Positions 1-64,000 of a DNA stretch of 64,000 nucleotides are shown piece by piece. Origin of the DNA: Blastococcus sp. CT_GayMR16 (GTDB lineage: Bacteria > Actinomycetota > Actinomycetes > Mycobacteriales > Geodermatophilaceae); assembly GCF_004570875.1 (NCBI RefSeq), contig NZ_SPQK01000023.1, forward strand, positions 1 to 64,000. The letters run 5' to 3'. The translations under genes were made by a program, and so were the position numbers. The notes beneath the pieces are model-generated. The model did not search any database. It was given only the letters and a program-made list of their open reading frames with translations, and was not told the origin of the DNA. Position 1 is the first letter of the stretch; each line of letters starts with the position of its first letter.

Positions 1-575
1 CCGGCGACCGCCAGCACGACCCCCGCGGCGAGCAGCGCGCCCGTCGGGGTCAGCGCCGCCGGCGCGCAGGTCAGGACCAGAGCCGGCACGGCACGTGGCG
101 CACCCTCGCGCACCCGCGACGCCGCACGGGCGATCCAGGGCAGCGCCGCCCAGGCGAGGAGCAGCGTCCACTGACCGATGAGCAGGCGTTCGGCGAGGTA
201 GGGGCTCCAGCCGTAGACCAGCCCGGCGACCGCTGCGGCGAGCCCCCGGCGACCGTCGGCGTCGGGGGGCACCAGCCGCGCCGCTCCCAGCACGGCCGCG
301 TAGACCAGCCCGAGCAGGACCGCCTTCTGCACGAGGTCACCCGGGACGACCGCGGTCAGCAGGCCCATCACCGCGTCGACGGGCACGGCCCGGGGCAGCC
401 CGCCGCTGAGGCCGAGGGCATCGAGGTCGAGGTCCTGCCGGGGCACGAACACCATGTCGCGCAGCAGCACGAAGCCGGGGGCGAGGGCCGGTGCGGTCAC
501 GAGCAGCGCGACGCCGAGGGCCAGCAGCCGGGCCGGCCACGGCGAGCGGTCGCGGTGTGCCCACTGCGCGTCCAC
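1..575 (-). CDS. Polytopic membrane protein, 5' part only (possible glycosyltransferase-like)
   Basis: The start of a gene that runs off the left edge; about 191 residues are visible. GTG at 575 follows a good GGGGAGAGG-type ribosome site. The protein begins with a short basic segment, then a hydrophobic helix, the stretch LLRDMVFVPRQ, and further hydrophobic helices. A phrase like DMVFVPRQ after the first helix is, to my knowledge, common in large actinobacterial membrane proteins linked to cell-surface glycan synthesis (AftD-like arabinosyltransferases). Divergence from a flippase gene supports an envelope role. The catalytic region is outside the window, so the specific function is inferred and uncertain. 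Confidence 0.6.
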   Translation of the reverse strand, partial: MDAQWAHRDRSPWPARLLALGVALLVTAPALAPGFVLLRDMVFVPRQDLDLDALGLSGGLPRAVPVDAVMGLLTAVVPGDLVQKAVLLGLVYAAVLGAARLVPPDADGRRGLAAAVAGLVYGWSPYLAERLLIGQWTLLLAWAALPWIARAASRVREGAPRAVPALVLTCAPAALTPTGALLAAGVVLAVA

Positions 576-637
576 GACGTCCTCTCCCCGGTCGGAGCGG
601 TCACCGTACCGGCCGGTAACTCCGCGGGAGGGCCGAC

Positions 638-1912
638 ATGGCGGAACTGACGACCCTGGGGCCGCCGGTCCCGACCAGTGCCACCCCGGCGGTCCGGGCG
701 GTCCCCGCCGCGCTGGTGTCCGCCGCGCTGATGGGCGTGAGCGCGCTCGCCTACGTCTTCACCGTGCTCGCCGCCCGCGCGCTTGTCCCGCACGCCTACG
801 GCGAGCTGGCCGCGCTCCTGGGCGTGGCGCTGGTCGGCATCGTGCCGGCGACCGGGCTGCAGACGGCCGCGGCCCTCTACCTCGGCGGGCACCGCGGCGA
901 CGCGGCGCCGGTCGTGCGACGGCTGCACGCGACCGCGCTGGTCGCGGCCGTCTGCGTGGCGATCGTCGGCGCCGCCGCCACCGCACCGATCGTCGCGCTG
1001 CTGCACCTGCCCGACCCGGCCGCGGTCGGCTGGTTGCTGCTGCTGCTCGTCGCGCACACCGTGGTCGGCGGCTACGAGGGCATGCTGCAGGGCACCCGGC
1101 GCTACGCGCGGATGGCCGTCGTGACGACGTGCTTCGGGGTGGCGAAGCTCGTCGGCGGCACCGCCGGGCTCCTGCTCGGCGGCACGCCCACCACCGCGCT
1201 CGCGGGGATGGCACTGGGGGCGTTCCTCGGCGCCCTCGCCGGCTGGCTGGGCGCGGGGCGCCCCGGCCTCGCGCGCGGCATCGGCGCACCGGGCCGGGCA
1301 GCCCTCCGGGCCTCCGGTGCGCTGCTGGGGTTCGTGCTGCTGCTCAACCTCGACGTCCTCCTGGCCCGGCACCACCTCCCCGGTCGGCAGGCCGGCGAGT
1401 ACGCCGTGGCGGCGGTGTTCGCCAAGGTGGCCTTCTGGTTGCCGCAGGGGGTCGGCGTGGTGCTCCTCCCCCGCCTGGCCGACGCCGGCTCGCGCACGCG
1501 CGCCGTCGCTCGCGCCATCGCCGTCGTCACCGTGCTCGGCGCCGGGCTCACGGCGGTCGCGGCGCTCCTCGGCGGGCGCGCGGTGTCCCTGGTCGGCGGA
1601 TCCGCGTACGGCCCGGGCCTGGGCGGCGTCGTCTGGCTGTTCGCCCTGCTCGGCACCTTGCTGGCCGTCGCCCAGTTGCTCCTCTACTCCGGGATCGCCG
1701 CTGCCGACCGCCGTTCGGTCGTGGCCGTCTGGACGGCGGCCGTCGCCGAGTGCGTCGTCGTGGAGGCGCTGGCCGCCACCGGCCGGCTCTCCGGGCTGTC
1801 GATCGCGGGGACGGCGACGCTCGCGGCCGCCGTGCTCGTCACGACCGGCCTGGTCCGGCTCAGCCGCGGCGGGGGCGGATCAGCAGGACGCCGGCCGCGC
1901 CCGCCACGCTGA
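638..1912 (+). CDS. Oligosaccharide / lipid-linked sugar flippase (Wzx/MATE-like)
   Basis: A 424-residue protein made almost entirely of hydrophobic helices (roughly 12 membrane segments), with the small-residue-rich helices of the MOP exporter superfamily (polysaccharide biosynthesis / MurJ-like flippases). Such proteins move undecaprenyl-linked sugars across the plasma membrane. ATG at 638 is preceded by GGGAGGG. It is transcribed divergently from the truncated membrane protein at the left edge, probably sharing a 60-bp promoter region, which suggests one envelope-glycan locus. Its last 53 bp overlap, tail to tail, the 3' end of the MFS gene on the other strand. The substrate cannot be read from the sequence. 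Confidence 0.8.
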   Translation: MAELTTLGPPVPTSATPAVRAVPAALVSAALMGVSALAYVFTVLAARALVPHAYGELAALLGVALVGIVPATGLQTAAALYLGGHRGDAAPVVRRLHATALVAAVCVAIVGAAATAPIVALLHLPDPAAVGWLLLLLVAHTVVGGYEGMLQGTRRYARMAVVTTCFGVAKLVGGTAGLLLGGTPTTALAGMALGAFLGALAGWLGAGRPGLARGIGAPGRAALRASGALLGFVLLLNLDVLLARHHLPGRQAGEYAVAAVFAKVAFWLPQGVGVVLLPRLADAGSRTRAVARAIAVVTVLGAGLTAVAALLGGRAVSLVGGSAYGPGLGGVVWLFALLGTLLAVAQLLLYSGIAAADRRSVVAVWTAAVAECVVVEALAATGRLSGLSIAGTATLAAAVLVTTGLVRLSRGGGGSAGRRPRPPR

Positions 1913-3242
1913 GCAGCGCACCGGCGAGCGCGGCGGCGTTCCACCCGCTCGTCAGCCCGGCAGCGGTCCCGGCCGGCGCGCCGGACACGGTGATCAGCAC
2001 GACGAGGGTCACGCCCACCGCGGCGCCGACGTAGCGGGCGGTGTTGTTGGCCCCGCTGCCCATCGCCGCGCGTTCGGCGGGGACGTGCGCCACCGCCTCG
2101 CGGCCGAGGGCCGCGTTGGCCGCCCCGTAGCCCACGCCGAGCACCACGAGGCCGGGCAGCACCCGCAGCGCGGACCCGTCCGGGGACAGGACGGCGAGCG
2201 ACGCGAGGCCGGCCGCCGACACCGCCAGCCCGAGGGCGAGCAGCGTCCGGCCGCCGAGGGCAGGCACCCAGCGGACGGCGAGCGCGGTGACGGTGGAGAC
2301 GGCCGACCACACGAGCACGAGCAGGGTCACCGACAGCAGGCTCTCCCCCAGGGCACGCTGCAGCACCGTGGGCAGGAAGGACATCAGCCCGACGACGGCG
2401 GCCCCGGTCACGAGCGCACCGATGGACGCCCCCACGAAGCCCGGGACCCGGAAGAGCGCCAGGTCGACCAGCGGCTCGGCGAGCCTGGTCTCGACGAGGA
2501 CGAAGGCGACGAGGAGCACGCCGCCGAGGACCAGGAACGAGACGACACCGCCGGTGCCGAGCCCCGAGCGGGTGCCCACGAGCCCGACCAGCACGCAGCT
2601 CAGGGCGGCGACCAGCAGCAGCGGCCCGACGACGTCGAGGCGGCGCGGCGTCCTGGTCCCGAGATCCGGCAGCAGCAGTCGCGTCGACCCCGCGAGGACG
2701 AGGGCCAGGACCGCGGTCACTGCGTAGGTGGCCCGCCAGCCGGTGCCCGTGTCGAGCGCGACGGTGAGGATGCTGCCCAGCCCGGTGCCTGCGCCGACGC
2801 TGGCACCCCAGGCGGCGGTCGCGCGGGCGCGGGCGGGCCCGACCGGGAAGGCCGCCGAGAGGAGTCCCAGCGAGCAGGCCAGCACCCCGGCACCGCCGAC
2901 CCCCTCCAGCAGCCGCCCGGCGAGGAAGACCCCCGTCGACCCGGCGACCGCGCTGAGCACGGCCCCGAGCCCCAGCAGCACGAGCCCGCCGATGAACACC
3001 GGGCGGCGGCCCAACTGGTCGGCAGCCTCACCGGCGACGAGCAGTGCGGCCGCGAGGCCGACGCTCATCGCGCTGAGCAGCCAGGCCTGCCCGCCGGCGC
3101 CGGTACCCAGGGTGGCGGCCGTCCGCACCCCGGTGGCCAGCGGCGTCACGAAGGTGGCCAGCACGAGGAGGGTGCTCGCGGACACCGTCAGCAGGGTGCG
3201 GCGCTGCAGGCCGGGAGCTACGGACTCGGCAAGGACGACCAC
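1860..3242 (-). CDS. MFS transporter, drug-efflux type
   Basis: A 460-residue protein with the major facilitator pattern: the loop 2/3 motif around DQLGRRPVF, the helix 5 stretch AGRLLEGVGGAG, and many hydrophobic helices (12-14). It most resembles DHA-type proton-coupled drug exporters. GTG at 3242 has a weak upstream ribosome site, so the true start may be slightly downstream. It diverges from the cupin gene, and a short palindrome (GTTCG-N5-CGAAC) lies in the shared upstream region. It converges on the flippase with a 53-bp overlap. Substrate unknown. Confidence 0.85.
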   Translation of the reverse strand: MVVLAESVAPGLQRRTLLTVSASTLLVLATFVTPLATGVRTAATLGTGAGGQAWLLSAMSVGLAAALLVAGEAADQLGRRPVFIGGLVLLGLGAVLSAVAGSTGVFLAGRLLEGVGGAGVLACSLGLLSAAFPVGPARARATAAWGASVGAGTGLGSILTVALDTGTGWRATYAVTAVLALVLAGSTRLLLPDLGTRTPRRLDVVGPLLLVAALSCVLVGLVGTRSGLGTGGVVSFLVLGGVLLVAFVLVETRLAEPLVDLALFRVPGFVGASIGALVTGAAVVGLMSFLPTVLQRALGESLLSVTLLVLVWSAVSTVTALAVRWVPALGGRTLLALGLAVSAAGLASLAVLSPDGSALRVLPGLVVLGVGYGAANAALGREAVAHVPAERAAMGSGANNTARYVGAAVGVTLVVLITVSGAPAGTAAGLTSGWNAAALAGALLSVAGAAGVLLIRPRRG

Positions 3243-3300
3243 GGAGGCCCCGTCTCATTGGTTTGATTGTCGTACCGACGACTGGACCGTAGCAGCAGCG

Positions 3301-3315
3301 GTTCGGTAAACGAAC
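3301..3315. promoter_or_regulatory. Short palindrome in divergent MFS/cupin promoter region
   Basis: GTTCG, five bases, then CGAAC, within the 243-bp gap between the divergent MFS and cupin genes. The size and location suit a regulator binding site, but no regulator gene is adjacent. This is a candidate only. Confidence 0.3.
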
Positions 3316-3485
3316 TCCCTCCCGACCGCCCGGTCCGCTCCGGCGGGAACACGTCCGGGTGACCGGGACGAGTACCGGCCCGGATCACGGGGCAGGAAGA
3401 TCGTCGTCCCCCCGTGCGGGCGCGCCGCTCCGCCGAAGGAGCAGGAGCGCCGGACGGCAGCCGTACCGACGAGAGGAGCGCCGTC

Positions 3486-3887
3486 ATGGCGTCCGTCATC
3501 CACCACACGATCGCCACCGAAGCCGAGAAGAGCCCCGACTTCCGTCGCGTGCTGTGGACCGGCGAGCACACCCAGCTCGTGATCATGACCATTCCGCCGG
3601 GCGGCGAGATCGGCCTGGAGACGCACGACGACACCGACCAGATCCTGACCTTCGTCAGCGGCACGGGGAAGGCGACCGTCTCGGGGGCGGAGAAGAACGT
3701 GGCCCAGGGCGACCTGGTCGTCGTCCCCGCCGGCCACAAGCACAACTTCGTGAACACCGGCCCGCTCCCGCTGGTCCTCTACACCGTCTACGGGCCGCCC
3801 GAGCACGCCGACGGCGCGGTGCACAAGACCAAGGAGGAGGCCGACCGGCTGGAGGAAGAGGGCAAGGACGAGCCGCCGACCAGCTGA
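3486..3887 (+). CDS. Small cupin-domain protein
   Basis: A 133-residue single-domain cupin. ATG at 3486 is preceded at ideal distance by GAGAGGAG, which decides against the in-frame start 72 bp upstream. The first cupin motif is seen as GGEIGLETHDDTDQ followed by the turn SGTGKATV; the second is GDLVVVPAGHKHNF. Metal-binding histidines are likely H44, H83 and H85 (approximate numbering). It carries a polar, acidic tail rich in E and K. Cupins bind metal or small ligands; nothing here fixes the substrate. A strong hairpin terminator follows the stop. Confidence 0.85.
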   Translation: MASVIHHTIATEAEKSPDFRRVLWTGEHTQLVIMTIPPGGEIGLETHDDTDQILTFVSGTGKATVSGAEKNVAQGDLVVVPAGHKHNFVNTGPLPLVLYTVYGPPEHADGAVHKTKEEADRLEEEGKDEPPTS

Positions 3888-3915
3888 GCGGCACCACTGC
3901 TCCGCACCCGTGTCC

Positions 3916-3947
3916 CCGGGGCCGCCGTCACCGGACGGCGGCCCCGG
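3916..3947. terminator. Bidirectional hairpin between convergent genes
   Basis: A perfect 14-bp G/C stem with a four-base loop (ACCG) between the cupin gene and the opposing membrane-protein gene. The stop codon of the latter lies inside the stem. There is no U tract, as is usual in high-GC actinobacteria. Confidence 0.7.
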
Positions 3948-4569
3948 CGGGTTCTCGGCTCACCAGGCGGACCAGCCCGAGGCCGGTGACCGCGCCGACC
4001 GTCACGGCCATCAGCGCCCCGCCGACCGCGCCGATCAGGGCCGTCGCCACCCCGTTCTGCCCCGGATGCCAGAGCGGTGTGGTCACGAGGGTGAACAGCC
4101 CCAGGCCGGCCACCCAGGCGAGGGCGTTCCACCCCACCCACTGGGCGCTCCCCCGGACGTGGTGCCGCAGCACGGACCACTGCGCGACGCCGATCGATGC
4201 CAGCAGCAGGACCCCGCCGACCACGGCCAGCGCCCCGGAGACGGCGATGGGCAGTCGGCTCAGCGAATCCCAGAACACGCTCGGCGCCATGCCGATCGTC
4301 CAGGCCGCGGCGGCGGCCGCGGCGGTGCGCGCGATCCAGGCACCGCCGACCGGCCAGCCGAGCGCGGAGCGCAGGACCCGGCTCTGCGCATAGCCGAGGA
4401 TCGCGCCTTCCACGCCGCCCGCGGCGACGAACACGACCAGCCGGATGCCGTCACCGGCGCCGCCGGGGAGCAGCACCGCCACGGTCGCAGGCACGAGGAA
4501 GCCCGCGGTCTCCCCTGCCGCCGTGGCAACTGTCCAGCGGCGCCAGAGGCCGTCAGTCGGGCTGCTCAC
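3928..4569 (-). CDS. Hypothetical membrane protein, about six helices
   Basis: A 213-residue hydrophobic protein with about six membrane segments and no catalytic motif I recognise. The loop WSVLRHHVRGSAQWVGWN resembles repeats in actinobacterial integral membrane proteins of unknown role. The GTG start at 4569 lies inside the 3' end of the universal stress protein gene (17-bp overlap), so the two are probably translated from one message with the stress protein first. That context hints at a stress link but no more. Confidence 0.75.
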   Translation of the reverse strand: MSSPTDGLWRRWTVATAAGETAGFLVPATVAVLLPGGAGDGIRLVVFVAAGGVEGAILGYAQSRVLRSALGWPVGGAWIARTAAAAAAAWTIGMAPSVFWDSLSRLPIAVSGALAVVGGVLLLASIGVAQWSVLRHHVRGSAQWVGWNALAWVAGLGLFTLVTTPLWHPGQNGVATALIGAVGGALMAVTVGAVTGLGLVRLVSREPAGAAVR

Positions 4570-5470
4570 CGGTCCGGTCCGGAGGGACGACCATCACCGG
4601 GCAGCGGGCATGGACGACGCAGTGCAGGGCGATCGACCCGAGCAGCATCCCCCGGATCGCCCCGAGTCCGCGGCTGCCCACGACCAGGAGGCCCGCGCCT
4701 TCGGACTCGCCGACGAGCACGTCACCCGCCGGGCCCTCGACGGCCGTCGTCCGGACCGCGACGGTCGAGCGCGCCGGCACGACGTCGGCCACCATCGCTT
4801 CGGCCGCGCGCCGGGTGTCCTCCTGCATCTGCGCCGGCGGCGGGATGACCACGACGTAGGAGTCGCTCCAGTAGCTGGTGGCCGAGAACGCGGCGACCGC
4901 GGCCACCTCCGCGCCCAGGCCGCCGGCCTCGGTGAGGGCCCGCGCCAGCGCCTCCCGGGAACCCTCGGAACCGTCCAGTCCGACCACCACCCGCGGCCGC
5001 GCCGACGCGGCCGCGGCACGTGGATGGACGACGACCACCGGGCAGCGCGCATGGGTCACGGTGTGCAGCGCCACGGACCCGAGCACCGTGCTCCTCACCG
5101 GCCCCCGCCCCCGGCTGCCCACGACGAGCAGGTCGGCGCCCTCCGCCGCGGCCAGCAGCTGGCGGGCCGCCGCCCCTGGTAGCACCACGACGTCGACCTG
5201 GGCCGGCCCGTCGCCGGACTCGGACCGAACCTCCTCGATGAGCGCCCGCACGCGGACCTCGGTGTCGGCCCGGACCGCATCGACCCGTCGCTCGTCGATC
5301 AGGTTGGGGTCGGCCCAGTACGCCTCCACCGGAAAGGTCGACACGACCTGCAGCCGGGCTCCCCTCCGCGCCGCGTCGGTCATCGCCCACACGAGTGCGA
5401 CCCGGGCGCCCGTGGACCCATCGACCCCGACCACGACCCGGGTGCCCGATTGCTCCGCGGCGCCACCCAC
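4553..5470 (-). CDS. Universal stress protein, two tandem UspA domains
   Basis: A 305-residue protein with two Usp domains (about residues 8-145 and 155-300). Each has the ATP-binding signature G-2x-G-9x-G-S: GSRGRGPVRSTVLGS in the first and GSRGLGAIRGMLLGS in the second. Each begins with VVVG(V/L)DGS. Tandem Usp proteins of this size are abundant in actinobacteria and respond to hypoxia or stationary phase. GTG at 5470 has AGGAGG seven bases upstream, which fixes the start. Long open reading continues upstream in this frame but is non-coding. It is co-oriented with the downstream membrane protein and divergent from the flavodoxin-like gene. Confidence 0.92.
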   Translation of the reverse strand: MGGAAEQSGTRVVVGVDGSTGARVALVWAMTDAARRGARLQVVSTFPVEAYWADPNLIDERRVDAVRADTEVRVRALIEEVRSESGDGPAQVDVVVLPGAAARQLLAAAEGADLLVVGSRGRGPVRSTVLGSVALHTVTHARCPVVVVHPRAAAASARPRVVVGLDGSEGSREALARALTEAGGLGAEVAAVAAFSATSYWSDSYVVVIPPPAQMQEDTRRAAEAMVADVVPARSTVAVRTTAVEGPAGDVLVGESEGAGLLVVGSRGLGAIRGMLLGSIALHCVVHARCPVMVVPPDRTGEQPD

Positions 5471-5602
5471 GTGTCCTCCTCCGGGTCCGATCCCCGTGAC
5501 CCCCGCAGGCTGCTCCCGCCGACGACCTCGCACAACACCCTCCCGCACCTTGCGTCCGCGGGCTCCGGTCGGCCACGGTGGGTCCTTCCGAGGAGGTGGC
5601 GC

Positions 5603-6148
5603 ATGACGGCGTCCGAGCCGGTCGATGGACCCCGGGTCCTGGTCGTCGTCGCGACCAAGCACGGCTCGACCCGCGGGATCGCCGAGGCGATCGTCCGTGG
5701 CCTGGCCGACTGTGCGGCGGGCCGGGAGCTGGGCCTGACCGCCCTGCTCCAGGAGGCCGAGCACGCACCCGGGCCGGCCGGTTTCGCAGCGGTCGTCGTC
5801 GGCAGCGCCGTCTACGTCGGTCGGTGGCGGGATCCGGCACGGAACTGGGTGGGCGCGCACGCCGAGGCCCTGCGGGAGCGGCCGGTCTGGCTGTTCTCCA
5901 GCGGGCCGATCGGTGCACCGCCCTTCCCGCCGGACGAGCCGCACGACGTCGCTCCGTTGATGCAGTTGACGGGTGCGCGGGGGCATCGGGTCTTTCCCGG
6001 GCGACTGGACAAGGACCTGCTGAGCTTCGGCGAGCGCGCGATGGTGACCGCGATGCGGGCGCCGACGGGCGACTTCCGGGATTGGGACGCCGTAGGGGCG
6101 TGGGCCGGTGAGGTTGCCGCAGAGCTGCGGGCCCTGCGTCCCGGCTAG
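5603..6148 (+). CDS. Flavodoxin-domain protein (HemG/flavodoxin_5 type)
   Basis: A 181-residue cytoplasmic protein. The FMN phosphate-binding loop is visible near the N-terminus as VVVATKHGSTRGIAEAI, followed by the flavodoxin strand VVVGSAVYVGRW and the loop FSSGPIG. Menaquinone-dependent protoporphyrinogen oxidases and other flavodoxin-like electron carriers share this arrangement; the exact partner is not evident. ATG at 5603 follows AGGAGG at 5591. It diverges from the Usp gene and converges on ackA, where the two TAG stop codons overlap by four bases. Confidence 0.85.
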   Translation: MTASEPVDGPRVLVVVATKHGSTRGIAEAIVRGLADCAAGRELGLTALLQEAEHAPGPAGFAAVVVGSAVYVGRWRDPARNWVGAHAEALRERPVWLFSSGPIGAPPFPPDEPHDVAPLMQLTGARGHRVFPGRLDKDLLSFGERAMVTAMRAPTGDFRDWDAVGAWAGEVAAELRALRPG

Positions 6149-7239
6149 CCCAGGACGGCGGACACCTGCCGCCGGATCTCCAGGTCCTCCCGGGCCGTGA
6201 CGACGACGGTCCGCACCGCCACCCCGGGCGCACTGATGTCGGCATCCGCCGTCGTCGCCCGGTTGAGCTCGGCATCGACCGCCGCGCCGAGGTAGCCCAG
6301 CGACTCCGCCAGTGCCGCCCGCACCTCCCAGGAGTGCTCCCCCACGCCGCCGGTGAGCACCAGCAGGTCCAGGCCCCCGATGGCGGCGGTCATCGCGGCG
6401 GTCTCCCGCGCCAGCCGGTGCAGGTAGACGTCGAACGCCAGCACGCACGCCTCGTCGCCGGCCGCGCGGCCGGTCAGCACCTCGCGCAGGTCGCCGGACG
6501 TCCCGGACAGCCCCTTGAGCCCGGAGCGGTGCTCGAGGACGTCGCCGAGTTCGGCCGGTGGCACCGGGCCGTGCTCGAGCAGCCACAGCAGCAGCCCCGG
6601 GTCGAGGGTGCCCGGGCGGGTGTTCATGACCAGGCCGGCCAACGGGGTGAAGCCCATCGTGGTGTCGACCGAGACCCCGCCCCGCACCGCCGCGAGCGAG
6701 GCGCCGGCACCCAGGTGGCAGGTCACGATCCGCAGCTCGCCGGCCGGCCGCCCGACGAGCTCGGCTCCGCGCCGGACGGCGTGGGCGTGCGAGAGGCCGT
6801 GGAAGCCGTACCGGCGCAGTCCCCACCGCTCGTTCCACTCCCGCGGCACCGCGTACGTGCGGGCGGCCGGCGACAGGGTGGCGTGGAAGGTGGTGTCGAA
6901 GCAGGCCACGGCCGGCACGTCCGGCAGCAGCTCGCGCACCGAGCGGAGCCCGGCCACTGCGCGCGGGTTGTGCAGCGGCGCGAGCGAGCTGATCGAGGAC
7001 AGGTAGGCCACCAGTGGCTCGTCGACCCGCGCCGGACCGGTGTACCGGGGGCCGCCGTGCACCACCCGGTGCCCCACGGCGTCGACCTGGCCGCAGCCGG
7101 CGAGAAAGGCGGTGAGCGGCTCCAGGTGCCCCTCGCCCTGCCACGCCTCCACGGTGGTGGCCGAGGTGACGGCGCCCTCGGCGTCCAGCCGGGCCAGCTT
7201 CAGGCTGCTGGACCCGGCGTTGACGACGAGGAGATTCAC
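6145..7239 (-). CDS. ackA: Acetate kinase
   Basis: A 364-residue ASKHA-fold kinase that interconverts acetyl phosphate + ADP with acetate + ATP. Visible motifs are NAGSSSLK at residues 7-14, GHRVVHGG, the loop [15 protein letters not shown], and the nucleotide-site phrases HLGAGAS and MGFTPLAG. It is somewhat shorter than the ~400-residue enteric enzyme. GTG at 7239 overlaps the phosphoketolase TGA in a four-base GTGA, so the two are translationally coupled. Downstream of Xfp the expected role is to cash the acetyl phosphate made by phosphoketolase as ATP. Confidence 0.95.
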
Positions 7240-9680
7240 GCCTCGGGCTCGTGCAGCGGCTCGTTCTCCCCGGTGAGCTGCGGTCCCGGGTCGGCTCCCC
7301 ACTGCCAGTTCCGGATCTCGGGCAGGTCCTCGCCGTGGCTGCGCACGTACTGCCGGTGCTCGATCAGCTTGTTCCGCAGCTCGTCGCGGGCATGTGCGGC
7401 GACGGGCCCCAGTCGCCGGACCCGGTCGATCACGTCGATCGCCAGGTCGAAGCGGTCCAGCCGGTTCAGCACGCACATGTCGAAGGGCGTCGTCGTCGTC
7501 CCCTCCTCGACGTACCCGCGGACGTGGAAGTTCTCGTGGTTGGTCCGGCGGTAGGTCAGCCGGTGGATCAGCCACGGATAGCCGTGGTAGGCGAAGATCA
7601 CCGGCCGGTCGGCGGTGAAGTAGGAGTCGAACGCCGCGTCGTCGAGGCCGTGCGGGTGCTCGCGGTCGTCCTGCAGCCGCATCAGGTCGACGACGTTGAC
7701 CACCCGGATTCGCAGGTCGGGGAAGTAGCCCCGCAGGATCTCCACCGCGGCCAGGGTCTCCATCGTCGGCACGTCACCCGCGCAGGCCATGACGACGTCG
7801 GGTGCGACCCCGTCGTCGCTGCTGGCCCAGTTCCAGATGCCGATGCCCTTCGTGCAGTGCTCCACGGCGTCCGGCATGTCCAGGTACTGCAGCTGCGGCT
7901 GCTTCCCGGCGACGATCACGTTGATGTACTGCCGGCTGCGCAGGCAGTGGTCGGCCACCGACAGCAGCGTGTTCGCGTCCGGGGGCAGGTAGACGCGGAC
8001 GACCTCCGCCTTCTTGTTGACGACGTGGTCGATGAAGCCGGGGTCCTGGTGGGAGAACCCGTTGTTGTCCTGCCGCCAGACGTGCGAGGTGAGCAGGTAG
8101 TTCAGCGAGGCGATCGGGCGGCGCCACGGGATGCCGTTGGTGACCTTGAGCCACTTGGCGTGCTGGTTGACCATGGAGTCGACGATGTGGACGAACGCCT
8201 CGTAGCAGGAGAAGAACCCGTGCCGGCCGGTCAGCAGGTACCCCTCCAGCCACCCCTGGCAGGTGTGCTCGGAGAGGATCTCCATGACCCGGCCGTCGGG
8301 TGCGAGATGGTCGTCGCCGGGCAGCAGCTCGGCGTCCCATGTCCGGTCGGTCGCCTCGAGGATCGCGCCGAGCCGGTTGGAGTTGTTCTCGTCGGGTGAG
8401 AAGACCCGGAAGTTCGACAGATTGTCCCGCATGACGTCGCGGAGGAACGTGCCGAGCACCCGGGTCGACTCGACGTCGCCGGTCCCCGGGTGCGGGACGG
8501 GGACGGCGTAGTCGCGGAAGTCCGGCATCCGCAGGGGCCGCAACAGCAGACCCCCGTTGGCGTGCGGGGTGGCGCTCATCCGCCGCTCCCCCACCGGGTG
8601 CAGGTCGCGGATCGCGGGGACCGGCGCACCGTTGGAGTCGAAGAGCTCCTCGGGCCGGTAGCTGCGCATCCACTCCTCGAGAACGGCGCGGTGGCCGTCG
8701 TCGGCGCGGGCATTGGTAAACGGCACCTGGTGGCTCCGCCAGCTGCCCTCGACCTGCACCCCGTCGACCGTTTTCGGCCCCGTCCAGCCCTTCGGGGAGC
8801 GCAGCACGATCATCGGCCAGCGCGGGCGCGCGGTGTCGCCGTCCTCGCGAGCCCGTCGCTGGATCGCGGCGATCTCGTCCAGGCACCGGTCGAGCGTGGC
8901 GGCGAACTGCTGGTGCATCAGTTCCGGATCGTCACCCTCCACCACGTGCGGCGCGTAGCCGTATCCGGAGAGCAGGTCGTGCAGCTCCGCGGCGGGGATC
9001 CGGGCCAGGACGGTCGGATTGGCGATCTTGTAGCCGTTAAGGTGCAGGATCGGGAGGACGGCGCCGTCGCGGCCCGCGTCGAGGAACTTGTTGGCGTGCC
9101 AGCTGGCCGCGAGTGGCCCGGTCTCGGCCTCCCCGTCGCCGACGACCGCGGCCACGATCAGGTCGGGATTGTCGAAGGCCGCCCCGTAGGCGTGCGAGAG
9201 CGCGTACCCCAGCTCACCGCCCTCGTGGATCGACCCCGGCGTCTCCGGCGCGACGTGGCTCGGGATGCCACCGGGGAAGGAGAACTGGGTGAACAGGCGG
9301 TCCATCCCCGCGGCGTCCTGGGTGACCTCGGGATAGACCTCGGTGTAGGTGCCCTCGAGCCAGGCGGCCGCGACCGGTCCGGGCCCGCCGTGCCCGGGTC
9401 CCATCACGTACATGAGCTGGAGGTCCCGGGCGCGGATGACCCGGTTGAGGTGGGCGTAGACGAAGTTCAGCCCAGGCGTCGTCCCCCAGTGCCCGAGCAA
9501 CCGGGGCTTGACGTGTTCGGGGCGCAGCGGTTCGCGCAGCAGCGGGTTGTCCATCAGGTAGATCTGCCCGACGGCGAGATAGTTGGCCGCGCGCCACCAG
9601 GCGTGGATCGCGGCCAGTTCTCCCTCGCCGAGCGGTCCGGCGGTCGAGATGTCCGGTTCGACTGCTGTCGGAGTCGCCAT
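7236..9680 (-). CDS. xfp: Xylulose-5-phosphate / fructose-6-phosphate phosphoketolase
   Basis: An 814-residue thiamine-diphosphate enzyme, the usual length for the family. It splits xylulose-5-P (and often fructose-6-P) with phosphate into acetyl phosphate and an aldose phosphate. Visible features are [17 protein letters not shown] and GPGHGGPG near the N-terminus, the ThDP/Mg motif GDGEAETGP near residue 180, and the long conserved C-terminal region including [13 protein letters not shown] and HPHGL. ATG at 9680 was chosen because the conserved N-terminus begins just after it. First gene of the xfp-ackA operon; a TAGCCT -10-like hexamer lies just upstream on the minus strand. Confidence 0.95.
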
Positions 9681-9785
9681 CCGGCGGAGGCTAGCGGCGC
9701 CCGGTGAACTCCAGTAGTCCCCGTTGGCCCCCGACGAGTCGGAGCAGCAGACTCGGGACACCCGTCGACCGGAAGGACCGCCACC

Positions 9786-11075
9786 GTGTCCGTGTACTCG
9801 CCCGCGAACCCCGAGAGCGTCTTCACCTACGGAGCCCCGCAACTGAAGTTCGGGCACGGCTCCGCCGACGAGATCGGCTACGACCTCAGCCAGACCGGGG
9901 CGAAGCGGGCCCTGGTGGTCACCGACCCGGGGCTGGCGGCGACGGGCATCCCGCAGCGGGTGGCCGACCAGATGGCCCAGTTCGGGATCGAGGCGGTCGT
10001 CTTCGACGGCTCGCACGTCGAGCCGACCGACGAGAGCCTGGAGCACGCCGTCGGATGGGCCCGCGAGCACGGCCCGTGGGACGCGATCGTCGCCGTCGGG
10101 GGTGGCTCCAGCATCGACACCGCCAAGGCGATCAACCTGATGACCACCAACCCCGGCGTGCTGATGGACTACATCAACAAGCCGGTGGGCGGGGGCAAGG
10201 CGCCGGTCAACCCGCTGAACCCGCTGATCGCCGTCCCGACCACGACGGGCACCGGCTCGGAGAGCACGACGATCTGCGTCCTCGACGTCCTGTCGCTGAA
10301 GGTCAAGACCGGGATCAGCCACGCGCGGCTGCGGCCGACACTCGCCGTGATCGACCCCGCGCTCACCCTCACCCAGCCGGCCGGCGTCACCGCGGCGTCC
10401 GGCATGGACATCCTCTGCCACGCCCTGGAGAGCTACACCGCCCGCTGGTACACCACCTACGACCACAAGACGCCCGAGCAGCGGGTGCCCTACTGCGGGT
10501 CGAACCCGATCTCGGACATGTGGTCGGAGAAGGCGCTGACCCTGCTGGCCGGCTCGTTCCGGCGGGCGGTCCGGCACGGTGACGACGAGAAGGCGCGCGG
10601 GGACATGGCGATGGCCGCGACGTTCGCGGGCATGGGCTTCGGCAACGCCGGCGTGCACATCCCGCACGCCAACGCCTATCCGATCGCGGGCCAGGTGAAG
10701 GACTTTCGCCCGTTGGACTACCCGGCCGACGAGCCGATGGTGCCGCACGGGATGTCGGTCTCCCTGACCGCCCCGGAAGCCTTCCGCTTCACCTTCGAGG
10801 CATCGCCCGACCGGCACGTCCGGGCCGCGCAGCTGCTCGCCCCGAACGCGGGCGTGCCGACGGACGCCACGGAGTTCCTGCCGACCGTGCTGGTGGACCT
10901 GATGCGCGACATCGACATCCCCAACGGGATCGCCGCCGTGGGCTTCGACGAGGGCGACATCCCCAGCCTGGTGGACGGGACGATGAAGCAGCAGCGGCTG
11001 CTGGCCACGTGTCCGCGCGAGGTCACCGAGGACGACATCGCCGGCATCTTCCAACGCTCGCTGAACCTGTGGTGA
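9786..11075 (+). CDS. Iron-type alcohol dehydrogenase family, hydroxyacid-oxoacid transhydrogenase (ADHFE1-like)
   Basis: A 429-residue Fe-ADH superfamily protein. It has [10 protein letters not shown] near residue 104, [10 protein letters not shown] near 149, HALESY near 212, and [16 protein letters not shown]. Compared from memory with human ADHFE1, the phrases [30 protein letters not shown] and [17 protein letters not shown] match closely, more so than butanol dehydrogenases do. The ADHFE1 reaction transfers hydride from 4-hydroxybutyrate to 2-oxoglutarate, giving succinic semialdehyde and D-2-hydroxyglutarate. GTG at 9786 has GGAAGGA upstream. The next gene starts inside its stop codon. 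Precise substrates are inferred from family likeness and context. Confidence 0.85.
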
Positions 11076-13894
11076 GTCGCTCTACTCCCCTGGACGACGG
11101 ACTGCTCCCCGCACTGCGCGGGGCCGGGCTCGCCGAGGTCGACGACTCGGGGCTCGCCCGGGCGCTGTACTCCTCGGACGCCTCGCTCTACCGGGTGCTG
11201 CCGCGGGCGGTGGTCCGACCGCGGCATCCCGACGAGATCGTCGCCGCGCTGGAGGTCTGCCGGTCCCTCGGCGTCCCGCTGACGGTGCGCGGTGCGGGCA
11301 CGTCGATCGCCGGCAACGCCGTGGGGCCCGGCGTCGTCCTCGACACCAGCCGGCACCTGTCGGGGGTGCTCGACGTCGACGTCGAGGCCCGGACGGCGAC
11401 CGTCCAGCCCGGCGTCGTGCAGGCGTCGCTGCAGCAGGCGGTGCAGCCGCGGGGCCTCCGGTTCGGTCCCGATCCGAGCACGCACAACCGCTGCACCGTC
11501 GGCGGGATGATCGGCAACAACGCCTGCGGCTCCCGCGCCCTGGGCTACGGCCGGACCTCGGACAACGTGGTGGGGCTGGATGTCGTCACCGGGTCCGGGG
11601 AACGGCTGCGGCTGGGCCCTTCGACCACCCCCGTGGACGGCGCCCTCGCCGACCTGCACCGCGTGGTCGCCGGGCAGCTCGCGACGATCCGCACCGAGCT
11701 GGGCCGCTTCGGCCGGCAGGTCTCCGGCTACTCGCTGGAGCACCTGCTCCCGGAGCGCGGCTTCGACGTGGCCCGCGCACTCGTGGGCAGCGAGGGGACG
11801 CTCGCGCTCGTGCTCGGGGCGACCGTCCGCCTGGTCGCCGACGCCCCGTACCGGGGGCTGGTCGTGCTCGGCTACCCCTCGATGGCCGACGCCGCCGACG
11901 CGACCCCGGGCCTCCTGCCGCACTCCCCCACGGCCGTCGAGGGGCTGGACGCCCGCATCGTGCAGCGGCTGCGCGACGTCCCCGCCGCGGTGGTGCCGGA
12001 ACTGCCTCGCGGGGACGGCTGGCTGATCGTCGAGCTGACCGGCGACACCCCCGGTGAGGTCGCGGACGGGGCGCTGCGGGTGGTCGCCGACTCCGGTGCG
12101 GTGGACTCCCTCGTCGTGACCGAACCGGCCGAGGCGGCGGCGATCTGGCGGATCCGCGAGGACGGTGCCGGGCTGGCCGCCCGCACCAGCGAGGGCCGTC
12201 CGGCGCACGCCGGCTGGGAGGACGCCGCCGTCCCGCCGGAGCGGCTGGGCGAGTACCTGCGCGAGTTCGACGCGCTGCTGGACCAGCACCGACTGCAGGG
12301 CGTCCCGTACGGACACTTCGGCGACGGCTGCGTGCACGTCCGGATCGACTTCCCGTTCGGCCGCGGCGCCGACCAGGGCCGCCGGGCGTACCGCTCGTTC
12401 GTCGAGGACGCGGCCCGGCTCGTGGCCGGCTACGGCGGCTCGCTGTCGGGTGAGCACGGGGACGGCCGGGCACGGAGCGAGCTGCTTCCGCTCATGTACT
12501 CCCCCGCAGCCATCGACCTGTTCGCGCAGGTCAAAGGGGTGCTCGATCCGGACGACGTCCTGAACCCCGGCGTCCTGGTGCGGCCGGCCAAGCTCGACGC
12601 CGACGTCCGGGTGGCCGCCGCACCGCACCGCCGCGAGGGCCTCGCCCTGGCCTACCGGCACGACGGCGGCGACTTCTCCGCCGCGGTGCACCGCTGCACC
12701 GGGGTCGGCAAGTGCCGCGCCGACCTGCCCGCGGCCGTCATGTGCCCCTCCTGGCCGGCCACCCGGGAGGAGAAGGACACCACCCGCGGCCGGGCGCGCG
12801 TGCTGCAGGAGATGCTCGCGCCGGGCGGACCGGTGAACGGCTGGCGCGCTCCCGAGGTGCACGACGCCCTCGACCTCTGCCTGTCGTGCAAGGGCTGCTC
12901 GCGCGACTGCCCGACCGGTGTCGACATGGCGACCTACAAGGCCGAGGTGCTGCACCAGTCCTACCGCCGGCGGCTGCGGCCACGGCCGCACTACACGCTC
13001 GGCCGACTGCCGCGGTGGGCTGATCTCGCCGCCCGCGCCCCGCGGGCGGTCAACGCGGTGCTCGCCTCCCGGCTCGGCGGGCGGCTGGCCAAGTGGTCGG
13101 CCGGGATGGACCAGCGGCGGGAGGTGCCGCCGTTCGCCCGGCAGACGTTCCGCCGGCAGTGGTCGGAGCGTCCGGCACCGGCCGGGGACGGCGCCCCGGT
13201 GGCGTTGTGGGTGGACTCCTTCACCGACCACTTCACCCCGGAGGTGGCGTTCGCCGCCGCCCGGGTGCTGGAGGCGGCCGGTTACCGGGTGCAGGTGCCC
13301 GGCGCCGACACCTGCTGCGGGCTCACCTGGATCACCACCGGGCAGCTCGACGCGGCCCGCACGATCCTCGGCGCGACGATCGCGACCCTCGCGCCGCTGG
13401 TCGACGCGGGGATCCTGGTGGTCGGCGTCGAGCCGTCCTGCACCGCGGTGCTGCGTGGGGATGCGCTGGAGCTGGTCGGCGGGCCGGAGGCGCAGCGGGT
13501 GGCCGCGGGCACCCGCACCCTCGCCGAGCTGCTGACCGGGACGCCGGGGTGGCAGCCGCCGTCACTGGCGGGACTCGAGGTCGTGGCCCAGCCGCACTGC
13601 CACCACGCCTCGGTGCTCGGCTGGTCGGCCGACGCCGCGCTGCTGCAGAGGGCCGGCGCCCGGGTGAACCGGCTCGGCGGCTGCTGCGGGCTCGCCGGCA
13701 ACTGGGGCGTGGAGCGGGGGCACCACGACGTGTCGGTGACGATCGCCGAGCAGCAGCTGCTGCCGGCCGTGCGGGACCTCGACGCCGACGCCGTGGTGCT
13801 CGCCGACGGCTTCTCCTGCCGGACGCAGCTCGATCAGCTGGCCGGCCGCCGGGGCCAGCACCTGGCCGAGCTGCTGGCCGAGCGGCTCCCCTGA
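11072..13894 (+). CDS. FAD/Fe-S (S)- or D-2-hydroxyacid dehydrogenase, YdiJ-like (probable D-2-hydroxyglutarate dehydrogenase)
   Basis: A 940-residue fusion. Residues ~40-200 form a FAD-binding type 4 domain with [15 protein letters not shown]; ~210-500 the FAD-oxidase C domain with [13 protein letters not shown]. Two Fe-S segments follow: CTGVGKC near 541 and [14 protein letters not shown] near 601. The C-terminal part holds CCG-type pairs, DTCCGL near 746 and [11 protein letters not shown] near 869. This order is that of E. coli YdiJ, reported as a D-2-hydroxyglutarate dehydrogenase. GTG at 11072 shares four bases (GTGA) with the transhydrogenase stop, so the pair is co-translated. Substrate assignment rests on architecture plus partner gene; D-lactate or glycolate are alternatives. 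Confidence 0.85.
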
Positions 13895-13895
13895 C

Positions 13896-14522
13896 TCAGG
13901 CGGCCGCGTCGCCGTCCCGACGGGCCCGGGCGGCCGCGAGCACCGTCGGGGCCAGCGCCGCGGCGATCTGGCGGTAGCCGGCCGAGGACGGGTGGAACCG
14001 GTCGGCGGAGAACAGCGTCGGGTCGGCCGCGAAGGCGGTGCCGATCTCCGCCGCGATGTGGGCGACGACGGCTCCCGCGGCCTCGGCCACCGCCCCCTGG
14101 CGCTGCTGCAGCTGCGCGCAGGCGGCCCGCACGGCCGCCCGGAACGCCGGCGGCACGAAGGGAACCGAGGACATGTCGGGCGCCGGCACCACGACGACGT
14201 CCGTGCCGGCGGCCTGGAGGGCGGTGACCGCCGCGGCGAGCGCGGCGGTGGCCCCGTCGACCGGCACGAACCGGGCGAGGTCGTTCGCGCCGATCACGAC
14301 GACGGCGAGGTCGGCCTGCAGCGGTGTTGCGCGGCGGACCTGGTCGGCGAGCTGGGCGGAGACGGCGCCGGGTACGGCGAGGACGTGCAGGTCGACGTCG
14401 AAACCGTCGTCGGCGAGAACCGCGGACAGCCGGGGGCCGAGCGCGTCGTCGGGACTCCGGGCGCCCGTGCCGTAGGCGATGGAGTCACCGAGGACGACGA
14501 GCCGGAGCGGGGTGGGTGCCAC
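13896..14522 (-). CDS. SGNH/GDSL-type lipase/esterase family protein
   Basis: A 208-residue single-domain hydrolase. Block I is VVLGDSIAYGTGA with the catalytic serine in GDS, block III is VVVIGANDL with the oxyanion-hole Asn, and block V is DRFHPSSAGY with the catalytic Asp and His. No signal peptide is visible, so it is probably cytosolic. The start is uncertain: GTG at 14522 is the first in-frame start before block I but lacks a good ribosome site. It converges on the Fe-S dehydrogenase with a one-base gap. Natural substrate unknown. Confidence 0.85.
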   Translation of the reverse strand: MAPTPLRLVVLGDSIAYGTGARSPDDALGPRLSAVLADDGFDVDLHVLAVPGAVSAQLADQVRRATPLQADLAVVVIGANDLARFVPVDGATAALAAAVTALQAAGTDVVVVPAPDMSSVPFVPPAFRAAVRAACAQLQQRQGAVAEAAGAVVAHIAAEIGTAFAADPTLFSADRFHPSSAGYRQIAAALAPTVLAAARARRDGDAAA

Positions 14523-14617
14523 GCAGTGTCCAACGTCGGCCGGCCCGCCGATCGTCCCCGGAACGACGCCTGGAGTGATGTCCCTCCACCGGCCAGAACG
14601 GTGGGACAAGTGGCCGA

Positions 14618-15600
14618 TCACGGGACAACGCTGATGCGCGTCCGGTAGGCCGCACGGATGTCCGCCCGGCAGGCTTCCGGCTCGCGCATGAGCCCGCGAT
14701 AGCTGAACCGCAGCACCACCCACCCGAGAGCGGCGAGAGCAGCGTCCCGGCGCAGGTCCCGCTCCCGCGCCTCCGGGCTGCTGTGGAAGGCCGCACCGTC
14801 CAGTTCGACGGCGATCTTCGCCTCCGGCCACGCGGCATCGAGCCGAACGGGTCCCCGGGGCAGGAGCGGGCGGTACTGCTGCTCGCACGGTGGCGTGCCG
14901 GGGATCGCCAGGACATTCCGGACGGCGAAAATCTCGAGCGGCTCTCGCAGCCGCCTGCGATGAAGCCCAGCAACTCGGTCAGGGCCGAGCGTCCCGGTAG
15001 TTCTGGGCGCATGTCCACCTGGACCAGGAGCTCGTCGACGGCGACCCGCCGTTCCCTCGTGGCTCGGAGAACCGCGTCACGCACCACCCCGTCGAACCCG
15101 CGCATGGCGCGGGCGCGGTGGGCCTCGCCCCACGTGTCGAGCAGGGATCGGGGAACCGAGGTGACCGGCAACCCGCGCGCCTGCACGACCGCCCCCACGT
15201 CGTGGCTGCGGTGCACCCGCAGCCAACGCGAGCTGCGCACCCGCCGCTCGCTCGGCACGGTCACGTGCAGCTTCGTGACCTCGTTGTCCACGATGCCGTG
15301 CAGCGCGAGTGCACTGATGTGGCTCAGCGGCCCGCCCGCATAGCCCGCAGCCGCATGGCACCGGACGGTCCAGTCGTCCACGAGGTCGGGCACCGTGACC
15401 CAGCCCGGATGCAGCCGCACGAGCCGTCCGGAGGCGATCCAGCGACCGATGCTGCGGGTTCCGACCGTGGTCGCCAGCGCCGCCGTCGACGTGGTTCGAG
15501 CCGGGCCCAGGAGTGACAGGAGGTCGTGCACCGGCACAGCCTGCGAGGCCGCGGCGGGTCTCAGCAGCGGCTCTCTGGCATCTGTGGATGGAGCGCGCAC
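14618..15600 (-). pseudogene. Frameshifted AbiEi-like / DUF559 endonuclease-fold gene
   Basis: The N-terminal ~220 residues, from GTG at 15600, resemble winged-helix proteins of the AbiEi-antitoxin-like type (SIGRWIASGRLVRLHPGW, then GGPLSHISALALHGI). They read cleanly to about 14941. At 14939-14941 the frame must shift by one base. After the shift, a typical DUF559 / Vsr-like PD-(D/E)XK domain reads to the TGA at 14618-14620, with DAAWPEAKIAVELDGAAFH and RDLRRDAALAALGWVVLRFS. Without the shift the protein continues as basic nonsense. Intact relatives in this group are single fused proteins of about 300-330 residues. It could be a real mutation or a sequencing error. Confidence 0.75.
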
Positions 15601-15606
15601 AGCGTC

Positions 15607-15653
15607 GTCCCTCAGTCGGCCATTACCGCCCTCGGAATGGCCGACTGAGGGAC
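15607..15653. terminator. 18-bp perfect inverted repeat (hairpin)
   Basis: Two perfect 18-nt arms (GTCCCTCAGTCGGCCATT and its complement) separated by 11 bases, just after the stop of the minus-strand fabG-like gene and just before the start of the frameshifted DUF559 gene. It probably terminates the fabG-like transcript. The stem is longer and less G/C-only than the other terminators here. Confidence 0.6.
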
Positions 15654-15666
15654 ATCGCCCGGGCCG

Positions 15667-16431
15667 TCAGGCGCGCGGGCCACCGGCGGCGTAGACGACC
15701 TGGCCGGAGACGAAGCCGGCACCCTCGCTGACGAAGAAGGACACGAGGTGAGCGATGTCCTCGGGCTGGCCGACGCGGGCCACCGGGATCTGCGAGGCGG
15801 CGCCCTTGATGAAGTCCTCGAACGCGATGCCCATGCGCTCGGCGGTCGCCTTGGTCATCTCGGTCTCGATGAAGCCGGGGGCGATCGCGTTGGCGGTGAC
15901 GCCGAACTTGCCCAGTTCGATCGCCAGGGTCTTGGTGAAGCCCTGGAGGCCGGCCTTGGCCGTGGAGTAGTTGGCCTGCCCGCGGTTGCCCAGCGCCGAG
16001 ACGCTGGACAGGCTGACGATCCGGCCCCACGTGGCGTCGATCATGTGCTTCTGCACGGCGCGGCTCATCAGGAAGGCGCCCCGCAGGTGCACGTTCATGA
16101 CCAGGTCCCAGTCGGTCTCGGTCATCTTGAACAGCATGTTGTCGCGGGTGACGCCGGCGTTGTTGATCAGCACCGTCGGACCGCCGAGCTCGGCGGCGAC
16201 GCGCGCGACGGCGGCCTCGACCTGCTCGGAGTCGCTGACGTCGGCACCGACGGCGAGCGCCGTCCCGCCGGCGGCCTCGATGGCCTCGACGGTGCCCTTC
16301 GCGGAGGCTTCGTCCAGGTCGAGGACGGCGACGGCGAACCCGTCCTGGGCCAGCCGGAGGGCGGTCGCGGCACCGATGCCGCGGGCGGCGCCGGTCACGA
16401 TGGCCACGCGGGGGGTGGTTGCCTCGCTCAT
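15667..16431 (-). CDS. fabG: 3-oxoacyl-ACP reductase-like SDR (FabG family)
   Basis: A 254-residue classical short-chain dehydrogenase. It has the cofactor motif TGAARGIGAATA near residue 14, NNAGVTRD near 90, the catalytic serine in SLSSVSALG, the YSTAKAG YxxxK motif, and the fabG-like phrase APGFIETEMT. Unlike the second FabG copy at 44.0 kb it stands alone, so it may serve acyl-CoA reduction (for example polyhydroxyalkanoate or beta-oxidation chemistry) rather than fatty-acid synthesis. ATG at 16431 follows AAGGGAAC. A hairpin lies right after its stop. Confidence 0.88.
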   Translation of the reverse strand: MSEATTPRVAIVTGAARGIGAATALRLAQDGFAVAVLDLDEASAKGTVEAIEAAGGTALAVGADVSDSEQVEAAVARVAAELGGPTVLINNAGVTRDNMLFKMTETDWDLVMNVHLRGAFLMSRAVQKHMIDATWGRIVSLSSVSALGNRGQANYSTAKAGLQGFTKTLAIELGKFGVTANAIAPGFIETEMTKATAERMGIAFEDFIKGAASQIPVARVGQPEDIAHLVSFFVSEGAGFVSGQVVYAAGGPRA

Positions 16432-16537
16432 GGAAGTTCCCTTCGTACGTCGTGTGCGGCTGCCGTCGCGGACGGCGGGCCGAGAGCTGCCCCGGACACG
16501 TTACGGGCGAGTAGCAACGCGGCTGTCACACGGTCGG

Positions 16538-16957
16538 TCAGGGCCAGATCGACGCGACGACGATCGCGGCGACGGCTAGCTGCACCGCGGCGCTGACCAG
16601 GCTGGCCGGATGGAAGGTCGGCTCCATCAGGTGCTGCCCCAGCCGCCCGGGGATGAGCACGTCCAGCGCGACGAAGGCCACGGACTGGAGCACGACACCG
16701 AGGACGCCGAAGACGACGGTGTAGAGCAGCGCCTGCCCGAATCCGCTGGTGGCGTTGGTCCAGATGCTGGCGAAGATGATCGCCCCCTGACCGAGGAAGC
16801 CGCCGGTGAGGGTGATCGCGGCGTTGAGCGACCGGTTCTCCGCGATGTGCTTTCCCAGGTTGCCGGGGGTGAGCAGGTCGAGGACGTAGAAGCCCAGGAC
16901 CAGCAGGGCGATGCCGACCCCGGTGTAGGCGGCGGCGAAGCCGATGCTCTGCAGCAC
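16538..16957 (-). CDS. DUF350 family membrane protein
   Basis: A 139-residue protein with four hydrophobic helices arranged as two similar halves. Each half carries the DUF350-type phrase (L-L-T-P-G-N-L-G-K-H-I in the first; L-I-P-G-R-L-G-Q-H-L in the second). The internal duplication and length are typical of DUF350. Its function is unknown; homologues often neighbour stress or envelope genes. GTG at 16957 follows CGGAGG nine bases upstream. Confidence 0.82.
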   Translation of the reverse strand: MLQSIGFAAAYTGVGIALLVLGFYVLDLLTPGNLGKHIAENRSLNAAITLTGGFLGQGAIIFASIWTNATSGFGQALLYTVVFGVLGVVLQSVAFVALDVLIPGRLGQHLMEPTFHPASLVSAAVQLAVAAIVVASIWP

Positions 16958-17039
16958 GGGGGTGGACCTCCGGGTGGGGATCGGGGAAAAGGCGTGCCAG
17001 GTCTACCGCACGGACGACGGGGCGCCCGGAGCGGGGAGG

Positions 17040-18371
17040 TCAGCCGGGGCGGGCCTCGTCGTCGCCGGCATGACCTCGACGTGGGTGGTGCAGCCGGCGG
17101 ACCGATGCGAGCGCGGCCCGGCGGGCGTGCATCCGCCGCTTGGCCCGCATGGTCCGCGGCGCGCGCGGTTCCTCGCGCAGGACGGCGTCCAGCCAGTGCC
17201 CGCGCGGGTCGAGATCGACCAGCAGCACCTTCACCAGCAGCGTCAGCGGGATGGCGAGCAGCGCACCGAGAGCGCCCATGACCCAGCCCCAGAACAGCAG
17301 CGCGCAGAACGTGACCGTCATCGACAGGCCCACGGAGTCACCGACGAACCGCGGCTGGATCAGCGTCTGCACCACGAAGTTCAGCAGCGCGTAGACGACC
17401 ACCACGGCGATCAGCTCGCCCCAGCCGCCGGCCAGTAGGCCCAGCAGCGCCGGCGGCACGACGCCCAGGACGAACCCGATGTTGGGCACGTAGTTGGTGA
17501 CGAACGCGAGGAGGCCCCAGATGCCGGCGGCCGGGATGCCGATGATCGACAGCGCGACCCAGTCCCCCACCGCCACGATGCCGCCGAACACCGTGCTGAC
17601 CAGGAGATAGCTGCGGGTGCCCTGGGTGAACAGGCTCAGGGCGACCGGCAGGTGCGGCCGCTCGGCGGCCACCAGCGCCATCCGCCGGCCGAAGCCGCTG
17701 GACTCGATCGCCACGAACACCAGGGCTGTCAGCAGCAGCACGAGGGTGCTCGCGGCGTCCGTCAGCCCGGACAGCAGCCCGGTGGCGACCCCGACCAGCT
17801 GGCTGTAGTCGATCTGCGCCACCAGGTCCGACAGCTGGCCGGAGACGATGCCGGCGTCGTTGAGGTCGTTCACCACCCCGTTGATCAGGACCTGGGCCCG
17901 ATCGGCGTAGTCGGGCAGCAGGGCGGCCAGCTGCGCGATCGAGAGCACCAGCAGCGCCACGAAGGACAGCAGGATCGACCACACGAGGATCAGCAGGACG
18001 GCGGTGGCCAGCCAGCTGGGCGCCCCGATCCGGCGCAGCCACCGCTGCACCGGGGTCAGGGCGATGACCACTACCAGCGCGAGGAAGACCGGGGCCACCA
18101 GCCAGGCGATCGCCCGCAGTCCCCCCACCGCCACCGTCGCGGCCGCTGCGCCGAGCAGGAGCAGCAGCCAGCGGGGCAGGGCGCCGGAGGCGGGGTCGGC
18201 CGCCGGTGACGACGGCGCCGCAGCCGCCGTGGCGTCGACCGATGTCGCACCGGACGGCGGTGGCGCCGGCGCGTTCTCGGCCTGGGCGCCGTCGGCGGTC
18301 GTCGGCTCGGGACGGCGCAGCGGACGGCGACCGGTCTGCCCGGTGCCTGCTACGTCCGGTCGTACCGCCAT
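17040..18371 (-). CDS. AI-2E family transporter (first copy)
   Basis: A 443-residue membrane protein. The N-terminal ~65 residues are a proline/alanine-rich cytosolic tail; then come about eight helices with the family pattern (VFLALVVVIALTPVQRWL, IGIPAAGIWGLLAFVTNYVPNIG, and NFVVQTLIQPRFVGDSVGLS). A basic C-terminal tail rich in R and H follows. The AI-2E (PerM/TqsA) superfamily includes export and Na+/H+ antiport proteins; calling it an autoinducer exporter would be unjustified. A second, diverged copy sits at 22.5 kb. Confidence 0.88.
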   Translation of the reverse strand: MAVRPDVAGTGQTGRRPLRRPEPTTADGAQAENAPAPPPSGATSVDATAAAAPSSPAADPASGALPRWLLLLLGAAAATVAVGGLRAIAWLVAPVFLALVVVIALTPVQRWLRRIGAPSWLATAVLLILVWSILLSFVALLVLSIAQLAALLPDYADRAQVLINGVVNDLNDAGIVSGQLSDLVAQIDYSQLVGVATGLLSGLTDAASTLVLLLTALVFVAIESSGFGRRMALVAAERPHLPVALSLFTQGTRSYLLVSTVFGGIVAVGDWVALSIIGIPAAGIWGLLAFVTNYVPNIGFVLGVVPPALLGLLAGGWGELIAVVVVYALLNFVVQTLIQPRFVGDSVGLSMTVTFCALLFWGWVMGALGALLAIPLTLLVKVLLVDLDPRGHWLDAVLREEPRAPRTMRAKRRMHARRAALASVRRLHHPRRGHAGDDEARPG

Positions 18372-18432
18372 CGCCGCCCCCTCCCTGTCCTCGGTCCTAC
18401 GGGCACACGATCACCGCTTCCGGCCCGCTCGG

Positions 18433-18831
18433 CTACCGGGGAGCGTCGAGAAGTGCGCTCATCTCCGGGAGCTCGAAGAACGTGGCGGTCGCCCGGGCGC
18501 TCGGCCCGCCGGCGTCGGGGTCGGCGCCGGCGGCCAGCAGCCGGGAGACGGTGTCGGCCGACTGCCGGAAGACCGCGGCGGCGAGGGCCGTCTGACCACG
18601 GTCGTTGACCCGGGAATGGTCGGCGCCGCAGTCGAGGAGCGCACCCACCGTTTCGGGGTGGCTGTGGTACGCGGCCAGGACCAGGAGAGTGTCGCCCTTG
18701 TCGTTGGTCAGGTTCACCGGCACCCCGGCGTCCACGTAGGCCGCGAGGTCCTCGGTGGCGCCGCTCCGGGCCAGGTCGAAGACCTGCCCGGCCAGCTCGA
18801 TGACGCCGGGATCGATCGGCTCTCCGCTCAC
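18433..18831 (-). CDS. Small ankyrin-repeat protein
   Basis: A 132-residue soluble protein with about three ankyrin repeats. Visible repeats are NDKGDTLLVLAAYHSHPETVGALLDCGAD and NDRGQTALAAAVFRQSADTVSRLLAAGAD in outline, with the usual TxLxxAA and LLxxGAD signatures. Such short proteins are protein-binding modules; in actinobacteria they often accompany catalase genes, though here none is adjacent. The GTG at 18831 has a TAGGCT hexamer six bases upstream, suggesting a leaderless message. Confidence 0.85.
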   Translation of the reverse strand: MSGEPIDPGVIELAGQVFDLARSGATEDLAAYVDAGVPVNLTNDKGDTLLVLAAYHSHPETVGALLDCGADHSRVNDRGQTALAAAVFRQSADTVSRLLAAGADPDAGGPSARATATFFELPEMSALLDAPR

Positions 18832-18840
18832 GTGGCCAGC

Positions 18841-19341
18841 CTAGGAGGGGTCCGCCGCGGCCGGGCGGAGCGGGAGCTTCAGACCCGTGTGGGTCGCCTC
18901 GAAACCGAGCCGCTCGTAGAAGCGGCGGGCGTCGTCCCGCGACGTGTCCGTGGTGAGCTGGATCAGCGCGCAGCCGCGCCGGCGGGCCTCCGCGATCGCC
19001 CAGCCGAGGATCGCCGTCCCGAGCCCCCGACCGCGGTGATCGACCCGCACGCGGACGGCCTCCACCTGGGCTCGGAGGGCGCCCCGGCGGGACAGGCCGG
19101 GGAGGAACGACAGCTGCAGCGTCGCCACCACCCCAGGCCCGTCGACGGCGACGACGAGCAGATGGGCGGGATCGGCGTCGATCATCGCGAAGGCCCGCCG
19201 ATAGGGCGCCAGGGCGGCGTCGGCGTCGGTGGCCACCTCGCGGCCGGCGCCGAGCGGGTCGTCGGCCAGCAGCCTCACCAGGGCCGGCAGATCCGCGCCC
19301 GCCGCCCGCCGGAGGCCGACCTGGGCGCCGCCGACGGTCAA
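18841..19341 (-). CDS. GNAT family N-acetyltransferase
   Basis: A protein of about 166 residues with the GNAT acetyl-CoA motif A visible as VRVDHRGRGLGTAILGWAI, followed by GCALIQLTTDTSRDDARRFYERLGF, the usual C-terminal half. Its substrate is unknown. The start is uncertain: TTG at 19341 is used. A CTG at 19365 would overlap the preceding stop in the familiar four-base way (CTGA) but CTG starts are rare. Either way it is coupled to the dienelactone hydrolase gene upstream. Confidence 0.82.
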   Translation of the reverse strand: MTVGGAQVGLRRAAGADLPALVRLLADDPLGAGREVATDADAALAPYRRAFAMIDADPAHLLVVAVDGPGVVATLQLSFLPGLSRRGALRAQVEAVRVRVDHRGRGLGTAILGWAIAEARRRGCALIQLTTDTSRDDARRFYERLGFEATHTGLKLPLRPAAADPS

Positions 19342-19361
19342 CGACGCCAGCTGCTCCGTCG

Positions 19362-20111
19362 TCAGCGGAGCGCCACCCGGTCGGTGAGCGCCAGGAGGTG
19401 CTCCCAGGCCTCGCGGCAGGCGTCCTCCCACTCGCCGTACGAGCGGTCGAAGAACGAGTGCGGCGCACCGTCGAAGACGACGGCGTCCACCTCGGCCCCG
19501 GCGGCGCGCATCGTGTCGGCCAGCTTCAGCTGGTCGGCCACCGGGGTGCTGTCGGCGCCGGCGATCATCATCACCGTGGGCAGGTGGGCCTGCTCCGCCG
19601 CCGACCCGACCATCGAGGGCCGGCCGTAGAAGCCGGCGCAGCCGGCGAGGTCGAGGTCGCCGCCGGACTGCCGCCACGAGTTGCTGCCGCCGAAGCAGAA
19701 GCCGACGGTGATCACCGGCAGGTCGTTCCGCGTCCGGGACCGCAGGTACTCGATGGCCGCGGTGATGTCGGCGTCGATGCTCGCCTGAGCCGTCTGCGGG
19801 ATGTGCGTCTGCCAGTCGAAGTCGCCGGGTCGGAGCTCGTCGTCGCACAGGCCCGCCGTCCGGCCGAAGTAGTCGATGGCCACCGATGCGGCCCCCGTCT
19901 CGGCGAACCGCTCGGCCAGCGCCACGTAGTAGGGGTGCAACCCGCGGACGTCGGGCAGGACGACGACGCCGACGCGTGGCTCGGCCGCGGGCGCGGCGTA
20001 GGCGGCGCTGAACTCCGTGCCGTCCGCGGAGGTCAGGGTGAGGACGCCGCGCTCGGTGACGTCACCGGTGCGCGGCGGGGCGGGCGGACGGCTGTCGTGG
20101 TCGTGGCACAT
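19362..20111 (-). CDS. Dienelactone hydrolase family protein
   Basis: A 249-residue alpha/beta hydrolase. The DLH nucleophile is cysteine: GFCFGGSNSW places it at C139, with D187 (AGADSTP) and H218 (GAPHSFF) completing the Cys-Asp-His triad. The family hydrolyses dienelactones in chlorocatechol breakdown, but most genomic copies act on other small esters. No aromatic-degradation genes lie nearby, so the substrate is open. First gene of a two-gene unit with the acetyltransferase. Confidence 0.9.
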   Translation of the reverse strand: MCHDHDSRPPAPPRTGDVTERGVLTLTSADGTEFSAAYAAPAAEPRVGVVVLPDVRGLHPYYVALAERFAETGAASVAIDYFGRTAGLCDDELRPGDFDWQTHIPQTAQASIDADITAAIEYLRSRTRNDLPVITVGFCFGGSNSWRQSGGDLDLAGCAGFYGRPSMVGSAAEQAHLPTVMMIAGADSTPVADQLKLADTMRAAGAEVDAVVFDGAPHSFFDRSYGEWEDACREAWEHLLALTDRVALR

Positions 20112-20160
20112 GTGCTGGTTCTACCCGGACCCGTGCACGGGCGACCGGCTGGGGGTTCGG

Positions 20161-20706
20161 TCAGCTGTCGGCGGCGGCCGCGGCCGGGCCGGGGTCTCCG
20201 CCGAAGACGCGGGCGGCCACCTCCCGGCGGGCGTCGGCCAGCCAGTCGTGCTGCTTGTCGGCCTGCGCGATGAGCCGCTCGAGCAGCGCGACGTCCAGGC
20301 GCTCGTCGGCGGCCGCCACCACGCGCAGCGTCTCGAAGCCGCACCGCTTGGCCAGCACGGCCGTGGCGATGAACTCGAACTCGACGAGGTCGCTGAGCGG
20401 GGACCGCGACAGCACGTGGCCGTTGAGCTTCAGCCGCGAGACTTTCTCACCGACCCAGGACGCGACCTGCTTGTACTGGCGCACCGGGATCCCGAGCGCG
20501 GCCATGGACGAGCGCAGCGCGGCCCGTTCCTCCCGGAGCTCGTCGAGCAGGCCCTCCAGGTTCGGCTCGTGCGCGGTGCCGCGGTGCCGGCCCAGCATGC
20601 GGCCCACCAGTTCGATCCCACCGGTGGCGGCGGCCAGGTGGTCGTTGCAGTAGATGCCGAGCAGGTCGAGGTTGCGCACGGCACCAGCTGCGGACGACTC
20701 GGACAC
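20161..20706 (-). CDS. Conserved hypothetical helical protein
   Basis: A 181-residue soluble protein, predicted mainly helical with no membrane segment. Residues ~10-50 read NLDLLGIYCNDHLAAATGGIEL and continue with a run of E/R-rich helices. The spacing of acidic and histidine residues loosely recalls ferritin-like bundles but no metal motif is clear. GTG at 20706 follows GGAGG six bases upstream, which rules out the longer in-frame start at 20805. Its function is unknown. Confidence 0.75.
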   Translation of the reverse strand: MSESSAAGAVRNLDLLGIYCNDHLAAATGGIELVGRMLGRHRGTAHEPNLEGLLDELREERAALRSSMAALGIPVRQYKQVASWVGEKVSRLKLNGHVLSRSPLSDLVEFEFIATAVLAKRCGFETLRVVAAADERLDVALLERLIAQADKQHDWLADARREVAARVFGGDPGPAAAAADS

Positions 20707-20771
20707 AGGGCCTCCAGGAAGGGACGACGGACTGCGCACCATTCTCCCTGCGCAGCGAGCAGCCCGCTGGG

Positions 20772-21293
20772 TCAGCTGCGGAGCAGGACCGCCACGCCGA
20801 CGCACGCTGCCGCCCAGAGCGCACTGGCGAGCGTGCCGAGGATGAACCGCTCAGCTGCTGCGGGCGCCCGCAGTTCCGCGTAGCGGCCCAGGCCCTTGAC
20901 CGCGAGGACGACGACCAGCCCCTCGCCCGACCCGGCCAGCAGGGTCGCCGCGACGGCGGCGCGCTCGAGGGCGCCGATCCATGCCCCGCCGCGGAGGATC
21001 GCCGGGTCCTGCGGTCCCCCGGTCACGCCCACGGCGGCGGGGTCGGCGGCCCGCAGGACAGCCGTCGCGACGGGTCCTCCGCCGGCCACGGCGGCGAGCA
21101 CCGCGCCCAGCGCGGCCGCCTCGACGATCTCGGTCGGCGCGTTCCCCCCGGCCCAGGCCAGCGCGCCGGCGAGGGCCAGGAGCCCGGCGAGGAACAGCGC
21201 GGCCCACGGTGGGCGCACCCGCTCCCCCTGGGCGGTGAGCAGGAGCCCCAGGACGACGGTCAGCCCCAGCAGGACGAGGACGGCGGTGTTCAT
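20772..21293 (-). CDS. Membrane protein paired with SatD
   Basis: A 173-residue membrane protein with about four or five hydrophobic helices and a polar loop, GLGRYAELRAPAAAERFILG, before the last helix. SatD genes in several phyla are followed by small membrane proteins that carry a similar (R-Y-x-E-L)/(E-x-F-I-I-G-T) phrase, so this is probably the SatD partner. The biochemical role is unknown. It starts seven bases after the satD stop. Confidence 0.7.
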   Translation of the reverse strand: MNTAVLVLLGLTVVLGLLLTAQGERVRPPWAALFLAGLLALAGALAWAGGNAPTEIVEAAALGAVLAAVAGGGPVATAVLRAADPAAVGVTGGPQDPAILRGGAWIGALERAAVAATLLAGSGEGLVVVLAVKGLGRYAELRAPAAAERFILGTLASALWAAACVGVAVLLRS

Positions 21294-21300
21294 GGCTCGC

Positions 21301-21888
21301 TCATCCTTCCGCGCGGGTCAACAGTCGGGCCGCGGTGGGACGCAGGTCGCGCTCGAGGTCCCACAGACCGGCAGCGAGCCGCTGACCCACGGCCTGCCGG
21401 GAGATGCCGAGCTCCACGGCCGCGTCGGCCTGCGTCCGCCCGGAGCCGACGAGGGTGATCGCCTCCCAGGCCTGGTCGCTCCTGCGCTCCACGATGACGG
21501 CGACGGCGGTGAGGACCGCCTGGGCGTCGGCGGCGTCGGCGGGCACCACGCCCCGGACCGCCAGCCTGGCGGGCCGCTGTTTCGCGGCGTCCACGGCACG
21601 GCGGGCGCACAGGAAGGCCGGGCCCGCGCCGGCGCGGGTGCTGGGCGGGAGGGGCGTCTGCACCGGCCCGGCGCCCACGCCGATGCTCCATTCCCCGGCC
21701 CGGACGAGCTGCGCGACCACCTCGACGACGTCGTCCGGGTCGGCGAGCACCCCCTGGAACTCGTCACCGGCCGTCCGCTCGAAGCCGAGCACGGTCGCGA
21801 CGGTGCTGTTGAGCCGGCGCAGCACCTCGGGAACCCGGTCGGGGCTGCTCCGGCTGGCACGCTGGTCCACAGTCAGCACGTACGGCAC
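21301..21888 (-). CDS. satD: SatD family protein
   Basis: A 195-residue soluble protein. The N-terminal half matches the SatD family (VLTVDQRASRSS, then the ERTAGDEFQGVL segment). The C-terminal part ends with a helix-turn-helix-like stretch, SGRTQADAAVELGISRQAVGQ, typical of SatD proteins. SatD was named from a Streptococcus acid-tolerance locus, but the mechanism is unknown; the HTH suggests nucleic-acid binding. GTG at 21888. It forms an operon with the following membrane protein. Confidence 0.8.
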   Translation of the reverse strand: MPYVLTVDQRASRSSPDRVPEVLRRLNSTVATVLGFERTAGDEFQGVLADPDDVVEVVAQLVRAGEWSIGVGAGPVQTPLPPSTRAGAGPAFLCARRAVDAAKQRPARLAVRGVVPADAADAQAVLTAVAVIVERRSDQAWEAITLVGSGRTQADAAVELGISRQAVGQRLAAGLWDLERDLRPTAARLLTRAEG

Positions 21889-21926
21889 CCGGCAAGGCTG
21901 ACAGCTTTCATGGCCAGATGCAAGCC

Positions 21927-22394
21927 TCAGAGCTTGTCGACTACCTCGGCCGGGAAACCGCCGGTCGCGATCGGGCCCCAGCCGGTGATCGTGATCCGCA
22001 GCAGCGACTTCCCCTGGCGGGTCATCGCCGCCCGGTAGTCGTCCCAGTCGGGGTGCTCGCCGCTAATGGAGCGGAAGTACTCGACCAACGGTTCGAGAGC
22101 CTCGGGCAGGTCGAGGACCTCCGCCGCGCCGTCCACCTGGACCCAGGGTCCGGTGAAGTCCGACGAGAGGACGCACATCGACACCGCCGGGTCGCGGCGG
22201 GCATTGGCGACCTTCGCGCGCTGCGGATACGTGGAGACGACGATGCGCCCCTCGCCGTCGACACCGCAGGTCACCGGGGAGAGCTGGGCACCGCCCTCCC
22301 GCCGGCGGGTCAGCAGCACGGCCTGGTGCCGGGGGCGGAGGAACTCGAGCAGGGCGTCGCGGTCGACCCGGTCGGCGGTCGCGGTCTTCGGCAT
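21927..22394 (-). CDS. PPOX-class flavin/F420-binding split-barrel protein
   Basis: A 155-residue pyridoxamine-phosphate-oxidase-like split barrel. The pattern is LLTRRREGGAQLSPVTCGVD, then IVVSTYPQRAKVANARRDP and VQVDGAAEVLDLPEA. This pattern fits the actinobacterial F420-dependent or heme/flavin-binding subfamily. The substrate is unknown. ATG at 22394 has TAGCGT seven bases upstream with no ribosome site, a typical leaderless arrangement. It diverges from the AI-2E gene. Confidence 0.82.
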   Translation of the reverse strand: MPKTATADRVDRDALLEFLRPRHQAVLLTRRREGGAQLSPVTCGVDGEGRIVVSTYPQRAKVANARRDPAVSMCVLSSDFTGPWVQVDGAAEVLDLPEALEPLVEYFRSISGEHPDWDDYRAAMTRQGKSLLRITITGWGPIATGGFPAEVVDKL

Positions 22395-22471
22395 GACGAG
22401 GACGCTACGACTTGATCGCGATGATCGTTTCCGTCCGGTCCGGCCCGCGCATCTGTGTTGAGATCGACGTC

Positions 22472-23746
22472 ATGAGGCTCCGCCCACCCGGCCGTTCCAC
22501 CGACGACAAGGCTGCCGCCTCCTCCCCCGACGCCCCCCACCCGGAGAAGGCCGCGGTCACGACCGCGCCGGCGCCCTCGGCCGAGCGCGGCCCGAAGCTG
22601 CGCGCGGGGAGCCGGAAACTGGCGATCGCCTCAGCCCAGTTCCTGCTCATCGTCGCCGCCGTCGTCGTCCTCGGGTACGTCCTGGGCAGGCTCTGGTCGA
22701 TCCTGCTCCCGGTCGTCCTCGGCCTGCTGATCGCCACGGTGCTGTGGCCGGCGACCCGCTTCCTCCGCAAGCACGGCTGGCCGCCGGCTCTGGCGGCGAC
22801 CACGGTGCTGCTCGCGTTCATCGTCGCCTTCGTCGGGATCATCGCCGCGATCGCGCCCTCGGTCGCCGACCAGGTCACCGAGCTCGCCGATGCCGCGACC
22901 GCCGCCCTGCAGGACGTGCAGGAGTGGCTGCAGGGCCCGCCCTTCAACCTGGGCGAGGACCAGATCGGTGAGGCCGTCGACTCGGTCATCAACTCCATCC
23001 AGGGCAACGCGCAGAACATCGCCGGGTACGCCCTCACCGGCGTCTCCGCGGTCGGCAACAGCCTGATCAACCTGGTGCTGGCCCTCGTGCTGGTCTTCTT
23101 CTTCCTCAAGGACGGCCCGCGCTTCGTCCCGTGGCTGGCCGCCCAGACCGGCCCCAAGGCCGGCCGGCACGCGGCGGCCCTGTCCTACAAGACCTGGGCG
23201 ACGCTCTCGGAGTTCATCCGCCAGCAGGCGCTCGTGGGGTTCATCGACGCGTTCTTCATCGGCCTGGGGCTGTGGATCCTCGGCGTTCCGCTGGTCCTGC
23301 CGCTGGCGGTGCTGACCTTCTTCGGTGGGTTCATCCCGATCATCGGTGCGTTCGTCGCCGGCGCGTTCGCCGTCCTCGTCGCGCTGGTCAGCAACGGCGT
23401 CACGACCGCGCTGATCGTGCTGGGCATCGTCATCCTGGTGCAGCAGATCGAGGGCAACGTCCTCCAGCCCATCATCCAGGGCCGCGGCTTCAACCTGCAC
23501 GCGGCGGTGGTCATCCTGGCCGTCACCGCGGGCAGCAGCCTGGCGGGCATCACCGGGGCGTTCCTCAGCGTCCCGGTCGCGGCGTTGATCGCCGTCATCT
23601 ACCGCTATGTGCGCGACGAACTCGACGAACGCAACCCCGAGGTGGCCGACGACGGCACGCGTGCCCGGATCACCGGTGACGACTCCGGGGCCGAGATCGT
23701 GCACGAGCAGGTCGCCCCGCCCGCCGAGGGCGGGCGCGAGCACTGA
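22472..23746 (+). CDS. AI-2E family transporter (second copy)
   Basis: A 424-residue membrane protein. The first ~50 residues are a polar, alanine/proline-rich tail; then about eight helices follow with family signatures LLIATVLWPATRFLRKHG, FFLKDGPRFVPWL, VLTFFGGFIPIIGAFVAG and QIEGNVLQPIIQGRG. The E-G-N-x-L-Q-P phrase is diagnostic of AI-2E/PerM proteins. The start at ATG 22472 is the most sensible, though the ribosome site is weak. It diverges from the PPOX gene and ends in a hairpin. Confidence 0.88.
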   Translation: MRLRPPGRSTDDKAAASSPDAPHPEKAAVTTAPAPSAERGPKLRAGSRKLAIASAQFLLIVAAVVVLGYVLGRLWSILLPVVLGLLIATVLWPATRFLRKHGWPPALAATTVLLAFIVAFVGIIAAIAPSVADQVTELADAATAALQDVQEWLQGPPFNLGEDQIGEAVDSVINSIQGNAQNIAGYALTGVSAVGNSLINLVLALVLVFFFLKDGPRFVPWLAAQTGPKAGRHAAALSYKTWATLSEFIRQQALVGFIDAFFIGLGLWILGVPLVLPLAVLTFFGGFIPIIGAFVAGAFAVLVALVSNGVTTALIVLGIVILVQQIEGNVLQPIIQGRGFNLHAAVVILAVTAGSSLAGITGAFLSVPVAALIAVIYRYVRDELDERNPEVADDGTRARITGDDSGAEIVHEQVAPPAEGGREH

Positions 23747-23747
23747 C

Positions 23748-23764
23748 CTCCCCCGCCGGGGGAG
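23748..23764 (+). terminator. Hairpin after AI-2E gene
   Basis: CTCCCCC, three bases, GGGGGAG: a perfect 7-bp G/C stem starting two bases after the stop codon. Confidence 0.6.
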
Positions 23765-23847
23765 CATGGGGAATGCCGGGGCACCCGCCGCGGCTGCACC
23801 CCTCGTCGGCCGGATCGGTCGGCAGCGAACGTCAGGGAGGACCCACC

Positions 23848-24801
23848 GTGGCCCAGCGACCGGAGGAGCTCGTCGAGCTGCTCCCCGAGGCCGAGCGCTT
23901 CCTCGCCCGCGAGGCAGCGGTCAGCGAGCCGGCCGAGCGCGCCGGGCTGGTGCTGGTGCACGACCTCGCCGGCGACTTCGACGCCGCCCACGCCGGAGCG
24001 CTGGCGGGCGCGCACCTGCTGGCCGCGCTGCCGCACGAGGTGATCGCCCGCTTCGACGCCGACAGCCTCGTCGACTACCGCGCGCACCGTCCGCGGATGA
24101 CGTTCAGCGGCGACCGCTACGAGGACTTCGCGGCGCCGGAGATCGCGCTGTACGCCCTGGAGGACGACGCCGGCGTGCCGTTCCTCCTGCTGCACGGCAC
24201 CGAGCCCGACTACGCCTGGGAGCGGTTCGTCGCCGCCGTCGCCCAGCTGGTCGAGCGCTTCGGCGTCACCTCGGTGGTCGCCATGCAGGCCATCCCGATG
24301 CCGGTCCCCCACACCCGGCCGGTCACCGTCACCGCGCACGCCACGCGGCGGCAGCTGATCGAGCCCTATCCGGTGTACTGGGGCGAGATGCGGATCCCCG
24401 GCAGCGTCTCCTCGCTGCTGGAGCTCCGGCTCGGCGAGGCCGGCGTCGACGCCCTCGGCGTGGCCGCCCACGTGCCGCACTACCTCGCCCAGGCGACCTA
24501 CCCGGCCGCCTCGCTGACCCTCCTCGAGCACATCGAGAAGCTGACCGGCCTGCACCTGCCGACGGAGACGCTGGCCGAGGCCGCCCAGGCCAACCGCACC
24601 GAGATCGACGAGCAGATCGCCCGGTCCACCGAGAACACCGCCGTCGTCGCCGCCCTCGAGCAGCAGTACGACAACTTCACCGCCGCCCGCGAGGGCACCG
24701 ACCTGCTCGGTAGTTCGGGTGAGGTGCCCAGCGCCGAGGAGATCGGCGCGGAGTTCGAGCGGTTCCTCGCCGACCAGGACCGCAAGCGCCCGCGCGACTG
24801 A
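23848..24801 (+). CDS. PAC2 family protein (proteasome-assembly-chaperone fold)
   Basis: A 317-residue soluble protein of the PAC2 family, with LPHEVIARFDADSLVDYRAHRP near residue 65, HGTEPDYAWERF near 122 and the phrase AMQAIPMPVPHTRP. Archaeal and eukaryotic relatives assist proteasome assembly; actinobacteria carry proteasomes, but the role of this group there is not established. GTG at 23848 follows AGGGAGG. It ends at a perfect bidirectional hairpin facing the catalase gene. Confidence 0.85.
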   Translation: MAQRPEELVELLPEAERFLAREAAVSEPAERAGLVLVHDLAGDFDAAHAGALAGAHLLAALPHEVIARFDADSLVDYRAHRPRMTFSGDRYEDFAAPEIALYALEDDAGVPFLLLHGTEPDYAWERFVAAVAQLVERFGVTSVVAMQAIPMPVPHTRPVTVTAHATRRQLIEPYPVYWGEMRIPGSVSSLLELRLGEAGVDALGVAAHVPHYLAQATYPAASLTLLEHIEKLTGLHLPTETLAEAAQANRTEIDEQIARSTENTAVVAALEQQYDNFTAAREGTDLLGSSGEVPSAEEIGAEFERFLADQDRKRPRD

Positions 24802-24814
24802 CACCGGTACGACC

Positions 24815-24846
24815 AAGGGCCCCTCAGGCGAACCTGAGGGGCCCTT
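24815..24846. terminator. Bidirectional terminator between PAC2 and catalase genes
   Basis: A perfect 14-bp stem (AAGGGCCCCTCAGG and its complement) closed by a CGAA tetraloop, placed between two convergent genes. Read from the plus strand the stem ends in TT. Confidence 0.88.
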
Positions 24847-24867
24847 CGTCGTCGGCGCGCCGGGTCG

Positions 24868-26535
24868 TCAGTCCGCGAGGACGACGCGCTCGTTCGGCAC
24901 GCAGTGCGTCATGGTCAGACCGCTGACGTCGCGCGGACCGTTCTTGCCGAGGTTGGCCGCACGCTGGAGCTCGGCCTCGGTCAGCGTCTGGGTCTGCAGC
25001 GGCGCCAGGCCTCGGATGTCGTCCGCGCTGATGCCGATCCCCTCGCCGACCCGCTGACCCAACTCGTCCTCGGCCATGAACAGGTGCCAGACCATCCGCT
25101 CCTGGATCGGGCGGTCACACTGGGACAGCCCACCGATCAGCTGGGCGACCAGCTCGTCCTTCTCCCAGTCCTCCGACAGCAGGTACCGCTGCCCGGCCTG
25201 CGTGTAGTCGTCGGTGCGGGGGATCCGCTTGCGGGTGAGCCGGCCGGTGATCTCCGGGCCCTGCTCGTCGTGCGTGGGGTACTCGGCCTCGCGCAGGCCG
25301 CCGAGGATCGACGGCTCGTAGTTCACGTGCGGGTTCTGCCCGGCGCCCAGGTCCACCCCGTAGGCCATCTGGCCGTCGCGCTGGTTGGTCGCGACGCGGG
25401 CGGCCTTGGCCTGGTTCACCGGCAGCTGCAGGTAGTTCGGGCCCACCCGGTAGCGCTGGGTGTCGGAGTAGGAGAACGTCCGGCCTACCAGCATCTTGTC
25501 GTCGGAGAAGTCGAGGCCGTCGACGAGCACACCGGTACCGAAGGCGATCTGCTCGCTCTCGGCGAAGAAGTTCTCCGGCGCCCGGTTGAGCGTCATGGTG
25601 CCGACCTTGCGCAGCGGGAAGTCGTTCTCCGGCCAGGTCTTGGTGTCGTCCAGCGGGTCGAAGTCCAGCTCGGGGTGGTCGTGGTCGTCCATCAGCTGGA
25701 CGTAGAGGTCCCACGAGGGGTACTCGCCGCGCTCGATGGCCTCGTAGAGGTCCTTGGTGTGGACGCCGAGCTCCTTGCCCTGCGCCACCTCCGCGTCGGC
25801 CGACGTCCAGGACTTGACGCCCTGCTTGGGGAGCCAGTGGTACTTGACCAGCCGGGTCTCACCGGCGGCGTTGACCCACTTGTAGGTGTTCACCCCGAAG
25901 CCCTGCATGTGCCGGTAGGACGCCGGGATGCCACGGGGGCTCAGCACCAGGGTGATCATGTGCATCGCCTCGGGCGACTGCGACCAGAAGTCGAACACCC
26001 GGTTGGGCACCTGGCGGTCGAAGTTCACCGGGTCGGGCTTCTGCGAGTGGATGAAGTCGGGGAACTTGACGGCGTCCCTGATGAAGAAGACGCCGAGGTT
26101 GTTGCCGACGAGGTCCCAGTTGCCGTCCTCGGTGTAGAACTTCACCGCGAATCCGCGGGGGTCGCGGGTGGCCTCGGAGGAGTCGCGGCCACCGGCCACC
26201 GTCGAGAACCGAAGGGCGACCTCGGTCTCCTTGCCCTTCTCCTGGAAGAGCTTGGCGCGGGTGTACTTCGAGATCGGCTCGTCGCCGACGGTGCCGTCGG
26301 CGACGAAGACACCGAACGCGGTGGCGCCGCGGGCGTGCACGACGCGCTCCGGGATCCGCTCGCGGTCGAAGTGGCTGATCTTCTCGAGGAACTGGTAGTT
26401 CTCCAGGGTCGCGGGCCCACGGGCGCCCACCGTCCGCTGGTTCTGGTTGTCGTAGACCGGGTGGCCCTGACGGTTGGTCAGGACGGCGCGGTCGGCCTCA
26501 CTGGCGGGCGGACCCTGCGATGCGACGTCGGTCAT
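24868..26535 (-). CDS. katA: Monofunctional heme catalase
   Basis: A 555-residue catalase that disproportionates hydrogen peroxide. Catalytic H67 lies in [14 protein letters not shown]; the distal Asn is in [12 protein letters not shown]; the heme-ligand tyrosine is in [17 protein letters not shown]. The core matches small-subunit (clade 2/3) catalases with a modestly long C-terminus. ATG at 26535 follows AGGAGGAG and overlaps the upstream regulator stop in ATGA, so catalase is co-translated with its likely Fur-family regulator. It is the second gene of that operon. Confidence 0.95.
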
Positions 26536-26993
26536 GCGGTAGCTCCTCCTCGGATGTCCAACTGGTGGTTCTGGCGGTTCGGGCCATGGCAGACCGAACA
26601 CAGCCCCCAGAACACGACCTCGGCCTCGTCGACGACGAAGCCGGCCGCATCCGAGGGACTCAGACAGGGGGCCGCCCCGACGGCGCAGTCGACATCGGCG
26701 ACCACGCCGCACGAGCGGCAGACCAGGTGGTGGTGGTTGTCCCCGACCCGGAGCTCGAACAGCGCGGGTGCGCCGGCCGGCTCGATGCGGCGGGCGATCC
26801 CTCCGGCGACGAGCGCCTTCAGTACGCCGTAGACCGCCTGCGGGGACAGGGACGGGTGCAGGTCGCGCGCGCCGGTGACGATGGTGTCGGCGTCGGCGTG
26901 CGGGTGCTCGGCGAGCACGCTGAGGACCGCCAGCCGCGGCCGCGTCACCCGCAGACCCGCACCGCGCAGCTCGTGCGCCCAGGCCGTCTCCAT
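26532..26993 (-). CDS. Fur-family regulator (CatR/FurA/PerR type) of catalase
   Basis: A 153-residue Fur protein. The winged helix is seen as [24 protein letters not shown] and [16 protein letters not shown]; the metal-binding H-rich segment is [11 protein letters not shown], with a second CxxC (CSVCHG) near the C-terminus for structural zinc. Position directly before a catalase gene, with a four-base overlap, matches mycobacterial furA-katG and Streptomyces catR-catA. The expected role is peroxide-sensing repression of its own operon. A palindrome ends 19 bp before the ATG. Confidence 0.92.
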
Positions 26994-27011
26994 CGCGACC
27001 CACTGAACGCC

Positions 27012-27036
27012 CTTGTTTTGAATCAGTCAAATCAAG
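27012..27036. promoter_or_regulatory. Probable Fur/CatR operator of the regulator-catalase operon
   Basis: A 25-bp imperfect palindrome: arms CTTGTTTTGA and TCAAATCAAG (9 of 10 bases complementary) around ATCAG. It is A/T-rich in an otherwise G/C-rich gap and sits 19 bp upstream of the regulator start codon, where it would overlap the promoter. Its size and A/T character suit a Fur-family box. Confidence 0.75.
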
Positions 27037-27074
27037 CGCGGACGGTCCCAGTCCCTGAGACGACGCACCGTGAC

Positions 27075-27164
27075 GTGTTGATCAGGTCTCCTGATCACGA
27101 TGGGTCCTGGCTCACGGTCGACGGTGAGCTAGGACCCAGAACGATCAGGTCACCTGATCAACAC
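27075..27164. repeat. 90-bp near-palindrome with nested GATCAGG/CCTGATC palindromes
   Basis: Two 41-nt arms (27075-27115 and 27124-27164) are complementary at 34 of 41 positions, with a GTCGAC core at the centre of symmetry. Each arm contains its own small palindrome, GATCAGG-N3-CCTGATC. It starts just after the purU stop codon. It may be a complex terminator, a REP/MITE-like repeat, or a regulator binding array. Only one copy is present in the window. Confidence 0.8.
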
Positions 27165-27169
27165 GGAGC

Positions 27170-28045
27170 TCAGGCGAAGACGATGGTGCGCGGGCCCTCG
27201 ACGATGATGCGGTCCTCCACGTGCCAGGTCACCGCCTGCGCCAGCACCTGCCGCTCGACGTAACGGCCCACCCGGCGCATGTCCTCGACCGTCGCCCGGT
27301 GGTCGATGCGCGCGACCTCCTGCTCGATGATCGGGCCGGCGTCGAGGTCCGGGGTCACGTAGTGCGCGGTCGCCCCGATCAGCTTCACCCCGCGGTCGTG
27401 CGCGGCCTGGTACGGGTTCGCACCGACGAACGCCGGCAGGAAGCTGTGGTGGATGTTGATCAGCCGCTCCGGGAACCGGCTGCAGAAGTCGGCCGACACG
27501 ATCTGCATGTAGCGGGCCAGGACCACCAGGTCGACGCCGCCGACCAGTTCCAGCGCGGCCGCCTCCGCCTCGGCCTTCGTCTCCGGGGTGACCGGCACGT
27601 GGTGGAACGCGATCCCGGCTGCCCGAGCGACCGGCTCCAGGTCGCGGTGGTTGGAGACGACGCAGGCGATCTCGGCCCGGAGGTCGCCGGCCCGAACCCG
27701 GTAGATGAGCTCCTGGAGCACGTGGTCGGTCCGGCTCACGAACACCGCGAGGGTGGGCCGGCGAGCGGCCTCGGTCAGGCGCCACGTCATGCGCCACTCC
27801 CGGGCCAGGAGGGCCAGTGCGCCCTCGAGCTGGTGCCGGCGTGCGGCCAGGTCCTCGAGGACGAACTCCAGCCGCAGCGTGAACGTGCCGCCGGTGGGGT
27901 CGGACGAGTGCTGCTGCGAGTCGATGATGTTCGCACCGGCATCGGCCATGAGCCGGGACAGGACGGCGACGATCCCGGGCCGGTCGGGGCAGCGGACGAC
28001 GAGCCGCCCCACGTCGGTGAACCGGGGGTCGCGCGCGTCAGTCAC
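27170..28045 (-). CDS. purU: Formyltetrahydrofolate deformylase
   Basis: A 291-residue enzyme releasing formate from 10-formyl-THF, supplying formate to PurT-type purine synthesis and balancing folate one-carbon pools. The N-terminal ACT domain is visible as RLVVRCPDRPGIVAVLSRLM. The formyltransferase-like domain has NHRDLEPVA, ARYMQIVS, the INIHHSFLPAF catalytic segment (with N-x-H and H), and GATAHYVTPDLDAGPII containing the catalytic Asp. GTG at 28045. A large palindrome follows the stop. Confidence 0.94.
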   Translation of the reverse strand: MTDARDPRFTDVGRLVVRCPDRPGIVAVLSRLMADAGANIIDSQQHSSDPTGGTFTLRLEFVLEDLAARRHQLEGALALLAREWRMTWRLTEAARRPTLAVFVSRTDHVLQELIYRVRAGDLRAEIACVVSNHRDLEPVARAAGIAFHHVPVTPETKAEAEAAALELVGGVDLVVLARYMQIVSADFCSRFPERLINIHHSFLPAFVGANPYQAAHDRGVKLIGATAHYVTPDLDAGPIIEQEVARIDHRATVEDMRRVGRYVERQVLAQAVTWHVEDRIIVEGPRTIVFA

Positions 28046-28081
28046 GACAAGATCGTCGCAGATGCCGCGACCGGTCTCCGG

Positions 28082-28465
28082 TCAGTCCGTGTCGAGGCAG
28101 AGGCAGAAGGGGTGGCCGGCCGGATCCAGGAGCACCCGGACGTTCTCCTGCGGCTGGTGGGCAGCGACTGTCGCTCCCAGCGAGACCGCCTCGTCCACCG
28201 CCGAATCCAGGTCACCGACCTGGAAGTCGAAGTGCATCATCGTCCGCTGCCTGCCCTCGACCGGGGGCCAGACGGGCGGCGTGTACCCGGTCGCCTGCTG
28301 GAAGACGACGTAGACCGACCCCTCCGGAGCCGCGAGGATGGCCGTTCCCGGTTCCTCGTGCCCGATGGGCCAGCTGAGCAGCTCCGAGTAGAACCGGGCC
28401 AGGGCACCGGGATCGGGCGCCTCGATGGCCGTTCCCCACCACATGCCGTTCGTCCGCGATCGCAC
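28082..28465 (-). CDS. VOC (glyoxalase/bleomycin-resistance-like) protein
   Basis: A 127-residue single VOC domain of two beta-alpha-beta-beta-beta units, starting WWGTAIEAPDPGALARFYSELLSWPI and ending VRVLLDPAGHPFCLCLD. The MMHFDFQVGDLD segment and terminal DPAGHPFCL are typical of the family. Possible metal ligands are the His in MMHFD and an acidic residue near the C-terminus. Such proteins act as metal-dependent lyases, isomerases or drug-binding proteins; no specific activity can be claimed. GTG start at 28465. Confidence 0.85.
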   Translation of the reverse strand: MRSRTNGMWWGTAIEAPDPGALARFYSELLSWPIGHEEPGTAILAAPEGSVYVVFQQATGYTPPVWPPVEGRQRTMMHFDFQVGDLDSAVDEAVSLGATVAAHQPQENVRVLLDPAGHPFCLCLDTD

Positions 28466-28477
28466 GGGTGCAGCGTC

Positions 28478-29404
28478 CTAGACCTCGGGCAGCTCCGCGC
28501 GGCGGGCGTTGGCGACGTCGAAGAGGTCGCCGTACTCCTCGACCCGGGCCAGGACCTCGTCGGTGGTGAAGCGCAGGGTGGCCGGGTCGGCGCCCTCGCG
28601 CACCGCGTCGACCTCGTCCCAGCCGATCGGCGTGGACACCGTCGCGCCCGCCCGGGCCCGCAGCGAGTACGGCGCCACCGTCGTCTTCGCCGGGTTGTTC
28701 TGGCTCCAGTCGATGAGCACCTTGCCGGGACGCAGCACCTTCTCCATGCGCCAGACGACGTCGTCGGGGGTCTCCGCCGAGAGTTCCTCGGCCAGCCTCT
28801 TGGCGTACCGGCTGGGGTGCTCGCGATCGGCCGCCACGATCGGTGCGTAGACCTGCATGCCCTTCGACCCCGAGGTCTTGACCACCGGGTCCAGCCCGTC
28901 GGCCTCCAGTCGCTCCCCGAGGCGTTCGGCGACCGCGCAGCACTCGGTCAGCCCGGTCTCCGGGCCCGGGTCGAGATCGAGCACCAGCAGGTCGGGGAGC
29001 TGCGGCACGCCGTCGTCGTCGACCTGCCACTGGGGCACGTGCAGTTCCAGCGCCGCGAGGTTGGCCGCCCAGGCCAGGTCGGCCACCGACTCCAGGACGA
29101 CCATGTCCAGCGTCTCCCGCCCCGTCGAGCTGCCCGGGCTCGGGATCGTCACGCGGCGGACCCACTCGGGGGCGTGCCGCGCGCTGTTCTTCTCGAAGAA
29201 CGTCTGCCCCTCGACGCCGTCGGGCCAGCGGGTGAACGTCACCGGGCGGCCGGCCAGGTGCGGCAGGAGCACCGGCCCGACCCGTACGTAGTAGTCGATC
29301 ACCTGGGCCTTGGTGACCTCGACCTCCGGGAACAGCACCTTCTCCAGGTTGGAGACGCTCAGCGTCCGCCCGTCGATCTCCACCCGCTGCTTGGCCGGGC
29401 TCAT
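28478..29404 (-). CDS. ligD: LigD polymerase/primase domain protein (NHEJ)
   Basis: A 308-residue stand-alone archaeo-eukaryotic primase-type polymerase, the gap-filling module of bacterial non-homologous end joining. The catalytic aspartates are in LVLDLDPGPETG (D143, D145); the SGSKGMQVYAPI and WSQNNPAKTTVAPYSLRAR segments are hallmarks of LigD-Pol. ATG at 29404 overlaps the ligase TGA in a four-base ATGA. In mycobacteria this domain is fused to the ligase; here the locus is split into Pol and PE-ligase polypeptides. Confidence 0.93.
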   Translation of the reverse strand: MSPAKQRVEIDGRTLSVSNLEKVLFPEVEVTKAQVIDYYVRVGPVLLPHLAGRPVTFTRWPDGVEGQTFFEKNSARHAPEWVRRVTIPSPGSSTGRETLDMVVLESVADLAWAANLAALELHVPQWQVDDDGVPQLPDLLVLDLDPGPETGLTECCAVAERLGERLEADGLDPVVKTSGSKGMQVYAPIVAADREHPSRYAKRLAEELSAETPDDVVWRMEKVLRPGKVLIDWSQNNPAKTTVAPYSLRARAGATVSTPIGWDEVDAVREGADPATLRFTTDEVLARVEEYGDLFDVANARRAELPEV

Positions 29405-30873
29405 GGCTCGACCACGACGTCGTCCGGTTCGAGGTCGTCGCGGACGCCGCGCCACGAGGGATGGCGGAGCCGCCCGTCGGTCGTCCAGACCGCGTACGCC
29501 ACCTCGCCCACCAGGTCCGGCTCCACCCAGTGCGCGTCCCGCGTGACCTCGCGGGGCAGGGTGCCGGAGAACGGGGACGTCGTCCGCGAGGTGAGCATCC
29601 GCTTCAGGTCCGTGAGGTCCTGGTCGGTGAAGCCGGTGCCGACGTGCCCCGCGAAGACCAGCCGCCCCTCGTCGTCCGGGACGCCGAACAGCAGCGACCC
29701 GATCCCCCCGGCCCGCCGTCCCTGGCCGGGCCGCCAGCCGCCGACGACCACCGCCTGGGACCGGAAGTTCTTCACCTTGCGCCAGTCGGGGCCCCGCAGC
29801 CCCGGGCGGTAGACCGAGTTCAGCCGCTTCGCGACGACCCCCTCGAGCCCGTTCTCCTGACTGGCGGCCAGCACCTGCGCCCCTCCCCCGGGGAACCACG
29901 GCGTCGCCACCCAGCGGTGCCCCGCGAGGCCCAGGGCGTCCAGCCGCTCCCGGCGCTGCGCGTAGGGCACCCCGAGCAGGTCCTCGCCGTCCCAGGACAG
30001 CAGATCGAAGACGAGATAGGTGACCGGCTTCTCGGCGGCCATGCGGGGCACCTCGGGGCCCGTGCGGTGCATCCGGTTCTGCAGCGCCCCGAAGTCCGGG
30101 CGGCCGGCGGCGTCCATGGCCACGATCTCGCCGTCCACCACCGCGTCGTGCCCGGTGAGCGCGGCCGGGAGCCGCGCCACCTCGGGATAGCGCACGGTGA
30201 TCTCGGTGCCCTTGCGCGAGGTCAGCACCAGGACCCCCCTGTGCACCGAGGCGACCGCGCGCACGCCGTCCCACTTGAACTCGTAGCCCCACCGGTCGTC
30301 CTCGTCCGGCGGGGGCAGCTCCCCTGCGGTGGCGAGCATCGGCCGCGGTGCGTCGGGCCGGACCGGCGGCGGGGTGGCGTCGAGCTTGCGGATGTTCCAG
30401 GCGCCGTCGTCCAGCGGGAACAGCGCGTAGCGGCCGGCCAGCCGGCGGCCGTCGAAGGTCACGATGATGTGCCGCTCGTCCCACTTCTCGGTGGCGTAGC
30501 GGCCGGCGTCCCAGATGGTGACGGCGCCGCCGCCGTACTCGCCGGCAGCGATGTCACCGGCGAACGAGGCGTACTCGAGCGGATGGTCCTCGGTCGGGAC
30601 GGCGAGCCGGTTCGTGCCGGCCTCGGTCGGCGGGCCCTTGGGCACCGCCCAGCTCTTCAGGACGCCGTCGCGCTCGAGCCGGAGGTCCCAGTGCACGCGC
30701 TCACCGGTCCGGCCGCGAGGGGTGTGGTGCTCCTGGACGACGAAGGTGTCGTCGTTGCCGGTCGGCAGTGGACTGCCAGCGGCGGGAACGGGCTCGGCCG
30801 TGCGCGCCGGGTCCCGCTTGGCGCGGTACGCGGCGAGCGGATCCTCCCGCCCACCGCGCGGACGCGGCGGCAC
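29401..30873 (-). CDS. ligD: LigD phosphoesterase-ligase protein (NHEJ)
   Basis: A 490-residue protein. Residues ~35-150 form the 3'-phosphoesterase domain (FVVQEHHTPRGRTGERVHWDLRL outline, with the catalytic histidines). Residues ~175-490 form an ATP-dependent DNA ligase with the adenylated lysine in YEFKWDGVRA (K200), motif III AVVDGEIVAMD, GLEGVVAKRL (motif IV) and DWRKVKNF (motif V). It seals breaks held by Ku. GTG at 30873 lies one base after the ku stop codon, so the three genes form an operon ku-(PE-ligase)-Pol. Confidence 0.94.
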   Translation of the reverse strand: MPPRPRGGREDPLAAYRAKRDPARTAEPVPAAGSPLPTGNDDTFVVQEHHTPRGRTGERVHWDLRLERDGVLKSWAVPKGPPTEAGTNRLAVPTEDHPLEYASFAGDIAAGEYGGGAVTIWDAGRYATEKWDERHIIVTFDGRRLAGRYALFPLDDGAWNIRKLDATPPPVRPDAPRPMLATAGELPPPDEDDRWGYEFKWDGVRAVASVHRGVLVLTSRKGTEITVRYPEVARLPAALTGHDAVVDGEIVAMDAAGRPDFGALQNRMHRTGPEVPRMAAEKPVTYLVFDLLSWDGEDLLGVPYAQRRERLDALGLAGHRWVATPWFPGGGAQVLAASQENGLEGVVAKRLNSVYRPGLRGPDWRKVKNFRSQAVVVGGWRPGQGRRAGGIGSLLFGVPDDEGRLVFAGHVGTGFTDQDLTDLKRMLTSRTTSPFSGTLPREVTRDAHWVEPDLVGEVAYAVWTTDGRLRHPSWRGVRDDLEPDDVVVEP

Positions 30874-30874
30874 G

Positions 30875-31897
30875 TCAGGCGCTGCGGCGGGCGCGCTTGG
30901 CAGGTGGCCTGTCCGCGGTCGTCTTCTTCGCCGCGGTGCTCTTGCTAGCGGTGCTCTTGCTGGCGGTGGTCTTCTTCGCCGCGGTCGTCTTCTCCGCCGC
31001 TGCCGCCTTCTTGGCCGGCGCCTTCTTGGCGGGGGCGGCCTTCTTGGCCGGCGCCCGCTTGGCGGGAGCCTTCGCGGCCGGCGCATCCTCCGCGGAGTCG
31101 CCGTCGTCCGCGTCGTCGGCGGACCCGCCGCGGGCCCGCTCGACACTGCGGCGCAGCGCGCTCATGAGGTCGACGACGGCGGCTCCGGAGTCGGGCACCT
31201 CCGGCACCTGCTGGACCTCGCCACCGCTCTGCTTGGCCTCGAGCAGCTCGGTCAGCGCCGCGCGGTAGTCGTCGGTGAACTCGGTGGCATCGAACTCGCC
31301 GGTCATCGAGCTGATCAGCGCCTCGGCCATCTTCAGCTCCTGGGGCCGGACGCTGATGTCCTCGTCGAGGAACGCGAAGTCGGGACGGCGGATCTCGTCG
31401 GGCCACCGCATCGTGTGGAGGACGAGCACGCCCTCCTTCACGCGCAGGGCGGCGAGGGACTCGCGCTGCCGGATGGCGATCTTGGTGATCGCGACCTGCC
31501 CGGCGTTCTCGAGGGCGTCGCGCAGCAGCACGTAGGGGCGCGCGGCCGGGCCGTCGGGCTCGAGGTAGTAGGTCTTCTCGAACATGATCGGGTCGATCTC
31601 GTCCTGGTCCACGAACTCGAGGACCTCGATCTCGCGCCGGGTGCTCAGCGGGAGGTCGTCGAAGTCCTCGTCGGTCAGGATGACGACCTGGCCGTCGGGC
31701 AGTTCGTAGCCCTTGGCGATGTCGCTGTACTCGACCTCTTCGCCGTCGATCGAGCAGACCCGCTTGTACTTGACCCGTCCCCCGTCGGTGGCGTGCACCT
31801 GGTGGAAGCGGATGTCCTTGTCCTCGGTGGCGGAGTACAGCTTCACGCCGATGCTGACGAGGCCGAACGACACAGCCCCGCGCCAGATCGATCGCAT
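30875..31897 (-). CDS. ku: Ku protein with lysine/alanine-rich tail
   Basis: A 340-residue Ku homodimer subunit that binds DNA ends for non-homologous end joining. The core starts MRSIWRGAVSFGLVSIGVKLY and includes KYKRVCSIDGEEVEYSDI, then RPYVLLRDALE. From about residue 265 the protein becomes a low-complexity tail of AKKA/PAKKA units ending RRSA. Such lysine-rich extensions on actinobacterial Ku are known to widen DNA binding. ATG at 31897. First gene of the repair operon. Confidence 0.95.
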   Translation of the reverse strand: MRSIWRGAVSFGLVSIGVKLYSATEDKDIRFHQVHATDGGRVKYKRVCSIDGEEVEYSDIAKGYELPDGQVVILTDEDFDDLPLSTRREIEVLEFVDQDEIDPIMFEKTYYLEPDGPAARPYVLLRDALENAGQVAITKIAIRQRESLAALRVKEGVLVLHTMRWPDEIRRPDFAFLDEDISVRPQELKMAEALISSMTGEFDATEFTDDYRAALTELLEAKQSGGEVQQVPEVPDSGAAVVDLMSALRRSVERARGGSADDADDGDSAEDAPAAKAPAKRAPAKKAAPAKKAPAKKAAAAEKTTAAKKTTASKSTASKSTAAKKTTADRPPAKRARRSA

Positions 31898-32041
31898 GCT
31901 GCCCCTTCCCGAACCGGGCCCAAGCCCCTGACGGACCCGGAACCGGGTCAAGATCACAGGATAGGTCCGGCCGGGCCCCCGCGGCAGGTCGACCGACGTG
32001 CGACGTCCCCCGGATGGAGTAAGGACCCCCCTCGCCCTCCA

Positions 32042-32076
32042 CCGCTCGCAAGCTCTTGTCGGGCCCCTGCGAGCGG
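32042..32076. repeat. Hairpin with 9-bp stem between ku and DUF1360 genes
   Basis: CCGCTCGCA and its perfect complement TGCGAGCGG, separated by 17 bases, upstream of ku and just downstream of the DUF1360 stop codon. It probably terminates the DUF1360 transcript. The surrounding 60 bp are unusually pyrimidine-rich and could belong to a dispersed intergenic repeat. Confidence 0.45.
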
Positions 32077-32082
32077 GCCTGA

Positions 32083-32658
32083 TCAGTCCTCCTCGTCGAC
32101 GCCTTCGGACTGGGGTGCGAGTCCGCCGTTCTGGATGCCGTCGTAGACGAACTGGAGGACGTCGGAGCCGGCCACCATCGTCATCGTGAGAGCGGCCAGG
32201 CGGGTGGCCTTGGGAGCGGTCACGTAGCCGAACACGAAGCCGGTGCCGACCCACTGGGCCAGGCAGAACGGGCAGGTGAGCAGTTCCCCCACCGCGTGCT
32301 TGGCACCCCCGTGCTCGCGGACCTCCTCGGCGACCTCCGCGTGCCCGGAGGGTCCCTCGAACCGCACGAACGGCGCCCGGATCGGGGCGGTCACCGGGTC
32401 CTTCGCGATGCGCCGGGCGAGGCGGAAGGTGGCCACGGTCAGCAGGAAGGCGTCCCCGACCGGGATCCGCTCCGGCAGCTCGCGCCCCGACGCGCGCACC
32501 GCCGCCGCTGCGGCCGACACCAGCCCGACGTAGACGCCCATCGCGCCGAGGTCGCCGGCGAGTGGGCGCGGCTCGCCGTTGGTGTACTCCCGCTTCTGGG
32601 TGCGGGCCCACCGGCGGACCGGTGCGCCGATCCGCAGGACCTCGTCTGCAAGCGACAT
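32083..32658 (-). CDS. DUF1360 family protein
   Basis: A 191-residue protein matching DUF1360, with the diagnostic segment LLTCPFCLAQWVGTGF near residue 126 (CxxC then W) after the hydrophobic stretch GDAFLLTVATFRLARRIAKD. It has two or three hydrophobic helices, so it is probably membrane-associated. Its function is unknown. A possible SigF-type promoter (GGTT-N15-GGGGTA on the minus strand, 32669-32693) lies immediately upstream of ATG 32658. Confidence 0.85.
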   Translation of the reverse strand: MSLADEVLRIGAPVRRWARTQKREYTNGEPRPLAGDLGAMGVYVGLVSAAAAAVRASGRELPERIPVGDAFLLTVATFRLARRIAKDPVTAPIRAPFVRFEGPSGHAEVAEEVREHGGAKHAVGELLTCPFCLAQWVGTGFVFGYVTAPKATRLAALTMTMVAGSDVLQFVYDGIQNGGLAPQSEGVDEED

Positions 32659-32843
32659 GGCAGCGCGCTACCCCTGCCCCGGTCTCCGCAACCGGCCCAC
32701 CCGACGGCGTGCGCCAACCCACACCGGCGCATGGCCGCCGGGGGGACGGGTAGGGCGGGAGTCAGACACGGGTCGGAGGACCGGTTCCCCGCCCCGCCGC
32801 GCTCCCGCGGTCCGGCGCGGACCCGTGCAGAAGGAGGCACCGA

Positions 32844-33257
32844 ATGACGCAGCCCGAGGGCCAGACCGCCCGCGACATCTTCCCCGAGGACGAGGGCCTC
32901 CCGGAGGTCGCGAACGACGACTCCCCCACCAGCGAGATGGCCGAGGACCCGGAGTTCGCCCCATTGCCCGGTGAGCGTCCCGGCGCCAGCGTCGACTTCG
33001 GCACCACCTCGGAGGAGCAGGCCGAGGGCGAGTCGCTCGACGGCCGGCTGGCCCGCGAGATCCCGGACGGCGCCCCGGACGTCCGGCCGGCCGAGGACCC
33101 CCAGCGCGCGCACGCCCAGTTCGAGCAGGACCTGGACACGACCCAGCCCACCGACTCGGGCACCGAGCGGACCGCCGACGACCTCGAGGCCACCGCAGAT
33201 ACCGCCGTCGGCGGGGAGGGACCCGAGGAGAGCGCCGTCCACATCATCGACGGCTGA
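32844..33257 (+). CDS. DUF5709 family acidic protein
   Basis: A 137-residue, strongly acidic, probably disordered protein. The core phrase SVDFGTTSEEQAEGESLDGRLAREIPD matches, in outline, DUF5709 proteins of actinobacteria. There are no helices of membrane type and no cysteines. The abundance of D and E and near lack of hydrophobics recall hydrophilin-like stress proteins, which is inference only. ATG at 32844 follows AAGGAGG. Confidence 0.82.
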   Translation: MTQPEGQTARDIFPEDEGLPEVANDDSPTSEMAEDPEFAPLPGERPGASVDFGTTSEEQAEGESLDGRLAREIPDGAPDVRPAEDPQRAHAQFEQDLDTTQPTDSGTERTADDLEATADTAVGGEGPEESAVHIIDG

Positions 33258-33269
33258 CCCCGTTGAAGC

Positions 33270-33300
33270 CCCACCCCTGACGCGCCTCGCCGGGGGTGGG
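33270..33300 (+). terminator. Hairpin after DUF5709 gene
   Basis: CCCACCCC and GGGGTGGG form an 8-bp stem with a 15-base loop, 12 bases beyond the stop codon. Confidence 0.55.
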
Positions 33301-33497
33301 TTGGCACGTGCTCGTACGGTTGTCTACGTTTGTGATCGCGGTTCAGCAGGAAGCCGCGAAACGGTTCCGGGGCAATCCCCCGGCGCCGACACCCGTTCGA
33401 CCACCTGCGGAACCGGGGACGTCCAGTTCCCGGATCGCACAGCGGTAGATTGTCGGGGCGGTCCGCCGTCCCGGTACCGCCGAGAGGAGCACTGTCC

Positions 33498-33896
33498 GTG
33501 ACCACTTCCGACCTTCCCGCCGAGGGGCAGCCCGACGTGTCGACCGAAGGCACCGAGGCACCCTTCGACGACGTGATCACGCTTTCCACCTCCACCGGTG
33601 ACGACGGCGTGGTGACGGTGACGGTCGTCGGCGAGGTGGACACGTTCACCGCTCCCGTGCTGCGCTCGACGCTGGACAGCCAGCTCGAGCAGCAGCCGAA
33701 GGAACTCGTCATCGACCTGTCCGGCGTCCAGTTCCTCGGCTCCGCCGGACTGGCCGTGCTGGTGGAGACGCAGAAGTCCTCCCGCGCCCGCGAGGTCGCG
33801 CTGAGCCTGATCGCCACCACTCGCGCCGTCACCCGCCCGCTCGAGGTGACCGGCCTGATCGACCTGTTCACGATCGCCGACAGCAGCGCTCGCTGA
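33498..33896 (+). CDS. STAS-domain anti-sigma factor antagonist
   Basis: A 132-residue STAS protein of the SpoIIAA/RsbV type. The core reads VTVVGEVDTFTAPVLRSTLD, then LVIDLSGVQFLGSAGLAVLVE. The phosphorylatable serine is in FLGSAG. In partner switching, the dephosphorylated form binds an RsbW-type kinase and frees the sigma factor. An RsbW/SigF operon and two SpoIIE-type phosphatases in this window are plausible partners. GTG at 33498 follows GAGAGGAG; an in-frame upstream start is rejected for lack of a ribosome site. Confidence 0.9.
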   Translation: MTTSDLPAEGQPDVSTEGTEAPFDDVITLSTSTGDDGVVTVTVVGEVDTFTAPVLRSTLDSQLEQQPKELVIDLSGVQFLGSAGLAVLVETQKSSRAREVALSLIATTRAVTRPLEVTGLIDLFTIADSSAR

Positions 33897-33932
33897 ACGA
33901 CCGCCGGGACCACCCGGCGCGCACGAACGAAC

Positions 33933-33960
33933 GAAGGCCCCGCCGAACGGCGGGGCCTTC
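33933..33960. terminator. Bidirectional hairpin between STAS and topoisomerase genes
   Basis: GAAGGCCCCGCC, a four-base loop GAAC, and the perfect complement GGCGGGGCCTTC, between two convergent genes. Confidence 0.85.
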
Positions 33961-33973
33961 GTCGTCTCCTGGC

Positions 33974-34996
33974 CTACGCCGACAGCATCTGGCAGACCGC
34001 GGCCTCGAGCACCTTCTGGGTGTCTCGGTCGGCCATGCCCCCCGACGACAGGGCCTCCTCGGCCTCCCGCAGCACGTGGGCGACGGTCTCCCCGTGCTCG
34101 AACCGGTCGACGACCCGGGGGTCGACGTAGCTCGCCTTGCACACCGCCGGGGTGTTCCCGAGCTGCTCGCTGACCTGCTTGTACGCGGCGCTGACGACCT
34201 TCTTGCGGGCCGTCCGGCTGGCCGGCGGCGGCACCTCCGCGAGCGCCGCCGCCATGAGCACGGTCGCGGTCCAGGTGCGGAAGTCCTTCGCGGTGATCTC
34301 CGCCCCGCTGATCTCCTTGAGGTAGGCGTTGATCTCGGCGCTGGTCACGTCGCGCCACTCGCCGTCCCCGGTCTGGTAGGCCAGCAGGTCCTCCCCCGCG
34401 TCGGCCGGGCGTTCCAGCAGCTGCCGGACGACCGTGGCCGTCGGCCGGTCGGTGATCTCCACCTCGCGGTCGATCCCGCCCTTGGCCGTGTAGGAGTAGA
34501 AGGTCCGCTCACCGCGGACCGACACGTGCGAGCGCTTGAGCGTGGCCAGCCCGTAGGTGCCGTTCTCCACCTCGTACTGCTCGCTGCCGACACGGAAGGC
34601 CCCGAGGTCGAGCAGACGGATCGCGGTGGCCAGCACGCGGTCCCGGTTCAGGCCCCGGGTGCGCAGACCGGCCTTGACGGCGTCCCGCACGTCCGGGAGC
34701 TGGTGGGCGATCTCCAGGACCCGCTCGTGCTTCTCGGCGTCGCGCCGGGTCCGCCACTCGTCGTGGTACCGGTACTGCCGCCGGCCGGCCGCGTCGACGC
34801 CGGTGGCCTGGATGTGCCCGTTCGGCCAGGGGCAGATCCAGACGTCCTTCCAGGCCGGCGGGATGGCCAAGCCACGGATCCGGTCGAGCCGGTCGTCCTT
34901 GATCAAGGTGCCGTCGACGTCGGAGTAGGCGAAGCCCCGCCCGGCCCTGCGACGCCGGTACCCGGGTCCGTTCACGTCGCTGCGCCGAAGTCTCAC
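33974..34996 (-). CDS. DNA topoisomerase IB (poxvirus type)
   Basis: A 340-residue type IB topoisomerase that relaxes supercoils through a 3'-phosphotyrosyl intermediate. The N-terminal part reads GFAYSDVDGTLIKD and WICPWPNGHIQATGVDAAGRRQY. The catalytic pentad includes the Arg of GAFRVGSE, KRSHV and KDFRTW, with the nucleophile Y290 in CKASYVDPRVVDRF. GTG at 34996 is preferred over the TTG at 35029 because family proteins begin with the RLRRSD phrase. This enzyme class is common in soil and desiccation-tolerant actinobacteria. It converges on the STAS gene. Confidence 0.92.
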   Translation of the reverse strand: MRLRRSDVNGPGYRRRRAGRGFAYSDVDGTLIKDDRLDRIRGLAIPPAWKDVWICPWPNGHIQATGVDAAGRRQYRYHDEWRTRRDAEKHERVLEIAHQLPDVRDAVKAGLRTRGLNRDRVLATAIRLLDLGAFRVGSEQYEVENGTYGLATLKRSHVSVRGERTFYSYTAKGGIDREVEITDRPTATVVRQLLERPADAGEDLLAYQTGDGEWRDVTSAEINAYLKEISGAEITAKDFRTWTATVLMAAALAEVPPPASRTARKKVVSAAYKQVSEQLGNTPAVCKASYVDPRVVDRFEHGETVAHVLREAEEALSSGGMADRDTQKVLEAAVCQMLSA

Positions 34997-35065
34997 GTCC
35001 GGAGGATGTGCACCGGACCGGTTCCCCAAACCGTCCGCGGGTGCGCGGTCGCTCCGCCGGGGGGA

Positions 35066-36922
35066 TCAGCGCAGATCGACCAGCCCACCGAGTCCACTGA
35101 TCTGCAGGATGTGCCGGGTGACGCCGCCCTCGGGCGCGTGGACGACGAGCCGCCAGCCCTCGTCGCGGCCGATGCGGGCGATCGCGAGGACCACCCGGAC
35201 GGCCGCACTGCTGAACAGGGTGACCGCGCCGAGGTCGAGCTCGACCCGGCCGGTGCCTCCGTGGCTGGCCTCCAGCAGCCGGATGCGCATCTGCTCGGCG
35301 CTGATCTCGTCGACCGCGCCGGCGACCGAGACGACCGGCCGCGGGCCGTCGCGGTCGACGCTCACGGTCGCGCTCGCGTGGTTCGCCGAGTGGTCGGGGT
35401 CGACGTCGGGCGTGCGGCGGAGGCGGACGCTGAGCGTGACCGTCGTCCCGCGTTCCTCCTCCTCGAACACCACGGTGTCGACGAGCTGCCGCATGATCAG
35501 CAGCCCACGTCCCCGGTCGCCCGGGTCGCGGTCCGGCGGGCGCCAGGTGCCCTCGTCCCGGACCGTGACGGTCAGGACGCCGTCCACGTCCACGGAGGCC
35601 GTGACCCACATCGGGCCGGGCTCCGAGCCCTGGTAGGCGTGCTCGGCGGCGTTGGCACAGGCCTCGCCGACCGCCACCATGACGCCGACCCGGTCCTGCT
35701 CCCCCATCCCGAGGGCGGCCAGCCAGCCGCCGAGGCGGCGGCGCACCCCCGGCAGGGCCGAGGGGACGGCGGTCAGTTCCAGCTGCAGCGGCTCCAGCGC
35801 GGTCTCGCGGCGGTGCGCCACGAGGACGGCGACGTCGTCCGGCCAGCCCTGCGGCCGCCGGACCCCCTCGGCCACGGAGGAGGCCAACCCGGCCGAGGCG
35901 TCCGCCTCGAGCGCACCGGGCGCCCGGAGCACCGAGCGCGAGACGTCCGCCAGGCGGCTCAGCGCCTCGTCGGGGACGGCGGCGCCGCCGGCGATGGCCC
36001 CGTTGGAGAAGAGCACGAGCGTGGCGCCCTGCTCGAGCACGTGCTCGGAGATCTCGGTCTTCACGCCCGGCAGGCTGCCGAGCGGAGGCCGCGGGGTGCC
36101 CGGGAGGAACGACGTCCGGCCGTCGGCGTGGACGACGAGCGGCGGTGGATGCCCGGCCGCGCCGTAGGTCAGCGTGCCGGTGCCCGCGTCCAGGACGCCG
36201 TAGAACACCGAGGCGCCCTCGACGTCGTCCATCTGGGCGGCGAAGTCGTCCAGGGCGGCGAGCACCACCCGCGGCGAGGGATCCCGCAGCGCGGTCGAGC
36301 GCATGGCTCCCCGGAGGCGGCTCATCGCGCCCGCCGCGGGCACGCCGTGGCCCACGGCGTCACCGACGACGAGGGCAACCCGGCCGGCGCCCAGCGGGAC
36401 CGCGTCGTACCAGTCGCCGCCGGCCGCACGGGCCGACGACGCCCGGTGGTAACTGCCGGAGAGGCGCAGGTCGGGCAGCATCGGCAGCGACGGGGGCAGC
36501 AGCGAGAGCTGCGCCTGCTCCACGAGGTCGACCGGCTGCTTGGGCCACAGCGACATGTCGGTCGCAGTGTCGTCGGGCTCGAGCACGAGCAGCACGCCGG
36601 GGCCACCGGCCACGCGCATGGGCCGCGCGATCACCGTGGCTGACGTGCCGGGCTCGCCGAGCGGGCCGCAGAGGGTCTCGGGACGTCCCGTGCGGAGGAC
36701 GTCGTCGACGACCTCGGCGACCGAGCGGCCGTCGACGAAGGGGAACCCGCTGCGGTCGGTACCGAGTTGCCGCGCACGAGCGTTCGCCCAGACGGGCTCG
36801 GCAGCGGAGGTGAGGCAGTAGATGGCGGCCGGAGCCGACTCCATGGCCGTCACCAGGGCAGCAGCGGCCGCGTCCCCGGCGGGACCGGGGAGGGACGGCT
36901 CGGAGCCGGGGGTGGTGCTCAT
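35066..36922 (-). CDS. PAS-SpoIIE phosphatase-HATPase-STAS multidomain regulator
   Basis: A 618-residue protein with four modules. PAS-like, ~20-130 (AIYCLTSAAEPVWANARARQ). PP2C/SpoIIE phosphatase, ~150-375, with AGGDWYDAV, VVGDAVGHGVPAAG and the metal-binding PDDVAVLVAHR. RsbW-type HATPase, ~390-505, with GEACANAAEHAYQ and DRGRGLLIM. STAS, ~525-618, with VELDLGAVTLFSSAAVRVVL. One chain therefore carries phosphatase, kinase and antagonist functions of partner switching. ATG at 36922. It diverges from the anti-sigma/sigma operon across 231 bp, suggesting it tunes that sigma factor. Confidence 0.9.
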   Translation of the reverse strand: MSTTPGSEPSLPGPAGDAAAAALVTAMESAPAAIYCLTSAAEPVWANARARQLGTDRSGFPFVDGRSVAEVVDDVLRTGRPETLCGPLGEPGTSATVIARPMRVAGGPGVLLVLEPDDTATDMSLWPKQPVDLVEQAQLSLLPPSLPMLPDLRLSGSYHRASSARAAGGDWYDAVPLGAGRVALVVGDAVGHGVPAAGAMSRLRGAMRSTALRDPSPRVVLAALDDFAAQMDDVEGASVFYGVLDAGTGTLTYGAAGHPPPLVVHADGRTSFLPGTPRPPLGSLPGVKTEISEHVLEQGATLVLFSNGAIAGGAAVPDEALSRLADVSRSVLRAPGALEADASAGLASSVAEGVRRPQGWPDDVAVLVAHRRETALEPLQLELTAVPSALPGVRRRLGGWLAALGMGEQDRVGVMVAVGEACANAAEHAYQGSEPGPMWVTASVDVDGVLTVTVRDEGTWRPPDRDPGDRGRGLLIMRQLVDTVVFEEEERGTTVTLSVRLRRTPDVDPDHSANHASATVSVDRDGPRPVVSVAGAVDEISAEQMRIRLLEASHGGTGRVELDLGAVTLFSSAAVRVVLAIARIGRDEGWRLVVHAPEGGVTRHILQISGLGGLVDLR

Positions 36923-36998
36923 CTCGGGCCAGCCAATACCAGCGTTCGTGGCGTGGCAACCGCACCTCGCCGAGACGTGGGACCGTGGGGCGAGCCAC

Positions 36999-37025
36999 GT
37001 TTCGGTCCGGCTTCGTCCGGGGTAA
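36999..37025 (+). promoter_or_regulatory. SigF/SigB-type promoter of the anti-sigma/sigma operon
   Basis: GTTT at 36999-37002 and GGGTAA at 37020-37025, separated by 17 bases (16 if the -10 is counted as GGGGTA). This fits the actinobacterial SigF/SigB consensus GTTT-N15-17-GGGTA. It lies 129 bp upstream of the anti-sigma gene and points toward it, implying autoregulation of the sigma operon. Confidence 0.7.
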
Positions 37026-37153
37026 TCGGCCGGGGTTGGGCGGTGATCGGGTGACGAACCCGGGCCGCCACCCGTGCCCCGCGTGGGACACGACAGGATG
37101 GACCGCCGCGACTCGAAGGCCGAGCGCGCCGGGAACGAAGGAGCGGACGACGG

Positions 37154-37651
37154 ATGGTCGACTCGAGGGGTGCCCTCGCTCAGGACGGGCGACGCGCGGA
37201 GCGGTTGGAGCTGCGCGTGCCCACCACCGCCACGCAGCTGCCCGCGGTACGGGCCATGGCCGCTGACCTGGCGATCCGGATGGACTACGACCTCGACGCG
37301 GTCGAGGACCTCCGCTTGGCCGTGGACGAGGCCTGCGCGACGCTCGCCCAGATCGCCACCGGCGACGCGCCGCTCACCGTCATCTTCGAGACGACCCGCG
37401 CCGGGCTGCACATCGAGGCCTGGGTCCCCACCCCCGAGGGGGCCGAGGTGCCGCGCGACGGCTTCGGCTGGGCGATCCTGGCCACCCTGGTCGACGCCGT
37501 GGACGCCCGCCGGTCGACCCAGGCCGACGTGCCTGCGGGCGACGGTTCCGACACCCCCGTGGGCCTCATCGCCATGGACAAGTACCTGCCCGGTCAGCGC
37601 CCCGCCCCCGTCGGCAGCGATGCAGGCCAGAACCTCTCGGTGGCCCGGTGA
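37154..37651 (+). CDS. rsbW: RsbW/UsfX-like anti-sigma factor
   Basis: A 165-residue HATPase-fold protein. The segment DLDAVEDLRLAVDEACATL matches M. tuberculosis UsfX, in which the usual N-box asparagine is also replaced; the C-terminal GFGWAILATLVDAVD also aligns with UsfX. It should bind and inhibit the sigma factor encoded next. The sigma gene GTG at 37648 overlaps its stop in GTGA, enforcing balanced synthesis. A SigF-type promoter lies upstream. Confidence 0.88.
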   Translation: MVDSRGALAQDGRRAERLELRVPTTATQLPAVRAMAADLAIRMDYDLDAVEDLRLAVDEACATLAQIATGDAPLTVIFETTRAGLHIEAWVPTPEGAEVPRDGFGWAILATLVDAVDARRSTQADVPAGDGSDTPVGLIAMDKYLPGQRPAPVGSDAGQNLSVAR

Positions 37652-38739
37652 GCCGGTCGCCGGCCACCGACGAGACACCCGTCGTGGGGACTCCTGTGCC
37701 TGACCAGAGGTCCGCAGCGACGCACGGAGCAGCGGAGGACGACATCGCAGCGCAGAACAGTCCGGCCGAGGAGGTTCCCGGCCCCCGGGCCGAGGACGGC
37801 GACGTTGCCCCCACGACCGACCCGGACGCGGACGCCGTCGACGTGGTCGCCGATGCCGTCGTCGAACCCGATGCTGTCGTCGAACCCGATGCCGTTGTCG
37901 AGCCCGATGCCGTTGTCGAACCCGATGCCGTCGTCGAGCCCGATGCCGTCGCCGAACCCGATGCGCCGCCCATCTCGGACAACCGCCGCCGGGCCCAACG
38001 GACCGCCCCGCTCTTCGCCGAGCTCGCCACGCTGGAGAAGGACGACCCGCGCCGCGAGCGGCTGCGGGAGATCCTCGTCGAGGAGCACCTCCCCCTGGTC
38101 CGGCACTTCGCGCGGCGGTTCAGCAACCGCGGGGAGCCCTTCGACGACCTGTTGCAGGTCGGCACGCTCGGCCTGATCGCGGCGATCGACCGGTTCGACC
38201 CGACGCGCGGTGTCGAGTTCCTCTCCTTCGCCGTCCCGACGATCACCGGCGAGATCAAGCGGCACTTCCGCGACCAGGGCTGGTCGGTCCGCGTACCGCG
38301 TCGGCTGCAGGAGCTGCACCTGTCGCTGAACGCCGCGGTCGGTGAGCTCGCGCAGAAGAACGGCCGGGCGCCGACCCCGTCGGAGCTGGCCGCCCACCTG
38401 GGAATCCCCCGCGCGGAGGTGCTCGAGGGGCTGGCCGTCGCCAACGCCTACCGCAGCAGCTCGCTCGACGAGCGGCTCTCGGGTGAGGACGACTCCCCCA
38501 CCCTCGCCGCGACCCTCGGCGAGGAGGACGCCGCGCTCGAGGGCGTCGAGTACCGGGAGTCGCTGCAGCCGCTGCTGGCGACCATCCCCGCCCGCGAGCG
38601 ACGGATCCTGATCCTGCGGTTCTTCGGCAACATGACGCAGTCGCAGATCGCTGCGGACATCGGCATCTCGCAGATGCACGTGTCCCGGCTGCTCAGCCAG
38701 ACCCTGGCCAAGCTCCGCGAGGGCCTGCTCAAGGACTGA
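37648..38739 (+). CDS. sigF: RNA polymerase sigma factor, SigB/SigF/SigG family, with repeat-bearing N-terminal extension
   Basis: A 363-residue group 3 sigma factor. Residues ~145-363 carry region 2 (EEHLPLVRHFARRF, DDLLQVGTLGLIAAIDRFDP), region 3 (RHFRDQGWSVRVPRRLQEL) and region 4 (ILRFFGNMTQSQIAADIGIS with HTH). The first ~110 residues are an acidic extension absent from typical ~260-residue SigF proteins. It includes six tandem VVEPDA-type units (residues ~69-104). GTG at 37648 overlaps the anti-sigma stop. It is expected to direct stress genes from GTTT...GGGTA promoters. Which of SigB, SigF or SigG it equals cannot be settled here. Confidence 0.92.
   Translation: MSRSPATDETPVVGTPVPDQRSAATHGAAEDDIAAQNSPAEEVPGPRAEDGDVAPTTDPDADAVDVVADAVVEPDAVVEPDAVVEPDAVVEPDAVVEPDAVAEPDAPPISDNRRRAQRTAPLFAELATLEKDDPRRERLREILVEEHLPLVRHFARRFSNRGEPFDDLLQVGTLGLIAAIDRFDPTRGVEFLSFAVPTITGEIKRHFRDQGWSVRVPRRLQELHLSLNAAVGELAQKNGRAPTPSELAAHLGIPRAEVLEGLAVANAYRSSSLDERLSGEDDSPTLAATLGEEDAALEGVEYRESLQPLLATIPARERRILILRFFGNMTQSQIAADIGISQMHVSRLLSQTLAKLREGLLKD
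37852..37959 (+). repeat. Six tandem 18-bp repeats inside the sigma gene
   Basis: Six consecutive 18-bp units of the form GATGCCGTCGTCGAACCC, differing only at a few mostly third-codon positions (GTC/GTT, GAA/GAG; one GTC/GCC), encoding D-A-V-V-E-P. The unit is in phase, so copy-number change would not break the reading frame. Confidence 0.92.
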
Positions 38740-38828
38740 ACGGTGTGTTCCGCGGCGCGGGGGCCGGAGGCCTCCCGGCGCGGCACACGGACCGGCTCCG
38801 CGTGACAGGGGACGGCACGTGGCCGCGG

Positions 38829-38847
38829 TGCGATCCGGAGGATCGCA
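38829..38847. terminator. Hairpin between sigma and SPFH genes
   Basis: TGCGATCC, three bases, GGATCGCA: a perfect 8-bp stem four bases before the SPFH stop codon, in a convergent intergenic region. Confidence 0.55.
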
Positions 38848-38850
38848 GTG

Positions 38851-40020
38851 TCATTGCGCCGGCGGCAGCTCGGCGCTCCCGATGCCGCGGACCTCGTCCT
38901 TGGCCTGGGCGAGCGAGGGCGTCGTCGGCGGGGGCGCGTCGGCGATGCTGGAGAGCTCGATCTTCGCCTCCGGCTGGGCGGCTGCCGGCGGGAGCTGTGA
39001 CTCGAACCAGCCGCTGGTGTCCATCTCCGAGGTGGGCGTCGCGGTGCCGTTGGGCGACGCGCCGACGTCCAGCCAGGACTTGCCCTCTTCGGCGCCGCCC
39101 AGCCGGGACAGGCCCTCCAGCGCCTTGCTGAACTCGCTGGGGACGATCCACATCTTGTTGGCGTCGCCCTGCGCGATCTTCGGCAGCGTCTGCAGGTACT
39201 GGTAGGCGAGCAGGCCCTGGTCGGGCTTCCCGTCGTGGATGGCCTGGAAGACCGTCTCGATCGACTTGGCCTGGCCCTGGGCCTGCAGGAACAGCGCCGC
39301 CCGCTCACCCTCGGCGCGCAGGATGCGGCTCTGCCGCTCCGCCTCCGCCTCGAGGATCGCCGCCTGCTTCTTGCCCTCGGCCGACAGGATCGCCGCCGCC
39401 TTCTGGCCCTCGGCGGTCGTGATCGCCGACTGCCGCGCACCCTCGGCGGTGAGGATGATCGCGCGCTTGTCGCGGTCGGCGCGCATCTGCTTCTCCATCG
39501 AGTCGCGGATGGACGCCGGCGGGTCGATCGCCTTGATCTCGACCCGGGCCACCCGGAGACCCCACGGGCCGGTCGTGCCGTCGAGCACCTCGCGGAGCTG
39601 GCTGTTGATGCCGTCCCGCCCGGTCAGGGCTCCCTCGAGGTTGAGCCCGCCGACGACGTTACGCAGCGTCGTCGTGGTCAGCTGCTCCATGCCGGTGATG
39701 TAGTTGGCGATCCCGTACACCGCCAGGCGCGGGTCGGTGACCTGGAAGTACAGGACCGTGTCGATGCCGACCTGCAGGTTGTCCGAGGTGATCACCGGCT
39801 GCGGCGGGAAGGAGATGACCTGCTCGCGCAGGTCGATGGTCGCCCGCACCCGGTCAACGAAAGGCACGAGCAGGCTCAGGCCGGGCTGGAGGGTGCGGCT
39901 GTAGCGGCCGAGCCGCTCGATCACCTTCGCCTGGGCCTGGGGAACGATGGTCACGCTCTTGGCCAGCACGATGATCACGAACAGCGCCACCACGATCAGC
40001 GCGATGAGTGCGGGTGTCAC
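38851..40020 (-). CDS. SPFH/Band 7 membrane protein (stomatin/QmcA-like)
   Basis: A 389-residue protein: one N-terminal membrane helix (residues ~4-22), then the SPFH domain (IVPQAQAKVIERLGRYSRTL, LQVGIDTVLYFQVTDP, VGGLNLEGALTGRDGIN). A long helical stretch of A-E-G-x-R/K-x-A-x-I repeats follows (~195-265, coiled coil), and an extra proline-rich tail. The family forms oligomeric membrane microdomain scaffolds. The adjacent NfeD gene in the same direction is the classical partner. ATG... GTG at 40020 with GGGAGGC upstream. Confidence 0.9.
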   Translation of the reverse strand: MTPALIALIVVALFVIIVLAKSVTIVPQAQAKVIERLGRYSRTLQPGLSLLVPFVDRVRATIDLREQVISFPPQPVITSDNLQVGIDTVLYFQVTDPRLAVYGIANYITGMEQLTTTTLRNVVGGLNLEGALTGRDGINSQLREVLDGTTGPWGLRVARVEIKAIDPPASIRDSMEKQMRADRDKRAIILTAEGARQSAITTAEGQKAAAILSAEGKKQAAILEAEAERQSRILRAEGERAALFLQAQGQAKSIETVFQAIHDGKPDQGLLAYQYLQTLPKIAQGDANKMWIVPSEFSKALEGLSRLGGAEEGKSWLDVGASPNGTATPTSEMDTSGWFESQLPPAAAQPEAKIELSSIADAPPPTTPSLAQAKDEVRGIGSAELPPAQ

Positions 40021-40096
40021 GGGAGGCTCCCTTCCTCGGAGTCACCTGCGATCTTCCCCCTCGGAGGCGACCCGGGTCACGCTCCCGCTGTGCGGT

Positions 40097-40534
40097 TCAC
40101 TCCAGGGCGTCCCCGACGACCGCGGTGGCGCCGTCCACCTGCAGAATGCGGACGGTCTCCCCGACGGCGTAGGTCTCGCCGCTGTGCTGGGTGCGAGCGC
40201 TCCACTCGTCGGCCCCCATCCGGATGCGACCGCTCGAGGAGTCGATCTCGCGGGTCACCTTGGCGGTGCGGCCGATGAGGTTGTCGACGCCGTCGAGCTG
40301 GAGCGGGGTCCGCTGCGTGAGGTGCTTGGTCGCGATCGGGCGGACCAGCACCAACAGCACTCCCGAGATCGCGATGAATGCGATCATCTGCAGCACCGTG
40401 GCGCCGCCGAGCAGGGCCACGGTCATGCCGCCGAGCGCGCCACCGGCGAACATCAGCAGGACCAGGTCCAGGCTGACGACCTCCCCGGCGGCGAAGAGGC
40501 CCGCGGCGATCAGCCAGAGCAACCACGCAGCCAT
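40097..40534 (-). CDS. nfeD: NfeD-like membrane protein
   Basis: A 145-residue protein with two to three N-terminal helices (AAWLLWLIAAGLFAAGEVVS and a glycine-rich second pair). A C-terminal OB-fold domain follows: DNLIGRTAKVTREI, GRIRMGADEWSART, GETVRILQVDGATAVV. This is the short NfeD class that pairs with SPFH proteins to form membrane rafts and affect membrane quality control. ATG at 40534. It precedes the SPFH gene by 76 bp, same strand, so the two form an operon. Confidence 0.88.
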   Translation of the reverse strand: MAAWLLWLIAAGLFAAGEVVSLDLVLLMFAGGALGGMTVALLGGATVLQMIAFIAISGVLLVLVRPIATKHLTQRTPLQLDGVDNLIGRTAKVTREIDSSSGRIRMGADEWSARTQHSGETYAVGETVRILQVDGATAVVGDALE

Positions 40535-40631
40535 ATCCGGAGTGTCCCAGACCACGGCGTTCCTGGTGGGCCTCGTCTCACCCTGCGCTGCCGAACTGAT
40601 ACCCAGCAGTCCCCCGTCGTAGCGTGGCTGC

Positions 40632-41384
40632 GTGCACGACTTCCCCGCCGGCCGGTTCGCGGTCTGGGCGACGGCCTGGCTCAGCGGCCGCACGTCCTAC
40701 GACCACGCGCTCGACGCGCTGTCCGGCGACACCGCGCACCGGGTGTCCGGGCTGCCGGGCTCGGACGAGACGGTCCCCCTGGGCTCGGCGCTGAGCGCGC
40801 TGCGGGGGCTGGGCGAGCAACGCTTCCGGCTCGTGCTGCCCGTGCCCGGCGACGTCCGCGGCCTGCCCGCCGTCCCGAGCCTGGCCGCGGTCGCCCTGGA
40901 GTCGGGTCAGGCCGCCGTCGGTACGCGGCTGGTGCTCGTGCCCGAGCCCCTCGGCCCCGAGGTCATCGTCTGGACGGCGTTCCCGCTGGACGGCGCCCCG
41001 CCGGTCGCGCCGCCGGTGGAGGGCACGCTGCGTGCGGTCTCCGGACACCTCGACCTGGCCGTCGCCGACACCGCGCGGACCCTCGCGGGCCTGGACCTCG
41101 CCCGCTGGAATCCCGAGGTGCCGGCGCTGCTCGCCGGGCTGGGGAGGACGACGTCGGCGCCCGCGCTCCCGGACGACCACGACCCGCTGGCGGTCTCCGT
41201 GCTCGGCAAGGCCCAGCGGCTGGCCGCCGTCCTGGACCTGGCCATGGCCGACGCCCCGGGTGCCGCGGTCAACCACGCGCAGGCCGCCGCCCGCGACACC
41301 GCGCTGCGTCCGCTGGCGGACGCCGTCCGCGAGGCGACCACCGCCGCGTTCAACTGGATCCCACGGGAGCCTTCGCCTCGCTAG
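40632..41384 (+). CDS. Conserved actinobacterial hypothetical protein
   Basis: A 250-residue soluble protein with no domain I recognise by name. It begins HDFPAGRFAVWATAWLSGRTSYDHALDAL and has a middle beta-rich region and a helical C-terminus. No signal peptide, cysteines or metal motif are visible. A TAGCGT hexamer ends six bases before GTG 40632 and there is no ribosome site, so it is probably leaderless. It lies between nfeD (divergent) and a hemerythrin gene (12 bp downstream). Confidence 0.75.
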   Translation: MHDFPAGRFAVWATAWLSGRTSYDHALDALSGDTAHRVSGLPGSDETVPLGSALSALRGLGEQRFRLVLPVPGDVRGLPAVPSLAAVALESGQAAVGTRLVLVPEPLGPEVIVWTAFPLDGAPPVAPPVEGTLRAVSGHLDLAVADTARTLAGLDLARWNPEVPALLAGLGRTTSAPALPDDHDPLAVSVLGKAQRLAAVLDLAMADAPGAAVNHAQAAARDTALRPLADAVREATTAAFNWIPREPSPR

Positions 41385-41395
41385 CGTCCTGCGGC

Positions 41396-42034
41396 ATGAC
41401 CGCGCCGATGACGATGAACCGGCTCATCCACGCTGCCGTGCGACGGGACCTCGACCGACTGTCCACCGCTCTGGAGCGCCTGACCGTCGGAGACCGGGCC
41501 CGCGCCCAGGAGCTCGAGCGTGCCTTCGCGAACCTCCGGCTGGAGCTGACCCACCATCACGAGGGCGAGGACGCCCACATCTGGCCGATGCTCGCCTCGG
41601 CCGGGGTCGACCCGGAGCTGCTCTCCGCGATGGAGACCGAGCACCACGCGATGGCGGAGGCGCTGGCGGAGACCGATGCCGCGATGTCGACGCTGGCGCG
41701 GAGCGCCTCGGCCGACGATGCCGCGGCGGCCCGCGCGAGCGTGCTGCGGACGCAGGTCGTCGTGGAACACCACCTCACGCACGAGGAGACGGGCCTGGAG
41801 CCGGTCCTCGTCCCGCGCCTCGAGTCGCCGGAGTGGAAAGCGGTCGAGAAGAAGCTCAGCCGGCAGTCACCCGGCGTGGCCGGACGGTTCTTCGCCTGGC
41901 TGACCGACGGGATGTCCGACGAGCACCGGGCGTTCCTCAAGCAGACGGTTCCCACGCCGGTCGTGGTCGTCCTCGGGAAGGTGTTCGGACGCCGGTACAA
42001 CCGCGAGGTCGCACCGGTCTGGAAGACCCGCTAG
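41396..42034 (+). CDS. Hemerythrin HHE-domain protein
   Basis: A 212-residue protein. Residues ~10-145 form an HHE-type four-helix bundle with H-rich helices LTHHHEGEDAHIWP, METEHHAMAEAL and VVVEHHLTHEETGL in outline, supplying the diiron ligands. The tail (~150-212, SPGVAGRFFAWLTDGMSDEHRA) is typical of actinobacterial members. Roles proposed for the family include oxygen, NO or iron handling. ATG at 41396 has TAGCGT eight bases before it, possibly leaderless. Its stop overlaps the ferrochelatase stop on the other strand. Confidence 0.88.
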   Translation: MTAPMTMNRLIHAAVRRDLDRLSTALERLTVGDRARAQELERAFANLRLELTHHHEGEDAHIWPMLASAGVDPELLSAMETEHHAMAEALAETDAAMSTLARSASADDAAAARASVLRTQVVVEHHLTHEETGLEPVLVPRLESPEWKAVEKKLSRQSPGVAGRFFAWLTDGMSDEHRAFLKQTVPTPVVVVLGKVFGRRYNREVAPVWKTR

Positions 42035-43149
42035 GCGACCGGTCGCCGGACAAAACAACAGGCCGCCGGGCAGTTGGTGCCCAGGCGCGGGAGTCCCCCG
42101 GCGCGGCGCTCCCCGACCAGTTCGCGGATCGACGCGACGAACGCGGGATGGGTGCCCGCCGTCCCCGCCCGGGCGAAGGCCAGCCCGAGCTCCGTGGCGG
42201 TCTCCCTGGCCTCGTTGTCGAGGTCCCAGATCACCTCGAGGTGGTCGCTGATGAAACCGACCGGGAACACCACGACGGCGGTCTCGCCGGCGGCGGCCAG
42301 CGCGCGCAAGTGGTCGTTGATGTCGGGCTCCAGCCACGGCACCGACGGCGGCCCGCTGCGGCTCTGCCACACGAGGTCGAACGTGCGCCCGGGTGCCGCC
42401 TCGGCCACGACCCGCTCCGCGGCGGCCATCAGCTCCGCCTCGTAGGCGTGACCGTCGGGGCCGGCGGCGACGGCCATCGCGTCGGGGATGCTGTGCGCGG
42501 TCGCGACGAGCCGGGCCGTGGCGCGCAACTGCGCCGGCAGCGACTCCAGCGCCGCGGCGAGGGCATCGGCGTTGGCCTGCACGAACCCCGGGGCATCGAA
42601 GTAGTGCGGCAGCTTCTCCGCGGTCGGTCCCCCGCCGAAGGAGACCCGGGCCCGGGCGATGTCCTCGTGGTACTGCCTGCACCCGGAGAACGAGGCGTAG
42701 GCCGACGTCGCGAAGACGTAGACGTGCTCGACCCCGTCCTCGGCGAGCTGCCTCCAGGTTTCCTCCACATAGGGCGCCCAGTTGCGGTTGCCCCAGTACA
42801 CCGGCAGGCCGACGCCGCCGGCCGCGAGTTCCTTCTCGACGGCGGCGATCAGCGCCTTGTTCTGGTCGTTGATCGGGCTGACCCCACCGAAGTGGTGGTA
42901 GTGCTCGGCGACGGCCTCGAGCCGCTCCCGCGGGATGCCGCGCCCCCGGGTGACGTTCTCGAGGAAGGGCATCACGTCGTCATGGCCCTCGGGCCCGCCG
43001 AAGGAGAGCACCAGGAGCGCCTCCCGGCGCCCGGACGGGGCCGGGTCGGGAGACGGCTCGATGCCCCCGTTGTTCCGGACGGCGAGCGAGGGATCCTCGT
43101 CGGGTCGCTGACCTGCGGGCGTGATGTCGACGGCGGACTCGAGTGGCAC
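42031..43149 (-). CDS. hemH: Ferrochelatase (coproporphyrin ferrochelatase type)
   Basis: A 372-residue enzyme inserting iron into the porphyrin; in actinobacteria it acts on coproporphyrin III (CpfC). Visible features are LLVLSFGGPEG, VYWGNRNWAPYVEET, the active-site histidine in VATAHSIPDAM and the ExxxEL-type segment near AGPDGHAYEAEL. Cys157 and a C-terminal CPAACC cluster (C360, C364, C365) are candidate ligands for the [2Fe-2S] cluster typical of actinobacterial enzymes. The N-terminal ~40 residues are an extra polar tail. GTG at 43149. It follows fabI in the same orientation across a tandem-repeat spacer. Confidence 0.93.
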   Translation of the reverse strand: MPLESAVDITPAGQRPDEDPSLAVRNNGGIEPSPDPAPSGRREALLVLSFGGPEGHDDVMPFLENVTRGRGIPRERLEAVAEHYHHFGGVSPINDQNKALIAAVEKELAAGGVGLPVYWGNRNWAPYVEETWRQLAEDGVEHVYVFATSAYASFSGCRQYHEDIARARVSFGGGPTAEKLPHYFDAPGFVQANADALAAALESLPAQLRATARLVATAHSIPDAMAVAAGPDGHAYEAELMAAAERVVAEAAPGRTFDLVWQSRSGPPSVPWLEPDINDHLRALAAAGETAVVVFPVGFISDHLEVIWDLDNEARETATELGLAFARAGTAGTHPAFVASIRELVGERRAGGLPRLGTNCPAACCFVRRPVA

Positions 43150-43185
43150 TGCTGTTCTTCTTCTCTCCGGACGTCGACGGATGCA

Positions 43186-43292
43186 CTCACACGCCTACGG
43201 CGTGGCTCTGTGACCTCACACGCCTACGGCGTGGCTCTGTGACCTCACACGCCTACGGCGTGGCTCTGTGACCTCACACGCCTACGGCGTGG
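43186..43292. repeat. 29-bp tandem repeat, 3.7 copies, overlapping the fabI 3' end
   Basis: Three full identical copies of a 29-bp unit at 43186, 43215 and 43244, then a 20-bp partial copy at 43273-43292 which is the 3' end of fabI including its TGA. Each unit contains a small hairpin (CACGCC-TAC-GGCGTG). The array separates fabI from hemH. Confidence 0.95.
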
Positions 43293-44040
43293 AAGCCTCC
43301 GTCGACGTGCACGATCTCGCCGGTGGTGGCGGGGAACCAGTCCGAGAGCAGGGCGCACACGGCCTTGCCCGAGGGCTCGGTGTCGGTGACCGACCAGCCG
43401 AGCGGCGCCTGCGCCTCCCAGGCCTCCTCGAACTGCGAGCTGCCCGGGATGGACTTCATCGCCATGGTGCGCAGCGGGCCGGCGGCCACGAGGTTGACCC
43501 GGACGCCGTCGGGTCCGAGCTCGCGGGCGAGGTAGCGACTCGTGGACTCCAGTGCCGCCTTGGCCGCACCCATCCAGCCGTAGACGGGCCACGCCACGGT
43601 GGCGTCGAAGGTCAGCCCGACGACGGAGGCCTTGTCGCCGAACAGCGGCCGGCACGCGTGGGTGAGCGAGGCCAGCGACCACGACGACACCTGGAAGGCG
43701 GTCGCGGCGTGCTCCCACGCGACCTCGGAGAAGCCGTCGCCCATCGCCTCCTGCGGCGCGAAGCCGATCGAGTGGACGACGCCGTCCAGGACGTCGACGT
43801 GCTCGCGCAACCGATCGGCCAGCGTCGACAGATGCTCGGTGTTCGTCACGTCGAGCTCGATCACCGGCGCCTCCTGCGGCAGGCGCTTGGCGATCCGCTG
43901 GCACAGCGACAGCGCCCGACCGAAGTTCGACAGGACGACGGTGGCGCCCTGCTCCTGCGCGATCTTGGCCGCCGAGAACGCGATGGACGCCTCGGTCAGG
44001 ACCCCCGCGACGAGGATCTTCTTGCCCTCCAGGATGCCCA

Positions 44041-44041
<1 letters not shown>
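43274..44041 (-). CDS. fabI: Enoyl-ACP reductase (FabI/InhA family)
   Basis: A 255-residue NADH-dependent enoyl-ACP reductase, the last step of each fatty-acid elongation round. The cofactor segment is ILVAGVLTEASIAFSAA; VVHSIGFAPQ and the catalytic YGWMGAAKAALES (Y154, M157, K161) correspond to InhA Y158, M161 and K165. The substrate-binding loop (MKSIPGSSQFEEAWEAQ) is about a dozen residues shorter than in InhA, fitting ordinary-chain rather than mycolate-precursor substrates. ATG at 44041 overlaps the fabG stop by one base. Operon fabG-fabI-hemH. Confidence 0.94.
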
Positions 44042-44868
<827 letters not shown>

Positions 44869-44941
44869 TCACGTCGGAAGGACCCACTGTCGACCCTTAG
44901 CACCGCCGGACGGCGGGAAGGCTGCTCCCTAAGCTGGCTCG

Positions 44942-45145
44942 ATGTTCTTCCTCTTCGGCTTCGGCACCAAGCAACAGCACCTCGGCCCCGGGGAGACCCG
45001 AACCTGCCCTCGCTGCAACAACACGTCTCAGTGGAGTCGGATCCGGCAATTCAGTCAGTTCTCGTTGTTCTTCATCCCGGTGGCGCGCTGGAAGCGCCGT
45101 CAGCTCGAGGTCTGCGGCATCTGCGGCGCCGCCGTCGAGGTCTGA
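44942..45145 (+). CDS. Small zinc-ribbon protein
   Basis: A 67-residue protein with two CxxC pairs (CPRCNN and CGICGA) framing a basic, aromatic stretch; the first ~8 residues are hydrophobic (FFLFGFG). This matches small zinc-ribbon proteins seen across bacteria and eukaryotes in which a short hydrophobic segment precedes the ribbon. Function unknown. The TAAGCT hexamer ends six bases before ATG 44942 without a ribosome site, so the message is probably leaderless. A hairpin follows. Confidence 0.85.
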   Translation: MFFLFGFGTKQQHLGPGETRTCPRCNNTSQWSRIRQFSQFSLFFIPVARWKRRQLEVCGICGAAVEV

Positions 45146-45169
45146 GACCGCTCACGGCCGCGCCACTGG

Positions 45170-45186
45170 CCGGCCCGACGGGCCGG
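45170..45186 (+). terminator. Hairpin after zinc-ribbon gene
   Basis: CCGGCCC, three bases, GGGCCGG: a perfect 7-bp G/C stem 25 bases after the stop codon. Confidence 0.55.
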
Positions 45187-45333
45187 GCTCCGAACGGTTC
45201 GGCGGCGGTTGCTCCGTCCATCGGGTGCCGCTTCCGTGTGGGTCGGCCGGTCGACGTTTACGGTGTCAACGCGCGCGTGCCGTCGGGCTCGAGATGCGGC
45301 GGTGACACAACACCCACTCGGAGGGGCGACCTG

Positions 45334-47007
45334 GTGAGCGAAGCGCCCCGCGATGCCGACCGTCATGACCGGTTCCGATCGGACGACGAGATCACCCGGC
45401 TGATGGAGACCCTTCCGGCCGCGCTGGTGCGTCTGGACCGGGACTGGACGATCGCCTACGTGAACGCCAACGCCGAGACCATCTACGGCCGCACGCGGGA
45501 ACAGCTCGTCGGCCTGGACGTGTGGGACGCGTTTCCCGAAGCCCGCGGCACCGTGATCGAGCAGAGCTACCGCAAGGCCATGGAGACCGGTGAGCCCGGC
45601 ACCCTCGAGGTGTACTTCGAACCGCTGGACGTGCACTTCGACGTCAGGATCTGGCCGGACGCCGAGGGGCTGACGCTCTTCTTCCACGACGTCAACGACC
45701 GCGTCCGCGCCCAGCAGGCAATCGACGCAGCACTCCGGGAGAAGGAGGCCGCGGCGCGACGGCTCGCCGATCTGAACGCGATCGCCCTGGAGCTGACCGC
45801 GGCCGAGACGGTGGCCGACCTCGAGGGCATCGTGGTCGGCCGCGGGCTCGACGTGCTCGGCAGCGACGGGGGCGCCGTCGTCACGCGAGACGAGAGCGGC
45901 GGGTGGCGCATGACGATCAGCGCGGCCATGGGAGCAGTCACCCAGGCCGAGTACGGCGTCGTCCCGTACGACACTCCCCTTCCCGGGCCGTGGGCCGCGC
46001 GCAACGATCGCGCCGTCCTCCTCCCGACCCGGGAGTCGGGGCTGGCATTCGACCCGGCCATGGCCCGCGCGTACGAGAACACCGGGCGATCCGGCTGGGC
46101 CTTCCTCCCGCTGACCGTGCGCGATCGGCGGCTGGGCTGCCTGGCGGTCTCCTGGACCGACGAGCACGTCGTCGGCGCCGAGGAGATGGAACTGCTGGAG
46201 GGATTTGCGGCGCAGTGCGCGCAGACCCTTGATCGCATCCGCGGACGTGAAGCCCAGCAGGCCATGGCCGCCCGAGCCGTCGCGATGTCGGAGACCCTCC
46301 AGCGCAGCCTGCTCAGCGCCCCCACCCAGCCCGACGACCTCGCCGTCGCCGTCCGCTACCGACCCGCGATCCGGGAGGCCCAGGTCGGCGGTGACTGGTA
46401 CGACAGCTTCCTCACGTCCGCGGGGGTGCTCTCCCTGGTCGTCGGTGACATCACCGGTCACGACCAGCAGGCCGCCGCGGTCATGGGCCAGGTACGCAAC
46501 CTGCTGCGCGGCGTCGCCTACACCCTCGGCGAGCCTCCGGCAGCCGTGCTGGGCACGCTCGACCGGGCACTGCGCGACCTCGAGGTGCGCACCTACGCGA
46601 CCGTGCTGCTGGCCAACGTCGAGCAGACGCCGGAGCAGGCGGCCGAGGGTCTGCGGACGCTCCGGTGGTCCAATGCAGGGCACCCGCCGCCGGTTGTGCT
46701 GCGGGCCGACGGCACGACCACCCTGCTCGACACTCCCCCGAACCGGCTGCTCGGAGTCGATCCGGACACGCGACGCGACGATCACGTCGTCCTCCTCCGG
46801 CCGGGCGATCTGGTGCTGCTCTACACCGACGGGCTCGTCGAACGCCGCGGGATTGATCTCGGCCTCGGCATGCACTGGCTCACGACGACCGTCGCCGACC
46901 TGGCCGGCCTGGATCACGAGCAGCTGTGCGACGCCCTCCTCGACCACGTCGACGGACGGACGGAGGACGACGTCGCGCTGCTCGCGCTCATGATCGGGCG
47001 CAGCTAG
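45334..47007 (+). CDS. PAS-GAF-SpoIIE protein phosphatase
   Basis: A 557-residue sensor phosphatase. PAS ~20-125 (LPAALVRLDRDWTIAYVNANAE, GRTREQLVGLDVWDAF outline), a helical linker, GAF ~160-305 (TWAFLPLTVRDRRLGCLAVSW-type end), then PP2C/SpoIIE ~330-555. The phosphatase metal sites are in GGDWYDSF, VVGDITGHDQQAA, LLYTDGLVERRG and TEDDVALLALM. It probably dephosphorylates an STAS antagonist such as the one at 33.5 kb, activating a SigF-type factor in response to a PAS/GAF ligand. GTG at 45334 follows GGAGGGG. Confidence 0.9.
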   Translation: MSEAPRDADRHDRFRSDDEITRLMETLPAALVRLDRDWTIAYVNANAETIYGRTREQLVGLDVWDAFPEARGTVIEQSYRKAMETGEPGTLEVYFEPLDVHFDVRIWPDAEGLTLFFHDVNDRVRAQQAIDAALREKEAAARRLADLNAIALELTAAETVADLEGIVVGRGLDVLGSDGGAVVTRDESGGWRMTISAAMGAVTQAEYGVVPYDTPLPGPWAARNDRAVLLPTRESGLAFDPAMARAYENTGRSGWAFLPLTVRDRRLGCLAVSWTDEHVVGAEEMELLEGFAAQCAQTLDRIRGREAQQAMAARAVAMSETLQRSLLSAPTQPDDLAVAVRYRPAIREAQVGGDWYDSFLTSAGVLSLVVGDITGHDQQAAAVMGQVRNLLRGVAYTLGEPPAAVLGTLDRALRDLEVRTYATVLLANVEQTPEQAAEGLRTLRWSNAGHPPPVVLRADGTTTLLDTPPNRLLGVDPDTRRDDHVVLLRPGDLVLLYTDGLVERRGIDLGLGMHWLTTTVADLAGLDHEQLCDALLDHVDGRTEDDVALLALMIGRS

Positions 47008-47170
47008 GCGTGCCACCCCCGACCCGCAGCCGAGCGGCGCGGTGCTCGAGATAGCGACGTTCCGGGAGGTTGAGGGTGCGGCGGGCTGCCTTCTCGTACT
47101 CGCTCCGCGCGGACTCCAGGTCTCCGGCACGTTCCAGCAGGTGGGCGTGGACGGAGATGGTCCGGACGTC
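46988..47170 (-). pseudogene. Remnant of an ECF sigma factor C-terminus (DUF6596 type)
   Basis: About 60 codons read HAHLLERAGDLESARSEYE, then AARRTLNLPERRYLEHRAARL, the usual C-terminal end of long ECF-type sigma factors with a DUF6596 tail. Upstream in the same frame the homology disappears and no start, region 2 or region 4 is found. The fragment overlaps the phosphatase 3' end by 20 bp. The rest of the 318-bp gap to the TetR gene holds nothing I can assign. Confidence 0.5.
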
Positions 47171-47325
47171 GCGCCGGGGGTGCCGCTGGCACAGCTGCCA
47201 ACGGTCCACGCTCAGGCCGCCACGGGCGGGCTGTCCGGCAAGGTCATCGTCGTCCCGACCGGCGTCTGACGGTCTCCTGGTCGCGGTTGTCCTGCCGAGC
47301 TCACCTGGGCCTGCGACAGCAGGAC

Positions 47326-47907
47326 CTATCGGCGCAATCCTTCGAGCAACAACGCGACCAGCTTGCGGGGCTCGTAACCCGGGTCGTCCTGGTGACCGAT
47401 GCACAGATTGCCGATACCGCGCATCAGTTCGTAGGCATCTACTCCACCGCGCACCTCGCCGGCCTCGCGAGCCGCCTTCAGCACTCGCGCGCACGCAGGC
47501 ACCAGCCGGTCGAGAAAGTCTGCATGCAGCGCTCCGAAGGTGACGCTGTCCGACCGCAGCAAGTCGGCAAGCCCGTGCTTGGTCACCAGGAAGTCCACGA
47601 AGAGGTCGAGCCAGTCCCGCAGCGCATCGATCGGGGCGGCAGCGGCCGTGAGCAATGCCGGGGCGGCGGCGGCGCACGCGTCGACCTGGTGACGGTAGAC
47701 GGCCACGACCAGCTCAGAGCGAGTAGGAAAGTGTCGGTAGATGGTGCCGACGCCCACGCCCGCCGCGGCGGCGATCTGGCGGATGGGTGCGTCGACGCCG
47801 GAGGTGACGAAGACGTCAGCTGCGGCAGCCAGGAGTGCCTGCTCATTGCGGAGCGCGTCGGATCGTCGGTTTCGTGCAGCGGAGTCTCTTGCGTCGACCG
47901 AACTCAT
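47326..47907 (-). CDS. TetR-family transcriptional regulator
   Basis: A 193-residue repressor. The N-terminal HTH is LLAAAADVFVTSGVDAPIRQIAAAAGVGVGTIYRHFPTRSEL in outline (residues ~27-68), followed by an all-helical ligand domain. ATG at 47907 follows AAGGAG. Its own promoter region holds the site at 47956-47973, and two closely related sites flank the promoter of the hydrolase gene at 48.2-49.1 kb. It therefore probably represses both itself and that hydrolase. Inducer unknown. Confidence 0.92.
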   Translation of the reverse strand: MSSVDARDSAARNRRSDALRNEQALLAAAADVFVTSGVDAPIRQIAAAAGVGVGTIYRHFPTRSELVVAVYRHQVDACAAAAPALLTAAAAPIDALRDWLDLFVDFLVTKHGLADLLRSDSVTFGALHADFLDRLVPACARVLKAAREAGEVRGGVDAYELMRGIGNLCIGHQDDPGYEPRKLVALLLEGLRR

Positions 47908-47955
47908 CGGGCTCCTTCACTCCTCCGCTGAGCGTGCTCGGTCGCCCCGGCGTTC

Positions 47956-47973
47956 CGGAACCAGGCTCCGATT
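47956..47973. promoter_or_regulatory. Candidate TetR autoregulatory operator
   Basis: CGGAACCAGGCTCCGATT matches the operator-like sequence CGGAACAGCGCTCCGGTT near the hydrolase promoter at 14 of 18 positions, sharing CGGA-N7-TCCG. It abuts a TAGCCT hexamer on the minus strand (47975-47980), the likely -10 of the TetR gene. Confidence 0.6.
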
Positions 47974-48090
47974 GAGGCTAGCCGCTTCGAGCGCTGCGAG
48001 AGGGAGGGCCTAAGAAGCGCTCGATGCGGCCCGACGAGGTCACGGCTCTTGTCCGGCCGCGCCGCCTGGGCACCCGACGTGTGGCGTGAA

Positions 48091-48132
48091 CGGGTTGGGC
48101 GGGCAGGGGTCATCACCTGCCCGCCCAACCCG
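48091..48132 (-). terminator. Strong hairpin after the alpha/beta hydrolase gene
   Basis: A perfect 17-bp stem (CGGGTTGGGCGGGCAGG and its complement) with an 8-base loop, 27 bases beyond the minus-strand hydrolase stop codon. It separates that gene from the TetR gene. Confidence 0.8.
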
Positions 48133-48159
48133 ACGAGGCGACTGTCCACGCGCGGTCTG

Positions 48160-49122
48160 CTACTTGGATTCCACCCGTCCGAGAGCGTTTTCCTCGCCCG
48201 CCAAAGAGGCCTTCGCCTCCTCCCAGACCGCGTCGTCCTGGTCCATCTGGCTGCGGAGGAAGGCCCAGGTGATCCGCTGCACCATCGCGACGGCAAAGGG
48301 GTTCTCATCGGTCGTCTCCTTCAGGTCGTAGCCGGCGACGCCACCGAGTCCGTGCTCGGCGCCGACGACCGTGAGCAGCGACTTCGGCGAGGGGGACAGG
48401 TGGTAGGGGTCGGTGAACCAGCTCGGCCCGGCCGTGCTCAGGTACTGCACGTCGTCGTTCTCCCCCGCGACGACCAGGGTGGGGGTCGACATCTTCGAGA
48501 AATCGGGGTTCGCGAAGAACTGGTAGTGCTCCGCCGCGTAGTCGCTGAGGGCGTCACCGCCTCGGCCCGGCGCCGAGAGCATCACGCCAGCCCTGATGCG
48601 GGGCTCCGACACGTCGACTTCGAGGCCAGTGTCCGGATCGGTGAGACGGGCACCGAGCAGCAAGCCCGCAGTGTGACCACCCATCGAGTGTCCGACGACT
48701 GCGATCTTCTTCCGGTCCAGCCTCCCCCGGACGTGCGGAACGGCCGCCTCGACGGCCTCGAGCTGGTCGAGGATCAGCGTCATGTCCAGGGCGCGCTGCC
48801 GCCAGTACAGCGGTGCATCCGCGTGGTCGGCCTCACGGAGGCCGAGGGTCGCCGAGTCCAGGTGGGTGGGCTGGATGACCACGAAGCCGCGAGACGCGTA
48901 GTAGTCGACTAGCGGTCCGTAGCCGTAGAAGGAGGAGACGTAGTTCGACGGCCCGTGCCCGTGGGAGATCAGGATGATCGGCAGGTTCTCGCCCGAGACC
49001 GGCGCCGAGACCCGCAGAGCCAGGTCAACGGTGCGATCAGGGCTCGGGAGCACCACAGGCGTGGTCGTGACGACCGGCGTCGTCGCGCCTCCGACGTGGG
49101 CGGTGGGAAGGGGTGTGCTCAT
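48160..49122 (-). CDS. Alpha/beta hydrolase (PAF-acetylhydrolase/chlorophyllase-like)
   Basis: A 320-residue serine hydrolase. The oxyanion segment is ILISHGHGPSNYVSSF, the nucleophile elbow VVGHSMGGHTAG, the acid region VVAGENDDVQY and the catalytic histidine GAEHGLGG. The order and DYYASRGFVVIQPTHLDS phrase resemble PAF-acetylhydrolase-like or chlorophyllase-like esterases. ATG at 49122 follows GAGGAAC; the longer in-frame start runs through the operator and is rejected. Two inverted operator copies sit 35-91 bp upstream, so TetR control is likely. Confidence 0.88.
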   Translation of the reverse strand: MSTPLPTAHVGGATTPVVTTTPVVLPSPDRTVDLALRVSAPVSGENLPIILISHGHGPSNYVSSFYGYGPLVDYYASRGFVVIQPTHLDSATLGLREADHADAPLYWRQRALDMTLILDQLEAVEAAVPHVRGRLDRKKIAVVGHSMGGHTAGLLLGARLTDPDTGLEVDVSEPRIRAGVMLSAPGRGGDALSDYAAEHYQFFANPDFSKMSTPTLVVAGENDDVQYLSTAGPSWFTDPYHLSPSPKSLLTVVGAEHGLGGVAGYDLKETTDENPFAVAMVQRITWAFLRSQMDQDDAVWEEAKASLAGEENALGRVESK

Positions 49123-49156
49123 GGCGGTTCCTCGCACTGCATCGCGCCCGGGCAGA

Positions 49157-49213
49157 AACCGGAGCGCTGTTCCGGTTGGTAGTCCCGTCAACATACGGAA
49201 CAGCGCTCCGGTT
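49157..49213. promoter_or_regulatory. Pair of inverted TetR-type operators at the hydrolase promoter
   Basis: Perfect 18-nt inverted copies, AACCGGAGCGCTGTTCCG at 49157-49174 and its complement at 49196-49213, separated by 21 bp that would hold the promoter core. Each copy is itself a partial palindrome, CGGA-N7-TCCG. A third related copy precedes the TetR gene. Confidence 0.75.
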
Positions 49214-49317
49214 CGCAACGGCGTCGCGCATCCAGATCACCCACGTCGCTCGGGGAAGCTGCTCTCCCGGAGCCTGCGACGGGGGTGCGCGACCGGCTGC
49301 TCGGCGGTTACTGCCCG

Positions 49318-49440
49318 TCATTGCAGGGCATGAGCCAGCTGGGTGACGGCCATCAGCGCGGCGACGTCCGCCGGCACGTCCGCGGCGAAGATCGGCTGGA
49401 ACTTCTCCTCCTCGATGTAGAGGTCGTCGACGGTCTGCCC
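49318..49440 (-). pseudogene. C-terminal remnant of an alpha/beta hydrolase
   Basis: Forty codons between an in-frame TAG and a TGA read VDDLYIEEEKFQPIFAADVP, then ADVAALMAVTQ. This is the characteristic cap-to-helix segment of chloroperoxidase-like alpha/beta hydrolases. Nothing upstream on this strand continues the fold, so it is a fragment left from deletion or rearrangement. Confidence 0.5.
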
Positions 49441-49758
49441 CTACTGGCCGCGCACGGGCACCGGGCGCAGCGCCGCTCCGAGCTCGTTGCCCGGGGACTG
49501 TCCGGCCGAGGCGGACCTGGCCGCCATGCAGGACCAGTGACCCTGCCGAGCGTGGAGCTGGCCGTCACCACCCACGTCGGCGAGCACCACGACATCGACG
49601 TCACCTACGGCGAGCTCGGCACCTGGGTGGTGGGTAACGCGCTGGCCGTCGTTGGCCCGGTACGGGAGACCTACCTGGTCGGCCCACGCGACACAGCCGA
49701 CCCGGCTGCCCGGCGCACCGAGATCGGCTGGCCCGTCTTCCGGATGGCCCCGCGATGA
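49441..49758 (+). pseudogene. Remnant of a GyrI-like / AraC-effector-binding domain gene
   Basis: The last ~73 codons, from GTG 49537, read VTLPSVELAVTTHVGEHHD, then TYGELGTWVVGNALAVVGPVRE and YLVGPRDT, the C-terminal half of an effector-binding domain as found in MerR and AraC regulators. Upstream the homology appears to continue only in a different frame (PAEADLAAMQ before a stop), so the gene is frameshifted and lacks its DNA-binding part. The next 160 bp to the oxidoreductase show no gene. Confidence 0.5.
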
Positions 49759-49917
49759 GCAGTCAGCCCGTCCGGCCCTCGTGGCTACCAGGTCACCGAC
49801 CACTACGCGTGGACGCGTCACGGCTACGGCTCCGCCGAGAAGACCCCAGGAGCGTCACGGCGCCGACGCTGACGGCGCTCGGGTGCAGCTGGCGGGCGAA
49901 GCCCTAGCCTCACGTGC

Positions 49918-50889
49918 ATGCGTGCCGTGCAGATCACCCGCTTCGGCGGTCCCGAGGTCCTGGACATCGTCGACGTCCCCGAACCCACACCGGGCGACGG
50001 GCAGAAGCTCTACGACGTCTCGACCGCCGGCGTGAACTTCGCCGACACCCACCAGATCGAGAACTCCTACCTCGCGCAGCAGGAGCTCCCGCTGATCCCG
50101 GGCGCGGAGTTCGTCGGGACGCCGGCAGGCGGCGGCCAGCGCGTCGTCGGCCTCCTGGACGGCGGCGGGTACGCCGAGAAGGTCGTCGCGCACGACTTCC
50201 TCACCTGGCCCGTTCCCGACGGCGTCAGCGACGAGCAGGCGCTGGCCGTCGTCCTGCAGGGCGCGACGGCCTGGCACCTGCTGCGGACGAGCACCCACAT
50301 GGCCGAGGGCGAGTCGGTCGTCGTCATCGCCGGCGCCGGTGGTGTCGGCTCCCTCGGCGTCCAGCTGGCCAAGCGCTGGGGCGCCGGACGGGTCATCGCC
50401 ACCGCGTCGAGTGCGGACAAGCGCGCACTCTGCGAGGAGCTCGGTGCCGACGCCACCGTTGACCCGGCCCTCGCCGAGGAGGACCCGAAGAACTTCACCG
50501 CCGCCCTGCGGGAGGCCAACGGCGGGAAGAAGGTCGACATCGTCCTGGAGATGACCGGCGGCAACGTGTTCGACGGCGCCCTGTCGGCGCTGGCGCCCTT
50601 CGGCCGGCTGGCCGCCTACGGCATGGCCGGTCGGGTGCCGCCGAAGCCGGTCCAGGCCCCGTCGCTGATGGGCACGAGCCGGGCGGTCATCGGCTTCTGG
50701 CTGGCCCACTGCATGGCCCGTCCGGAGATGATGGACGCCGCCATGAACGAGCTGCTTCCGCTGGTGGCCGAGGGCGCGCTGAAGCCGGTCGTCGGCGGTC
50801 GCTACCCACTGTCCGACGTCCGCAAGGCACACGAGGACCTGCTGGCCCGCCGCTCCACCGGCAAGCTGGTCGTCGACCCGAGCCGCTGA
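49918..50889 (+). CDS. Zinc-independent MDR / quinone oxidoreductase
   Basis: A 323-residue medium-chain reductase. The N-terminal catalytic fold begins MRAVQITRFGGPEVL and contains AGVNFADTHQIE; the NADPH-binding motif is VIAGAGGVGSLGVQLAKRWG. Zinc-ligand cysteines are absent, as in quinone oxidoreductases (QOR/zeta-crystallin). It reduces quinones or enones with NADPH; the physiological substrate is unknown. TAGCCT ends seven bases before ATG 49918 and no ribosome site is present, suggesting a leaderless message. Confidence 0.9.
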   Translation: MRAVQITRFGGPEVLDIVDVPEPTPGDGQKLYDVSTAGVNFADTHQIENSYLAQQELPLIPGAEFVGTPAGGGQRVVGLLDGGGYAEKVVAHDFLTWPVPDGVSDEQALAVVLQGATAWHLLRTSTHMAEGESVVVIAGAGGVGSLGVQLAKRWGAGRVIATASSADKRALCEELGADATVDPALAEEDPKNFTAALREANGGKKVDIVLEMTGGNVFDGALSALAPFGRLAAYGMAGRVPPKPVQAPSLMGTSRAVIGFWLAHCMARPEMMDAAMNELLPLVAEGALKPVVGGRYPLSDVRKAHEDLLARRSTGKLVVDPSR

Positions 50890-51846
50890 CTACACGAGGC
50901 GGTTGGTCCAGAGCAGGCTGAGGACGGCGCCGACGAGCGCGAGCAGCAGTCCTCCGCGCACGAACCAGTAGCTGACGTCCTGCGGCTCGGTCGTGTAGCC
51001 GATCTGGCTGCCCAGGTCGGCGTAGACCTGCTCGAGCTCCGCCGCGCTGGCGGCCTCGCTGTAGCTGCCGCCGGTCTGGTCGGCGATGTTCTCGAGCGTG
51101 GACCGGTCGACGGGCACCGGCACGGTCTCGCCGTCCAGGTCGAGCGTGCCGTAGTCGGTGCCGAACGCGATCGTCGAGACCGGGACGCCCGCGGCCCGGG
51201 CGGCGTCGATTGCCTGGGTGTCCGCGCGCCCGACGGTGTTGTAGCCGTCGGAGAGCAGCACGATCCGGGCGGGCGGCAGTTCCTCGGTCGCGGTGTCGAT
51301 CGTCGACTGGAAGTTCTCGATCGCGGTGAGCGAGCTGAAGATCGCCTCGCCGATGGCCGTGGCCTCCGCGAGATCGAGGTTGTCGATCGCGTTGGCCACC
51401 TGCGCGCGGTCGGTGGTCGGCGGCACGAGGTTCGTCGCGGTCCCGGCGAAGGACACGAGGCCGAGGTTGATCCGCTCGGGCAGGACGTCGACGAATTCCT
51501 TCGCCGCCTTCTGCATCGCGCGGAAGCGGTCGGGATCGATGTCGGTGGCCTGCATCGACAGCGACACGTCGACCGCCATCACCACCGTCGCCCTCTCCCG
51601 TGGCACCCGCACCTCGGTCCTCGGCACCGCCAGGGACACCACCAGCGTGGCCAGCCCGAGCGCGACGATGCCGAACGCGAGATGCCGCCGCCAGCCCGGC
51701 CGCTTGGGCACGATGGTGCCGAGCAGCGCGACGTTGGTGAACCGCGCGGCGTAGGCCTTGCGGCGTAGCTGCAGCACCACGTAGACGGCGATCAGGGCGA
51801 CCACCACGAGCAGCGCCAGCAGCCACAGCGGTGACTGGAACGTCAT
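50890..51846 (-). CDS. VWA-domain membrane protein (BatA-like)
   Basis: A 318-residue protein: helix near the N-terminus (residues ~6-26), another ~57-75, a von Willebrand A domain ~88-285 with the MIDAS motif VDVSLSMQATD and LLSDGYN, and a final helix ~292-315. This is the aerotolerance-operon (Bat) or MoxR-associated class. ATG at 51846 overlaps the DUF58 stop in ATGA. Third gene of a MoxR-DUF58-VWA operon, which is thought to act in metal insertion or membrane-protein maturation; the substrate is unknown. Confidence 0.92.
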   Translation of the reverse strand: MTFQSPLWLLALLVVVALIAVYVVLQLRRKAYAARFTNVALLGTIVPKRPGWRRHLAFGIVALGLATLVVSLAVPRTEVRVPRERATVVMAVDVSLSMQATDIDPDRFRAMQKAAKEFVDVLPERINLGLVSFAGTATNLVPPTTDRAQVANAIDNLDLAEATAIGEAIFSSLTAIENFQSTIDTATEELPPARIVLLSDGYNTVGRADTQAIDAARAAGVPVSTIAFGTDYGTLDLDGETVPVPVDRSTLENIADQTGGSYSEAASAAELEQVYADLGSQIGYTTEPQDVSYWFVRGGLLLALVGAVLSLLWTNRLV

Positions 51847-52886
51847 CGGGAAGCTCCTCCACTGCCGGCGCGCCGGCGATCGGCCACGAACCGGACCACG
51901 TCCATCAGCCAGTCCCGGTCCGTCCGCAGTTGCAGGTGGCCCGCCCCGGCGCGGCGCAGGGCCGTGGCGATCTCCGCGCGCTGGGCGGCCGCACCCGCCG
52001 CGAACTTCGCCCGGAACTCGGCGTTGCCGGTCGGCACCTCCAGCGTCTGACCGCTCTCCGGATCGACGACGGTCAGCAGTCCGACGTCCGGGAGTTCCAG
52101 CTCGCGCGGGTCGACCACCTCGATGGCGAGCAGTTCGTGCCGGGCGGACAACCGCCGCAGCGGCCGGTCCCAGTCGCTGTCGCCCAGGAAGTCCGAGATG
52201 ACCACGACGAGACCCCGCCGGCGCGGGGGCCGCATCAGCGTCTCCATGGCGGCGGCCAGATCTCCCCGCCGACCGCCCGCTGCCCGCGGGGTCGCCACCA
52301 CCGAACGCAGCAGCCTCTCGGCGGCGAGCCGGCCCGGCATCGCCGGATGCCGGTCCACGCGCTCCCCCGTCGTGACGACGGCGCCGAGCCGGTTGCCGCC
52401 GTGCACGGTCAGGTGGCCGACCGCGGCCAGACCGGCGATGGCCAGGTCGCGCTTCTGACAGTTGGCGGTGCCGAAGTCCAGGCTCGCCGAGAGGTCCACG
52501 ACCGCCCAGGTCTCCAGCTCACGGTCGGCGATCGTCTCGCGGACGTGCGCGACCTGGGTGCGAGCCGTGACCGGCCAGTCCATCCGCCGGACGTCGTCCC
52601 CCGGGTGGTACGTGCGCGAGTCGCCGGCCTCCGACCCGGACCCGGGCACGAGACCCAGGTGGTCGCCCTGCAGCAGCCCGTCGAGGCGCCGCCGGACCGT
52701 CAGCTCCAGGCGGCGCAGCAGGATGTCCGACGGCCCGTCGGCGAAGCGCGGTGGCGAGCCGTCACCGTTCCCCGGCTCGATGCCGGAGCCCGGGGTGGCC
52801 GGGTGCAGCAGCAGGCCGGGATGCTCAGGCATGGGGTGCTCGGGCCCGGACGGCGGCGGAGGAGCCGCGCGGCGACGCCGGATCAC
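51843..52886 (-). CDS. DUF58 domain protein
   Basis: A 347-residue protein with the DUF58 core GSEAGDSRTYHPGDDVRRMDW, then AVVDLSASLDFG and VVVISDFLGDSDWDRPL. The last two belong to a degenerate VWA-like fold. The N-terminal ~55 residues are proline-rich and polar. GTG at 52886 overlaps the MoxR stop in GTGA; the ATG at 52832 is an alternative start. Middle gene of the MoxR operon, with all three genes translationally coupled. Confidence 0.9.
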   Translation of the reverse strand: MIRRRRAAPPPPSGPEHPMPEHPGLLLHPATPGSGIEPGNGDGSPPRFADGPSDILLRRLELTVRRRLDGLLQGDHLGLVPGSGSEAGDSRTYHPGDDVRRMDWPVTARTQVAHVRETIADRELETWAVVDLSASLDFGTANCQKRDLAIAGLAAVGHLTVHGGNRLGAVVTTGERVDRHPAMPGRLAAERLLRSVVATPRAAGGRRGDLAAAMETLMRPPRRRGLVVVISDFLGDSDWDRPLRRLSARHELLAIEVVDPRELELPDVGLLTVVDPESGQTLEVPTGNAEFRAKFAAGAAAQRAEIATALRRAGAGHLQLRTDRDWLMDVVRFVADRRRAGSGGASR

Positions 52887-54052
52887 GCCGGGTGCGGTCC
52901 GTTCGCGTGGCCGTTGGACGCCGGCGGACCGTACGGGCCGGCCGGCTGGCCGCCCGGCTGAGGCGGACCGAACTGGGGCACGTGCGGACCGCCCGGGGTG
53001 GCCGGACCGAAGCCGCCGGCGTTCTGCCGCGGGGCGACCTGCGGCAACGGCACGGTCTGCACGATCCGCTTGACGATGTGGTCGGCCGGGACGCCGTCGG
53101 CCAGCGCGTCGTAGGAGAGCACCAGCCGGTGCCGAAGCACGTCGGCGGTGACGTCGAGGACGTCCTGCGGCAGCACGTAGTCGCGGCCGCGGACCAGGGC
53201 GAGCGCGCGGGCCGCGGCGATCAGCCCCAGCGATGCGCGGGGGCTCGCGCCGTAGGAGACCCACGTGGCGACGTCCTCCATGCCGTGCTCCCGCGGTGTG
53301 CGCGTCGCGACGACGAGCCGGACGACGTAGTCGACGAGGGCGTGGTGGACGAAGACCTGCGACGCCGTCCTCTGCAGCCGGCGGAGGTCGTCGGGGCCCA
53401 GGACGGTCTCGGCCACCGGCGGCTCCGAGCCCATCCGGTAGACGATCTCCCGCTCCTCCTCCGGCGTCGGGTAGTCGACGAGCACCTTCATGAGGAATCG
53501 GTCGCGCTGGGCCTCGGGGAGCGGGTAGACGCCCTCGGACTCGATCGGGTTCTGGGTGGCCAGGACGAGGAACGGGTCGGGCAGCGGGTGCGTGACCCCA
53601 CCGATCGAGACCTGCCGCTCGGCCATGACCTCCAGCAGCGCGGACTGCACCTTCGCCGGCGCCCGGTTGATCTCGTCGGTGAGCACGAAGTTGGCGAACA
53701 CGGGGCCGAGCTCGACGTCGAACGCGTCCTGGCCGGCCTTGTAGATCCGGGTGCCGATGATGTCGGCCGGCACCAGGTCGGGCGTGAACTGCAGACGGGC
53801 GAACTTGCCGCCGACCGCTCGCGCCAGGGTCTCGACCGCCAACGTCTTCGCGACGCCCGGCACGCCCTCGAGCAGGACGTGGCCGCGGGCCAGGAGCGCC
53901 ACGAGCATGCGTTCGACCAGCCGGTCCTGACCGACGATGACCCGCTTGATCTCGAACAGCACGCGTTCCAGCTGCGCGGCGTCGACCGACGGCGGGACCG
54001 GCGCGCCGGGGCTCACGGGCGATTCGATCGGAGTGCTGGCAGCGCTGCTCAC
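52883..54052 (-). CDS. MoxR-type AAA+ ATPase
   Basis: A 389-residue AAA+ ATPase. Walker A is LLEGVPGVAKT (residue ~61), Walker B FVLTDEINRAP, sensor 1 LATQNPIES and the arginine-bearing LPEAQRDRFLMK. The C-terminal ~50 residues are a Pro/Gly-rich disordered tail. MoxR proteins act as chaperones with VWA partners, here the DUF58 and VWA proteins encoded next. GTG at 54052 follows GGGAG. The first gene of the operon; the 318 bp upstream of it carry its promoter and a terminator for the opposite gene group. Confidence 0.94.
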   Translation of the reverse strand: MSSAASTPIESPVSPGAPVPPSVDAAQLERVLFEIKRVIVGQDRLVERMLVALLARGHVLLEGVPGVAKTLAVETLARAVGGKFARLQFTPDLVPADIIGTRIYKAGQDAFDVELGPVFANFVLTDEINRAPAKVQSALLEVMAERQVSIGGVTHPLPDPFLVLATQNPIESEGVYPLPEAQRDRFLMKVLVDYPTPEEEREIVYRMGSEPPVAETVLGPDDLRRLQRTASQVFVHHALVDYVVRLVVATRTPREHGMEDVATWVSYGASPRASLGLIAAARALALVRGRDYVLPQDVLDVTADVLRHRLVLSYDALADGVPADHIVKRIVQTVPLPQVAPRQNAGGFGPATPGGPHVPQFGPPQPGGQPAGPYGPPASNGHANGPHPA

Positions 54053-54370
54053 GTGGCTCCCTGGTCGTGCCGGTCCACGGCTCCCGGGCGGAAGGGTCCG
54101 TCGACGGGGCGGCAGTCCCACCCCCGTAGGCCAGTGTCCTACACCTTCCTGTGGAGGTGCTGACGCGCCGTGGACGAGGGCTCGCGTGGCGCAGCGCCGG
54201 GCCATGAGCAGGGGCTCTGCCGAAGATCCGTGGACGCGAGTCGACAACCCCTGCCCGAGGCGCCGAGTGGCTGCTAGCCTGGTTGGCGCGTCGGGCAGCT
54301 CCCCCCGTGGCTGCCCGACGCCCTTATGCCGCGCTCCCGCTGACGTGCTCCGGACGTGCCCGGATGAGCC
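54053..54370. other. Intergenic region upstream of moxR and downstream of nlpC
   Basis: A 318-bp gap. It contains the hairpin at 54288-54321 and a short palindrome (GTAGG-N7-CCTAC at 54126-54142) about 75 bp upstream of moxR, a possible regulator site. I see no convincing coding potential or RNA gene. Confidence 0.6.
54288..54321. terminator. Hairpin downstream of the NlpC/P60 gene
   Basis: GCGTCGGGCAGC and its perfect complement GCTGCCCGACGC with a ten-base loop, about 50 bp past the minus-strand NlpC/P60 stop codon. Confidence 0.6.
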
Positions 54371-55666
54371 TCAGGCGCTGGGGCGGACCGCACCCACGTA
54401 GTTCCGCCACCACATGGTGGACACCTTGACGACATCCCCGCTCTGCGGCGCCTGGACGACCTGGCTGCCGCCCAGGTAGATCGCGACGTGCGTGATGCTG
54501 TCGGGGTCGGACGCGTCGGTCCCCCAGAACACGAGGTCGCCGGCCTGCAGGTCGTTGCTCGACACCTTGGGCAGCGCCGAGTACTGCGACCGGCTGTTGC
54601 GCGGGATCGAGATGCCCGCCTGCCCGTAGGCGTACTGGGTCAGCCCACTGCAATCGAAGCCGATGATGCCCTCGTCGGGATCCATGCCGGGGCCGGGGCC
54701 CCGGGTGCCGCCGCCGCCCCAGGCGTAGGGCAGGCCGAGGTATCCCATGGCCGCGTCGATCGCGGTCTGGGCCGCCGACGCCGAGCCTGATCCGGCGCGG
54801 GTCGTGTTCCCCGACGGCGCCGGGGGCGTCGCCGGCTTCGGGGTCGGCGCCACCTGGGCGGTGCGCGCCGCGGCGGCGCGCTCGCCGATCAGACCGGTCA
54901 GCTGCTGCTGGGCCGCGGCCAGCTCCGTCTGCAGCTGGGCCTGCTGGGTGCCCAGCGCCGCCGCCTGGCCGCGGGCGGAGATCTCTGCGGTCTGCGCGAC
55001 CGCCAGCGCCGCCGTCGCCTGCTCCTGCAGGGTGGCGGCCTCGGACAGGGTGGTGCGCGCGACGGCCTCGGTGGCGGTCGCCTGCTCCTGGAGGACCGTG
55101 ACCTGGTCCAGGACGTCGGAGCGGTGGCTGCCGGCCGCCTCGAGCAGCGCGGCCCGCTGGATCAGCTCCGCGGGACTTGCGGCGGTGATGAGGGCCGCGG
55201 CACCGGTGTAGGTGCTGCCCTCCATGTAGCTGCGACGGGCGAAGGAGACGATCTGGCCCCGCGCGACACCGAGGTCGGCGGTTGCCTTGGCGGCAGCTGC
55301 CGCCGCGGCGTCGGCGCGCTGCTGGGCGTCCTCGTAGGCCGCCTGGCGCGCCTGGAACTCGTCGAGCTTGAGAGCCGACTCCGCGTGCGCGGCGTCGACG
55401 GCGGCCTGGGCCGCGCTCAGCTGACCGGAGAGGGCACCGATGCGGGACGCGACGGCGTCGGCGGCCGCCTGGGCAGCGGCGATCTGGCTGTCGCTGGGCC
55501 CGCGCGGGGCAGCTGTGGCGACGGCGGGAGCGAACCCGACCGCCAGGGCGACGGCGACGGCCGTGCCGGTCATCCGCAGCGCCGTCCGGACACCGTTGCG
55601 CTTGGCACCGCCGGCCACGACCCGGAGGCCGGCCTGCACGGTCGTGCTCCGCGTACCGCTGTCCAC
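54371..55666 (-). CDS. Secreted NlpC/P60 peptidoglycan endopeptidase with coiled coil
   Basis: A 431-residue exported protein. A Sec signal with a long n-region is followed by the helix TGTAVAVALAVGFAPAVATA and a likely AxA cleavage site. Residues ~60-260 are alanine-rich coiled coil, as in RipA/RipC-type hydrolases. A Pro-rich linker precedes the NlpC/P60 domain (~300-431) with C339 in FDCSGLTQYAYG and H393 in ITHVAIYLG. It cuts peptide stems during cell separation. GTG at 55666 has AGAGG upstream and is preferred over the GTG at 55708. Confidence 0.92.
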   Translation of the reverse strand: MDSGTRSTTVQAGLRVVAGGAKRNGVRTALRMTGTAVAVALAVGFAPAVATAAPRGPSDSQIAAAQAAADAVASRIGALSGQLSAAQAAVDAAHAESALKLDEFQARQAAYEDAQQRADAAAAAAAKATADLGVARGQIVSFARRSYMEGSTYTGAAALITAASPAELIQRAALLEAAGSHRSDVLDQVTVLQEQATATEAVARTTLSEAATLQEQATAALAVAQTAEISARGQAAALGTQQAQLQTELAAAQQQLTGLIGERAAAARTAQVAPTPKPATPPAPSGNTTRAGSGSASAAQTAIDAAMGYLGLPYAWGGGGTRGPGPGMDPDEGIIGFDCSGLTQYAYGQAGISIPRNSRSQYSALPKVSSNDLQAGDLVFWGTDASDPDSITHVAIYLGGSQVVQAPQSGDVVKVSTMWWRNYVGAVRPSA

Positions 55667-55748
55667 GTTCGAGACCTCTTCCACAGACGGCACCCGGGAG
55701 GGCGCCACTGCGGAGAAGATCGGTCGTCAGCGGACCGCCGTTGAGCGC

Positions 55749-55770
55749 GTCTCACCCCTCAGGGTGAGAC
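55749..55770 (-). terminator. Hairpin after the acyl-CoA ligase gene
   Basis: GTCTCACCC, four bases, and the perfect complement GGGTGAGAC: a 9-bp stem 17 bases beyond the minus-strand ligase stop codon. Confidence 0.7.
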
Positions 55771-55786
55771 GACACGCGAGGGCGAC

Positions 55787-57322
55787 CTAGTTGATCTGGC
55801 GCTCGGAATCGGCCCAGAAGGACTCGCGCAGCTTGAACTTCTGGATCTTGCCGGTGGCGGTCCGGGCCAGCTGGTCGCGGAACTCCACCCGCTTGGGTGC
55901 CTTGTAGCTCGCGATGCGGGCCTTGCAGTGGGCGATGATCTCGTCCTCGGTGACCTGCTCGCCCTCGGCGACGACGACGATCGCGGTGACCATCTCGCCC
56001 CACTTGTCGTCCGGGACGCCGATGACGGCCACCTCGGCGACGGCGGGGTGGCTGAAGACGACGTCCTCCACCTCGATCGAGGAGACGTTCTCACCGCCGG
56101 TGATGATCACGTCCTTCTTGCGGTCGGAGATCGTGAGGTAGCCGGCGTCGTCGATGGTGCCGCCGTCCCCGGTGTGGAACCAGCCGCCGTCGAGGGCCTC
56201 GGCGGAGGCGTCGGGGTTGTCCCAGTAGCCGGCCAGGACCGTGTTGCTGCGGGCGAGCACCTCGCCGGACTCGCTGACCTCGAGCCGGGTGCCGAGGGAC
56301 GGGACGCCGGCGCGGGACAGGTTCTTCGCCCGCTCCTCCGGGTCCAGCTCGTCGTACTCGGCGCGCGGCCGGTTGATCGTCAGCAGCGGCGCGGTCTCGG
56401 TCAGGCCGTAGATCTGGTTGAACTCCCAGCCGAGCTCGGCCTCGACCCGCGCGATGGTCCGCGACGGCGGGGGCGCACCGGCGACGACGATGCGCACCTT
56501 GTCGCGACCAGGGATCTCGCCGTCCCAGTCAGCGGCCGCCTCCAGGACGGCGTTCCACACCGCGGGGGCCCCGGCCATCATCGTCACGCCGTGCCGCTCG
56601 ACCCGGCGCAGGATCTCCGCGCCGTCGACCTTGCGCAGCACCACCTGCGTCGCCCCGACCCCGGCCATCGTGTACGGCAGACCCCAGCCGTTGCAGTGGA
56701 ACATCGGCAGCGTGTGCAGGTAGACGTCGCGGTCGCTCACCTGCATGTGCATGCCGAAGGTGACCGCGTTGACCCAGATGTTGCGGTGGGTCATCTGCAC
56801 GCCCTTGGGCCGGGCCGTCGTCCCGCTGGTGTAGTTGATCGTGGCAGTGGCGTCCTCGTCGGGCTCGGACCACGGCCGCGGCTCGGCGTCGTAGCGGAGC
56901 AGCTGCTCGTACTCCTCCCCTGTGCCGAACCGGTGCTCGGCCTCGATGCCCTTGAGCGAGGACTCCAGGTCCGGATCGACGAACAGGGCCCGGGCCCCCG
57001 ACTGCCCGACGATGTAGCTGACCTCCTCGGGCGACAGCCGGAAGTTGATCGGCACCACGACCCGGCCCGAGCTCGGCACCGCCAGGAGCATCTCCAGCAG
57101 CCGGCCGGCGTTGTGGCTGACGATCGCGACGCGCTCGCCCTCGCCGATGCCGAGCTCGTCCAGGCCGGCCACAAGTGCCCGGCCGCGGCGGGCGACGTCC
57201 CGGTAGCTCACCTCGCCCAGTGACGGCGCCGGCTGGGTCGGCTCGTCGATGATGCCCACGCGGTCGCCGTAGACGAGCTCGGCCCGATCGAGGAAGTCAC
57301 GGGTGGTCAAGGGCACGCGCAT
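55787..57322 (-). CDS. Long-chain / medium-chain acyl-CoA synthetase
   Basis: A 511-residue adenylate-forming ligase. The P-loop is INYTSGTTARPKGVQMTH, the adenine-site motif YGLTETAPL, the hinge region GWFHTGDGG ... ISDRKKDVIITGGENVSS, and the catalytic lysine near the C-terminus in RTATGKIQKFKLR. This is the fatty-acid/medium-chain acyl-CoA synthetase class; chain length is not evident. ATG at 57322 has GGAGG-like GCCGGCAT context only, so the start is likely but the ribosome site is weak. It ends in a hairpin. Confidence 0.92.
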   Translation of the reverse strand: MRVPLTTRDFLDRAELVYGDRVGIIDEPTQPAPSLGEVSYRDVARRGRALVAGLDELGIGEGERVAIVSHNAGRLLEMLLAVPSSGRVVVPINFRLSPEEVSYIVGQSGARALFVDPDLESSLKGIEAEHRFGTGEEYEQLLRYDAEPRPWSEPDEDATATINYTSGTTARPKGVQMTHRNIWVNAVTFGMHMQVSDRDVYLHTLPMFHCNGWGLPYTMAGVGATQVVLRKVDGAEILRRVERHGVTMMAGAPAVWNAVLEAAADWDGEIPGRDKVRIVVAGAPPPSRTIARVEAELGWEFNQIYGLTETAPLLTINRPRAEYDELDPEERAKNLSRAGVPSLGTRLEVSESGEVLARSNTVLAGYWDNPDASAEALDGGWFHTGDGGTIDDAGYLTISDRKKDVIITGGENVSSIEVEDVVFSHPAVAEVAVIGVPDDKWGEMVTAIVVVAEGEQVTEDEIIAHCKARIASYKAPKRVEFRDQLARTATGKIQKFKLRESFWADSERQIN

Positions 57323-57469
57323 GCCGGCTCCCGGAGGGTGCGTGGTCAGTTCACGGTGGTCCCCGTCACGCTAACCGCCCGGGGACGACGCCGACGAGCG
57401 GTGCTCCCTCGTCGGTCGCACCGCAAGAATCGTCAAGTCGACCCGCGCTCGGGTCGCTAGGTTCCACTC

Positions 57470-58369
57470 GTGGCGGCGTCGACCCGCGAGATCCTGCGGC
57501 TGGTCGCACACGTGAACGGCCGTCGTCAGGAGCACCTCCCGCTCTCGGTGATGGCGGCGCTCGTGCACCGCTCCCCGTTCGACCTGCACCGTCGCTTCCG
57601 CGGCCTGATCGGTGAGACGCCGAAGAGCTACACGTCCCGGGTCCGGCTGGCCCGGGCCGCGGCCGACCTCCTGTCCACGGACCGCCTCATCTCCCTCGTG
57701 GCGTTCGACCACGGCTTCGCCAGCCACGAGGTGTTCAGCCGCGCCTTCACGCGGCATTTCGGCCGGAGTCCGCGCGCGTATCGCGCCCGCGGCCTGCACG
57801 TGGACGACGACCGGATCGCGGGCGTCCACGCAGCCGTCGTCGAATCGGCAGCGCCCTGCCTGGGCCTGTACCGCCTGGCCACCACCGGAAGGAGCACCGA
57901 CGTGCCCGTAGAGATCGCCGTGAAGGACCTGCCCGCCGCCCATGCGCTCGTGATGCGACGGCGCGTGTCACGGGACGCGATCGCCGAGATGCTCGGGGAA
58001 AGCCTGCCCACCGTGTTCGCGTACGCGCAGCGACAGGGCCTCGCCATGACCGGTCCGCCGTTCGCCCGGTACCCGGAGCTCGGCATGGGCTCGGCCCTCG
58101 TCGAGGCCGGTGTCACGATCGCGGCACCTCCGGCGGACGACCCGGGCGACGGGATCCAGGTGCTCCTGATCCCCGGGGGCCGGGCGGCGGTGGCCCTCCA
58201 TCGGGGCCCGTACGAGCGCTTGGCGGAGACCCATCAGGCCGTCGAGGCGTTCATCCACGCCGAGGGCCTCTCGGCGGCGGGACCACCGTGGGAGACCTAC
58301 CTGACCGACCCGGGAGAGCGCCCCGACCCCGAGACGTGGGAGACCGAGATCGTCCACCCCGTGCGCTGA
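57470..58369 (+). CDS. AraC-family regulator with GyrI-like effector-binding domain
   Basis: A 299-residue protein. Two HTH motifs span residues ~5-105 (PLSVMAALVHRSPFDLHRRFR, then SLVAFDHGFASHEVFSRAFTRHFGRSPRAYR outline). Residues ~140-299 form a GyrI-like effector-binding domain (VPVEIAVKDLPAAHALVMRR, AAVALHRGPYERL). Such AraC-GyrI proteins sense small drug-like ligands. TAGGTT ends six bases before GTG 57470 with no ribosome site, so the message is probably leaderless. No obvious target gene is adjacent. Confidence 0.92.
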   Translation: MAASTREILRLVAHVNGRRQEHLPLSVMAALVHRSPFDLHRRFRGLIGETPKSYTSRVRLARAAADLLSTDRLISLVAFDHGFASHEVFSRAFTRHFGRSPRAYRARGLHVDDDRIAGVHAAVVESAAPCLGLYRLATTGRSTDVPVEIAVKDLPAAHALVMRRRVSRDAIAEMLGESLPTVFAYAQRQGLAMTGPPFARYPELGMGSALVEAGVTIAAPPADDPGDGIQVLLIPGGRAAVALHRGPYERLAETHQAVEAFIHAEGLSAAGPPWETYLTDPGERPDPETWETEIVHPVR

Positions 58370-58402
58370 GGGCTCAGGACCAGCCAGTCGGGACGGTGCC
58401 GG

Positions 58403-59371
58403 TCACGCGTCCACGGTAGGCACGCGGACGTCGTCCGGCCGCCTGCGGAACAGCCGCACGACCAGGACGACCGCGGCGGCATAGGCGGCGCCCAGCAGGG
58501 TGTCGACGACGTAGTGCTCCCCCGCCCAGACCAGGACGAGCGGCATCAGGACGGCGTAGCCCACCAGCGCCACGCGCTGCCACGCCCGGCGCGCGACCGG
58601 CAGCAGCACAAGGCAGGTCAGCACGGCGAAGGCCGTGTGCAGCGAGGGCACGGCCGCCACCTGGTTGACCTGGCCCTGGCTGTCGGCCAGGAGTGCTCCG
58701 GCATGCGGGAGGCCGAGCACGTCCCAGCCCACCGCGCTCAGCCGCTGGATCGGCTCGATCACGCCCTGCTTCGCGGCGAGCCACGGCGGGGCCGCCGGGT
58801 AGAGGACATAGGTGGCGAGGCCCGCGGCCGACAGCGCCAGGACCATCCGGACGTAGCGCCCCCAGAGACGCCGGTCCCGGACCCACAGCACGCACAGCAG
58901 CAGCGGCGTGACGACGAAGTGGCTGCCGTAGACGAGAGCGGCCATTGCCTTCCACCAGTCGGCCTCGAGCACCTGCTGCAGCCAGATGGTCGGCAGCACC
59001 CCTCCGCCGAGCCACAGGTCCACCGCTGCCGGCTCGGTCACGTGCACGGGCATGCCCAGGCCGTCGGCGAGACCCCGCGTGGCGTCGTAGGCCAGCAAGA
59101 GCGCGGCGACCGGCAGCCACTCGGCCAGCAGCCGCACGATCCGACGCCAGCCGTCGACGGCCGCGTGCGCGACCAGGCCGATCAGCGTCCAGCCCAGCAG
59201 CACGATCCGGTCGGTCGGCAGACCCGTGACGAGACACATGGTGACGAAGGCCAGCGCCACCGCCGTCCAGAGCAGAAGGCGCACCGGAAGGCGCCAGGTG
59301 GGACGGACGGCAACGGGTGGAGAAAGGGAGGGGAGCGCCGGGATGAGCGCCGTGGGCTCGACCGCGGTCAC
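58403..59371 (-). CDS. PAP2-family membrane phosphatase / inositolphosphotransferase-like
   Basis: A 322-residue membrane protein with about six helices. The catalytic motifs are [14 protein letters not shown] (C2, PSLH) and [13 protein letters not shown] (C3, H-x3-D). The combination of PAP2 motifs with a long N-terminal membrane region and [10 protein letters not shown]-like segment places it in the actinobacterial PAP2/Aur1-like group acting on phospholipid head groups. GTG at 59371. It diverges from acnA across a 245-bp region with paired palindromes. Confidence 0.88.
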
Positions 59372-59438
59372 GGCGGGGCACGCTATCCGCGCCGGGGGCC
59401 GTTCGGGGAGCCCGGGGGCACGACGCGCCCACAGTTCA

Positions 59439-59457
59439 CCCAGGTGAGGCACCTGGG
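59439..59457. promoter_or_regulatory. Palindrome 1 in the PAP2/acnA intergenic region
   Basis: CCCAGGTG-AGG-CACCTGGG, perfect 8-bp arms around a 3-bp centre. A shorter copy in opposite orientation lies 80 bp downstream. The pair probably binds a dimeric regulator; the AGGTGAGGC core faintly resembles DtxR/IdeR half-sites, but the match is incomplete. Confidence 0.55.
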
Positions 59458-59524
59458 GCAGCCGGGTCCGGACGCGACCGGGGACGTTTCCGGGGCCATG
59501 ATCGAGGTCACCGGGCAAAGGAAG

Positions 59525-59537
59525 GGGTGCCTCACCC
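59525..59537. promoter_or_regulatory. Palindrome 2 in the PAP2/acnA intergenic region
   Basis: GGGTG-CCT-CACCC, whose inner 11 bp are the exact reverse complement of the inner part of palindrome 1. It lies 80 bp upstream of the acnA GTG, a position suited to control of acnA. Confidence 0.5.
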
Positions 59538-59616
59538 GATGTCCCGTCCGCCGAACTGGGATGATCGGGAGTGGACAGACGAGCGAGACGAACCACCGAG
59601 GGGTAGGCGCAGAAGA

Positions 59617-62475
<2,859 letters not shown>

Positions 62476-62478
62476 TCG

Positions 62479-63240
62479 ATGGACCTGGGCCTGGGCGGTC
62501 GCGGCTACCTGCTCACCGGCGCGAGCCGGGGGCTGGGATTCGCGACCGCCCGAGCCCTGGTCGACGACGGCGCCCGGGTGCTGGTCAGCTCCCGGAGCGC
62601 CGGGTCGGTCACCGCGGCCGCCGAGTCGCTCGGCGGTCCACCGTCCGCGTTCGGCACCGCCGCCGACCTCGCTGATCCCGGCGCGGCCGAACGGCTCGTC
62701 ACCGCGGCCGGTGAACGGCTGGACCGCATCGACGGGGTGCTGATCTCCGTCGGCGGCCCGGCGCCGGGCACCGTGCTCGAGGCGCCCGAAGAGGCGTGGC
62801 GCGACGGCGTCGAGAACGTCCTGCTGGGTCCGCTCCGGCTGGTGAAGGCACTCGTCCCGCACCTCTCCGACGGCGCCGCGATCGGCTTCGTCCTCTCCAC
62901 CTCGGTCCGCCAGCCGATCGGCCACCTGGCCATCTCCAACGGCCTGCGTCCCGGCCTGGCGATGACGGCGAAGGCGCTCGCCGACGAGCTCGGGCCGCGC
63001 GGCATCCGGGTCTTCGGGCTCCTGCCGGGGACGGTGGCCACCGACCGGATTGCCGAGATCGAGGACGCCTCGGGCGACGCCGCCGCGATGCGGGCGCGCA
63101 CCGAGGCCGGCATCCCGCTGCGCCGGGTGGGGCGACCGGAGGAGTTCGGCCGCGTCGCTGCGTTCCTGCTCTCGCCGGCGGCCTCCTACGTGTCCGGCGC
63201 GATGATCCCCGTCGACGGCGGCGTCCTCCGCTCGCTGTGA
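62479..63240 (+). CDS. Atypical short-chain dehydrogenase (no YxxxK)
   Basis: A 253-residue SDR. The cofactor motif LLTGASRGLGFATARAL is intact and the C-terminal PVDGGVLRSL is typical. At the active site, STSVRQPIGHLAISNGLRPGL replaces the usual Y-x-x-x-K region: the tyrosine position holds N and the lysine is moved to TAKALADEL. A recognised SDR subgroup shares this S/N pattern and may not be a standard reductase. It starts three bases after acnA and its stop overlaps the next gene start in GTGA. Confidence 0.85.
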   Translation: MDLGLGGRGYLLTGASRGLGFATARALVDDGARVLVSSRSAGSVTAAAESLGGPPSAFGTAADLADPGAAERLVTAAGERLDRIDGVLISVGGPAPGTVLEAPEEAWRDGVENVLLGPLRLVKALVPHLSDGAAIGFVLSTSVRQPIGHLAISNGLRPGLAMTAKALADELGPRGIRVFGLLPGTVATDRIAEIEDASGDAAAMRARTEAGIPLRRVGRPEEFGRVAAFLLSPAASYVSGAMIPVDGGVLRSL

Positions 63241-63944
63241 GCTCTTCTCCTGACGGCCCGGTCCTGGTCGCCTGCGCGCACGGCACCCGGAACCCGACCG
63301 GACGGCGGCTGATCGCCGAACTGGCGCTCGCCGCCCGGACGATGCGACCGGGGCTGACGACGACGGCGGCGTTCGTGGACGTCCAGCCGCCCACGGTCGT
63401 CGACGTCGTCGCCGGGCTGGCGGCGGCCGGACGGCCCGCGGTCGTGGTGCCGCTGCTGCTGTCGGGCGGCTATCACGTGCACGTCGACATCGCGGGCGCG
63501 GTGGCTGCGGCGCCGGGGACGGTCGCGGCCCGCCCGCTGGGACCCGATCCGCGGCTGGTCGAGGTCCTGCACGACCGGCTGGTCTCTGCGGGTGCGGACC
63601 CGGATGACCCGCTGACGGCCGTGGTGCTCGCGGCGGCCGGCTCCAGCGATGTGCGGGCGGTGGCGGACGTCGAGAGCACCGCGGAGCTGCTCCAGCGCAC
63701 CTGGACCGGCCCGGTGACGACGGGGTACGGCTCCGCGGCGCTGCCCACCGTGCCCGACGCGGTGGGTGCCGCCCGCCGGGCCGGAGCGGGGCGGGTCGTC
63801 GTCGCCTCGTACCTGCTGGCGCCGGGTCACTTCCACGACAAGCTCACCGACGCCGGCGCGGACCTGCTCACCGCTCCGCTGCTGCCCGACCAGCGGATCG
63901 CCGCCGTCCTTCTCGACCGCTACGACGCCGCGCTGACCGGCTGA
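63237..63944 (+). CDS. CbiX/SirB-like sirohydrochlorin chelatase family protein
   Basis: A 235-residue protein with the class II chelatase fold in two halves: CAHGTRNPTGRRLIAEL with H14-like metal ligand, and PLLLSGGYHVHVDIAGAV carrying the H-x-H-x-D; the second half holds VLAAAGSSDVRAV and YLLAPGHFHDKL with another His pair. These proteins insert Fe or Co into sirohydrochlorin (siroheme or B12 pathways). No other siroheme gene is visible in the window, so the metal is undecided. GTG at 63237 overlaps the SDR stop. Confidence 0.88.
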   Translation: MSSSPDGPVLVACAHGTRNPTGRRLIAELALAARTMRPGLTTTAAFVDVQPPTVVDVVAGLAAAGRPAVVVPLLLSGGYHVHVDIAGAVAAAPGTVAARPLGPDPRLVEVLHDRLVSAGADPDDPLTAVVLAAAGSSDVRAVADVESTAELLQRTWTGPVTTGYGSAALPTVPDAVGAARRAGAGRVVVASYLLAPGHFHDKLTDAGADLLTAPLLPDQRIAAVLLDRYDAALTG

Positions 63945-63945
63945 C

Positions 63946-64000
63946 TCAGGCCTGCCAGTCGAACGCCTGCTCCCCCACGACCAGGACGACCGCGAACACG
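63946..64000 (-). CDS. C-terminal end of a gene running off the right edge
   Basis: The last ~17 codons on the minus strand read VFAVVLVVGEQAFDWQA followed by TGA at 63946-63948, converging on the chelatase gene with a one-base gap. Codon bias and the abutting position suggest a real gene, but too little is present to name it. Confidence 0.4.
   Translation of the reverse strand, partial: VFAVVLVVGEQAFDWQA

Follow-up and report, generated by a model that had tools for sequence, protein, structure and literature searches.

A composite palindromic repeat of Geodermatophilaceae and its probable partner, a predicted nuclease gene of AbiEi/DUF559 type

A 90-bp near-palindrome lies between purU and a fur-type regulator gene in the 64-kb stretch of Blastococcus DNA that was analyzed here as a whole and that we call the window. 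We consider this palindrome to be probably one of the non-autonomous copies of a composite repeat, itself partnered by an AbiEi/DUF559-type nuclease gene. A wider reading, whose chances we judge to be about even, would make this pair one member of an actinobacteria-wide palindrome-nuclease class, in which each AbiEi/DUF559-type protein would recognize and cut its own palindrome, so driving its spread to gene ends and the concerted evolution of its copies, and in which several pairs per genome would compete for slots at gene ends.

The window palindrome and its repeat family

The element and its setting comprise the following features.

27075 to 27164, no strand assigned: the whole A-C-A element, a composite palindrome, 5 bp past the end of the purU ORF
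27079 to 27097, no strand assigned: left A module, TGATCAGGTCTCCTGATCA, a hairpin with a 3-nt loop, found by pattern match
27102 to 27137, no strand assigned: C module, the hairpin GGG-TCCTGGCTCA(10 nt)TGAGCTAGGA-CCC, whose genus-variable part is the GGG/CCC triplet
27142 to 27160, no strand assigned: right A module, CGATCAGGTCACCTGATCA, found by pattern match
27170 to 28045, minus strand: purU, from its ORF and the gene caller, with its 3′ end adjoining the element
26532 to 26993, minus strand: fur-type regulator gene, in tandem with and downstream of purU, with the element upstream of its start

The product of purU is presumably formyltetrahydrofolate deformylase. The earlier note on this DNA had described the element as a near-palindrome with nested GATCAGG/CCTGATC palindromes, placed between purU and the fur-type gene, and all three points are borne out. 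Its 41-nt arms, placed on either side of GGTCGACG, pair at 34 of their 41 positions (27075-27164), which is the top score among all 41/8/41 placements in the window; the runner-up scored 26, and the best placements in five mononucleotide shuffles of the window scored 25 to 26. The repeat search lengthened the arms to 46 nt with 83% complementarity (27074-27119 and 27120-27165). The nested palindromes are the two A modules: the pattern TGATCAGGNNNCCTGATCA, allowing up to three mismatches, has four strand matches in the window against 0.09 expected, all of them at 27079-27097 and 27142-27160. Folded as RNA, the element reaches −66.3 kcal/mol (z −10.75, equaled by 0/200 shuffles), and folded as DNA it has a z of −9.34. 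Some 80 bp separate it from the start of the fur-type ORF (26993), which it precedes, and a catalase-type gene lies further downstream. No Rfam family was found in the window at the gathering threshold. Between about 27010 and 27045, upstream of fur, there is also a TTGAATCAGTCAAATCAAG-like sequence that is kept in the compared relatives with an adjacent fur; it is possibly an autoregulatory Fur-type site.

A genome-wide search, which the earlier note had proposed as the check on a mere single-copy terminator, found 19 copies of the composite repeat in the organism's own genome (G000; 4,520,567 bp in 47 contigs), and a single-copy terminator is thereby ruled out. Nineteen elements in 4.52 Mb is a modest count for a REP family. 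The copies consist of rigidly spaced modules: an A hairpin (GATCAGG...CCTGATC), a C hairpin (TCCTGGCTCA...TGAGCCAGGA), and H, which is half of C. Nine elements read A-C-A, the type of the window copy, and ten read H-C-A. The A-to-A spacing is 63 bp in 9/9 A-C-A elements, and the arms of H and C recur every 20 bp. All 28 A modules of the genome (TGATCAGGNNNCCTGATCA, up to two mismatches; reversed-pattern control 0) lie inside the 19 elements, as do 35/36 exact GTCCTGGCTCAC 12-mers of C and H (the exception being C11:429427), so that no other element of this genome carries these ends. In relatives, tandem H modules are possible (L104, L154, and L201). An alternative end type, GACCAGGATGCTCCTATGGATCGTCAAG, replaces the A module at L172, L191, L201, and L216.

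Matches at E ≤ 1e-5 were present in 56 of 146 genomes searched. All 56 belong to Geodermatophilaceae, a family that supplies 86 of the 146, and no other family among the 146 gave a match at that threshold. A C-stem scan of named genomes returned at least 116 stretches; among the matches listed, 112 came from Blastococcus, Geodermatophilus, Modestobacter, or Klenkia and four were off-target (Chlorogloea, Alteromonas, Saprospiraceae, and Ktedonospora). The C-stem pattern also occurs, with its loop shortened, in two viral contigs (L219 and L220), and these matches are probably fortuitous.

Pairing within the repeat was assessed on an alignment (A1) of 116 of the 130 eligible copies; the other 14 (11 from Klenkia, L124:2217, L137, and L203) were omitted because they aligned more poorly, an omission that favors A pairing. 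The covariation score of the named C and right-A hairpins was 0.147 compared with 0.073 after shuffling (reached by 0/500 shuffles), and slid partners gave at most 0.067. Cells changed on both sides numbered 160 versus 73 (0/500 shuffles). Pairs altered in both members came to 12 versus 10.8 (reached by 103/500 shuffles), and further pair types to 35 versus 33.1 (113/500). Two of the five covariation measures are therefore at shuffle level, and they are the two least misled by relatedness; from this split, we conclude that the structure is well preserved, with a modest amount of independent covariation. Ten C pairs are uninformative on covariation because they were used to find most of the copies and so hardly vary. 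RNAalifold on A1 predicted the C stem alone, with a small covariation term. An independent compensatory case is found at the purU slot, where G009 and G040 carry TCCTCCCTCA and the opposite arm has the matching GG for CC. We rejected a pairing model that rests on the long hairpin alone, as local and long pairings are each kept only in part at the outer arm positions of 30 A-C-A copies.

A gene between facing copies

Outside the window, one gene of the same genome (C18:28250-29248) is enclosed by two facing copies of the repeat 1.2 kb apart, and the resulting unit of about 1.2 kb reads A-C-H-[gene]-H-C-A. The A ends are common to the dispersed repeat and to this unit, with A outermost, and the unit is only a candidate autonomous element.

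To follow this gene in relatives, we used the 30 best-match homolog loci from 146 relatives searched, picked by protein score alone with repeats disregarded. Repeat parts were present on both flanks in 28/30 loci, on one flank in L318, and on neither in L342; L331 was scored through the overlapping L172, where the gene splits into two tblastn pieces. Elsewhere within 1.5 kb of the 30 loci, no C core was found except at the cut locus L331, and the A-module detector gave 0/174 hits in control stretches of 400 bp from the same loci. Where A and C were both recognized in a flank, A was always outermost, L331 aside, and the sequences have the A-C-H-gene-H-C-A layout of the C18 unit. A cruder automatic order check placed A outermost upstream in 20/28 and downstream in 17/28 loci, a low yield that arose mostly because a module was missed.

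The location of the gene varies. Comparison of 30 loci (29 of the protein-chosen set plus Modestobacter L151) separated the neighborhoods into seven groups: nine loci beside dnaK, among them L342 without the repeat; seven beside a sigma-like gene; ten within a linked set of four neighbor types; and the singletons L320, L321, L322, and L151. The dnaK site of G036 holds a 50% homolog (L295), and no core of the window repeat was found there. Across the family, at least five repeat matches were present in 24/24 genomes with a homolog at E ≤ 1e-100 versus 13/62 others, and in 25/30 versus 12/56 at E ≤ 1e-90, counts that come from related genomes and from match numbers with an upper cap. Since 13 of the 62 genomes without a close gene (E ≤ 1e-100) keep at least five matches, the gene is unnecessary for the retention of copies.

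Two further observations concern sequences enclosed by or lying next to repeats. A TTGTCCACA-like box (at most one mismatch) occurs on the 5′ side in 23/30 partner loci and on the 3′ side in 0/30; in 20 of the 23, its distance from the matched start is 56 to 61 nt, and we take it to resemble the actinobacterial DnaA box. A short-chain dehydrogenase-like gene in a Blastococcus MAG (L161, 786-1643) is bracketed by two repeat copies, which may have captured it or may surround it by chance.

The C18 protein has 333 residues, of which 5 to 177 are AbiEi-like (PADLOC, 3e-22). Pfam AbiEi_4 matches 23/25 homologs at E ≤ 1; the C18 protein itself scores 0.046, below the curated cut-off. In an alignment of homologs (A2, which omits L327, L328, L330, L331, L334, L338, and L342 of the 30 best and adds L151 and L343), the C-terminal part has the invariant residues E201, E205, D237, E248, D250, K254, E271, and D276. 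The DUF559 cut-off is passed by two paralogs from the same genome, L345 (4.3e-5) and L349 (8.2e-8); L347 falls below it, and the DUF559 model gave no match for the C18 protein, L344, or L350. On the basis of the DUF559-matching paralogs and the acidic motif, the C18 protein is predicted to be a nuclease. The homing endonuclease model of PADLOC matches L345 (4.9e-4) and L349 (0.016) weakly. The partner protein has no NCBIfam match, a profile search found no relative in the PDB (best E 0.68), and a single-sequence AlphaFold model of the L151 protein was unusable (pLDDT 35).

Gene ends, slots, and genera

Genes around the copies were called by a home-made codon-usage caller. The 92 gaps with an element were convergent in 45 cases, tandem in 44, and divergent in 3, compared with 63, 325, and 101, respectively, among 489 gaps without one. 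Seventeen of the organism's own copies could be classified, nine as convergent, six as tandem (including the window copy), one as divergent, and one as lying within a called gene. The distance from core to stop codon has a median of 38 bp on the A side (quartiles 34-42, n = 151) and 44 bp on the H side (28-87, n = 67). Of 43 tandem cases, 32 have A turned toward the stop codon of the upstream gene, orthologous G048/G036 copies included.

The occupants of such slots change between relatives. The purU slot was compared by eye at 30 loci, 78/83 genomes having a match somewhere. It holds an A-C-A element in G000, G006, G009, and G040, a single A hairpin in G001, unrelated hairpins of the CTTTCGG/CCGAAAG type in G004 (L222) and G015 (L243), and no recognizable copy at the remaining 23 loci. 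Ten of the 25 element regions of G048 align to an element region of G036 (15/16 G036 matches compared). The other 15, located in G036 by joined query, have an element there in one case (L294); by eye, at least three have other hairpins (L296, L299, and L303) and the rest are short gaps or unrelated sequence. At L296 and L298, hairpins of the GTGCACATCCGCGGA...TCCGCGGATGTGCAC type lie at or near the gene end where G048 carries the element. At L259/L281 and L260/L288, one side of the G048-G036 alignment breaks off at the element, which would fit recombination of copies with each other.

Homologous flanks are shared within 34 groups of copies, some of which merge neighboring slots. The C-stem triplet tracks genus: it is GGG in 18/18 of the organism's own copies (leaving out C22:347740, whose core is changed), TGC in 10/10 copies from Modestobacter, CCG in 9/11 from Klenkia, and GGG in 34/51 from Blastococcus, and it is mixed in Geodermatophilus (GCG 11/40, GGG 7/40). 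We also compared identity over 24 unselected positions, using a stricter definition of a slot and pairs that are not independent. Mean identity was 0.653 for copies in the same slot and genus (n = 40) and 0.636 for different slots of the same genus (n = 3181); across genera, it was 0.508 for the same slot (n = 37) and 0.489 for different slots (n = 5122). The fraction sharing the triplet was 0.53, 0.71, 0.30, and 0.22 in these four classes, respectively. The sequence of the repeat follows genus, not slot. Something keeps the copies of a lineage alike, be it copying, conversion, or selection by one binder.

Further protein-palindrome pairs and the competing readings

The organism's own genome encodes nine homologs of the partner protein, several with their own palindrome on both sides. 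The z score for sharing between the two flanks exceeds 4 in 7/9; L345 (2.5) and L346 (0.5) are not set apart from controls. The 150 control genes had a 95th percentile of 2.9, and no more than one of them reached any of the seven. A two-sided measure of hairpin strength failed to set all paralogs apart from controls. With a laxer flank score of high background, L313, L348, and L347 had 0, 1, and 6 of 466 controls as high, and the other six of the nine had 17 to 298.

A stricter flank score was then fixed before 20 further homologs, chosen among the matches listed on protein match alone, were scored. Sharing of at least 19.5 over 250 nt was found in 15/20 of these versus 2/358 control genes, and one of the two passing controls is itself a gene between two copies of the window repeat. 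With 170-nt flanks, the same value was reached by 10/20 further homologs, 4/8 of the organism's own paralogs, and 29/29 close homologs. Flank scores of 43.5, 26.5, and 23.5 were obtained for L400 and L403 from Tsukamurella and L401 from Arthrobacter, whose palindromic flanks are shared; L402 from Nonomuraea, where gene ends were guessed as there is no annotation, scored 9 with no sharing. The L400 palindrome recurs at 20 places in eight records of one Tsukamurella strain, both strands probably being counted, and seven of the eight best places are without an annotated feature. The L401 palindrome was found only in its own record, at four places.

Several of these palindromes are also dispersed in the organism's own genome. 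A joined-query search for copies away from the gene, in which 40 of 151 candidates were scored so that its counts are lower bounds, found at least seven places for the L344 family (E 3e-16 to 2e-3), at least nine for the L350 family (E 7e-9 to 6e-3) in addition to the copies flanking its gene, at least two for L348, at least one for L343, and weak evidence for L347 (E 0.08). For L345, L346, and L349, no such copies were found among the 40 candidates scored. Two of these families resemble the window repeat in being dispersed. One, AGTTGATCATCG...CGATGATCAACT, is about 85 bp long, occupies at least nine or so places (loci L371, L372, L374, and L378; contigs C2, C3, C4, C10, C22, C28, C34, and C42 of G000), and flanks paralog L350 on both sides (C2:115823 and C2:116863). 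The other, CTCTTGCGGTGTTG, has half units 20 bp apart and is cognate to paralog L344 (L364, L368, and L375). Paralog L349 is flanked by the GGACTTTCGGCGCCGAAAGTCC hairpin, of the CTTTCGG/CCGAAAG type that G004 has at the purU slot. Of three other palindrome families searched for in the window, two gave no match; the L350-type 17-mer has two matches with three mismatches (28231 and 39786), inside called genes, which is more than in any of 100 shuffles.

Protein and palindrome vary together. Over 60 loci (L331 and L402 omitted), protein similarity correlated with cross-side similarity of the flanks, 5′ against 3′, with a Spearman coefficient of 0.663 (0/500 permutations), and a locus's own 5′ and 3′ flanks share at least 19.5 in 46/60. 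Flank palindromes were shared in 0/714 pairs with a relative protein score below 0.3, 31/636 between 0.3 and 0.5, and 259/420 at 0.5 or above; because the loci are related, counts over them are not independent.

A cognate enzyme and its site would account for these observations as follows. The AbiEi domain would bind the A or C palindromes, and the earlier note's idea of a site for a dimeric protein fits a partner with an AbiEi-like N-terminal part. The nuclease domain would nick or cut the palindromes, probably as hairpins or cruciforms, perhaps when they are extruded during replication. The palindromes would then be copied by repair or replication, and family members would come to resemble one another whenever one served as template for the repair of another. 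Such copying might occasionally plant repeats at new gene ends, where harm is least, as in homing. There, copies may be tolerated or kept because a strong hairpin after a stop codon would end transcripts from both sides.

Co-variation is also predicted by a regulator and its operator. The AbiEi-like protein could be a DNA-binding regulator or roadblock, autoregulated through the flanking copies and acting through the dispersed copies at other sites, with a nuclease domain that is inactive or used elsewhere and with repeats that do not move. AbiEi antitoxins bind inverted repeats of their own promoter, according to PMC7319586, and the A module is very conserved. Nonetheless, we think such a regulon unlikely: the repeats flank the gene on its 3′ side as well, the dispersed copies lie mostly at gene 3′ ends and rarely in divergent gaps (3/92), the partner gene occurs in seven neighborhood groups, and the invariant E205, D237, E248, and D250 suggest a nuclease site.

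The tight placement after stops and between convergent genes, together with the unrelated hairpins that can hold the same slots in relatives, is what would be expected of plain bidirectional terminators shuffled by ordinary recombination, the nuclease gene merely needing terminators too. We regard this explanation as improbable. It leaves unexplained the conservation of sequence across 19 sites, the likeness within a genus without memory of slot, the copies 5′ of the partner gene, and the co-variation with the protein. Furthermore, the window element has the GC-rich hairpin of an intrinsic terminator but lacks the T-run, and a scan of 26950-27250 found neither T-run terminators nor sigma-70-type promoters.

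The earlier note had also called the element REP/BIME-like or a MITE. The kind is right, since the composite repeat is present in 19 scattered copies, most of them at the ends of genes, and Conv-REPs near 3′ ends are typical of REPs according to PMC3733652. That it is driven by a RAYT transposase, or is a MITE of an ordinary insertion sequence, the transposase having been missed or lost, seems very improbable to us. Y1_Tnp (PF01797) was found in 0/49 same-family genomes searched, out of 86 in the larger sets, with 5/14 control genomes positive, and no other element of the organism's own genome shares the repeat's ends. Target-site duplications were sought in 5,418 tests on 157 copies, in which no length or offset stood out, which speaks against a classical MITE. 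Among the sites compared between G048 and G036, there was no flanking duplication and no clean-ended insertion event. Finally, we give very little credence to a solitary AbiE-type defense or toxin-antitoxin module whose palindromes would serve as decoys or as labels of self DNA: PADLOC does call the N-terminal part AbiEi, but the 30 loci have no constant neighbor such as an AbiEii toxin gene (the neighbors, compared as groups, form unrelated groups), and one genome has nine homologs, several with different palindromes.

The nuclease-partnered repeat that we favor is most like REP/RAYT systems and REPINs. It shares with them dispersed composite palindromes at gene 3′ ends, an enzyme gene between two inverted copies, co-variation of enzyme and repeat, and persistence in a lineage. 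Unlike in REP/RAYT, the partner is an AbiEi/DUF559-type protein and not a Y1 HUH transposase, the modules are in rigid A-C-A or H-C-A order with half-hairpins 20 bp apart, and the hosts are high-GC actinobacteria. No unpaired GTAG tag, the head of REPs, was seen by eye in the copies shown; H often begins with CGTC, but this lies within the half-hairpin and is not an unpaired tag. The search of 49 family genomes did not turn up the defining transposase, and for this reason we do not assign the repeat to REP/RAYT. The comparison suggests that repeat and partner gene work like REP/RAYT, with an unrelated enzyme. BIMEs, which are bound by gyrase, IHF, or Pol I, are likewise mosaics of different palindromic units at gene ends; here, the module spacing is fixed (63 bp between the A modules of all nine A-C-A copies in the organism's own genome) and the unit sequences differ. 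Vsr-like (EDxHD) homing endonucleases offer a parallel in that nuclease-driven copying would account for the likeness of the copies; the present system differs in having no intron or intein and no allelic target. The CGTC-type REPs of PMC3733652 are also short palindromes by convergent stop codons with no dedicated transposase known; these families were reported from five other phyla (Di Nocera 2013), and the main text of that paper does not contain the words Actinobacteria, Geodermatophilus, Blastococcus, or Frankia. The likeness to the AbiE type IV toxin-antitoxin system lies in the AbiEi-matching N-terminal part and in the binding of inverted repeats by AbiEi proteins (PMC7319586); the differences are that no AbiEii partner gene was seen here, that the protein has a C-terminal part of nuclease type, and that the repeats are two-sided and dispersed.

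We found no earlier description of such repeats or of the pairing in open-license PMC papers. The repeat alone is of a known kind; its recurrent pairing with an unrelated enzyme is the new part, possibly more. The recurrence of such pairing in other actinobacteria, with different repeats, suggests an unrecognized route for the spread and likeness of such repeats; for REP-like palindromes that lack a RAYT, it supplies a candidate class of enzyme from soil bacteria together with the cognate DNA. As there are several independent pairs, specificity is directly testable by exchanging proteins and palindromes. The pairing also points to a possible function for actinobacterial proteins labeled AbiEi antitoxin or DUF559 and to elements that might serve as terminators in high-GC hosts. 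If the wider, actinobacteria-wide reading is true, such pairs would amount to a homing-like analog of REP/RAYT that relies on a nuclease of restriction type.
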